From NCBI GenBank assembly GCA_009711825.1, contig VEMY01000058.1:1-35081 (forward strand): a DNA stretch of 35,081 bases. The letters are read 5' to 3'. This document shows, piece after piece, positions 1 to 35,081 of the stretch. The notes under the pieces were generated by a model that made no database searches, was not told the DNA's origin, and saw only the letters and a list, made by a program, of their open reading frames with translations. Numbering within the stretch: the first letter of the stretch is position 1; every line of letters starts with the position of its first letter. The stretch is from Bacillota bacterium. Lineage in GTDB: Bacteria > Bacillota > Proteinivoracia > UBA4975 > VEMY01. The position numbers and the translations under genes are program-made.

Positions 1-125
1 TGGAATATGCCCAAAGACTTGCAACGACTTAGTTCAAGCCGAAACACATTGGTAAGCCGTATGCCTTAGCAGGGCACGTGCGGTTTGATGAGGGGGTAGC
101 CATGAGAGTGGTTACCCTACTCTAT
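1..125 (+). mobile_element. 3' end of a group II intron (domains V and VI); rest lies left of the window
   Basis: Positions 54-86 fold as a group II intron domain V. AAGCCG pairs with CGGTTT, and TATGCC pairs with GGCA..TG across a two-base CG bulge. The catalytic AGC triad is at 55-57. Positions about 91-122 fold as domain VI: GGGTAGCCA pairs with TGGTTACCC, closed at the base by GAG/CTC, leaving A119 bulged as the candidate branch point. If the intron ends at ...CTAT (125), A119 is seven bases from the 3' splice site, which is the usual spacing. No reverse transcriptase domain is visible in the first 50 bases, so any maturase ORF lies off the left edge. The intron class cannot be set from this fragment. 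Confidence 0.82.
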
Positions 126-183
126 TTTGCCTGGCTTGTGGCATTAAAAAGCAAACGAGTTCGAGCCGGGTGTTTGATGCAAC

Positions 184-212
184 TATACATTTCACCGGTG
201 GACAAGTATAAT
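184..212 (+). promoter_or_regulatory. candidate sigma-A promoter of the 5'-nucleotidase gene
   Basis: A perfect TATAAT (207-212) is preceded at 17 bp by TATACA (184-189), a 4/6 match to TTGACA. It lies just downstream of the intron end and about 27 bp before the ATG, giving a very short leader. Confidence 0.5.
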
Positions 213-238
213 TGAGTTTAGAAGATGGGAGGGGTAGT

Positions 239-2203
239 ATGCGAAAATTAATTGCACTATTGCTTACATTTGTAATAGCCTTTGGCCTGATTGGAAACTT
301 TGACGCTTTCGCTGAAGCGGAAGAGCTGTATTTTACGATTCTCCACACCAATGACGAGCACTCGGCCCTAGTGCCCTCGCCCCTAGTGGATTATCATCCG
401 GAGCAGGACAATCCTTCGTTGGGCGGCTTTGCCCGCTTGGCTCAGGCAGTGGCAGATATTCGGACTGCCAAAGCAGAGGAGGGGGAACCTGTCCTGCTGC
501 TTTCTGGAGGCGATTACCTGGGGGGCTCACCTTTTGCCTGGCTGGCCCTCAATGGCTTGGCCCCGGAGCTTTCCCTGATGCAGGAGATTGGTTATGACGC
601 TGTTGTAATTGGTAACCACGAATATGATTATGGTCCGGAAGTCCTGGCCCAGTACTTGAAGGCAGCTGGTTATCCGGAAGCCAATGCCCGGACAGCGCTC
701 TTGGCGTCAAACACTCTGCCTCCTGCAGGCCATCCTCTCAATGATGTTGGCATTCAGAAGACTTTTGTTCAGGAGTTGGAGAATGGCATTAAAGTCGGCT
801 ATTTCGGCTTGATTGGCGAAGATGCGATATCTGTCGCGCCCCTGGCCGAGCCGGTGGAGTTTGCCGACCAGACCGAGACTGCCCGGGAGGCAGTGGCGGA
901 GCTGGAGGCCCAGGGAGTGGATGTGATTGTTGCCATCACCCATTCCGGCGAGGATGAAGATGTCATTCTGGCTCAGGAGGTTCCCGGTATTGATGTTATT
1001 GTCGGCGGTCATTCCCACACTTTGCTATCCGAGCCAATCATTGAAGGCGAAACGATAATCGTCCAAGCCGGCGAGCTGCTCCGGGAAATGGGCTATCTGG
1101 AGCTGGCCTATAATCCCAGCACTGGCACGGTGCGAATCCGCAACCAGGAAACCGGTTCACCCCACTCACTCCCCTTGGGCCACCATGTGGGTGAGCATCC
1201 TGAAATTGGCGCACGGGTCGCTGAGTATACCGCGCACTTGAACGCCTTGATTGCCGAGATGAGCAACGGCCGCTTTCAAGACATTAGCGAAACAGTAGTT
1301 TGGTCGGATTTTGAGGTAAATAACCGCCCGCGTCTTCAGGAGTCTCCCTTTGGCAACTTTGTCACCGATGCAATGCGCCTTGTGGCAGAGGAAGCAACAG
1401 GGGAGCAAGTTCATTTGGCATTCCAGGCCAATGGCGTGATTCGTGGACGGATTCAGCCCGGCTCCATGCCCTGGTCCCGGGAGCAGGTGGCATTCTTTGA
1501 CCTTGCCGATCTTGTGGGGCTGGGCTCCGGTCCTGACGGGACTGCCGGCTATCCCATGGTCTCAGTATACTTCACAGGTGAGGAGTTGCGGCGGATATTC
1601 GAGGTGCAGGTGCTGCTGGCCGAACTGATGGGCGACACCTACTTCCTCCAGATGTCCGGTGGCCGCATTCAATATGACCCGGGTCGGGCAGTGTTATTAA
1701 CCGTCCCGTTTCTTGATATCCCCGTTCCCACCACCCGGGCGGTGTCTAGCGCTGAGCTGTATGTCGGAGACGGAATTCAGGACAGCGAGGAGTTTGTGGC
1801 AATTGAAAAGGGTGATGAAGCCCTTTACCATGTGGTCACCGACTACTATATCGCCGCGTTTCTGCCCATGGTTGGCGATATGTTGCCCAGCTTGGAACTG
1901 ATTCTCAAGGACAAAGCGGGCAATCCGATTGACGATTTGGATGACGCAATCATTTATCGGGATGGCAGTGAACTCAAGGTATGGCAGGCGGTATTGGAGT
2001 TTGCGGCTGCCCAACCCCTTGATGACCAGGGAAATCCCCGGATCCCTGAATACTACGCCGCCACTGCCGACCGACTGATTGAGGAGCATTTGATGCCCCT
2101 CTGGATCTGGCTGATCATAGCGCTGGTTTTGTTGGTGGCGCTGATTTGGTTGCTGGTCCGCCTGATTCGCCGCCGACGGCGTCAGAAACATCTATTTGCC
2201 TAA
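239..2203 (+). CDS. secreted, membrane-anchored 5'-nucleotidase / 2',3'-cyclic phosphodiesterase family (UshA/YfkN-like)
   Basis: The family hydrolyses extracellular nucleotides to nucleosides and phosphate, using a dinuclear metal centre. Start chosen at ATG 239 because GGGAGGGG (228-235) lies just upstream; a TTG at 212 is in frame but has no RBS. The 654-residue product has a signal peptide (1-25, AFA before the cut). It then shows metallophosphatase motifs in order: HTNDEH near residue 36, SGGDYLGGS, GNHEYDYG, THSG and GGHSHT. A 5'-nucleotidase C-terminal domain follows, containing ESPFGNFVTDAMR. The C-terminus has one hydrophobic helix and a run of arginines, so the enzyme should be tethered outside the membrane. 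It ends at a bidirectional terminator and appears monocistronic. Exact substrate is unknown; release of nucleosides for uptake is inferred. Confidence 0.93.
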   Translation: MRKLIALLLTFVIAFGLIGNFDAFAEAEELYFTILHTNDEHSALVPSPLVDYHPEQDNPSLGGFARLAQAVADIRTAKAEEGEPVLLLSGGDYLGGSPFAWLALNGLAPELSLMQEIGYDAVVIGNHEYDYGPEVLAQYLKAAGYPEANARTALLASNTLPPAGHPLNDVGIQKTFVQELENGIKVGYFGLIGEDAISVAPLAEPVEFADQTETAREAVAELEAQGVDVIVAITHSGEDEDVILAQEVPGIDVIVGGHSHTLLSEPIIEGETIIVQAGELLREMGYLELAYNPSTGTVRIRNQETGSPHSLPLGHHVGEHPEIGARVAEYTAHLNALIAEMSNGRFQDISETVVWSDFEVNNRPRLQESPFGNFVTDAMRLVAEEATGEQVHLAFQANGVIRGRIQPGSMPWSREQVAFFDLADLVGLGSGPDGTAGYPMVSVYFTGEELRRIFEVQVLLAELMGDTYFLQMSGGRIQYDPGRAVLLTVPFLDIPVPTTRAVSSAELYVGDGIQDSEEFVAIEKGDEALYHVVTDYYIAAFLPMVGDMLPSLELILKDKAGNPIDDLDDAIIYRDGSELKVWQAVLEFAAAQPLDDQGNPRIPEYYAATADRLIEEHLMPLWIWLIIALVLLVALIWLLVRLIRRRRRQKHLFA

Positions 2204-2209
2204 ATAGTA

Positions 2210-2240
2210 AGCCTGCGCGATAAAATGCGCAGGCTTTTTT
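2210..2240. terminator. bidirectional terminator between convergent genes
   Basis: A 9-bp perfect stem (AGCCTGCGC 2210-2218, GCGCAGGCT 2227-2235) with an 8-nt loop is followed by six T on the plus strand. On the minus strand it overlaps the end of the DUF3343 gene region, so it can serve both sides. Confidence 0.85.
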
Positions 2241-2484
2241 AATAAACCGGAATATAATTTCCATCCTTAGCGGCAACAACTTTTTCCCATGTCAGTTTGC
2301 ACTGTTTAGCCATGTCAATTGGGTCACTGCTCTCCGGCAACTCCACTTCCAGGCACAATCCGCAGCTGGAACTGAGCACCCGGGGAATTGGCCGCAACTT
2401 TCCGGGCAGCCCGGTTTGTGGCCAGTTCTTTTCCGCCACTAGCGCGTCATGGGTGGTGGGGAACAGATACAGGTATTTTTTCAT
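2239..2484 (-). CDS. DUF3343 (putative Se/S carrier-like) protein
   Basis: This 81-residue protein begins with a hydrophobic strand followed by TTHDALVAEK, then IPRVLSSSCGLCLEV, with C41 and C44 forming a CxxC. That is the layout of DUF3343, a small family found beside selenium and sulfur relay genes and called a putative Se/S carrier. Its ATG overlaps the TGA of the upstream TusA-like gene (ATGA), so translation is probably coupled. The role is inferred from the family and from its place beside a YedE-type transporter and a TusA-like protein. No catalytic activity is known. Confidence 0.8.
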   Translation of the reverse strand: MKKYLYLFPTTHDALVAEKNWPQTGLPGKLRPIPRVLSSSCGLCLEVELPESSDPIDMAKQCKLTWEKVVAAKDGNYIPVY

Positions 2485-2693
2485 GCTCTGCTCAACTCGA
2501 GAACATAAATTCCATCTTCCCGGGCAGTTTCGCGAACCTGCAGCTTATTGGTTGCGGCCAGCCGCTTGATATTCTCCCGGGGCGCGCCGGGTTCGGTAAC
2601 CACCGTAACGGGCAGCTGGCCTGCTTTGATTGCTTCACTTACCTTCAGTACCGGCAAGGGACAAGAGAGACCACATACATCGAGTTTGTTCAT
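2481..2693 (-). CDS. TusA/SirA/YedF-like sulfurtransferase carrier
   Basis: A 70-residue protein with the family signature CGLSCPLPVL near residues 7-16. The cysteine of the CPxP motif would carry a persulfide or perselenide. Length matches the single-domain TusA/YeeD family. Stop of the transporter gene and this start are only a few bases apart, and its own stop overlaps the next start, so the three genes form one operon. In YeeE/YeeD systems this partner takes sulfur from imported thiosulfate; in YedE clusters a selenium role is proposed. The sequence does not decide between them. Confidence 0.88.
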   Translation of the reverse strand: MNKLDVCGLSCPLPVLKVSEAIKAGQLPVTVVTEPGAPRENIKRLAATNKLQVRETAREDGIYVLELSRA

Positions 2694-2694
2694 T

Positions 2695-3786
2695 CTAGGC
2701 AGCCTCCTTAGTGTTTTTCATTAGCGAAATGTTGAATTTATGGCCAAAGGCAACCAGCGTCAAAATAACCAGACTTGCCACCACGGCAATCTGCCCGTTT
2801 AATCCGACACCGGCGGCGGAACCAGCGAGACCGAAGTTGTGGGCAAAACCAGCGCCGACGATCAGGCCGAAAACGGTCAGGGTGGCATCGGTATCGCCTT
2901 CACCAGCCAGAATCAGCTGCCGTAGCGGACAGCCACCTGCCAGCACAGCCGCGTAGCCGACAACTGCCATGCCCAGGAAGTTCCATAGGTGGGCGGTGTG
3001 GGCGATGGGTTGGTTGACAAATCCCAAGTTAAAGCCCGCAAAGTCGGAGATAAATGCTCCCGCCAGCAAGTTGCCCGCTAGGGCGGTGACAAAGATTGCC
3101 ACAAAACCCCAAAGCAGATGGGGGTCGCGGATCAGAATCATATCCCGGATTCCTCCCGCCATGCACAAACGAGAACGCTGGGCCAGGACGCCGATTAAAA
3201 GACCGGAAAGTAACGCAATCCAGATTGGCGCTGCCAGCGAGCCGGGTCCCTCGGCGCTAAAGAACACAAAATCTGGGCGCATCATTAAGGCGACGAAGAT
3301 TGCCACCAGCAGCACTGGATAAGCGAAGCCCATGCCCTGGGATTGGACTTGCGCCCGGCCCGGGTTGTAGCCGGAACGGAGCGCCAGCACACCGGCATAA
3401 ATGCCTGCCGCGAAACCACCCAGGCCCAGTAGGGCGTTGAGGTCGCCGCCGGCGAGACGCAGGGTCATTCTTAGCGGACAGCCGAGAAAAACCAGGGCGC
3501 CAATCATCATCATCACACCCAGCAAAAAGCGCAGCAAGGGGTTGGCGCCGCCCCGGGTCTTGAATTCACCTCTTGCCAGGGCAATTACAAAAGCGCCAAG
3601 ACCAAGGCCGACGATTTCCGGACGCAGATACTGGACAACTCCCGCCCGGTGTAGCCCGATAGCGCCGCTGATGTCCCGGAGGAAACAGGCAATGCAATAA
3701 CCCATGTTTGGAGGATTTCCTAAAATTGTAAGTAGTACTGCGATTGCTCCCACCACGAAGCCAGAAAAAATTACTTTTAAGTTCAA
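2695..3786 (-). CDS. YedE/YeeE-family selenium or thiosulfate membrane transporter
   Basis: A polytopic protein of about nine or ten membrane helices with the conserved cysteine motifs of YeeE/YedE: GYCIACFLRD (C31, C34), LGCPLRM, RSRLCMAGGIRD and AGGCPLRQL. YeeE (TsuA) imports thiosulfate through such cysteines; the YedE branch near selenium genes is a proposed selenium transporter. Start set at TTG 3786, because AGGAGGG sits seven bases before it. An in-frame GTG at 3819 would place that RBS inside the coding region. The product is then 363 residues, usual for YedE. First gene of the operon with the TusA-like and DUF3343 genes. The DUF3343 partner favours the selenium branch, but this is inference. 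Confidence 0.87.
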   Translation of the reverse strand: MNLKVIFSGFVVGAIAVLLTILGNPPNMGYCIACFLRDISGAIGLHRAGVVQYLRPEIVGLGLGAFVIALARGEFKTRGGANPLLRFLLGVMMMIGALVFLGCPLRMTLRLAGGDLNALLGLGGFAAGIYAGVLALRSGYNPGRAQVQSQGMGFAYPVLLVAIFVALMMRPDFVFFSAEGPGSLAAPIWIALLSGLLIGVLAQRSRLCMAGGIRDMILIRDPHLLWGFVAIFVTALAGNLLAGAFISDFAGFNLGFVNQPIAHTAHLWNFLGMAVVGYAAVLAGGCPLRQLILAGEGDTDATLTVFGLIVGAGFAHNFGLAGSAAGVGLNGQIAVVASLVILTLVAFGHKFNISLMKNTKEAA

Positions 3787-3916
3787 AAAACACCCTCCTG
3801 TTCCTGTTACATTTTTCACGTATATTATACATTAGGATAACTTAGAAAGATAATCAATATTTCTTATGCTATCAGGCGGGGCTTAAAGGTTTAGTTACAG
3901 GATTGATCCACACATA

Positions 3917-3942
3917 AAAAACAGCCCTTGCGGGCTGTTTTT
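3917..3942 (-). terminator. terminator of the DUF3798 ABC transporter operon
   Basis: An 11-bp stem (AAAAACAGCCC 3917-3927 with GGGCTGTTTTT 3932-3942) and a 4-nt loop lie directly after the last permease stop. The T run suits minus-strand transcription. The A-rich left arm makes it potentially bidirectional. Confidence 0.85.
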
Positions 3943-3949
3943 AAGTGGC

Positions 3950-5296
3950 TTACAGGCCAAGTTTGCTCTTGTCTTGCAGGCGCTTCTTCCAGGCATACAT
4001 GGCCAGCGAGACGCCGATGACGCCGTAGGCAGCAAAGACCCGGAAGTACTCGCCAACCTGGGCATCGCCGAACAATTGGCGACCGGCGGGCGGAGCAACG
4101 ATAAACAGTGTGTGGAACAAGAACACACCCAGCAGCGCCTGGCCGATGGTGGCCTTGGTGACGGTGGCGCCGCCAATCAGCAGTGCGGCCACCGAGTAGA
4201 GACCAACCTGCTCATGGCTGCCGTAGGTGCTGAAGGTGCCCAGGTTTTGCAGGAAGATGGTGTGGCCGATTGCGGCCATGACCATGGACATCATAATCGC
4301 GATAATCCGCACCCTGTTGACGTTGATACCGGCAACTGCCGCCACATGGCGGTCCTGACCGACACTGCGCATATCCTGTCCCAGTTTTGTTTTGGAGAAG
4401 AAGACAATGAACATACAGCAGAGGAAGATCACGAAGGCCGTTAGCAATGGGATCCGAATATTGTTGATGTTAGTTTCATTCACTATCTGAAGCACGCTCC
4501 AGATGCCGACATAACCGAGAAGGACCCCGTAAACTCCTAGTTTAAGCTTAGATGGCAGCGGACGTTTTTGCATAAATTGCCGGAAGAGGAAGTAACCGAG
4601 AATGCCAGCAATCAACACGATTGCTGCTATCGGCAAGGTCAAGCGCAGCAGAGTCGGATTGCCAAAACTGAGGCCTGGCCAGTCCATGCCATACTTGAGA
4701 CCGTCGGTGAGGTCAATCGTCGTTCTGATGCCAGTGCCCCGAGAGAGAACCAGCCGCGCATTGTCCATGGGAATAACTGGACCGATGAGCTGCAGGAAGA
4801 TAAGCTCGTAAATCCCCTGGGCAAAGAAGGCCAGAATCAAGCCGGCAATCATTTCCTGCCCCTTGGTCTTGTTAAACAGCTGACCGGTCAGATAACCCAA
4901 AAGCATTGCCACCGGTGTTGCCAAAGCGATAACCAGCAAGATGCCGGGGAGGCCGTCAATACCCCAGTGGGTGACAAAGATGACTGCCCCCTGGGCGGCC
5001 ATGGCGCCAAGCACGATGGAGAAGTTCATGCCCATACCCGCCATAACAGGAATGATCAGAGACAGAACCAAGAATGCGTTCCGGGATATCCGCGAAACCA
5101 TGTCTACCAGGAAGAGGAAGGGGCTCATCTCGGCGGCAATAAAACCAAGCAAGCCGAGGACGACAAACATGATTGTGACCATGTTATTGGTCATGAAATC
5201 TTTAATCTTGGTGACATTGTCTTTAGCCGGCGGGGTAGGAGTTTCAACTGGCATTTCTTCTGGTGGGGTTATACCTGCAAATGATGTGTTTCTCAT
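3950..5296 (-). CDS. ABC transporter permease, simple sugar/nucleoside type (BPD_transp_2), second subunit
   Basis: This is a 448-residue polytopic membrane protein of the RbsC/YufP-YufQ superfamily. It has a hydrophilic, proline-rich 30-residue N-terminal tail before the first helix. Family-typical features are GMGMNFSIVLGAMAAQ early, the loop KTKLGQDMRSVGQDRHVAAVAGINVNRVR, and ALLIGGATVTKA near the end. A long insert between helices (about residues 190-270) makes it larger than most relatives. The start has a GGGGGTGAG ribosome binding site, two bases after the preceding permease stop. It pairs with the 356-residue permease to form the channel of the importer. The substrate is unknown. Confidence 0.88.
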   Translation of the reverse strand: MRNTSFAGITPPEEMPVETPTPPAKDNVTKIKDFMTNNMVTIMFVVLGLLGFIAAEMSPFLFLVDMVSRISRNAFLVLSLIIPVMAGMGMNFSIVLGAMAAQGAVIFVTHWGIDGLPGILLVIALATPVAMLLGYLTGQLFNKTKGQEMIAGLILAFFAQGIYELIFLQLIGPVIPMDNARLVLSRGTGIRTTIDLTDGLKYGMDWPGLSFGNPTLLRLTLPIAAIVLIAGILGYFLFRQFMQKRPLPSKLKLGVYGVLLGYVGIWSVLQIVNETNINNIRIPLLTAFVIFLCCMFIVFFSKTKLGQDMRSVGQDRHVAAVAGINVNRVRIIAIMMSMVMAAIGHTIFLQNLGTFSTYGSHEQVGLYSVAALLIGGATVTKATIGQALLGVFLFHTLFIVAPPAGRQLFGDAQVGEYFRVFAAYGVIGVSLAMYAWKKRLQDKSKLGL

Positions 5297-5298
5297 GC

Positions 5299-6369
5299 TT
5301 ACTCACCCCCTACTTGTGTCAGCGCGTATAGAATAACGCCGTTTTGAATAATCCTGCGGCTGATTTCACCCATGTTTTGCAGGTCAGCGGTAAAGGCGTT
5401 GGCCACAGGCATAGCGACAACGTAGATTGCCAAAAACAGAACTGAACCAAATATGACATTAAAGATAGTTGCCTTTTTAATTGACGCGCCACCAATCAGG
5501 ACCGCAGCGACGGCGATAAAAGGCATGAACATTGGCGCTTCATAGAGCTGCAGGAAGCCGTAACTTTGAGCGTAAACAAGAATACCAACTGCGCCCAGAG
5601 CTGTGGAGAGCGCGGTGCCGATGATCCGGTGCCGGTCAACATTGATGCCGGCAGCTTCCGAGAAGCGGGGGTTGTCACCGGTGGCATACATGGCGATACC
5701 GGTTTTACTGCGCATAAACAACCAGACTAAAAAACAGCTTATGCCGAAAAACAATAGCAGACCGGTGGGTATCGTTACTCCGCCAATACTAAACGCCCAA
5801 AAATTATCGAGGATACCGGCAATGCCCCGGTTAAACAGGGAAATTTGCACCCGCACCCCTTGGCCAATGGGCCAAGCCATTTCCGGGTTATTTAGGGGTA
5901 GGAATATCCAAGCCAGCTTCATGATTGAAACCATGGAAAAGCCGACATAGGTGGCGATAACCATTTCGGATCCCTTAACCTTGTTCAGCAGCCAGCCGTA
6001 GCCGTAGCCGACAAACAGGGCGAAGGGCAGAGAGAAGAGAATCGCCAACATGAATATTTGTGCTGCCCCCAGTTGCATGAAATCGCCGACGCGCCATGCA
6101 AATTCCAGGGAGAACAGCCCGCCAACCAATCCGCAGAGAATGCCTACGGAAATTCCGAAGTTAGGTCCGATGCCACAGACAATCGCCGGCAACATCGCCA
6201 GAACAAGGACGCCCCACATGCCGATACGCTGTAGCGAATCGGTGAGCAGTTCCGCAATATTTAAGCCTGGTAGGAAAACAGCGGCGACGCACAAAAACAG
6301 GAAGAAGCCCAGGATAATGATTCTGGTGGCGCCGAAATCTTGAAAAAATTGTTTGATTGCACTACCCAT
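5299..6369 (-). CDS. ABC transporter permease, simple sugar/nucleoside type (BPD_transp_2), first subunit
   Basis: This 356-residue membrane protein has about nine or ten helices. It contains the family's FGISVGILCGLVGG segment, a cytoplasmic loop MRSKTGIAMYATGDNPRFSEAAGINVDRHR and AAVLIGGASIKKAT near the C-terminus. An AAAGGAGCG binding site precedes the ATG, and only two bases separate it from the ATPase stop. Paired unequal permeases following a double ATPase are typical of nucleoside-type (YufOPQ) importers, rather than ribose importers with a single permease. That supports, but does not prove, nucleoside-like cargo. Confidence 0.88.
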   Translation of the reverse strand: MGSAIKQFFQDFGATRIIILGFFLFLCVAAVFLPGLNIAELLTDSLQRIGMWGVLVLAMLPAIVCGIGPNFGISVGILCGLVGGLFSLEFAWRVGDFMQLGAAQIFMLAILFSLPFALFVGYGYGWLLNKVKGSEMVIATYVGFSMVSIMKLAWIFLPLNNPEMAWPIGQGVRVQISLFNRGIAGILDNFWAFSIGGVTIPTGLLLFFGISCFLVWLFMRSKTGIAMYATGDNPRFSEAAGINVDRHRIIGTALSTALGAVGILVYAQSYGFLQLYEAPMFMPFIAVAAVLIGGASIKKATIFNVIFGSVLFLAIYVVAMPVANAFTADLQNMGEISRRIIQNGVILYALTQVGGE

Positions 6370-6371
6370 TT

Positions 6372-7958
6372 TTACGCTCCTTTCCTACGTTTGTGGCCGG
6401 CCATTAGCAGACCGTATTCAGCGTCGGAATCTTGTGGTTTGAGGATCCCGGACAGTTTGCCTTCAGTGATAATCGCTATCCGGCCGCAGACACTACGCAA
6501 TTCGGCCAGTTCACTGGAGGTCATGATAATCGTCATTCCAAGTTCTTCATTCATCCGTACCAAGGTTTCCAAAACAAGCTTCTTGGCACCGATGTCGATG
6601 CCCCGGGTCGGTTCAGACACAAACAAAATATCCGGGTTCATCGTCAGGGCCCGGGCAACACAGACTTTCTGCTGGTTACCACCACTCAGCCGACGGACAA
6701 TCTGGGTCGGTCCGGTGCAGCGGATATCCAGCTCTTTAATCATATTTAAGGCGTGTTCGCGAATTTCTTTATTGTTTAATGTTGTAAACAACCCAAACTT
6801 ATGCATAAACCGATTCTGGTTTTGGATGGCAGTGATAGCAATGTTCAGCTCGATGGAAGAGTCCAGAAGCAGGCCGACGCCACGACGGTCTTCCGAAACA
6901 TAGGCCATACCACGGGCGAGTGATGCATGGGTATTGTTCAGTGGCAGATTTTCACCGTTGATCAATACCTCGCCACGGCAGGGGTACAAACCCATGATGC
7001 CATTGGCAATGCCGATTTTACCCTGACCGGCCAGACCGCCGATTCCAAAGATTTCTCCTTTTTTAACTTCCAGGTCGAGACCCTTAACCTCTTCGCCCGG
7101 CATATGGACCACCAAATCCTTGATACTCAGGGCTGTGTCCGCTTCCTTGATGTCGACTGCTGCACGGGACATGGTTTCCACTTTACGGCCAACCATCAAT
7201 TCGGCCATTTCGGTAATGCTTGTATCCTTAATATCTTTGCTTACTACATGTTGTCCATCCCGAAGTACGGTAATGCCGTCACAAACCTCCATAACCTCAT
7301 CCAAACGGTGGGTTATGAAGAGGATGGCGATTCCTTTGGCGGCGATATCCTTCATCGAGTTGAGAAGGTGTTCTGCCTCAGATTCAGCAAGCACTGCTGT
7401 CGGTTCGTCAAAAACCAAAAGTTTAAGGTTTGATTTGTCAATTTCCCGGGCAATTTCGGTGAATTGCATGTAACCGACCGGCAAACCGGCCACAGTTACA
7501 TATTCGTCGATATCGATGTTCAAGGTATCCAACGCTTTGCGGGCGTCTGCATTCATCTTCTTAAAGTCCAAGGATTTGAGTTTTTCGCCAAAAATACCAC
7601 TGAGCAAATTCGGCTTAAGGATTTCCCTATTGAGCTTAATGTTCTCAGTCAAGGTAAAGTTGGGCAACAGCATGAATTCCTGGTGAACCATACCAATTCC
7701 GTGATGCATCGCCATTTGCGGCGAATTGATATTGACTTTTTCTCCCTCAATGAATATTTCCCCGTCATGACCACCGGTGGTGTGTATCACCCGCATTCCG
7801 AAGAGGATGTTCATGAGTGTGGACTTGCCGGCGCCATTCTCACCAACAATTGCGTGGATTTCGCCAGGCTTGATGTTGAGGTTGATGCCTTCGAGCACTT
7901 GTGTTCCATAGTAGTTCTTACCAATATCCTTCATCTGCAGCAAATAGTTCTCTGACAT
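6372..7958 (-). CDS. double-domain ABC ATPase of a simple sugar/nucleoside importer (RbsA/YufO type)
   Basis: Two nucleotide-binding domains are fused in 528 residues. Domain 1 has a good Walker A (GENGAGKST, about residue 39) and Walker B (LLVFDEPTA). Its signature is replaced by LPVGYMQFTEIA, so LSGGQ is poorly kept. Domain 2 has a degenerate Walker A (GLAGQGKIGI) but a good signature LSGGNQQKV and a Walker B ending SEPTRG. Such asymmetry is normal in this family. It energises the two downstream permeases. A GGGAGGGG binding site precedes the ATG, and a 14-bp hairpin lies between it and the lipoprotein gene. Confidence 0.93.
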   Translation of the reverse strand: MSENYLLQMKDIGKNYYGTQVLEGINLNIKPGEIHAIVGENGAGKSTLMNILFGMRVIHTTGGHDGEIFIEGEKVNINSPQMAMHHGIGMVHQEFMLLPNFTLTENIKLNREILKPNLLSGIFGEKLKSLDFKKMNADARKALDTLNIDIDEYVTVAGLPVGYMQFTEIAREIDKSNLKLLVFDEPTAVLAESEAEHLLNSMKDIAAKGIAILFITHRLDEVMEVCDGITVLRDGQHVVSKDIKDTSITEMAELMVGRKVETMSRAAVDIKEADTALSIKDLVVHMPGEEVKGLDLEVKKGEIFGIGGLAGQGKIGIANGIMGLYPCRGEVLINGENLPLNNTHASLARGMAYVSEDRRGVGLLLDSSIELNIAITAIQNQNRFMHKFGLFTTLNNKEIREHALNMIKELDIRCTGPTQIVRRLSGGNQQKVCVARALTMNPDILFVSEPTRGIDIGAKKLVLETLVRMNEELGMTIIMTSSELAELRSVCGRIAIITEGKLSGILKPQDSDAEYGLLMAGHKRRKGA

Positions 7959-7981
7959 ACGTTCCCCTCCCTACAGTAGAT

Positions 7982-8020
7982 TTAAAAATGCAAGGTTGCC
8001 AAATACGGCAACCTTGCATT
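7982..8020 (-). terminator. intra-operon hairpin (attenuating terminator) between lipoprotein and ATPase genes
   Basis: A perfect 14-bp inverted repeat (AATGCAAGGTTGCC 7987-8000, its complement 8007-8020) with a 6-nt loop is followed on the minus strand by five T. Partial termination here would make much more binding protein than ATPase/permease mRNA, as in many importer operons. Confidence 0.85.
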
Positions 8021-8036
8021 CGGAATTTGGCAGGAC

Positions 8037-9227
8037 TTATTCACCGAAAATGATGTGATCGGAGAGGTACAGATAGTAGTTGTCAGTGCCGTCGTACTCG
8101 CTCAGGGTAACCTCAGCGGTGTAACCGAGCAGGTCACTAGCGATACCTTCCATGATGTCAATGAACGCTTGCTTGTCGTTACGGCTGGAGATGTTGCCTT
8201 CAATCCAGTCGATGGCATAGTAGGTGCCAGCCTGGATGTAGAGCATGTTGACAGGCAGTGGCCAGGTAGCAACGCGGCCAGCAGCGCCCATTTCGACAAC
8301 TTTCTCTTCGATGGCTTCCAGCATCCATGCTACATCGCCCTTGTTCTCATCTTCAACCTCGATACCCAATGCTTGGGGCAGAGCGTGATATGGGCTGGGG
8401 CAGCACTGGACAGGGAAGATGCCGCCGTTGGTGATAGCTTGATAAATCAACGGCTCCATCATTGCACAGTTGGTGCCAAACACTGCGGTGTTGGGGCCAT
8501 ACTGGTCAATCTTCCGGGGCACATCTTCGGTGATGAACATCTGGGTGCCAGCGATACCGGCATCAGCAGTGGGGTCCGGAGCATCTTCTTCTACGAAGGT
8601 CATGCCCAGCTCTTCAGCTTTTGCCTTCATCAGGTCACGACGCTGAGCGAGCATTTCGATGGACATATGACGAGGGAAGGAGTAGTGGACCAATACTTCA
8701 GCACCCATGTCGTAAGCGTGCTGAGCGATTTGCTCACCACGGCCGATGTCGTCAGTATTGATGACGATGTCGCCCTTGGTAGCGATTACATCCGGGTCTT
8801 CCTGGGGAGAACCGAGGATGAACAGCATGTCCGGACGGATTTCCTTAACGCGGTCAACAGCAGGTGAGGCGCCAGGCACGGCCTGGACCATGATGATGGC
8901 CTTGGTGTCGGGGTTCTCGGCCATTTCCAGCATGTTGCTGATGGTTGTCTCCTGCTCCTGCATGAAGCGGTCAGGATACGTAGCAATCATAATCCTGTCT
9001 GAGCCAAACTCTTCTTGCATTTGCTCAGCCATACGATATTCTTCTTCGTTCTGAGTAACAGTACCGGTCATGATACCAATTACCCAATCTTCTGCAACGT
9101 CACCATTGCCATTGTCGTCGCCGTTGCCATTGTCGTCGCCGTTGCCATTGCCATCGCCCCCACCACAGGCCACGAGGCTGAATGCCAACATAAATGCGAG
9201 CAGTACCAGTAAACTCTTCTTAAACAT
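8037..9227 (-). CDS. DUF3798 lipoprotein, substrate-binding component of the ABC importer
   Basis: The protein of 396 residues starts with a lipoprotein signal peptide and lipobox LVAC, with C21 as the lipidated cysteine. A flexible linker of repeated Gly/Asn/Asp runs to about residue 45. The rest is a DUF3798 domain, which resembles periplasmic-binding-protein folds and begins WVIGIMTGTVTQNEEEYRMA. The sequence AAGGAGGG lies just before the ATG. It heads the operon and is followed by a hairpin and then the ATPase and two permeases, so it should capture cargo at the cell surface. The substrate is not known; sugar-like or nucleoside-like compounds are suggested only by the ATPase and permease families. 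Confidence 0.9.
   Translation of the reverse strand: MFKKSLLVLLAFMLAFSLVACGGGDGNGNGDDNGNGDDNGNGDVAEDWVIGIMTGTVTQNEEEYRMAEQMQEEFGSDRIMIATYPDRFMQEQETTISNMLEMAENPDTKAIIMVQAVPGASPAVDRVKEIRPDMLFILGSPQEDPDVIATKGDIVINTDDIGRGEQIAQHAYDMGAEVLVHYSFPRHMSIEMLAQRRDLMKAKAEELGMTFVEEDAPDPTADAGIAGTQMFITEDVPRKIDQYGPNTAVFGTNCAMMEPLIYQAITNGGIFPVQCCPSPYHALPQALGIEVEDENKGDVAWMLEAIEEKVVEMGAAGRVATWPLPVNMLYIQAGTYYAIDWIEGNISSRNDKQAFIDIMEGIASDLLGYTAEVTLSEYDGTDNYYLYLSDHIIFGE
9111..9146. repeat. two perfect tandem 18-bp repeats inside the lipoprotein linker
   Basis: ATTGTCGTCGCCGTTGCC occurs at 9111-9128 and again at 9129-9146, followed by a degenerate third unit. Each unit encodes six residues (GNGDDN) of the linker after the lipidated cysteine. 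Copy number could vary by slippage without shifting frame. Confidence 0.9.
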
Positions 9228-9343
9228 ATTAACCCTCCTTGTGTTTTGTCCATGTGTTAATCGCGACTAATTAGATTGATTACCACTCCTTTCTGCTATC
9301 TGACTTCTACAGAGAGATAGCCTTTATGATATATTCGTTATAA

Positions 9344-9381
9344 CAAAAAAAAATTCCTTCTTTTGCTCCAAAGAATTTTTT
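9344..9381 (-). other. AT-rich hairpin with nine-T tract upstream of the DUF3798 operon
   Basis: On the minus strand AAATTCTTT pairs with AAGGAATTT (one G-T pair), then nine T follow. It resembles a weak terminator or a leader hairpin between the small gene at 9477-9758 and the importer. No clear promoter was recognised in 9228-9343. Confidence 0.45.
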
Positions 9382-9404
9382 ATACCAGCTTCTATATTTA
9401 AAGA

Positions 9405-9453
9405 AAACCCCTATTTTTGGTCCACAAAAACCGGTTTGTGTCCAAATCGGGGG
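9405..9453 (-). terminator. long imperfect hairpin after the 93-residue gene
   Basis: On the minus strand ACCCCCGATTTGGACACAAA pairs imperfectly with TTTTGTG..CCAAAAATAGGGG around a CCGG loop, then TTTTC follows. The inner CACAAA/TTTGTG part is perfect. It lies 24 bases beyond the stop of the gene at 9477. Confidence 0.6.
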
Positions 9454-9476
9454 TCTTTTACAGTCCGCATCTATAT

Positions 9477-9758
9477 CTATTCTTTTTCTTCAGGGTTGTG
9501 GGGATAACGAAGAGTTGCATCAAGCAGCACCCAATCATTTTCTTCCCAGCCCCTGACCATGCCAACAATTCCCGGGTCATCACCCTTCCAGGTTATGTAG
9601 TCCCGGACAAATAATTGGGCCGGCACTTCAAAGTCGGTAGGATCGTAATTCACGACCTGCTGATAATATTGCTCGCGGGGGACCCGCAGCCACCTGTGGA
9701 CCACCCGCACATTTTCTACCGGTCCCAGGTCCTCTACATGACTAAAAATATCTGCCAT
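9477..9758 (-). CDS. small conserved-looking hypothetical protein, 93 residues
   Basis: No family was recognised. The product is soluble and acidic, rich in aromatic residues (VVHRWLRVPREQYYQQVVNYDP, FVRDYITWKGDDPG), with no signal peptide, membrane segment or cysteine. A good binding site (GAGGTGATAAT) precedes the ATG, and a hairpin follows the stop, which supports a real single gene. It is divergent from the exporter leader: its start lies 67 bp from the -35 element of that promoter. Function unknown. Confidence 0.7.
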   Translation of the reverse strand: MADIFSHVEDLGPVENVRVVHRWLRVPREQYYQQVVNYDPTDFEVPAQLFVRDYITWKGDDPGIVGMVRGWEENDWVLLDATLRYPHNPEEKE

Positions 9759-9824
9759 ATTATCACCTCACGGCTAGTATTTCCCCGGTACTGACAACAT
9801 ATTGTTAAAAATAACAAAAAACTC

Positions 9825-9853
9825 TTGCCACCCTCACAACAGAGTTGTATAAT
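9825..9853 (+). promoter_or_regulatory. strong sigma-A promoter of the ABC exporter leader
   Basis: TTGCCA (9825-9830), a 17-bp spacer and a perfect TATAAT (9848-9853). The expected start point is near 9860, about 11 bases before the AAAGGAGG site of the leader ORF. Confidence 0.8.
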
Positions 9854-9887
9854 AAGCTGGCAATTATCAGAAAGGAGGCCGCGGAAC

Positions 9888-9989
9888 ATGCAAACAATGA
9901 TTCGACTCAAAGGTGCTGCTAGCAGCAAGCTTAACAAGGACTCAGTGTGTACTTTTCCCGGCCGGTACTTGAATTTCTTTCTTATTTAA
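9888..9989 (+). CDS. 33-residue leader or small protein upstream of the ABC exporter
   Basis: A 34-codon ORF (including TAA) starts at ATG 9888, with a near-perfect Shine-Dalgarno AAAGGAGG at 9871-9878 and a strong promoter just upstream. The peptide has a basic N-terminal half (MQTMIRLKGAASSKLNK) and a hydrophobic, aromatic end (CTFPGRYLNFFLI). No family was recognised. Two terminator-like hairpins separate it from the exporter ATPase start at 10115. Its last codons lie in the 5' arm of a hairpin (9967-10008) that shares 10007-10008 with the first terminator stem. A role as an attenuation leader peptide is inferred. It could equally be a small secreted or membrane-active peptide exported by the adjacent transporter. 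Confidence 0.6.
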   Translation: MQTMIRLKGAASSKLNKDSVCTFPGRYLNFFLI

Positions 9990-10006
9990 TATTTGAAAGA
10001 ACTCAG

Positions 10007-10041
10007 GTCATCGGCTCGGTTGCCGATGACTTTTATATTTT
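10007..10041 (+). terminator. intrinsic terminator 1 in the exporter leader
   Basis: GTCATCGGC (10007-10015) and GCCGATGAC (10022-10030) form a perfect 9-bp stem with a 6-nt loop, followed by TTTTATATTTT. It ends 18 to 52 bases after the leader ORF stop and before the exporter genes, so readthrough would be needed for expression from the upstream promoter. Confidence 0.82.
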
Positions 10042-10066
10042 CCCGTACTCTTTTTCGCGGGCGATG

Positions 10067-10095
10067 TAGTCATGGGGCAATCATGGCTATTTTTT
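10067..10095 (+). terminator. terminator-like hairpin 2 just before the exporter RBS
   Basis: TAGTCATG (10067-10074) pairs with CATGGCTA (10082-10089), including one G-T pair, around a 7-nt loop, then six T. It lies six bases before the CAGGAGGAG binding site of the ATPase gene. The stem is only 8 bp, so its strength is uncertain. Confidence 0.55.
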
Positions 10096-10114
10096 ATGTT
10101 CAGGAGGAGTAAAA

Positions 10115-10936
10115 ATGAACTTTGCAATCAAATGCGAAAATGTGGTCAAAAGCTTCTGGGAGGATAAGGAGGCAGATAAATCTGCCTATTGGCTCAAGCG
10201 TCTGCGGCCGGGGAAATCCCTGGTGCGGGCCGTTGATGATGTAAGCATTCAGGTGCAGCGCGGCGAGATTTTTGGTCTGCTGGGACCCAATGGTTCCGGC
10301 AAGTCCACCTTAATTCGCCTGATGGCAACCCTGCTCCTGCCCGACAGTGGCACTGTCACCGTTTTGGACCACGACGTTGTCAAGGAAACCTTGGCCGTTC
10401 GCAAAGTCATAAATCGGGTTTCGGTGGATGCGGCGTTTTTCAAAAAACTCTCCGCCCACGAAAACCTGCTCTATGCCGCCCGGCTATATGATGTAGATTC
10501 GCGGTTGGCTGCTCAGACCGCTGCGAAAATTCTCCGCCGTCTTGGCTTCAAAGAAAACAAAATTTACGCGCCCATGGAGAACCTCTCCCGGGGCATGCAG
10601 CAAAAGGTCGCCATCGCCCGGGCGCTCCTCACTTCGCCTGTGGTCATGCTTCTGGATGAACCTACCACCGGCCTCGACCCCAAGAGCAAGCGGGATGTCC
10701 AGGAATTTGTCCGGGAAATCCAGGGAGAGCACGATGCGACAATTATCCTCACCACCCACGATATGTTTGAGGCAGAACGGCTCAGTGACCGCATCGCCAT
10801 CATCGACAATGGTCGGATAGAGGATTTGGACACCGCCGCCGGGCTCAAAGCTAAAGCCGGTGTCGATTCGATGGATGATGTTTTCTTTGCTCTCACCGGC
10901 AAAGAATGGGAGGAGGCAATTGCCGATGAGTGTTAA
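10115..10936 (+). CDS. ABC exporter ATPase subunit (ABC-2/drug-efflux type)
   Basis: The protein of 273 residues is a single nucleotide-binding domain. Walker A is GPNGSGKST near residue 57, the signature is ENLSRGMQQKV (R in place of the central G), Walker B ends LLLDEPTTGLDP, and the H-loop is LTTHDMFEAE. Binding site CAGGAGGAG is six bases from the ATG. An insert at residues 17-36 (DKEADKSAYWLKRLRPGKSL) before the first core strand is like that of ABC-2 polysaccharide or drug exporters. Its stop overlaps the permease start. The cargo is unknown. The preceding leader suggests induction, possibly by a compound affecting translation. Confidence 0.92.
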   Translation: MNFAIKCENVVKSFWEDKEADKSAYWLKRLRPGKSLVRAVDDVSIQVQRGEIFGLLGPNGSGKSTLIRLMATLLLPDSGTVTVLDHDVVKETLAVRKVINRVSVDAAFFKKLSAHENLLYAARLYDVDSRLAAQTAAKILRRLGFKENKIYAPMENLSRGMQQKVAIARALLTSPVVMLLDEPTTGLDPKSKRDVQEFVREIQGEHDATIILTTHDMFEAERLSDRIAIIDNGRIEDLDTAAGLKAKAGVDSMDDVFFALTGKEWEEAIADEC

Positions 10937-11729
10937 GTCTGAAATACGGGCGACCTACGCCTTTGTAGAGCGGAACTTCAATTTGGTCCGCCGCTATATC
11001 AACTGGGAAATCGTGTTTGTGTTTTACACGATTATCAACACACTGACCATCGGCCTGATAGGCGTTCAGGCCGGGCAGGAGGCGGGGGAGACGGTGCTCT
11101 ACCTGATTGTCGGCGCCCTGCTCTGGGGTTTTCTGTCGGTATTGTTCCACGAGGTCAGCGAATCGGTGAGCTGGGAGCGTTGGGAGGGCACCATCGAATA
11201 CACCTTTATGGCGCCCATCCATCGGCTTACCCATCTGGGTGGAATGTGCATCTTCGCAATTATCTACGGCACCATCCGTACAGCAATTGTATTGGTGGCC
11301 GTTACTTTCTTCTTCGATATTAGTCTTGCCGGCGCCAACTTGTTTTCTGGACTTACCGTGCTGGCAGTATCCAGTCTCTCCTTCATCGGGCTGGGATTGA
11401 TGGCGGCGGTGCTGCCTTTGATGTCGCCGGAAAAGGGCTCCCAGGCCACCCATATCATACAAGGCTTTATCCTGTTGGTCTCGGGTGTGTACTATGAAGT
11501 GGAAGTTTTGCCGGTGTGGTTGCAGCCCCTGTCCACAATCTCACCCGCCACCTATACCCTGCGGGCGGCCCGCGCCGCCCTGCTGGAAGGCGCTACTGTC
11601 CGGGAGTTGGGGCCGGAGCTCTTGATGCTTGCCGTGATTGGCCTGGCGTTGATTCCCATCGGATTGTTCATCTTCTCCTTGGGGGAACGTTATGCTATGC
11701 GGGCAGGAAAATTGAAACGGAATGGTTAA
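10926..11729 (+). CDS. ABC-2 type exporter permease
   Basis: A 267-residue integral membrane protein of about six helices, with the ABC-2 layout: cytoplasmic N-terminus, EYTFMAPIHRLTHLGG amphipathic segment, then paired helices and a C-terminal SPATYTLRAARAALLEG motif common in these permeases. Start chosen at ATG 10926 because GGAGGAGG lies ten bases before it. The start overlaps the ATPase stop by eleven bases, so the two are co-translated. It would pair as a dimer with two ATPase copies. The exported substrate cannot be inferred from sequence. Confidence 0.87.
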   Translation: MSVKSEIRATYAFVERNFNLVRRYINWEIVFVFYTIINTLTIGLIGVQAGQEAGETVLYLIVGALLWGFLSVLFHEVSESVSWERWEGTIEYTFMAPIHRLTHLGGMCIFAIIYGTIRTAIVLVAVTFFFDISLAGANLFSGLTVLAVSSLSFIGLGLMAAVLPLMSPEKGSQATHIIQGFILLVSGVYYEVEVLPVWLQPLSTISPATYTLRAARAALLEGATVRELGPELLMLAVIGLALIPIGLFIFSLGERYAMRAGKLKRNG

Positions 11730-11746
11730 CCGGGAGATAAGATTGT

Positions 11747-11780
11747 AGGCCGCCTGAGCTGTTGAAACGGGCGGCCTTTT
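11747..11780 (+). terminator. terminator of the ABC exporter operon
   Basis: AGGCCGCC (11747-11754) and GGCGGCCT (11770-11777) form an 8-bp GC-rich stem with a 15-nt loop, followed by TTTTG. Confidence 0.8.
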
Positions 11781-11802
11781 GTTACCAGATTGTAATATAC
11801 GG

Positions 11803-11831
11803 TTGCAATTTTTATAACCAGCTATTATAAT
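11803..11831 (+). promoter_or_regulatory. sigma-A promoter of the nitronate monooxygenase-like gene
   Basis: TTGCAA (11803-11808), a 17-bp spacer and a perfect TATAAT (11826-11831). A second TATAAT at 11837-11842 could be an alternative -10. Confidence 0.75.
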
Positions 11832-11861
11832 CAAGGTATAATAATTTATGGGGTGTAGAAC

Positions 11862-12800
11862 TTGCAAGGACTGAAAATAGGAAACATTAGTGTCCCTGTC
11901 CCGATTGTTCAGGGCGGGATGGCTGTGAAGATATCCACCGCGCCCCTGGCGGCAGCAGTTGCAAATTGCGGCGGCATCGGCGTCATCGCCGGCACCGGCA
12001 TGAGTGTAGAGGAACTGCGCCAGGAAATTCAACGGGCCAAGGAAATGGTCACCGGACACGGTGCCCTGGGAGTGAATGTTCTATTTGCTGCTACCGCTTT
12101 CGCTGACCTGGTAAAGACGGCGATTGCCGAAGGTATTGATCTCGTGTTTTCCGGCGCCGGTATCTCCCGGGACATGTATACCTGGGGGCGGGAGAAGGAT
12201 GTGCCGGTGGTGCCAATTGTTTCCACAGGACGTTTGGCTGTTATGGCAGAGAAGATGGGCGCTTCCGCAGTGGTTGTTGAAGGCAAGGAAGCCGGTGGCC
12301 ACCTGGGTACCGATCGCCCTCTGCGGGAAATCCTCCAGGAAGTAGTAGGCGCAGTCAAGATTCCTGTGATTGCCGCCGGCGGCATCGTCGATGGCGAAGA
12401 TGTCAAAGAAATGCTGGATGCCGGTGCTGATGGCGTACAGATGGGCACCCGTTTCGCTGCTACCCACGAATCCAACGCTTCTTCGGAATTCAAGGAGCTT
12501 TACGTCCGGGCCGGACGCGAAGATGTGGTTCTGGTGGACAGCCCGGTCGGTCTCAAGGGCCGGGGGCTGTACAATCCATATTATGCCCGGGTAAACAAAG
12601 ACGGTGCTGCTATCGAACAGTGCATTGGTTGCCTCAAACGTTGCTCCCAACGCTTCTGTATAATGGATGCATTAACCAACGCCCATGCGGGCGGGGATTT
12701 TAATAACGCTTTAATCTTTTCCGGCGAACGGGTGGACAAAATTAAACAAATCCTTTCCGTCCGTGAAATTTTCGCCGATATAATCACTCAGCTCACTTGA
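11862..12800 (+). CDS. nitronate monooxygenase / FabK-like FMN oxidoreductase
   Basis: The 312-residue protein has the FMN TIM-barrel features of the 2-nitropropane dioxygenase/FabK family: PIVQGGMAVKIS at the start, GVNVLFA, EGKEAGGHLG, IPVIAAGGI and GADGVQMGTRFAATHES. Members either oxidise nitronates or reduce enoyl-ACP; the sequence alone does not decide. A TTG start is used after a modest GGGGTG site, under a strong promoter. Near the C-terminus, about residues 254-266, four cysteines fall in CIGCLKRCSQRFC. This cluster is absent from classical family members and might bind a metal or an iron-sulfur cluster. The gene stands alone, ending at a long hairpin. An E. coli or fungal-type nitroalkane oxidase is less likely. 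Confidence 0.85.
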   Translation: MQGLKIGNISVPVPIVQGGMAVKISTAPLAAAVANCGGIGVIAGTGMSVEELRQEIQRAKEMVTGHGALGVNVLFAATAFADLVKTAIAEGIDLVFSGAGISRDMYTWGREKDVPVVPIVSTGRLAVMAEKMGASAVVVEGKEAGGHLGTDRPLREILQEVVGAVKIPVIAAGGIVDGEDVKEMLDAGADGVQMGTRFAATHESNASSEFKELYVRAGREDVVLVDSPVGLKGRGLYNPYYARVNKDGAAIEQCIGCLKRCSQRFCIMDALTNAHAGGDFNNALIFSGERVDKIKQILSVREIFADIITQLT

Positions 12801-12812
12801 CCTCCCCTAAAC

Positions 12813-12845
12813 CATCAGCCACCAGGAGTTTCCTGGTGGCTGATG
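12813..12845. other. 15-bp perfect hairpin between convergent genes
   Basis: CATCAGCCACCAGGA (12813-12827) and its exact complement (12831-12845) are separated by three bases. No T tract follows on either strand, so it is not a textbook terminator. It may still stop or stabilise transcripts from both convergent genes. Confidence 0.7.
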
Positions 12846-12859
12846 TGCGTACTGCCTCG

Positions 12860-13273
12860 TTAAATTGACGCGCTTTGGCTTGTCAATTGCTGGGCCAGTG
12901 TTTCCAAGTATACCGGATTTCCGGCAAGTAGCGCCTGCGCCGCTGCCGCCACTAATGGCGCGGCGTTCTGATTAATATAGTAGATATTTTCTGTCGGCAG
13001 CTCAGGCTTTCTGTAGCGGGATTTATAGTGCCAGCCAATCCCGCGATCGATAATCATAAGCGGAATGTTTACATAGTTGGGGGCTGCTTCCAGGCGGGCA
13101 CAGAATCGATTCCAATTCTCCCGCCCCATGAATTGACGGTCGACAATTATCAGGCCCGCCTTTTCATTGCCTTGGGTGTAAGGCGGATGCGGTTGACTTA
13201 GTCGGCCAATGGGACGAAGTTGCCGGGTCACCTCGGGGTTATCGCTGATTAGGATAATTAGTGCATCTGACAT
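12860..13273 (-). CDS. degenerate receiver-like protein of unknown function
   Basis: The start at 13273 is chosen because GGAGGG lies eight bases upstream; a longer frame lacks such a site. The 137-residue protein resembles a response-regulator receiver. A first strand LIILISDNPEV corresponds to the acidic pocket. A later strand GLIIVDRQF carries an aspartate at the phospho-acceptor position. IPLMIIDRGIG and ENIYYINQN replace the usual conserved Thr and Lys. It may be a phosphorylation-independent pseudo-receiver. No output domain or kinase is nearby. The assignment rests on pattern only, and an unrelated Rossmann-like fold is possible. Confidence 0.5.
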   Translation of the reverse strand: MSDALIILISDNPEVTRQLRPIGRLSQPHPPYTQGNEKAGLIIVDRQFMGRENWNRFCARLEAAPNYVNIPLMIIDRGIGWHYKSRYRKPELPTENIYYINQNAAPLVAAAAQALLAGNPVYLETLAQQLTSQSASI

Positions 13274-13364
13274 TAGAATTCCCTCCATAAAACATATGTT
13301 CTGGTGCAAGTTTAGCACGCGGCTACGACAGCAGCTGTCACCAGAGAAATATTTTTCTGCAACT

Positions 13365-13387
13365 AAAAACCCGGGCTTAGCCGGGTT
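13365..13387 (-). terminator. terminator of the PadR regulator gene
   Basis: AACCCGG (13368-13374) and CCGGGTT (13381-13387) form a 7-bp stem with a 6-nt loop, then five T on the minus strand. The stem overlaps the stop codon of the regulator. Confidence 0.8.
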
Positions 13388-13703
13388 AGTCAGTTAGGGA
13401 ATTACATAATTTTCTTGCCATAACTTGCGCTTGTTTAAGGATCTCTTTGCCCTGCTGGGTTGCAGAGTAATAGACACGGAGCTTGCCATCGACGACTTTG
13501 GGGGCGCTGGTTAAGAGACCCTTGGTCTCAAGTGAACGAAGCACGGGATACAAGGTGCCCGGACTGAGGTGGTGGCCATAGGCGCCCAGAGCTTCTTGGA
13601 GCTCGGCGCCGAAGACCGGGCGCTGGGAAGCGTGGTTGAGAATATATACTTGGACAAAGCCCAACATCAACTTACGAAGAATTTTTTCCGCGATTGTTTT
13701 CAC
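13386..13703 (-). CDS. PadR-family transcriptional regulator
   Basis: A 105-residue winged-helix protein: the N-terminal DNA-binding domain contains GAELQEAL, HLSPGTLYPVLRSLETKGLL (typical PadR recognition helix and turn) and the wing GKLRVYYSATQQGKEIL. PadR repressors respond to ligands and usually control a neighbouring transporter or themselves. The start is GTG 13703 with only a weak upstream purine run; the length fits a one-domain PadR. The gene is divergent from the PgeF-like gene across a 220-bp region. No clear PadR palindrome (ATGT-8N-ACAT) was seen, so the target is unknown. Confidence 0.85.
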   Translation of the reverse strand: MKTIAEKILRKLMLGFVQVYILNHASQRPVFGAELQEALGAYGHHLSPGTLYPVLRSLETKGLLTSAPKVVDGKLRVYYSATQQGKEILKQAQVMARKLCNSLTD

Positions 13704-13831
13704 CGCCTATTTTTAATTCATATATCTAAATGCTGATAACTCCCAAAGTAATATTCGTTTATATGGGCAAGATTTAGGGGGATTTAGCAGAAATATAAGT
13801 TATAAATTTGTGTTCCCGCAAACGAACTATA

Positions 13832-13892
13832 TATAATGATAGAAAATGTTTAAATCCGGTGTCATTACTGGGCATAGTTTGCATAGTATAAT
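13832..13892 (+). promoter_or_regulatory. promoter region of the PgeF-like gene
   Basis: Two perfect -10 boxes are present. TATAAT at 13832-13837 follows TTGTGT at 18 bp, and TATAAT at 13887-13892 follows TTACTG at 16 bp. The second is the closer to the GTG start at 13925. The rest of 13704-13924 is AT-rich with no other recognised element. Confidence 0.55.
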
Positions 13893-13924
13893 CAGTGATG
13901 TTTTTTCCGGGGAGGGAGACAAAA

Positions 13925-14662
13925 GTGGAAGCAGGTTATAGCTTTAACCTGGAACAGCTGCGCTGTTATTTTACAACTCGGGCCCTGGGCGACCTGACCT
14001 TTGCCCGGGGCGAGCGCGAGCAAATTCTCGCCAATTATTGGCAATTGGAAAAGGCCACCGGCATCGCTCCTGAGCAGATTGTCCGGCCCCGTCTGAACAA
14101 CGGTGATTTGGTCGCCCGGGTTTTTGCCAGTGATGCCGGCAAAGGGGTGCTAAAGCCGCCCGGCCACCTGTACGGAGTGGATGCCGTCTATACCAATGCC
14201 CCCAATATCTATATCGCCATCACAACAGCCGACTGCTATCCATTGATACTTTATGATCGCAGACGCTTGGCTGTGGGAATCGCCCACTGTGGCTGGCGGG
14301 GCATTGTCCGGCATCTGGACGAAAAGTTGCTCACAGCAATGGCCACCGACTTTGGAACGCACCCGGAAGATGTGGTGGCGGTTATTGGCCCGGGAATCGG
14401 AGTCTGCTGCTACCGCCAGCATGACGACGGGCTCCGGGATGCCTTCTCCGATTATGAGCTTCCCGGTCTGACTCGGGAAAACAATGACGGCACCTATAAT
14501 ATCGATATCGCCCTCGCTCTGCGTGCTAATCTTCGTGCCCAGGGGATTGACCAAATTGTCAGCACCCGGCATTGCACCGGCTGCGACAGCAAGTTTTTTT
14601 CCGCCCGGATGGAGGGTACAGATACCGGCCGCATGTTGAATCTGGCTGCCATAGTGACTTAA
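13925..14662 (+). CDS. PgeF/YfiH-family (laccase-domain) protein lacking one expected metal-ligand His
   Basis: The start is GTG 13925, with GGGGAGGGAG eight bases upstream; longer frames lack an RBS. The 245-residue product keeps TTADCYP (C104) and AHCGWRG (H121), two of three ligands of the family, plus STRHCTGCDSKFFSAR near the end. PgeF-type enzymes clear aberrant peptidoglycan stem peptides; relatives act as purine nucleoside phosphorylases or adenosine deaminases. At the first motif, where the family has PxQxHxDxV, this protein reads PRLNNGDLV (N58/N59 in place of His). It may bind metal differently or be inactive. It ends at a terminator and is monocistronic. Confidence 0.83.
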   Translation: MEAGYSFNLEQLRCYFTTRALGDLTFARGEREQILANYWQLEKATGIAPEQIVRPRLNNGDLVARVFASDAGKGVLKPPGHLYGVDAVYTNAPNIYIAITTADCYPLILYDRRRLAVGIAHCGWRGIVRHLDEKLLTAMATDFGTHPEDVVAVIGPGIGVCCYRQHDDGLRDAFSDYELPGLTRENNDGTYNIDIALALRANLRAQGIDQIVSTRHCTGCDSKFFSARMEGTDTGRMLNLAAIVT

Positions 14663-14683
14663 ACCCGCGCTGGCGGGTTTTTA
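14661..14683 (+). terminator. terminator of the PgeF-like gene
   Basis: AAACCCGC (14661-14668) and GCGGGTTT (14673-14680) form an 8-bp stem with a 4-nt loop, then TT and an AC-rich tail. It begins inside the stop codon region. Confidence 0.78.
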
Positions 14684-14770
14684 CTTTACTATTACAATTT
14701 TCTGTCGCCGCCCTGTGCGGGGTTAATTTATGTTACCCTGACGGAAAGAACTATAGAGAGGATGATTACG

Positions 14771-15832
14771 ATGACGAAATGGAAGTTTCTGTCCTCCTAC
14801 AAGTACGACCTGGCGGCCTTTTGTAATTTGTTTACCCTCGATTCGCGATACCAAGAGCTGCATAATGAGGCCTGGCAACGCTTCCAACCCCTGATTGAAG
14901 ACAGCGCTGAGCATACTGCCTTTGCACAGCAGTTGAACCAGTCTGGAGTTTTGGTCAGCAGTGCCCTGAGCGCAATTTTTGATAGCTATGAATATAATGG
15001 CGACGACATCGATGAGCTTTGTCGGGTGCTTGATGACTCAAAATTACTGCAGACCCGGCTTCGCGACTATTTCCTGGACACGGGAATACTTACCGCCGAA
15101 ACCTGGGAGGCATACAAACCGATGATGCCGGCCTTCAGCGCTTTGGCCAAGTATGCCCATAACAATGGTTTTGCCGAATGGTGGCATAAGCGGTGTCTGC
15201 CGGAAATTGAAGAGCGGTGCGCGGAGTTTGAACGCAATGCCGAAAGCTACCCGGTGCTAGAAGCGATCAATAGTTTGCTGGGCAGAAAGTATGCCCTGCC
15301 GCACCCGCAAATCACTGTGTATGTCTGTAAGTACTCGGCGCCCAATGGCACCAGCCTCATCAACCAGAGCTTTGTTACAGATCTGCGCTGGCCGCTGAAA
15401 ACCACGGTGCCCATCGCCCTCCATGAAATGATGCACCCGCCCTTTGACCGACACCGCATCACTGAGATCGCGGAATCGCTGGTGGCCGATGAGTTGGTAA
15501 TCGCTGCCCGGGCCCGGCTCGCCCCCGGTAATTATTCCACGCCGTTGTTCTTTGTTGAGGAGAATATTGTCGAGGCCGCCCATATCTACCTGGCAGAGCA
15601 AATGGGCCTGGAGGATAATCCCCTGCAATACTTTATCGACCACGATAACGCCACCCATGTGCTTTCGCCGCTGATTTACACATACTTAAAGCGCTGGCAG
15701 GCCGGAGATGAGCTCAGCTTGGAACAGGCGGTTGAGCGGATGGCAGCAGAGGGAATTTTGGAAGCGGGAAAAATTAAGTCCCTATATAATGAACTCTACG
15801 CCCAGGCAGGAATCAGTCATCCCTATAAATAA
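14771..15832 (+). CDS. uncharacterised HExxH (zincin-like) protein
   Basis: The start at ATG 14771 has AGAGAGG nine bases upstream; an earlier ATG at 14762 has none. The 353-residue protein has no signal peptide or membrane segment, so it is cytoplasmic. Its centre carries HEMMH (H218, E219, H222), preceded by hydrophobic TTVPIA. A downstream segment, ENIVEAAHIYLAEQ about 60 residues later, could supply the third zinc ligand (Glu or His). The N-terminal third is helical and acidic, without a named domain. I could not assign a family. It could be a peptidase or a structural zincin-like protein. It is followed by a hairpin and has no operon partner. Confidence 0.8.
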   Translation: MTKWKFLSSYKYDLAAFCNLFTLDSRYQELHNEAWQRFQPLIEDSAEHTAFAQQLNQSGVLVSSALSAIFDSYEYNGDDIDELCRVLDDSKLLQTRLRDYFLDTGILTAETWEAYKPMMPAFSALAKYAHNNGFAEWWHKRCLPEIEERCAEFERNAESYPVLEAINSLLGRKYALPHPQITVYVCKYSAPNGTSLINQSFVTDLRWPLKTTVPIALHEMMHPPFDRHRITEIAESLVADELVIAARARLAPGNYSTPLFFVEENIVEAAHIYLAEQMGLEDNPLQYFIDHDNATHVLSPLIYTYLKRWQAGDELSLEQAVERMAAEGILEAGKIKSLYNELYAQAGISHPYK

Positions 15833-15834
15833 AA

Positions 15835-15857
15835 AACAGAACCTGCACGGTTCTGTT
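15835..15857. terminator. hairpin after the HExxH gene, stronger on the minus strand
   Basis: AACAGAACC (15835-15843) and GGTTCTGTT (15849-15857) make a 9-bp stem with a 5-nt loop. On the plus strand only two T follow the arm; on the minus strand six T follow. It therefore reads best as a minus-strand terminator, although no minus gene ends there. The stretch 15858-15973 has no gene that I recognise. Confidence 0.6.
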
Positions 15858-15973
15858 CCGGTGGTGAAGCAAACATCACTTGGCTGATTCCCCTCGGCCT
15901 GAAAAAATGTCTCCTTCATTCCACTCGCTACAATATACGTATACAGCCAACAGAATATGAGGGTGAGTACAGC

Positions 15974-16001
15974 AAAAGAGCGCAATCAGCGCTCTTTTTT
16001 T
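15974..16001. terminator. bidirectional terminator beside topoisomerase III
   Basis: AAAAGAGCGC (15974-15983) and GCGCTCTTTT (15989-15998) form a 10-bp stem with a 5-nt loop. Both strands have T runs, so it can end topB (minus) and any plus-strand readthrough. Confidence 0.85.
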
Positions 16002-18090
16002 AATCGTCCTTTTTCTCCAATGCCGCCTTCAGAGCATCGGCCATGCTGCCGGTCAGCGGCTTTTCTTCTTTGTACTTGTTCACCAGCTGCTTTTGCTTGC
16101 GTGTGTCTACCCGTTTTTCGCCGTCCAATTGTTCTATCACATTGCATGGGCGGCAGTGGAAGAACTTGCCCGCTTTGCCCTTGCGCAGTTCCATCTTCTT
16201 ATGGCACTGGGGACAGCGTTTGTTGGTTAGGTTCTTTTCATCCTTCAAGCGGTAATTGCATTCCCGGTTGGGACAGACCAGCATCTTGCCCTGGCGCCCC
16301 TTGCGTTCCCGCAGGTGTTCACCGCAGTGGGGGCAGCGGGCCCGGGAGACATTGTGGGGCACATACTTTTTCTCGCTCGCGGCCACCTCCCGGACAATTT
16401 CCCGGGTTCGCTGGCGAATTTCTGTCAGGAATTTCTCCATATTGCCTGTGCCGCGGGCGATGTTCTCCAGTTCTCGCTCCCAGCGGGCGGTAAGTTCCGG
16501 CGAACGCAGATCGCTGACCACCAGGTCCAAAAGCTGCATACCCTTGGCAGTCGGGTTCAATGCAGAGCCCTTACGCTCAATCGTCTCGCTGTTTAGGAGC
16601 TTTTCGATGATATCGGCCCGGGTGGCGGGGGTGCCGAGATTATGCTTCTCCATCAGCGAGAGCAAACTCGCCTCGGTATGTCGGGTCGGCGGTGTGGTTT
16701 GCCCCGGCTTCAGTTGACAGCGCCGCACCGGCAATTTGTCCCCCTTATTCAGGGGAGGGAGACTTTGACTGCCTTCCTCGTTCTCTTCCTTTTCATAGAC
16801 CGCCTTCCAGCCCGCGTCCTTCATAATCCGGCCGCTGGCCTGAAACTGCTCGCCGCCAATTGTCAGCGTCACCTGCGTTTCATCATAGCGGCAGGGCGGA
16901 TAGAAGAGGGCGATAAACCGGCGCACAATCAGGTCGTAGAGCCGGCGCTCGTCATTGGTCAGCACGCCTAGCTGCAGCGTCTCGTCAGTGGGGATGATGG
17001 CATGGTGATCACTGACCTTGCTGTCATCCACAACCCGCTTGCCCGGTTGCAGCGGTCGGGTGGTCAGGGGTCGCGCCAGGCTGGCATAGGGTCCGACCGC
17101 CACCGCCTTCATACGCGCCGGCAGCGTGCTCACCATGTCGCTGCTCAAGTGGCGGGAGTCGGTGCGGGGGTAGGTGACCAACTTATGCTGCTCATAGAGG
17201 CGTTGCAAGACATTAGAAGTCTGCTTGGCGGAAAAGCCATAGCGCTTGTTGGCGTCTCGCTGCAGTTCGGTGAGGTCATAGGCCAGTGGCGACGGCTCCA
17301 CCCGCTCCCGGATCTTGACTTCGCTTACGAGAGCGTCCTTGCCCACCACCTTTGCCAGCAGCTCCTCAGCGGTGTCCTTGGCAAACAAGCGCCCATCCTG
17401 CTTACCACGCCATTGGCCCCGGAAGCGACCGAGATCAGCCTCCAGCGTCCAGTAATTCTTGGGGCGAAAGGCACGGATTTCCTGCTCCCGCTGCACCAGC
17501 ATGGCCAGAGTAGGGGTTTGCACCCGGCCAGCCGCCAATTGGGCGTTGTACTTGCTGGTCAGGGCCCGGGTGATGTTGAGGCCAATCAGCCAGTCCGCCT
17601 CCGCGCGGCAAACCGCCGAGCGAAAGAGGTTGTCGTAGTTCTTGCCCGGGCGCAGATTGGCAAAGCCGTCTTTAATCGCCCGGTCGGTTTGGGAGGAAAT
17701 CCACAGGCGTTTAAAGGGCTTTTGCCAGTGGACCAATTCCATAATCCAGCGTGCTACCAACTCCCCCTCGCGGCCGGCGTCGGTAGCAATAATCAGCTCC
17801 CCCAAATCCTTGCGTTTGCAGAGCGAGTTAATCGCCTTGAACTGGTGGGAAGTCTGGCGGATGACTTTCAACTTCATGCGCTTAGGCGTAATCGGCAGAT
17901 CCTCCATGCGCCAGGTGGCGTACTTTTTATCGTAGTCCTCGGGCTCGGCCAACTCCACCAGGTGGCCTAGGGCCCAGGTCACCACATAGCGGGGACCCTC
18001 AAAATGACTCTTCTGTTTTTGCGTACAGCCCAGCACCCGGGCCAGCTCCCGGGCCACGCTGGGCTTTTCAGCCAGCACCAAAGATTTCAT
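16000..18090 (-). CDS. topB: DNA topoisomerase III (type IA)
   Basis: The 696-residue enzyme relaxes negatively supercoiled DNA and decatenates replication and recombination intermediates. The Toprim domain is at the N-terminus (LVLAEKPSVARELARVL and DAGREGELVARW). The active-site tyrosine lies in VTYPRTDSRHL, near residue 315. The central domain carries AAGRVQTPTLAML and HHAIIPTDE, and later HNLGTPATRADIIEKL. The C-terminus adds two zinc-ribbon-like Cys clusters: CPHCGEHL with CPNREC, and CPQCHKKM with CRPC. Length matches the TopB family. A GAGGAG site precedes the ATG and TATAAT lies upstream (18117-18122 on the minus strand). It sits alone with no obvious operon partner. Confidence 0.95.
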   Translation of the reverse strand: MKSLVLAEKPSVARELARVLGCTQKQKSHFEGPRYVVTWALGHLVELAEPEDYDKKYATWRMEDLPITPKRMKLKVIRQTSHQFKAINSLCKRKDLGELIIATDAGREGELVARWIMELVHWQKPFKRLWISSQTDRAIKDGFANLRPGKNYDNLFRSAVCRAEADWLIGLNITRALTSKYNAQLAAGRVQTPTLAMLVQREQEIRAFRPKNYWTLEADLGRFRGQWRGKQDGRLFAKDTAEELLAKVVGKDALVSEVKIRERVEPSPLAYDLTELQRDANKRYGFSAKQTSNVLQRLYEQHKLVTYPRTDSRHLSSDMVSTLPARMKAVAVGPYASLARPLTTRPLQPGKRVVDDSKVSDHHAIIPTDETLQLGVLTNDERRLYDLIVRRFIALFYPPCRYDETQVTLTIGGEQFQASGRIMKDAGWKAVYEKEENEEGSQSLPPLNKGDKLPVRRCQLKPGQTTPPTRHTEASLLSLMEKHNLGTPATRADIIEKLLNSETIERKGSALNPTAKGMQLLDLVVSDLRSPELTARWERELENIARGTGNMEKFLTEIRQRTREIVREVAASEKKYVPHNVSRARCPHCGEHLRERKGRQGKMLVCPNRECNYRLKDEKNLTNKRCPQCHKKMELRKGKAGKFFHCRPCNVIEQLDGEKRVDTRKQKQLVNKYKEEKPLTGSMADALKAALEKKDD

Positions 18091-18116
18091 AATCCAACTC
18101 CTCAGGCTTTTTCCTC

Positions 18117-18122
18117 ATTATA
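18117..18122 (-). promoter_or_regulatory. candidate -10 element of topB
   Basis: TATAAT on the minus strand, 27 bases before the topB ATG. A -35-like TTGGGG lies at 19 bp, which is poor, so only the -10 is supported. Confidence 0.4.
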
Positions 18123-18177
18123 ACATAGTGGGTCGGCTCCCCCCCAAGGCGCCCAAATGCCCACCCCGGAAGGGAGC

Positions 18178-18241
18178 GCCCACCCAGGGACGGAGGTTAA
18201 TTGCGCCATCCTGCCCACCTGGGGACGGAGGTTAGCTGCGC
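18178..18241 (+). repeat. two tandem copies of a 29-bp GGGACGGAGGTTA repeat
   Basis: Copies run 18178-18206 and 18213-18241, with a period of 35 bp. Each has the form GCCCA-N-GGGACGGAGGTTA-N-GCGC. The same motif recurs as the terminal repeats at 20674 and 20819 and, with a changed right half, at 28988. They are in the gap before the signal peptidase gene. Confidence 0.85.
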
Positions 18242-18294
18242 CATTTTGCGACATTTCAATGCTCGGACAGAAACAAACCAGGAAAATATCGCAC

Positions 18295-18405
18295 ATTGGG
18301 GGAATATCCCGCCAACTAAGGTAAATAATACCGTAAGCAAAGTTCCCAATATCTCGTAAGAAATGACAGCGAAAGGGGATAAATCCCGTACGTTTGTAAA
18401 GCTGT
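18295..18405 (+). other. possible structured 5' leader of the SipW operon
   Basis: Two nested hairpin units are visible. In the first, ATTGGG (18295-18300) pairs with CCCAAT (18345-18350), enclosing GGTA/TACC (18320-18332). In the second, ACAGC (18366-18370) pairs with GCTGT (18401-18405), enclosing GGGA/TCCC (18376-18387). The block ends seven bases before the GAGGAGG binding site of sipW. It does not match a riboswitch consensus that I can confirm. The rest of 18242-18426 shows no gene. Confidence 0.35.
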
Positions 18406-18426
18406 GCAGTGAGGAGGTAAGCCGGG

Positions 18427-19023
18427 ATGTTAGCAAAACTCAACTTGAACTTTAATAAACAACGTTTCCATCGGGTTATAAAAATCAGTGGCAATGTGGC
18501 AATGGTCTGCTTGCTGTTATTTATGGCTGCGATGGTTTTTTATTCAGTCAAGAGCCGGCTGGATGGGGGTATCCCCCAAGTAGCCGGGCGGCATTTTTTT
18601 GTCGTCCTCTCGGGCAGCATGGAACCGGCAATTGGCACTGGCAGTTTGCTGGTGGTAAAACCGACAGAGGCGGAAGCGGTTCAGGTGGATGATATCATCA
18701 CCTACCATGACGGGCCACGGACCGTCACCCACCGGGTCATGGACATCAACTCCGACGGTAGCTTCATTACCAAAGGCGATGCCAACAATGTTCCCGACCT
18801 GGAGCCAGTGGCGCCGGGAGATTTAGTTGGCACCGTCACCGGCATTGTGCCGTTGGCGGGGTATGTAATTAACTTCGGCCAGACAAGAACAGGGATGTTG
18901 CTGCTTATTTTCCTGCCCGCCCTGGCGATTATGGCCCTGGAGTTCAGAAATCTCTACAGCTATGCAACGGAGTTGGATAACCGGCGCAAGCAAGAGCAAG
19001 CAAAGGGAGGTAATGACTCGTGA
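18427..19023 (+). CDS. sipW: type I signal peptidase, SipW/ER type
   Basis: A 198-residue membrane enzyme that cuts signal peptides of a few dedicated exported proteins. An N-terminal membrane helix (residues 20-40) is followed by the catalytic region. The serine lies in LSGSMEP (S64), and the general base is His102 in VTHRV. ER/archaeal-type peptidases use His in place of the Lys of ordinary SipS. Asp in KGDANNVPD completes the pattern. A second membrane helix lies near residues 155-175. GAGGAGG precedes the ATG. Its TGA overlaps the start of the next exported-protein gene, so it is coupled to its likely substrates downstream. Confidence 0.92.
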   Translation: MLAKLNLNFNKQRFHRVIKISGNVAMVCLLLFMAAMVFYSVKSRLDGGIPQVAGRHFFVVLSGSMEPAIGTGSLLVVKPTEAEAVQVDDIITYHDGPRTVTHRVMDINSDGSFITKGDANNVPDLEPVAPGDLVGTVTGIVPLAGYVINFGQTRTGMLLLIFLPALAIMALEFRNLYSYATELDNRRKQEQAKGGNDS

Positions 19024-19468
19024 TGATTATATTGAGATCTGCCGCAGTAATTGTAGTTTGCACTTTGGTTCTTGTTGGCAGCACTAACTTGCCAGTTGTA
19101 GAGACAAATTCCTACTTCACCAGTTCCGACAGCCGGGACATTGTTGTCTATGTCAAGGAAGAAACAGGACAGAGCGGACAGGAGACAATGACGACTATAG
19201 TTTGGAAGGCTATATGCCATATGGACCTGAGAATCAAAAAATAGCTGTCGAACCAATGCCCCTGAACAGCTTATGGGGCCGAAACAATGTCTTGCACAAT
19301 ATGGATGCAGAAGAAGCTCTTGCTAACGGATATGCAGCTGTGTATAAGCTTGAAATTGAGCTTCCAAAAGAAACAGGCAACCATTATCAAGACGCTGAGT
19401 TTAGTACTAATCTAGTTGTAGAAGCTGTTCAGTCTGATAACAATTCAGATATAGAGTGGAGCAATTAG
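19023..19468 (+). pseudogene. frameshifted SipW-type exported protein (TasA/camelysin-like)
   Basis: The ATG at 19023 overlaps the sipW TGA and has GGGAGGT upstream. The first frame encodes a signal segment (MIILRSAAVIVVCTLVLVG), then SYFTSSDSRD, which fits a SipW-type cleavage region. It runs out of frame and stops at 19244. A second frame (from about 19175) continues NDDYSLEGYMPYGPENQ... to a stop at 19468. The two pieces join well if the frame shifts by one base between about 19160 and 19195, where ACAGG-type short repeats lie. A joined product would be about 147 residues. It may be a decayed gene or a sequencing or assembly error. No slippery site was recognised. Confidence 0.7.
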
Positions 19469-19478
19469 TAACTAATAG

Positions 19479-19498
19479 GTGCGCCCTTCGGGGCGCAC
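19479..19498 (+). other. 8-bp hairpin with UUCG loop
   Basis: GTGCGCCC (19479-19486) and GGGCGCAC (19491-19498) close a TTCG tetraloop. No T run follows, so it more likely stabilises or divides the sipW operon mRNA than ends it. Confidence 0.65.
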
Positions 19499-19527
19499 AT
19501 CCCATCTCCTAATTAAGGAGGGAAAAC

Positions 19528-20103
19528 ATGCGCAATAGGTTTTATGTGATCCTAAGTTGTATACTGTTATCTACATTGCTGGTCAGTCAGACCTGGTCTT
19601 GGTTCACCGACCGGGCCACAGCTTCTTTTGATACTAGTTTTACCGCTGGCAAACTCAAAATTACCATAATTGAGCCCGATGGTGAGGGCAATCTGCTTTT
19701 TGATAGCCCCAGTTCCGAGCCAGAATTGACGATAAAGAATACCGGAACCCTGGATGCGAAAATTAGAGGGTTTCTTGTGTTCGAACAAGCCGATTGGGGA
19801 CTATTCCATAAAAATGTACGCCTAGATGTGTTTGAACTGGATGACGAAGGCAACGAGATCAAAAAGATCGTTGACCACAAAAAGTTTACGGTAATATCTC
19901 AAGAAGGTTTTATTCTTACCAAAGATGATGAAGTGCTGACCGTGGGTGAAACGATGAATCTGAAATTCAAGTTGTATAATACGATGCCTGAGTCATCGAA
20001 TGTTAGCCATGAACTGGAAGGCCAGATTATCTTCACCGCTTACCAAGTCAACGACGATGGTTGGTTGGACTATCCGGTGCCCGTTTACGGAGGGGATGAC
20101 TAA
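19528..20103 (+). CDS. SipW-dependent exported protein, TasA/camelysin-like
   Basis: The 191-residue protein has a signal peptide of the SipW-dependent type. Hydrophobic residues 5-22 end in SWFTDRATASF, followed by TSFTAGKLKITI, matching the (A/S)xFTD..FTAG pattern of TasA and camelysin precursors. The mature part is a beta-rich domain with a PELTIKNTGTLDAKI-like start. The sequence is acidic and has no C-terminal anchor. An AAGGAGGG site precedes the ATG. By family analogy it may form surface fibres or matrix, or act as a camelysin-like protein. The SipW enzyme next door is the likely processing partner. Its stop overlaps the next start (TAATG). Confidence 0.87.
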   Translation: MRNRFYVILSCILLSTLLVSQTWSWFTDRATASFDTSFTAGKLKITIIEPDGEGNLLFDSPSSEPELTIKNTGTLDAKIRGFLVFEQADWGLFHKNVRLDVFELDDEGNEIKKIVDHKKFTVISQEGFILTKDDEVLTVGETMNLKFKLYNTMPESSNVSHELEGQIIFTAYQVNDDGWLDYPVPVYGGDD

Positions 20104-20681
20104 TGTATAAAAAACTAGTTCGCCTCAGCGCTGTGTTGAGTATAACCATACTCTTCATTCTTACCGGCTTGCTGCTGATTCTGCCTGCTCCCGTCCACGC
20201 CTTCGAGATCGAAATTCGGGAAATGAGCATCACCGTCCTCGACGATACCCCGATTTTTTCCGAGTCGAACATGGCCCCCGGCGACAATGCTGCTTCCGCC
20301 GCCACCGTTAGCAACACCGGTGAGGATGCCTTTGACCTCTCGCTCAGCGTCGAACTGGCGGCAGGCGATGAACTGCTCTACGAGCTCTTGGTCATCGAAA
20401 TCGGCGATGGCGACTCAAGTTACTATCGGGGCCCCCTGCACCGCCTCGACGGCGCCCCCCTGGGTGAAATCGCCGGTGGCGAAGTCCGGGAGCTGGACAT
20501 GGCTGTCAGTTTACCCGCCTCTGCCGGCAATGAATACCAGGGTAAGGAAATCAAAGTGAGCTTTATCTTCACCGGACATGGTGAGTCGATGCCGGTAACC
20601 GGGACCAATATCAACTGGCTGTTGATTCCCGGCCTGTTGTTGGCAGCCATCGGCGGCTTCCTCGTCCTCAAGCGCCCATAG
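20103..20681 (+). CDS. surface protein with LPXTG-like C-terminal anchor
   Basis: The 192-residue protein has a signal peptide of about 35 residues (ending VHAFE) and a beta-rich ectodomain. Its C-terminus is MPVTGTN, then a 20-residue hydrophobic helix and KRP. That is the order of a sortase-type sorting signal, with MPVTG in place of LPXTG. GGAGGGG lies before the ATG, which overlaps the previous TAA. It resembles the protein encoded at 20873. The stop codon TAG falls in the left terminal repeat of the MITE-like element, so the last two residues may come from the repeat. No sortase is in the window, so anchoring is inferred; it could just be a membrane tail. Confidence 0.82.
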   Translation: MYKKLVRLSAVLSITILFILTGLLLILPAPVHAFEIEIREMSITVLDDTPIFSESNMAPGDNAASAATVSNTGEDAFDLSLSVELAAGDELLYELLVIEIGDGDSSYYRGPLHRLDGAPLGEIAGGEVRELDMAVSLPASAGNEYQGKEIKVSFIFTGHGESMPVTGTNINWLLIPGLLLAAIGGFLVLKRP

Positions 20682-20847
20682 GGGGACGGAGGTTAGCTGG
20701 GCACAACTAATGCAACATTAGGGACTCACCTTAGTGTTGCATTTTCTGCATCTTGCAGGGAACAATTTGATGTGAAGACTAAACCAGCGTCCCTGGTTTG
20801 CAGGAGGAATACGAAATTGCCCAGTTAACCTCCGTCCCCGGATGGGC
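20674..20847. mobile_element. MITE-like element with 29-bp terminal inverted repeats
   Basis: The 174-bp element is bounded by 20674-20702 and 20819-20847, which match as inverted copies at 26 of 29 positions. Both have GGGGACGGAGGTTA at the core. The interior has no ORF. It holds hairpins: AATGCAACA with TGTTGCATT (20709-20746) plus four T, and AAACCAG with CTGGTTT (20781-20799). A CAGGAGGAATA string occurs near its right end (20801) and again as the RBS of the following gene (20861). No target-site duplication is obvious. Alternatively, two dispersed repeats lie in opposite orientation by chance. Confidence 0.65.
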
Positions 20848-20872
20848 AATTAAGTTCAGCCAGGAGGAATAA

Positions 20873-21448
20873 ATGTTCAAGCGGTATGTTGGCTTTTTGG
20901 TGGTAACTGTCATTTTGATGGCATTGCTCTTTGCCGCCGTGCTATTGATGGGGCCCCCTAGAAGCGTACTGGAATCAAGTGTTCATGAGCTGCAGCTTGA
21001 AGTTGTGGGTGATATGCCTGTGTTTTCCTCACCGACTGGTGAGACGGACACGGATAGCTCTCTTACCTTTGCCAACACCACTGACCAGGCGCTGCAATTT
21101 TTCTTGCAGGCGCAGGTGGAAGCTGGCGAGTTAGCCCTGTTTGACTTACTGACAATCGAAGTTTCCTCTGGTGAGTCGGGCTATTACTACGGACCCCTGA
21201 GCCGTCTGCACGGCATTCCCCTGGGCGAGCTGGCGGCCGATGAGGTTCGGGAGCTGGAGCTGGAGGTAAGTCTCCCTGCCGCCGATAAAGAGTTTGATGA
21301 CCAGGTGGTTGCTGTCAGTTTTGAGATCACCGGGCAAGGCGATACTATTCCACTAACCCAGGCAAATATCGACTGGCTGCTGATTCCCGGGCTGGCCCTC
21401 ACCGGGTCGGGATTGATTTTATATCTCCTGAACAAAGACTTTATCTAA
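20873..21448 (+). CDS. paralogous surface protein with degenerate sorting-like tail
   Basis: The 191-residue protein matches the one at 20103 along its length. Shared parts include SGESGYYYGPLSRLHGIPLGELAADEVRELELEVSLPA and the C-terminal WLLIPG followed by a hydrophobic helix. Its N-terminal hydrophobic segment covers residues 5-27. Where the paralog has MPVTG, this has IPLTQ, so the glycine required for sortase cleavage is missing. It may stay as a membrane protein. It is read from a good CAGGAGGAAT site after the MITE-like element and ends at a strong terminator. Function unknown; gene duplication is likely. Confidence 0.8.
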   Translation: MFKRYVGFLVVTVILMALLFAAVLLMGPPRSVLESSVHELQLEVVGDMPVFSSPTGETDTDSSLTFANTTDQALQFFLQAQVEAGELALFDLLTIEVSSGESGYYYGPLSRLHGIPLGELAADEVRELELEVSLPAADKEFDDQVVAVSFEITGQGDTIPLTQANIDWLLIPGLALTGSGLILYLLNKDFI

Positions 21449-21465
21449 TCTCACTAATCTAATCT

Positions 21466-21493
21466 CAATCCCCGCTTTCGCGGGGATTGTTTT
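21466..21493 (+). terminator. terminator of the SipW operon
   Basis: CAATCCCCGC (21466-21475) and GCGGGGATTG (21480-21489) form a 10-bp stem with a 4-nt loop, followed by TTTT. Confidence 0.85.
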
Positions 21494-21708
21494 ACTACAG
21501 GGATGGATGTTGACTGGACACTATCGGCACAACGGCGAAACCAAGCGTCAACTTGCTCACCGTCGGTAATAGAAACGCCAGCCGTGACTGATTCTTCAAC
21601 TACAGCCACCTCGCAATTACAATCGCTTTTTGGCGTCAGTTATTAGGGCCATGCAGGATTTTTTTATTTTTGCGAGAATATTCTCCATAAAGGCAGGGGG
21701 TGGAAGTG
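21494..21708. other. 215-bp stretch without recognised gene
   Basis: No promoter, repeat or RNA was identified. The minus strand has about 59 codons free of stops, but with no ATG and no binding site. I treat it as non-coding, possibly a gene remnant. Confidence 0.5.
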
Positions 21709-22359
21709 ATGAAAAAATTTTGGCCGCTTTTGGTGCTGTTAATTGTCTTGTTGTTGCCGGCCAACTGTTTGCTGCGAGATCGGGCTTTTATCCTCAATCC
21801 AGGCGCGGATATCCAGAGCTTTAATGCCGACGGCATGGAGAAACAGCTTACCCAGCGGTTTGAAGCGGAGTTTGATGAGATCTATATTGATATAGAAAGT
21901 TTAACCCTGATTTTGTCCGGAGAGGGAAAGATACGCGAGTTTGCAACAGACTTTACCGTGCCTGTTTCTGGACGCTATCACCAGTACCGACTGCAGGATA
22001 AGCGTGTTTCCCTGGTGGATGATAACTTCCAGGCCTTGGAGCATTTTCGTCTGCCTGTTGCAACTTTATTTTCATCCCTTGACCAGGCGCCCTGGTCGGA
22101 GCTATTGCTAGCTTTGCCCGAGGCAGACGGCTATTGGCTGAAGTTTGAGCGCTACTTGGATAATTTTGAACCCCAGGTTTTTGATGCTGATGATAGTATT
22201 GCTACCACTTATGTAGATGTCAACGGGTCAGTAATTCGTGTACCGTTACGGGAGGTTTCCTTGAACGGACCGACAATTATTGCCCGTTGCACGCCTCTGG
22301 ATGCCGATGGCTCAACCCAAGCCATGGCAATGCCCGAATTATTGATATTGCGTCCGTAA
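21709..22359 (+). CDS. hypothetical secreted or membrane-tethered protein, 216 residues
   Basis: ATG 21709 follows GGGGGTGG; an in-frame GTG at 21700 lacks spacing for that site. A hydrophobic N-terminal segment (residues 5-18) ends in LLPANC, a non-canonical lipobox (Asn before Cys). It may be a signal peptide or a membrane anchor. The remaining 190 residues are soluble, acidic, with strand-like segments such as EIYIDIESLTLILSGEG and a D-rich stretch near residue 165. No family was recognised. It stands between the SipW terminator and the pyr operon promoter, apparently on its own. Confidence 0.68.
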   Translation: MKKFWPLLVLLIVLLLPANCLLRDRAFILNPGADIQSFNADGMEKQLTQRFEAEFDEIYIDIESLTLILSGEGKIREFATDFTVPVSGRYHQYRLQDKRVSLVDDNFQALEHFRLPVATLFSSLDQAPWSELLLALPEADGYWLKFERYLDNFEPQVFDADDSIATTYVDVNGSVIRVPLREVSLNGPTIIARCTPLDADGSTQAMAMPELLILRP

Positions 22360-22384
22360 GCGAAAAATTTTCCATGATTTTCTG

Positions 22385-22413
22385 TTTACATGTTTTTAAA
22401 TCAATGTTATACT
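22385..22413 (+). promoter_or_regulatory. promoter of the pyr operon
   Basis: TTTACA (22385-22390), a 17-bp spacer and TATACT (22408-22413). Transcription would begin near 22420, at the base of the first PyrR-binding hairpin. Confidence 0.85.
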
Positions 22414-22421
22414 TTAAAAAA

Positions 22422-22515
22422 CCTTTAAAGACAGTCCTGTGAGGCTGGCAAGGGTCACAATTTAGGATATTTGTGTACACAAGCCTTGGCCCCTCACAGG
22501 AGCCAAGGCTTTTTT
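22422..22515 (+). promoter_or_regulatory. PyrR-type attenuator 1 (binding hairpin plus terminator)
   Basis: AGTCCTGTGAGGCT (22433-22446) matches the PyrR binding consensus ARUCCNGNGAGGYU and lies in a hairpin closed by CCTT/AAGG (22422-22453). The terminator stem is AAGCCTTGGC (22481-22490) with its complement (22502-22511), then T run to 22515. Its loop (CCTCACAGGA) is the exact complement of TCCTGTGAGG in the binding hairpin, so the two can pair as an antiterminator. In the known mechanism, UMP-bound PyrR stabilises the binding hairpin and lets the terminator form. Confidence 0.93.
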
Positions 22516-22520
22516 GAGCG

Positions 22521-22614
22521 CCTTTAAAGACAGTCCTGCGAGGCTGACAAGGTGTCCGTGCAAAGGCTTGTTATTTGTGCGCATATCCGGTCTCCAGGCG
22601 AGACCGGTTTTTTT
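22521..22614 (+). promoter_or_regulatory. PyrR-type attenuator 2 (binding hairpin plus terminator)
   Basis: AGTCCTGCGAGGCT (22532-22545), again in CCTT...AAGG context, matches the PyrR consensus. The terminator is CCGGTCTC (22587-22594) paired with GAGACCGG (22600-22607), then seven T. It lies just before pyrB, so it is a second checkpoint. The antiterminator partner is less obvious than in attenuator 1. Confidence 0.9.
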
Positions 22615-22633
22615 ATTGAAAAGGGGGATGACG

Positions 22634-23539
22634 ATGGATAAGCACCTGTTGGCACTAGAAGACCTGAGCAGAGAACAATTGTGGACACTACTACATCGCG
22701 CCAACGAGTATCGCGAGCGCCTGGACCGGGGCGAGAAGGACGGCCGGGAATTGGCGGGTTGGACAGTGGCAAACATGTTTTTTGAAAACAGCACCCGCAC
22801 CCGCATGTCCTTTGAGCTGGCGGCCAAATACCTGGGCGCCCACGTGATTAACTTCAGCCAACAGGGTTCCAGCCTCGCCAAGGGTGAAAGTCTGCTAGAT
22901 ACGGCCCAGAACATCGAGGCGATGGCTGTGGACTGCATGGTCATCCGTCACGGCACCTCCGGCGCGGTCCGGTTTGTGGCCGAGAATACCCGGGCTAGCG
23001 TCGTCAACGCCGGTGAGGGCCGCCATGAGCATCCCACCCAGGGCCTGTTGGACATTCTCACCATCTGGCGGCATAAGCAACAGGTGGAAGGATTGAAGGT
23101 GGTAATCGTCGGCGATGTCCTCCATAGCCGGGTTGCCCGCTCCAACATCCAGGGTCTGACCAAGCTGGGGGCGAAGGTGACGGTCTGCGCGCCGGCCACT
23201 CTGTTGCCTGACTCAGGCGACTGGCAGGTGGAGACAGAAACCGACCTAAACGCCGCCCTCGATAGTGCCGATGTGGTCAATGTCCTCCGTCTGCAACTGG
23301 AACGTCAGCAACAGGGATTGTTCCCTTCGGCCAAAGAATACTTCAAGTTTTGGGGCGTGGATCAAAAACATTTGCAAAAAGACATGTTGCTCCTGCACCC
23401 AGGACCGATGAACCGGGGACTGGAGATTAGTCATCAAGCGGCCGATGGTCCCAACTCAGTAATTCTGGACCAGGTCACCAACGGCGTGGCGGTAAGAATG
23501 GCAGTGTTGAGCATACTAAAAGAAAGGGGCGGTAACTGA
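22634..23539 (+). CDS. pyrB: aspartate carbamoyltransferase catalytic subunit
   Basis: Joins carbamoyl phosphate and aspartate in the first committed step of UMP synthesis. The 301-residue protein shows the carbamoyl-phosphate loop FENSTRTRMSFE (S53-R57), HPTQGLLD for substrate binding, and HPGPMNRGLEI for aspartate. Start set at ATG 22634, with AAGGGGG six bases upstream; ATG 22628 has no room for it. The length is usual for PyrB, and no regulatory pyrI follows. It is the first gene after two PyrR attenuators, and its stop overlaps pyrC by one base. Confidence 0.97.
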   Translation: MDKHLLALEDLSREQLWTLLHRANEYRERLDRGEKDGRELAGWTVANMFFENSTRTRMSFELAAKYLGAHVINFSQQGSSLAKGESLLDTAQNIEAMAVDCMVIRHGTSGAVRFVAENTRASVVNAGEGRHEHPTQGLLDILTIWRHKQQVEGLKVVIVGDVLHSRVARSNIQGLTKLGAKVTVCAPATLLPDSGDWQVETETDLNAALDSADVVNVLRLQLERQQQGLFPSAKEYFKFWGVDQKHLQKDMLLLHPGPMNRGLEISHQAADGPNSVILDQVTNGVAVRMAVLSILKERGGN

Positions 23540-24855
23540 TGGAACTGGTACTGAAAAATGGCAAGATAGTTGACGGTGGCACAATTCGGGAGGCAGATGT
23601 TTGGATTCGCGATGGTAAAATTGCCGAGATTGGCACAGATTTGGTGCGCCCGGGGAAAACGTTGGATATGGGTGGCAAGCTGATTCTGCCCGGACTCTTG
23701 GATATGCATGTCCATCTGCGGGAGCCAGGCCAGGAGGGTAAAGAAACAATTGCTTCCGGCACTGCTGCTGCAGCCAAGGGCGGCTTCACCACCGTCTGCG
23801 CCATGCCCAATACAGACCCGGTGGTCGATAATCCGCTGTTGGTGGAACTAATTGCCACCCGGGCCAAGAACGAAGGTCTGGTGCGGGTGCTGCCGGTGGG
23901 TGCGATCACCAAAGGACAGCAAGGCAAAGAAATTGCCGAACTGGGCCTGATGCACCAAGCTGGCGCCATTGGCTTCAGTGACGACGGTGGCTGGGTACAG
24001 GATTCCGGCGTCTCCTATAACGCCATGTGCTACGCTGCCCAGTGGGATTTACTAATCATCAGTCACCCTGAAGACGTTTCCTTGGTCGCCGGTGGCGTGA
24101 TGAACGCCGGCCCCCTGGCCGACAAGCTCGGTCTTGCCGGCGCCGACCCGGTGGCGGAAGTGGCCGCGGTGGAGCGGGATATCGCGCTGGCCGAAGCCAG
24201 CAACTGCCGGCTGCACCTCACCCACCTCAGCGTTCGTGGCGCTGTTGAGGCGGTGCGTCGGGCCAAGGCCCGGGGTGTCAGAGTCACCGCCGATGTTACC
24301 CCCCATCATTTAATGCTCACTGAGACTGCCTGTGATAATTACAACACCCTGGCCCGGGTCAACCCGCCCCTGCGGACCGAAGCCGACCGGGAAGCATTGC
24401 TGGCCGGGCTGTTGGATGGCACAATCGATGCCATCGCCACTGACCACGCTCCCCACAAACAAACCGAAAAATTTACAACTTTTGATGACTCCCCCCCAGG
24501 CATCGTCGGCCTGGAAACCGCCTGGGGCCTGCTCTATGCCCAGCTGGTGGAGAGCGGTCGCATGAGTCTGGCAACCTTGGTAGAGAAGTTTACCGCCGGA
24601 CCGCGTCGGGTCCTGGGCCTGGAGAATCTCTCCATAGCCGTTGGCCAGTCCGCAGATATTACTGCAATCGACCCGGCAGCGCGGGCGGAAGTCGACCCGC
24701 AAACGTTTGTCGGCAAGGGCGTAAACACCCCCTTTGCCGGGTGGAAAATGTCCGGCCTGCCTGCAATGACCATGGTAGGAGGCGAAATTGTGATGTTGAA
24801 CGGTGAAGTAGGCAATGTCACAGTGCCCGTGGAAGCGAGGGCACAGGTTGGATGA
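23539..24855 (+). CDS. pyrC: dihydroorotase
   Basis: Cyclises carbamoyl-aspartate to dihydroorotate. The 438-residue protein is of the long class I type. Metal-binding DMHVHLREPG (H57, H59) is near the N-terminus, NTDPVVD follows, and TDHAPH near residue 304 holds a further catalytic Asp and His. The AKGGFTTVCAMPNT segment is typical of the family. The start overlaps the pyrB TGA (TGATG). Its last bases overlap the pyrK start by four bases, so synthesis is coupled along the operon. No odd residues noticed. Confidence 0.96.
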   Translation: MELVLKNGKIVDGGTIREADVWIRDGKIAEIGTDLVRPGKTLDMGGKLILPGLLDMHVHLREPGQEGKETIASGTAAAAKGGFTTVCAMPNTDPVVDNPLLVELIATRAKNEGLVRVLPVGAITKGQQGKEIAELGLMHQAGAIGFSDDGGWVQDSGVSYNAMCYAAQWDLLIISHPEDVSLVAGGVMNAGPLADKLGLAGADPVAEVAAVERDIALAEASNCRLHLTHLSVRGAVEAVRRAKARGVRVTADVTPHHLMLTETACDNYNTLARVNPPLRTEADREALLAGLLDGTIDAIATDHAPHKQTEKFTTFDDSPPGIVGLETAWGLLYAQLVESGRMSLATLVEKFTAGPRRVLGLENLSIAVGQSADITAIDPAARAEVDPQTFVGKGVNTPFAGWKMSGLPAMTMVGGEIVMLNGEVGNVTVPVEARAQVG

Positions 24856-25589
24856 AACCGATAGATGCACGGGCTGTAGTGCAGGTCAACGACCTGCTTA
24901 CGGCCCGTATTTACAGAATGGAGTTGTCCTGTCCTGGTATCGCCGCTGACGTTAGCCCCGGACAGTTTGTGCATGTACAGGTGCCGGGGTACAGTCTGCG
25001 CCGTCCCTTTACTGTCGCCGGCGCTGACAAGGGTTGCATAGAAGTAATCTACCGTGCCCAGGGCGCGGGCACCAGGACCCTGACCCAATTGCAGCCCGGC
25101 GATGAAATCCAGGTCCTGGGCCCTCTGGGGCGAGGATTTGAGCAACCCCGGGGCCCGGCGCTGCTTCTAGGCGGCGGCATTGGCACCGCAGCGCTCCTGC
25201 TCTTGGCCCGTCGTCTTGAACATAGCACCTTGGTGATGGGCGGCCGGAACGCGGACGAATTGTGGCTGGATAAGTTGCCGCTGCCGGCGGGAACCCAAGT
25301 GCACTATGTCACAGACGACGGCAGTCGCGGCCAGCAGGGCACAGTGCTCACGGTGGGTGCCAGCCTACTTGCCCCGGATATGTGGGTCGGTGCCTGTGGT
25401 CCACGGCCGATGCTGAGGGCCGTGCAGACCATCCTTCATGAGCTAGACATTCCCGGCCAGTTTGCCCTGGAAGAGCGGATGGCCTGCGGCATGGGCGCCT
25501 GCATGGGCTGCACCTGCACTATCGCCGCTGGCCCGGCCCTGGTCTGTAAGGACGGGCCGGTGTTCGCTGCCCAGGAGGTGAAGTTTTGA
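24852..25589 (+). CDS. pyrK: dihydroorotate dehydrogenase electron-transfer subunit (FAD, 2Fe-2S)
   Basis: Passes electrons from PyrD to NAD+. The 245-residue protein has the ferredoxin-reductase layout. The FAD region has RRPFTVAG near residue 50, and GGGIGTAALLLLARR near 110 is the nucleotide-binding segment. The C-terminal iron-sulfur cluster has C212, C217, C220 and C232 in ACGMGACMGC...C form; C222 is an additional cysteine in this stretch. This marks PyrD as class 1B, which is NAD-dependent. The gene starts within the end of pyrC and its stop TGA overlaps the pyrD ATG. Length is usual. Confidence 0.95.
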   Translation: MKPIDARAVVQVNDLLTARIYRMELSCPGIAADVSPGQFVHVQVPGYSLRRPFTVAGADKGCIEVIYRAQGAGTRTLTQLQPGDEIQVLGPLGRGFEQPRGPALLLGGGIGTAALLLLARRLEHSTLVMGGRNADELWLDKLPLPAGTQVHYVTDDGSRGQQGTVLTVGASLLAPDMWVGACGPRPMLRAVQTILHELDIPGQFALEERMACGMGACMGCTCTIAAGPALVCKDGPVFAAQEVKF

Positions 25590-26506
25590 TGTTACAGACA
25601 GATCTGGGCTTCGCGCGTTTGAACAATCCAATCATGCCGGCTTCCGGCTGTTTCGGCTGGGGCCGGGAATATATCGAACTGTTTGACCTGAAAACTCTTG
25701 GCGCTGTGGTTACCAAAGCCACCACATATCTGCCCCGGGAGGGCAATGCCACCCCGCGGGTGGCGGAAGCACCGGCAGGAATGCTCAATGCCATCGGGCT
25801 GCAAAACGCTGGTTTGCACGCAGTGGTGAAGACTGATTTGCCTTGGCTGCTGGAGCAGAAGCTGCCGGTGCTGGTCAATGTGGCCGGCAGCACTGTTGAG
25901 GAATATGTGCAGGTGGCGGCCGGTCTGGCAGAATTTCCGCTCTTGGGCTTGGAGCTCAACCTCTCCTGCCCCAATGTCCGGGAAGGGGGCATCGCCTTTG
26001 GCCTCCAGGCCGAAAGCGTGCACCGGGTTGTCCAGGCGGTGAAGGCCGAATGTCAGCTGCCGCTGGTGGTCAAGCTCAGTCCTAATGTTACGGAAATCAC
26101 TGAGCTGGCCGTGGCCGCCGCCGAAGCTGGCGCCAGCGCTCTGACCGTGATCAACACTCTGCGGGGAATGGCCATCGACATCGAGCACAGGCGACCGCTT
26201 TTGGCCAATACCTTTGGCGGTCTCTCGGGGCCGGCGATCAAGCCGGTGGCCCTGGCCATGGTCTGGCAGGTGGCTTCTGCCGTGGATATTCCCGTAATTG
26301 GTTGCGGCGGAATCTCCCGGGTGGAGGACGTGGTGGAATTTCTGATGGCCGGCGCCAGCGCCGTCCAGGTTGGCAGTGCTAGCTTCTCCGAGCCATTGCT
26401 GCTGCCGCGGCTGGTCTGGGAGTTGGAGGCCTGGCTGCAGGAACATCAAACTTCTGTAACAGAGCTTGTGGGCGCTGCCCAGCGGAAGGATGAGATAAAT
26501 GACTAA
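25589..26506 (+). CDS. pyrD: dihydroorotate dehydrogenase, class 1B catalytic subunit
   Basis: Oxidises dihydroorotate to orotate with FMN. The 305-residue TIM barrel has catalytic Cys127 in LNLSCPNV, where class 1 enzymes use Cys, and Lys43 in VVTKATT. FMN-binding segments are VIGCGGI and GASAVQVGSA. The start at ATG 25589 has AGGAGGTG eight bases upstream; the TTG at 25586 is adjacent but less suitable. It partners with PyrK to form the heterotetramer that reduces NAD+. The downstream pyrF start overlaps its end by eight bases. Confidence 0.96.
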   Translation: MLQTDLGFARLNNPIMPASGCFGWGREYIELFDLKTLGAVVTKATTYLPREGNATPRVAEAPAGMLNAIGLQNAGLHAVVKTDLPWLLEQKLPVLVNVAGSTVEEYVQVAAGLAEFPLLGLELNLSCPNVREGGIAFGLQAESVHRVVQAVKAECQLPLVVKLSPNVTEITELAVAAAEAGASALTVINTLRGMAIDIEHRRPLLANTFGGLSGPAIKPVALAMVWQVASAVDIPVIGCGGISRVEDVVEFLMAGASAVQVGSASFSEPLLLPRLVWELEAWLQEHQTSVTELVGAAQRKDEIND

Positions 26507-27176
26507 GCTGATTGTTGCTTTGGACACCCATGATGCGGGAGTTGCCCGCTCCTGGGTGCAAAAGGCAGGGGAACGGGTCAACTTCTACAAGGTCGGCCTG
26601 GAACTCTTCAGTTCCGCGGGCCCGGATTTCGTGCGCTGGTTGAAGAATGAAGGAAAGCATGTATTTTTGGATCTGAAATTTCATGACATCCCCAACACTG
26701 CCTCCCGGGCAGTGGCAGCAGCCCGGCGCCTGGAAGTGGACCTTTGCACCGTCCATGCCGCCGGCGGCGCGGATATGCTCCGAGCATGCCAGGCCGAGGC
26801 AGGTTCGGTGAAGCTCCTGGCAGTGACTGTGCTCACCAGCCTGACCGAAGAGCGCCTGCAACAGGTGGGTGTCAACCGGTCGTTACCCGTCCAGGTTGCG
26901 GAGCTCGCCCAACTTGCCCACAGCCAGGGAATTGCCGGCGTAATTTGTGCGCCCCCGGATTTGGCTCAGTTGCAAGCCCTGCCGGCAGAGTTCCTGCGAG
27001 TCACCCCGGGTATTCGCCCGGCGGGTAGCGACAGTGGCGACCAGAAGCGGATAATGACCCCGGCCCAGGCGGTCCGGGCGGGCGCTAGCCATATCGTGGT
27101 CGGGCGACCGATCACCGCCGCGCCGGACCCGGTGGCCGCGGCAGAACAAATCCTTGCGGAATTGGAGGCGGTTTAG
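26499..27176 (+). CDS. pyrF: orotidine 5'-phosphate decarboxylase
   Basis: Decarboxylates OMP to UMP, the last step of the pathway. The 225-residue protein carries the catalytic tetrad region FLDLKFHDIPNT (D58, K60, D63) and the phosphate-binding loop VGRPITAAPDP near residue 205. GIRPAGSDSGDQKRIMTPAQA matches the conserved loop. It begins inside the end of pyrD and overlaps the next start by one base. No abnormal residues are seen. Confidence 0.96.
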   Translation: MTKLIVALDTHDAGVARSWVQKAGERVNFYKVGLELFSSAGPDFVRWLKNEGKHVFLDLKFHDIPNTASRAVAAARRLEVDLCTVHAAGGADMLRACQAEAGSVKLLAVTVLTSLTEERLQQVGVNRSLPVQVAELAQLAHSQGIAGVICAPPDLAQLQALPAEFLRVTPGIRPAGSDSGDQKRIMTPAQAVRAGASHIVVGRPITAAPDPVAAAEQILAELEAV

Positions 27177-27739
27177 TGAGTACGGTAGAAAAAATCTTCA
27201 TTGAAACAGGAGCTATTCAGAAAGGACATTTCACCCTGAGTTCCGGCCTGCACAGCGATACTTACCTGCAATGCGCATTGGTCTTGCAATACCCGGATAA
27301 AGCTGAGCAGCTCAGCAGTCTGATGGCGGAGAAACTAAAAGATCAAAAGGTGGACACAGTGATTGGCCCGGCCATGGGTGGCATCACTTGGGCCTACCAG
27401 CTGGGTCACGCCCTAGGCTGCAGGGCAATCTTCAGCGAACGGGTGGAGGATGTTATGACTTTGCGGCGTGGTTTTGCGGTCACTCCCGGTGAACGGGTGC
27501 TGGTGGCAGAGGATGTATCCACCACTGGCGGCTCGGCCATGGAGGTGGTGCGCATGCTCCAGGGTATGCGGGCGGAAGTTATGGGGGTGGCATTGATAGT
27601 GGACCGCACCAATGGTAAGCTGGACTTCGGTGTACCCTACCATGCGCTCTATAACCTCCAACCCCAGGTTTGGGAGCCGCAAACATGTCCCTTGTGCCAA
27701 CAGGGAGTGCCGGTGAACAAGCCGGGCAGCAGAAAATAA
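27176..27739 (+). CDS. pyrE: orotate phosphoribosyltransferase
   Basis: Forms OMP from orotate and PRPP. The 187-residue protein has the PRPP-binding motif VLVAEDVSTTGGS (residues 108-120) and the FTLSSGLHSDTYLQ region that binds orotate. A GTG start overlaps the pyrF stop, with GGAGGCGG upstream. A C-terminal segment CPLCQQG holds a CxxC pair. Length is slightly short relative to E. coli PyrE but typical of the Gram-positive branch. It closes the operon at a hairpin. Confidence 0.96.
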   Translation: MSTVEKIFIETGAIQKGHFTLSSGLHSDTYLQCALVLQYPDKAEQLSSLMAEKLKDQKVDTVIGPAMGGITWAYQLGHALGCRAIFSERVEDVMTLRRGFAVTPGERVLVAEDVSTTGGSAMEVVRMLQGMRAEVMGVALIVDRTNGKLDFGVPYHALYNLQPQVWEPQTCPLCQQGVPVNKPGSRK

Positions 27740-27766
27740 TCAGTCGGCAATTGCCGGCTGATTATT
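27735..27766 (+). terminator. hairpin ending the pyr operon
   Basis: AATAATCAGTCGGCAA (27735-27750) and TTGCCGGCTGATTATT (27751-27766) form a near-perfect 32-bp palindrome with one G-T pair. The tail is TCATTT, so the T run is modest. The left arm includes the pyrE stop. Confidence 0.7.
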
Positions 27767-27858
27767 CATTTCGCAGGATTAATTGCACTAGATGTCGAAA
27801 TACATTGCATATAATTCTATTGGACTAATTTTAGCTAATGCGGAAAGAAGAGAATGCT

Positions 27859-28980
27859 ATGATTAACGTGGCTGCTGTTACCACTGCTCGGCAACGTCGC
27901 CAGTTTGTCGACCTGCCCTGGCGCCTGTACAAAGACGACCCCAATTGGGTGCCACCCCTGCGCTTCGATATGATAAACACCCTCAATCCCAAGCACAACG
28001 CGCTCTTGAATCTGGGCCCCTGGTGCTATTTTTTGGCCTACAAAGGTAAGCGCCCGGTGGGGCGTGTCGGTTGCGGCCTGGATCGGCGCCTGAACGAAGC
28101 CAAGGGCGTAGAAGCTGGCTACATAACCCTGTTTGAATGCGAAAAGGACTATCAGGTGGCGGAGGCGCTGTTGGACGCTGCTGTTGGGTTTGTGCGCCGC
28201 CATGGCGCCACTGTTGTCACCGGTCCCCAGTCCCCTAGCAACGGCGACGACTACCGGGGCATGCTAATCAAGGGGTTTGACACCCCGCCCACCTTCCTCA
28301 GCAGCTATAACCCGGAATGGTATCCTGAATTTTTCGAGCGCTATGGTTTTACAAAGCAGTTTGATCGCAATGCCTACTGGTGCGACGCCACCCAGCCCAT
28401 TCCTGAGCGCATGGTCCGGGGAGTAGATATCGCCGAGCGGCGGTATAAGTTTCGCTTGCGCACCGCCGATTTGAAAAATATCGAAAAGGAAATCCAGGTG
28501 TTCAAGCATATAAGTGACAATTCAATGCCTGAGGATTGGCCGGACATGATTCCCCCCAGCGAGGACGAAGTGCGGGCCGAGGTGAACAAACTCAAATTCC
28601 TGGCCATCTCCGACCTGATTCTAATTGCCGAAGATTACGAGGGAACGCCGATAGGCATGTCCATTGCCTTGCCGGATTACAACCAGGTGCTCAAGCGGAT
28701 GAATGGCCGGCTCTTTCCCTTGGGCTGGTGGCATTTCCTGCGCGCCCGCAAGCAGATTGATGTTGCCCGTCTGTTCGTAATCATGGTTGTGCCCGAATAT
28801 CATCGCAAAGGTGTTTCTGCTGCCTTGTATTTGCGTAGCATGGAAGCCGCTCATCGTCTGGGCTTTCGGGGCGGCGACGGCTCCAGCATCCACGAATTCA
28901 ACATCGCCATGAACCGCGATGCCCAAGGCGCCGGTGGCGTGCTCTACAAAGTCTTCCGCATCTACCAACTGCCCATTTAG
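27859..28980 (+). CDS. GNAT-like acyltransferase family protein
   Basis: The start at ATG 27859 suits AAGAAGAG seven bases upstream; an in-frame ATG at 27838 lacks a site. The 373-residue protein opens with a family-typical MINVAAVTTARQRRQFVDLP and WRLYKDDPNWVPPL. The C-terminal part has a GNAT acetyl-CoA motif, VVPEYHRKGVSAAL. The N-terminal half seems to be a second, degenerate GNAT-like fold. Substrate unknown. A TATAAT (27810-27815) lies just upstream. The stop codon TAG falls in a repeat-like sequence (GCCCATTTAGGGACGA). It is separated from the CCA-adding gene only by a repeat. Confidence 0.8.
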   Translation: MINVAAVTTARQRRQFVDLPWRLYKDDPNWVPPLRFDMINTLNPKHNALLNLGPWCYFLAYKGKRPVGRVGCGLDRRLNEAKGVEAGYITLFECEKDYQVAEALLDAAVGFVRRHGATVVTGPQSPSNGDDYRGMLIKGFDTPPTFLSSYNPEWYPEFFERYGFTKQFDRNAYWCDATQPIPERMVRGVDIAERRYKFRLRTADLKNIEKEIQVFKHISDNSMPEDWPDMIPPSEDEVRAEVNKLKFLAISDLILIAEDYEGTPIGMSIALPDYNQVLKRMNGRLFPLGWWHFLRARKQIDVARLFVIMVVPEYHRKGVSAALYLRSMEAAHRLGFRGGDGSSIHEFNIAMNRDAQGAGGVLYKVFRIYQLPI

Positions 28981-29016
28981 GGACGATGCCCACTTGGGGA
29001 CGGTCCTTTCCTGGGC
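28971..29016 (+). repeat. 29-bp repeat copy (28988-29016) with partial copy overlapping a stop codon
   Basis: The full unit 28988-29016 keeps GCCCA at one end, GGGGACGG in the middle and TGGGC at the other. Its right half differs from the copies near 18200 and 20690. The partial copy (28971-28986, GCCCATTTAGGGACGA) contains the TAG stop of the GNAT-like gene. A small hairpin CACTTT/AAAGTG (29016-29032) follows. Confidence 0.7.
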
Positions 29017-29045
29017 ACTTTTCGTCAAAGTGAAAGGGGGCAGCC

Positions 29046-30332
29046 GTGGTGGAAATCAGGGTTTCTGGATACGTGGCTGAGGTGATTGCGGCTCTGCGTG
29101 CGGCCGGGCACGAAACATATGTGGTCGGCGGCTGCCTGCGGGATCAGCTCCTTGAACGCCCGCCCCGGGACTGGGATTTGGCAACGGCAGCGCCGGTGGC
29201 AGAATTGAAGGAGCTGCTGGCTGAGTTTAAGGTCGTTCCCACCGGGCTGAAATTCGGCACGGTTACAGTCTTGCATCCCTCAGGCCAGTTGGAAATCAGC
29301 AGCTTTCGCGCTCCTTCCTTGGCAGCTGATTTGGCGTTTCGGGACTTTACTGTCAACGCCATGGCCTGGAGCGAGGAAGCTGGGCTCTTGGACCCTTGGG
29401 GTGGATTGGCTGATTTAGAGGCACGGGTGCTGCGACTGACCGGTGGCGCCAAACGCCTGGAGGAAGATCCGCTGCGCATGCTCCGGGCGGTGCGGCTGGC
29501 TGTTGAGTTGAACTTCGCTTTGGCGTACGAAACCCGAGTGGCGCTGGGTCGCTATCGTCAACGTATCGGCGAAGTGAGCCCTGAACGCATTCGCGACGAA
29601 TTGAACAAGATATTACTCTCGCCCCGCCCTTTGCGGGGTGTGGAATATTTACGCCTTACAGGACTTTTGCGCCAGATATTGCCGGAGGTGGATGCGTGCA
29701 TTGGCTTTCAGCAGTATCATCCCGCCCACAGTGAGGATGTCTACGGCCATACGTTGCTGGCTGTGGCCCGGACGCCGGCTGACTTGGTTGTGCGCTGGGC
29801 CACTTTGCTCCACGATATTGCCAAACCCCTGACCTTCAGCCGTGATGAAAAAGGAGTCGGACATTTCTATGGCCATGAAAAGCTGGGGACGCAGATTGCC
29901 GGTAAAATTCTTCGCCGCCTGCGCTTTGATAACAAGACGATTAGCCGGGTGAAAACACTGGTGCGCAATCATATGCTGGCCATCAATTACCCAGAGATGA
30001 GGCCGGGAAGACTTTTGGCCCGAGTCGGCCGGGAAAACATTGACGCGCTGTTTGCGCTACAGCGGGCAGATATGCAGGCCACCGCTGTTGACCACAGCGT
30101 GGAAAAACTGGACGCAATGGCCGCCCGGGTGCAAGCCTTCTTTGCCCAAAATGCTCCGGTTTCCCGACATGACTTGGCCATTGACGGACGGGATTTACTT
30201 GCTGCGGGGATTCCCGAGGGACCGGAGCTGGGTAGAATCCTCGCCCAGCTTACGGAAGCTGTGCTGGACAATCCCGGGCTCAATCAGCGAGAACAATTGC
30301 TCAACATGGCGCGTGAACTGCATAAAAATTAA
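29046..30332 (+). CDS. cca: CCA tRNA nucleotidyltransferase (class II) with HD domain
   Basis: The enzyme adds or repairs the CCA end of tRNAs. The 428-residue protein has the nucleotidyltransferase signature YVVGGCLRDQLL, a DxD pair in PRDWDLAT, RDFTVNAMA, and EDPLRMLRAVR. A central HD phosphohydrolase-like domain has RWATLLHDIAKP. Starts GTG 29046 and 29049 are adjacent; the AAAGGGGGC site is close to both. Length and HD domain fit the E. coli-like or HD-containing Cca form; a related poly(A) polymerase is possible but less likely. It is followed by a hairpin overlapping the stop. Confidence 0.9.
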   Translation: MVEIRVSGYVAEVIAALRAAGHETYVVGGCLRDQLLERPPRDWDLATAAPVAELKELLAEFKVVPTGLKFGTVTVLHPSGQLEISSFRAPSLAADLAFRDFTVNAMAWSEEAGLLDPWGGLADLEARVLRLTGGAKRLEEDPLRMLRAVRLAVELNFALAYETRVALGRYRQRIGEVSPERIRDELNKILLSPRPLRGVEYLRLTGLLRQILPEVDACIGFQQYHPAHSEDVYGHTLLAVARTPADLVVRWATLLHDIAKPLTFSRDEKGVGHFYGHEKLGTQIAGKILRRLRFDNKTISRVKTLVRNHMLAINYPEMRPGRLLARVGRENIDALFALQRADMQATAVDHSVEKLDAMAARVQAFFAQNAPVSRHDLAIDGRDLLAAGIPEGPELGRILAQLTEAVLDNPGLNQREQLLNMARELHKN

Positions 30333-30355
30333 ATGCGCCGCTGGGGTGCATTTAA
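30329..30355 (+). other. hairpin overlapping the cca stop codon
   Basis: TTAAATGC (30329-30336) and GCATTTAA (30348-30355) form an 8-bp AT-rich stem. A second small stem TAAACAG/CTGTTTA follows near 30382-30399. No T tract is present. The rest of 30356-30449 shows no gene. Confidence 0.5.
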
Positions 30356-30449
30356 TCGTCTCAGCTGCTGAGGCGGAACATGTAAACAGATTGCTGTTTA
30401 TCTACGCTGATTATGGTATATTCGTAAAAAAGCATTAGTGGGGTCTATT

Positions 30450-31175
30450 ATGCAAAAACAACTAACGCTCAACGAAAATCAATTTGTGGCCGGAATGAGG
30501 AGTGGCATTCCAATTGCCATTGGTTATATTCCCATCGCCCTGGCCTTCGGTCTGTTGGCTAAGTCCGGCGGAGTGCCCAATCACGTCGCGGTCCTCCTAT
30601 CCATGTTAGTTTTTGCCGGCGCCAGCCAGTTCGTGGCTGTAAACATGCTGATTGCCGGCATCAATCCCTGGCAAATTGTAATAACCACTTTTATCTTGAA
30701 CTTCCGCCACTTTCTGATGTCTTCATCACTGGCCCTGCGCCTGGAGCCCGGCATTTCCCGGGGCATGCTCAGCCTTTTGTCATTTGGCATTACAGATGAG
30801 ACATTTTCAGTGGCGTCTCTCAGTGAACGGGACAAGCTGCCTCTGTCCTATGTTTTGGGGCTCGCTGTCACCGGTTACGGCGCCTGGAATTTAGGGACAA
30901 TTGCGGGTGTGCTGGTTGCATCCGGTCTGCCTCCCCTGCTTGCTGACAGCATGGGGATTGCCCTCTACGCAATGTTTATTGGCCTGCTGGTGCCGGCGGC
31001 CGTAAAATCTCTGCCCCTTGTGATGGTAGCGGTGACGGCCATGGCTGCTCGCTCACTGCTGCGTTGGCTGCCCTTTGTCGACATTTCGCCTGGTTGGGAG
31101 ATAATTGTTTGCACAATCCTCGGCGCCGGGGTCGGGGCGATTTTCTACCCGGAGCGGGGTGATGACAATGAGTAA
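30450..31175 (+). CDS. azlC: AzlC-type branched-chain amino acid exporter, large subunit
   Basis: The 241-residue polytopic protein has the AzlC layout: GIPIAIGYIPIALAFGLLA near residue 20, VFAGASQFVAVNML, NFRHFLMSSSLA and FGITDETFSVAS. It pairs with AzlD to export branched-chain amino acids. ATG 30450 was taken as the start, with a weak GGGG site; a GTG at 30438 is in frame but lacks an RBS. Its end overlaps azlD. Regulation is not visible. The substrate is from family knowledge. Confidence 0.92.
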   Translation: MQKQLTLNENQFVAGMRSGIPIAIGYIPIALAFGLLAKSGGVPNHVAVLLSMLVFAGASQFVAVNMLIAGINPWQIVITTFILNFRHFLMSSSLALRLEPGISRGMLSLLSFGITDETFSVASLSERDKLPLSYVLGLAVTGYGAWNLGTIAGVLVASGLPPLLADSMGIALYAMFIGLLVPAAVKSLPLVMVAVTAMAARSLLRWLPFVDISPGWEIIVCTILGAGVGAIFYPERGDDNE

Positions 31176-31470
31176 TTACCTGCCGTTGATTTTTGCCATG
31201 GCCGTAGTTACCTACCTCCCACGTATGGTGCCCATGGTTTTGCTGCCAGAGCTGAAATTGCCGTCGCGCTTACGTGTCTTTTTCCAATACGTTCCCGTGG
31301 CGGTGCTGGGGGCCCTGATCTTCCCGGACATACTCTACTCCACCGATAGCATGTCCTCAGCGGCCATCGGCGCTGTTAGCGCCGTCATCATTGCCTTGGT
31401 CCGGCCCAATGTTATGTGGGTGATAATGGGTGCCATCGGTGCAGTGATAATCACCAAGCTGTTTATCTAA
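31168..31470 (+). CDS. azlD: AzlD-type branched-chain amino acid exporter, small subunit
   Basis: A 100-residue membrane protein with about four helices. MAVVTYLPRMVPMVLL at the start and LRVFFQYVPVAVLGALIFPDI are characteristic of AzlD. The start at ATG 31168 has GGAGCGGGGT upstream and overlaps the azlC stop by eight bases; ATG 31162 is a close alternative. It acts with AzlC. Confidence 0.92.
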   Translation: MSNYLPLIFAMAVVTYLPRMVPMVLLPELKLPSRLRVFFQYVPVAVLGALIFPDILYSTDSMSSAAIGAVSAVIIALVRPNVMWVIMGAIGAVIITKLFI

Positions 31471-31475
31471 ATTAC

Positions 31476-31515
31476 AAAAATCTGTGGAACACAGCTTATG
31501 CCCCCAGATTTTTTT
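31476..31515 (+). terminator. terminator of the azlCD operon
   Basis: AAAAATCTG (31476-31484) and CAGATTTTT (31505-31513) form a 9-bp stem with a 20-nt loop, and T continues to 31515. An inner GG/CC can extend it. Confidence 0.8.
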
Positions 31516-31608
31516 ACAACTGGCGGGAACACTCGTCTCGGTCTGAGACTAATATAAATAGACGCTGTTGTGTGTTTTTTAGTTCAATCGGGAGCGGGAG
31601 GTACGTCT

Positions 31609-32487
31609 ATGGAGCAGGCTTCTGACATCAGAAATGTGACCATGCGGGTATCAACAATAAATATCATGGTTAATTTTGTGCTTTCAGTGATAAAGTTGAC
31701 AGCTGGAATTCTTGCCAATTCCGGGGCCCTGATTTCCGATGCGGCCCACTCGGCATCGGATGTGTTCAGCACCTTTATTGTGATCATCGGTGTTAATTAC
31801 TCCAGCAAAAAGTCGGATAAAGAGCACCAGTATGGTCATGAACGCTTGGAATGCGTGGCGGCAATAGTCCTAGCTGTGATTCTGTTCGCCACTGGTGTCG
31901 GCATTGGTTGGAGCGGCCTGGAAAAAATTCTGAACCGCAGTGTGCTGATAGTGCCGGGCACATTGGCCCTCGCTGCCGCGCTGGTTTCGATTGTAATTAA
32001 GGAATGGATGTATTGGTTCACCAGAGCGGCAGCAAAGAAGGTCAATTCCGGGGCCCTGATGGCCGATGCCTGGCACCATCGCTCCGACGCCCTGTCATCC
32101 TTGGGGGCCTTAGTGGGAATCGCCGGAGCACGGTTGGGGTTTCCAGTGCTGGACTCTGTCGCCAGTGTCGTGATCAGTGTTTTTGTCGCCAAAGCTGCCC
32201 TAGAGATATTCAAGGACGCAATCGACAAGATGGTAGACAAATCATGCAGCGACGAGACAGTGGCCAAGATGAAAGATCTGGTCAGCAGTCAGGAAGGCGT
32301 TTTGCATATTGATAACCTCAAAACCCGCCTGTTCGGCGCAAGAATTTATGTAGACATCGACATCGCCGCTGACAGTAATTTGAGTCTGGAAAAATCCCAT
32401 GAGATTGCCCAACGGGTCCATGATGCCATTGAAACCGAATTCACAGAAGTAAAACACTGTATGGTCCATGTAAACCCCAAGAAATAA
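31609..32487 (+). CDS. cation diffusion facilitator (CDF) metal exporter
   Basis: The 292-residue protein exports divalent metals (Zn, Mn, Fe or Co) by proton exchange. The metal-binding HxxxD motifs are SDAAHSASD near residue 46 and ADAWHHRSDALSS near 152. About six membrane helices come first, and the cytoplasmic C-terminal domain ends with CMVHVNPK. ATG 31609 with GGGAGG upstream was chosen; a longer frame from 31570 is less likely. An inverted GTCTC/GAGAC pair and TATAAA lie upstream and may hold a metal-responsive promoter. Exact metal unknown. Confidence 0.92.
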   Translation: MEQASDIRNVTMRVSTINIMVNFVLSVIKLTAGILANSGALISDAAHSASDVFSTFIVIIGVNYSSKKSDKEHQYGHERLECVAAIVLAVILFATGVGIGWSGLEKILNRSVLIVPGTLALAAALVSIVIKEWMYWFTRAAAKKVNSGALMADAWHHRSDALSSLGALVGIAGARLGFPVLDSVASVVISVFVAKAALEIFKDAIDKMVDKSCSDETVAKMKDLVSSQEGVLHIDNLKTRLFGARIYVDIDIAADSNLSLEKSHEIAQRVHDAIETEFTEVKHCMVHVNPKK

Positions 32488-32488
32488 A

Positions 32489-32541
32489 CCACCGGGGACG
32501 TTTCCCTGTGGCCGGACAGCCAGCAAGTACGTCCCCGGTGG
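32489..32541. repeat. 13-bp perfect inverted repeat with GGGGACG core
   Basis: CCACCGGGGACGT (32489-32501) and ACGTCCCCGGTGG (32529-32541) are separated by 27 bases. It starts just after the CDF stop. No T tract follows. The GGGGACG core links it to the scattered 29-bp repeats. Confidence 0.75.
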
Positions 32542-32552
32542 CCGGGGAATGA

Positions 32553-32744
32553 TTATTCTTCCACTTCAATCGCTTCGGTGGGGCAGTCGCTGGCGGCTTC
32601 ACGCACATCATCTTCCAACCCTGCCGGCACCTCTTCCTTGATTGCTACAGCAATGTCCTCATCGTCCATCTCGTAGACATCAGGGCAGGCGGCTGCGCAC
32701 AGTGTGCAGCCAATGCACTTATCACGGATAATCCTGGTTTTCAT
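32553..32744 (-). CDS. single-cluster 4Fe-4S ferredoxin
   Basis: A 63-residue electron carrier. Ligands are C10, C13 and C16 in KCIGCTLCAAACP and C54 in DCPTEAI, the pattern of Bacillus-type ferredoxins with one [4Fe-4S] cluster. C20 is an additional cysteine. The rest is acidic, usual for the family. The AGGAGGT binding site 8 bases before the ATG lies within one arm of an inverted repeat. It follows trpS on the minus strand by about 100 bases, and it may have its own promoter or be read through from trpS. Confidence 0.93.
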   Translation of the reverse strand: MKTRIIRDKCIGCTLCAAACPDVYEMDDEDIAVAIKEEVPAGLEDDVREAASDCPTEAIEVEE

Positions 32745-32752
32745 GTAAAAAC

Positions 32753-32782
32753 ACCTCCTGGTTTAAGCATATGCCAGGAGGT
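32753..32782 (-). promoter_or_regulatory. hairpin that hides the ferredoxin RBS
   Basis: ACCTCCTGG (32753-32761) and CCAGGAGGT (32774-32782) are a perfect 9-bp inverted repeat with a 12-nt loop. On the minus strand the downstream arm contains the Shine-Dalgarno AGGAGGT of the ferredoxin gene, and five T follow. It may act as a terminator for trpS, as an RBS lock for the ferredoxin mRNA, or both. Confidence 0.75.
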
Positions 32783-32850
32783 ATTATTTTTCAGTGATTG
32801 CTGTCACAGTTTGACAATTAAGCCAGTGGTAAACGCCCCGTTGCCGGTGG

Positions 32851-34052
<1,202 letters not shown>

Positions 34053-34058
34053 GCAGCT

Positions 34059-34088
34059 ATTATGCCCTAAAATGTGGCAGATTGTCAA
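34059..34088 (-). promoter_or_regulatory. promoter of the T-box/trpS transcript
   Basis: On the minus strand TTGACA (34083-34088), an 18-bp spacer and CATAAT (34059-34064). The start point would be near 34052. It overlaps the region just upstream of the divergent DUF2726 gene. Confidence 0.8.
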
Positions 34089-34146
34089 CGGATAGCAGGA
34101 GAAATTATTACCAATGGCGAAAAAAACAGTGGAGGTGACGATTGAA

Positions 34147-34704
34147 ATGACGTACATACACTGGGCCATAGCCGGGGGACTGACTTTGGCCTTTATCCTT
34201 ATACTCTGGTCGATACTGCGGCAGCCGGAGATTTCCTATGACAAGTGTGACAAGTCCCGCTCCCTCTGCGATATGGAGTGGCGCCGGTTCTGGGAATCCC
34301 TGCAAAAGGCAGCGGGCCACAAGCGCCTGGTCCTGTCCTGGATCCCCATGCCCCTGCTGATCAAGCCAGGTGACAAGGAAGAGGCGCTGGCAAACTGGCT
34401 CCATGAACGCTGGGTAGACTTTGTCGTCTTGGACGACGGCGGCTATATGCCGGTGGCGGTGGTCCAGTTTGAGCGCACTCTGGAAGATGAACATGGCCTC
34501 TGGGCTCCCGGCCGCGACTCGATGCTGGAAAAGGTGCTGGAGCAGGCAGGACTGCCGCTGCTGTGGCTGCCCGGAACCCATTACCGGGATCTGGAGATCC
34601 TTCGCCATGCCCTGGAGCAATTATGGTCCCGTCAACAGGTAGCAGCAGCATCTTTTGGCAAGAATAAGGATGTAGTTTCAATTACCGATTGGCTAGATGA
34701 TTAA
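34147..34704 (+). CDS. membrane-anchored DUF2726 protein
   Basis: The 185-residue protein has an N-terminal membrane helix (about residues 4-24), then a soluble part with VDFVVLDDGGYMPVAVVQFER, LEDEHG, and LEQAGLPLLWLPG. That matches DUF2726, a nuclease-like fold seen in topoisomerase-associated or restriction-related proteins. A catalytic Lys of the PD-(D/E)xK type is not obvious. ATG 34147 was chosen, with GGAGGTGACG upstream; ATG 34114 is possible, with a more distant AGGAG. Function unknown. It is divergent from trpS. Confidence 0.77.
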   Translation: MTYIHWAIAGGLTLAFILILWSILRQPEISYDKCDKSRSLCDMEWRRFWESLQKAAGHKRLVLSWIPMPLLIKPGDKEEALANWLHERWVDFVVLDDGGYMPVAVVQFERTLEDEHGLWAPGRDSMLEKVLEQAGLPLLWLPGTHYRDLEILRHALEQLWSRQQVAAASFGKNKDVVSITDWLDD

Positions 34705-34855
34705 TTTATTAAGTCCTACGGTAACATGTCACCCCCCTAATTTATGAAAGTTGGAAATTATTTTTGCCCTGTTCCTTAAAAAAGGGTGCGCTAAATTAAC
34801 CCCAGCCCAGAATGTCAAAAACTGGGGAATGGCGAAGGAATCTGTCGGGGATTTC
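34705..34855 (-). other. non-coding end of an IS110-family element
   Basis: Beyond the transposase stop, about 150 bases hold no gene. Inverted pairs include CCCCAG (34800-34805) with CTGGGG (34822-34827). Near 34720-34733 there is an imperfect palindrome around ACATGT. IS110/IS1111 elements carry guide (bridge/seek) RNAs in such untranslated ends. The exact element end cannot be placed. Confidence 0.45.
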
Positions 34856-35081
34856 CTAATTTCCCACCTTCCTTCTTGGCGTGTAGATTTGATCGTTGCG
34901 TAGCAGCGCATCGATCAAACGCACAAGTTTTCTTGCGGTTAAGACGAGGGCTCTTTTATGCTGGTGCTTCGGCACTTCATGATACTTCTTCAAATAATAG
35001 CTTCTAAACTCAGGTTCATATCTCATTACCGAGTTGGCAGCCTCAACAAGGTAAAACCTGAGGTAGCGATTACCTGATCGA
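34856..35081 (-). CDS. IS110-family transposase, C-terminal part (continues past the window)
   Basis: Only the last 74 residues are present, reading leftward from the right edge. The sequence contains SGNRYLRFYLVEAANSVMR, YYLKKYHEVPKHQHKRAL and LTARKLVRLIDALL, the hallmark of the Transposase_20 domain at the end of IS110/IS1111 transposases. The domain holds a catalytic serine; the N-terminal RuvC-like DEDD domain lies off the right edge. The reading frame is intact to its TAG at 34856-34858, so this copy may be active. Confidence 0.9.
   Translation of the reverse strand, partial: RSGNRYLRFYLVEAANSVMRYEPEFRSYYLKKYHEVPKHQHKRALVLTARKLVRLIDALLRNDQIYTPRRKVGN

Follow-up and report, generated by a model that had tools for sequence, protein, structure and literature searches.

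A probable ribosome-mediated attenuator ahead of an ABC-2 type exporter in Bacillota

The exporter genes and their leader

The window, the whole stretch of 35,081 nucleotides analysed here (contig VEMY01000058.1 of a Bacillota bacterium), carries two overlapping genes for a putative ABC exporter on its forward strand. Profile searches assigned the first (10115-10936) to the DrrA-like exporter ATPases (PF00005) and the second (10926-11729) to the ABC-2 permeases (PF01061), with 113.5 bits for ABC_tran and 61.1 bits for ABC2_membrane, both above the gathering scores. The ATPase gene is preceded by the Shine-Dalgarno (SD) sequence AGGAGGAG at 10102-10109 (+). The combination of an ATPase with an ABC-2 permease is shared with DrrAB-type exporters, and DrrA and DrrB are the best NCBIfam relatives, but both proteins score far below the curated cut-offs (235.8 against 312.45 bits for DrrA, TIGR01188; 46 against 223.05 bits for DrrB, TIGR01247). 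A sequence search of the permease against solved structures gave no match. Considering the exporter family together with the type of regulation described below, the function of the exporter is presumably drug efflux.

Upstream of the ATPase gene, a promoter (TTGCCA-17-TATAAT, 9825-9853, consensus score 11/12) is followed by the SD AAAGGAGG at 9871-9878, which is kept in relatives, and by a 33-codon leader ORF at 9888-9989 that encodes MQTMIRLKGAASSKLNKDSVCTFPGRYLNFFLI and ends in a stop codon, all on the forward strand and as put forward in the preliminary description of this DNA. Transcription is expected to start near 9860. This was the single promoter-like site between 9700 and 10200; as shuffled sequences contain 1.1 on average, it carries no significance by itself. 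Among homologous leaders, promoter-like sites lie within 110 nt upstream in 51 of 68 compared to 4.3 expected, and an SD with a short ORF was found at 58 homologous loci. Codons 6-8 of the window ORF (9903-9911, +) read Arg-Leu-Lys, an Arg/Lys-X-Arg/Lys motif that is referred to below as +X+. A search of the leader against Rfam 15 returned no family at the gathering score, and a permissive threshold gave a chance snoRNA match only.

A 93-codon ORF on the reverse strand (9477-9758), divergent from the leader, matches no family in Pfam or NCBIfam; in the relative G003 the start of this ORF is likewise conserved beside the leader. Elsewhere in the window, positions 52-125 match the Rfam group II intron domain RF00029 (41.2 bits, cut-off 40) shortly before a 5'-nucleotidase-like ORF at 212-2203, and an attenuator of the ordinary pyrimidine type, with a PyrR binding site (RF00515), lies at 22418-22516.

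Two terminator-like hairpins before the exporter had been proposed at 10007-10041 and 10067-10095, and both were recovered by a terminator scan of the window leader, which found two stem-loops (10005-10032 and 10066-10090) compared to 0.6 expected. With its U-rich tract, terminator 1 (T1) spans 10005-10041 (+) and begins 16 nt past the leader stop codon; with its U tract, terminator 2 spans 10066-10098 (+). T1 alone folds with z = -5.2, compared to z = -2.0 for the weaker region of the second hairpin. The longer hairpin that had been noticed over the end of the ORF also exists, but its extent is 9961-10015 (+) rather than 9967-10008, and the stretch shared with T1 is the whole 5' arm of T1 (10005-10015) instead of two to four bases. 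This antiterminator hairpin (AT; GCCGGUACUUGA...UCAGGUCAUCGGC) has a folding energy of -20.8 kcal/mol with z = -6.0, equalled by none of 200 shuffles; its loop region includes the stop codon of the leader ORF. Because AT holds the entire 5' arm of T1, the two structures are mutually exclusive.

Segment 2 (TTTCCCGGCCGGTACTTG, 9954-9971, +), within the last third of the leader ORF, can pair in two ways. With segment 3 it forms AT (the 2:3 pairing; p = 0.010 in a shuffle test in the window), and with the SD region at 9872-9887 (+; segment 1), which includes most of the SD, it forms a predicted anti-antiterminator (AAT, the 1:2 pairing) that belongs to the minimum-energy fold of the whole leader. 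Segments 3 and 4 are the two arms of T1, so that T1 itself is the 3:4 pairing. As predicted from these folds, the three nested alternatives 1:2, 2:3 and 3:4 make a trp-like three-way switch.

No antiterminator was identified for terminator 2. The exporter SD can pair with 10047-10056, and a possible hairpin at 10047-10109 (+), taken from the predicted fold of the window only, might sequester this SD in read-through RNA; terminator 2 may also take part in it. The tandem second terminator is present in G001, G003 and L041 as well, terminator 2 is conserved in the order, and tandem second terminators are frequent in the exporter-leader family (L004, L028, L041, L103). Between the tandem terminators and the ATPase gene, loci L032 and L037 have a second small ORF with IEGPRSYR-SI-NDKIR common to Thermoactinomyces and Paenactinomyces, and two metagenome-assembled genomes (MAGs; L029 and L030) have one with MEFSI-IP at the same place.

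Recurrence of the layout and covariation of the pairings

The preliminary description had proposed a search for homologous leaders upstream of this exporter type. Scanning GTDB genomes with an alignment of the permease yielded 46 loci, to which a phylum search contributed about 20 more that were not duplicates. By an automatic rule (an SD, an ORF of 12-60 codons and a terminator within 110 nt), 34 of 66 exporter ATPases were found to have the layout upstream, compared to none of 149 neighbouring genes of the same loci, which served as the control set. In a further 26 loci of another class, about seven of which repeat earlier loci, the rule found a leader in 22. According to record titles, the carriers are mainly Bacillota (Alicyclobacillus, Thermoactinomyces, Paenactinomyces, Sulfobacillus, Symbiobacterium, Thermaerobacter and many MAGs), and others are MAGs labelled Zixibacteria, Coatesbacteria, Stahlbacteria and Sericytochromatia. 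Cultured carriers include Alicyclobacillus kakegawensis (L052), A. herbarius (L053), Thermoactinomyces daqus (L032) and Paenactinomyces guangxiensis (L037).

Several loci depart from the common pattern. The locus L030, from a MAG titled Desulfovibrio sp., encodes a permease 77% identical to that of the window; because the other close relatives of the permease are Bacillota, its bin label or contig may be wrong. In three Chloroflexi loci (L068-L070) the exporter is preceded by a promoter, a 22-codon ORF without an SD and then a terminator, which may represent this form of control minus the SD pairing. At L094 the ATPase gene is preceded by a promoter and a terminator and no leader ORF.

For the pairing tests, 58 leader ORFs were curated by SD, position and downstream terminator, and fixed uniform windows were used from then on. 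In a partner swap over 40 loci, the duplex energy of each segment with its own partner was compared to that with the segment of every other locus, with composition centred out. The advantage of own partners was 5.1 kcal/mol for 1:2 (11 standard deviations, with a permutation sd of 0.44) and 5.6 kcal/mol for 2:3 (8 standard deviations, with a permutation sd of 0.67), each with p = 5e-5, which is the floor of 20,000 permutations and, as some loci are related, is to be read as strong rather than exact. As a control, the ATPase's own SD was swapped against its own early codons with a null result (p = 0.98). In 14 held-out new loci, 1:2 again reached the floor (p = 5e-5) and 2:3 was modest (p = 0.029). 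The 1:2 positions just past the SD show up to five or six base-pair types, for instance AGGUCGUUGAA/UUCAACGACCU in L033, AGGUCGUGAAAU/AUUUCGCGACCU in L041 and GGCCGUACC/GGUACGGCC in L036. The signal is uneven: by partner swap about half of the loci are individually unremarkable for 2:3, and 1:2 is weak or absent at the loci labelled Zixibacteria, Coatesbacteria and Stahlbacteria; support for 1:2 does come from L048, labelled Sericytochromatia (p = 0.007). A single-locus dinucleotide shuffle for 2:3 was replaced by the partner swap, since in G+C-rich lineages shuffled partners pair about equally. Support for the predicted AAT is comparative and strong across loci, and in the window alone 1:2 is not individually significant (p = 0.21 by shuffle; rank 0.17 by partner swap).

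These results bear on an alternative in which the hairpins are plain constitutive terminators, the exporter has a promoter of its own and the alternative hairpin arose by chance. The lone promoter-like site of the leader stands at chance count, so promoter prediction cannot exclude others. The scan nevertheless found nothing promoter-like from T1 to the ATPase gene, and so no sign of the separate exporter promoter after 10041 that, according to the preliminary description, would speak against the switch. Mutually exclusive pairings also covary in about 50 loci, the layout count in the controls was 0/149, and we regard this alternative as highly improbable.

Closer to the window, a DNA search of 61 relatives detected the leader in two genomes that belong to another family within the order (E = 3e-17 and 1e-13), with 73-76% identity to the window across AT, T1 and the distal part of the ORF. 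Both leaders directly precede an orthologous ATPase gene (74-75% identical), and their ORFs encode MTRRRFGFINFTQGISVYISRPVPVLFTL and MTRRNFGFMYSTQGTSVYISRPVPVLFTL. Although the DNA of segment 2 is conserved, the window reads it in a different frame from G001 and G003. Compared to the relatives, the window carries a single additional base between SD and ATG and a second one immediately ahead of the stop codon; these single-base differences from L003 and L004 indicate that the start and stop are held in place while the peptide is replaced. Conservation of the ORF in relatives, which the preliminary description had made a touchstone, thus holds for the SD, the stop position and the RNA pairings and does not hold for the peptide and frame. 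Across lineages, leader ORFs usually have 20-40 codons, their peptides are unrelated in sequence and third-position bias is weak (55/73/88, p = 0.02). At the level of sequence comparison, this pattern points to selection on translation start, translation end and RNA pairing rather than on the peptide.

A strong SD and the presence of an ORF at most homologous loci might suggest a functional small peptide, such as a substrate or subunit of the exporter, followed by ordinary terminators. With unrelated peptides, different frames of the same DNA in the window and in G001 and G003, and stop position and RNA pairings as what is kept, we find such a peptide very hard to credit. A conserved stalling peptide was likewise ruled out by the unrelated sequences and the frame change relative to the nearest relatives.

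Ribosome position and the signal of the leader

In the largest group of leaders the terminator begins 15-18 nt after the leader stop codon. The footprint of a terminating ribosome reaches roughly 15-18 nt past the stop. Because the two distances are about equal, a ribosome bound at the stop would block 2:3 yet spare the terminator. The window was folded with blocked ribosome footprints, a calculation at equilibrium, whereas the real decision is kinetic. Free RNA and RNA with a ribosome at the stop both folded into 1:2 with T1. With a ribosome at codon 7, the probability of 2:3 was 1.00 until the 3' arm of T1 existed, and with a ribosome at the start codon 2:3 was favoured (0.70) even with T1 complete. 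Folding with and without a ribosome, a check proposed at the outset, thus shifted the outcome from AAT with T1 to AT according to ribosome position. Once T1 is complete, the equilibrium prefers T1 despite a stall at codon 7, and the model therefore depends on either kinetic trapping or a pause of the polymerase. The rear edge of a ribosome that holds codon 7 in its P site would lie near start+4, crowding segment 1 of the window rather than covering it; a stalled ribosome would cover segment 1 only when +X+ sits at codons 2-5.

The proposed switch would work as follows. In untranslated RNA, segment 1 would pair with 2 and segment 3 with 4, leading to termination with the leader SD masked. A ribosome at the stop codon would cover the inner 2:3 hairpin and halt short of the terminator, so that transcription would terminate too. 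If a ribosome is arrested on the start codon or shortly beyond it, it would separate segment 1 from 2, 2:3 would form before segment 4 is made, and polymerase would run on into the exporter genes. The likely inducer would be a macrolide- or ketolide-like exit-tunnel drug causing arrest early in the ORF, at Arg-Leu-Lys in codons 6-8, and initiation inhibitors would also trigger the switch. That ribosome position chooses between structures, as suggested beforehand, accords with the covariation of the pairings, its replication in held-out loci and the layout count of 0/149 in controls, and on these data the region is very probably a ribosome-position transcription attenuator.

For ketolides, Arg/Lys-X-Arg/Lys is the main arrest motif, and stall sites of macrolides are enriched in it (PMC8298421); tlrB is induced through arrest by tylosin at RYR, the R/K-X-R/K motif of its leader (PMC6851288). 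In ErmDL the motif is Arg6-Leu7-Arg8 with Leu7 in the P site (PMC8298421), the position occupied by Arg6-Leu7-Lys8 in the window leader. Taking one leader per lineage, +X+ occurred within residues 1-14 in 16 of 35 lineages compared to 7.9 +/- 2.2 in permuted peptides (p = 0.001), and no excess was observed at spacings 1, 3, 4 and 5 or in the rest of the peptide. Among 14 new leaders it occurred in 6 (2.8 expected, p = 0.02); combined, 22 of 49 lineages carry it in the first 14 residues (10.6 expected, p = 0.0003), with no excess at spacings 1, 3 and 4. Because early +X+ is enriched and the RLK of the window is placed as the RLR of ErmDL, exit-tunnel antibiotics are favoured as the natural signal, an assignment that we hold at about even confidence.

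The chief rival keeps the same switch and makes it independent of the peptide: the slowing of initiation or of the first codons, by drugs or by starvation, would act as for VmlR, and +X+ would be incidental. VmlR is induced by initiation arrest on a three-codon uORF whose sequence can be altered (PMC9226507). In the window the SD itself forms segment 1, the ribosome at the start codon gives the strongest antiterminator state in folding, the leader peptides are poorly conserved, and early +X+ is missing from 27 of 49 lineages. All of these would fit a peptide-independent signal, but an enrichment confined to spacing 2 and to the first 14 residues, and replicated in new loci, would not be expected from it; we therefore consider it a genuine though rather doubtful possibility.

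The trp-like layout of 1:2, 2:3 and 3:4, together with Arg-Pro dipeptides close to the C terminus in several lineages, raises another alternative: a leader that counts Arg, Lys or Pro codons ahead of a transporter of amino acids or peptides. No run of codons for a single, regulated amino acid is present in the window leader or among the 58 leaders, the genes downstream encode an ABC-2 exporter rather than functions in biosynthesis or uptake, and the Arg-Pro codons coincide with segment 2, which the window translates in a different frame, and therefore track RNA pairing. An amino acid attenuator is thus very unlikely. For the same coincidence (segment 2 is CGGCCU-like), C-terminal Arg-Pro was rejected as an arrest motif and treated as a by-product of pairing, although it may serve as a second stall site. 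Taken as a whole, the preferred reading is a ribosome-mediated attenuator of an ABC-2 type drug exporter, likely induced by exit-tunnel antibiotics, and from the sequence data we consider it probable.

Comparison with known attenuators and biological meaning

Attenuation like that of bmrCD, the parallel first suggested for this locus, holds for the predicted switch logic and not for the exporter, since BmrC and BmrD belong to an exporter class different from the ABC-2 pair. The window has the features of leaders of the BmrB, TlrB and VmlR kind: a promoter, SD and ORF in sequence, an exclusive terminator and antiterminator overlapping the ORF, and an anti-antiterminator. Like the window, bmrBCD of Bacillus subtilis has a translated leader ORF and a terminator, antiterminator and anti-antiterminator before an ABC drug exporter, and its attenuator responds to ribosome-targeting antibiotics (PMC4191407). 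The bmrB terminator lies inside the ORF, whereas that of the window follows the stop codon, and the bmrB anti-antiterminator is in the coding sequence, in contrast to its place at the leader SD here (PMC4191407).

The vmlR leader of B. subtilis shares the logic of AAT, AT and terminator, a uORF in the AAT, a hairpin over the main SD, of which the window has a possible counterpart, and, as for the leader ORFs here, a uORF that tolerates sequence change (PMC9226507). Its three-codon uORF has an SD that is single-stranded ahead of the AAT, whereas here the SD is an AAT strand, and the controlled gene encodes an ABC-F factor rather than an exporter (PMC9226507). The tlrB (yxjB) leader of B. subtilis shares the R/K-X-R/K motif and transcription attenuation, and its hairpin also represses leader translation, as in the window model; the motif is C-terminal in a 9-residue peptide, compared to a position near the N terminus of a longer peptide here, and the gene encodes an rRNA methylase, not an exporter (PMC6851288). 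No homology was found between the window leader and ErmDL outside the +X+ motif, and ermD is controlled by mRNA refolding that favours methylase expression (PMC8298421).

Judged from the sequence, the leader is a known kind of mechanism with a new trait, a leader SD built into the anti-antiterminator ahead of an uncharacterised exporter class. A search of the open-access literature, with partial coverage, did not find the leader or leader-controlled DrrAB-like exporters described, and the design appears previously undescribed. We further propose, with somewhat less than even confidence, that the SD-in-AAT architecture might have been kept with the exporter across Bacillota and some candidate phyla while the peptide was rewritten and early +X+ evolved anew.

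Few ribosome-sensing leaders of efflux genes have been described so far, and these come from cultured bacteria. The many homologous loci share a common RNA logic without a common peptide, ahead of an exporter class that has no Rfam entry, and they offer a natural set of variants for studying the shares of peptide and RNA in sensing. If the proposal is true, exit-tunnel antibiotics would be a long-standing natural pressure in largely uncultured bacteria, uncultured and thermophilic lineages would be predicted to meet such antibiotics in nature, and the exporter would be a dedicated, uncharacterised efflux system for the macrolide class.
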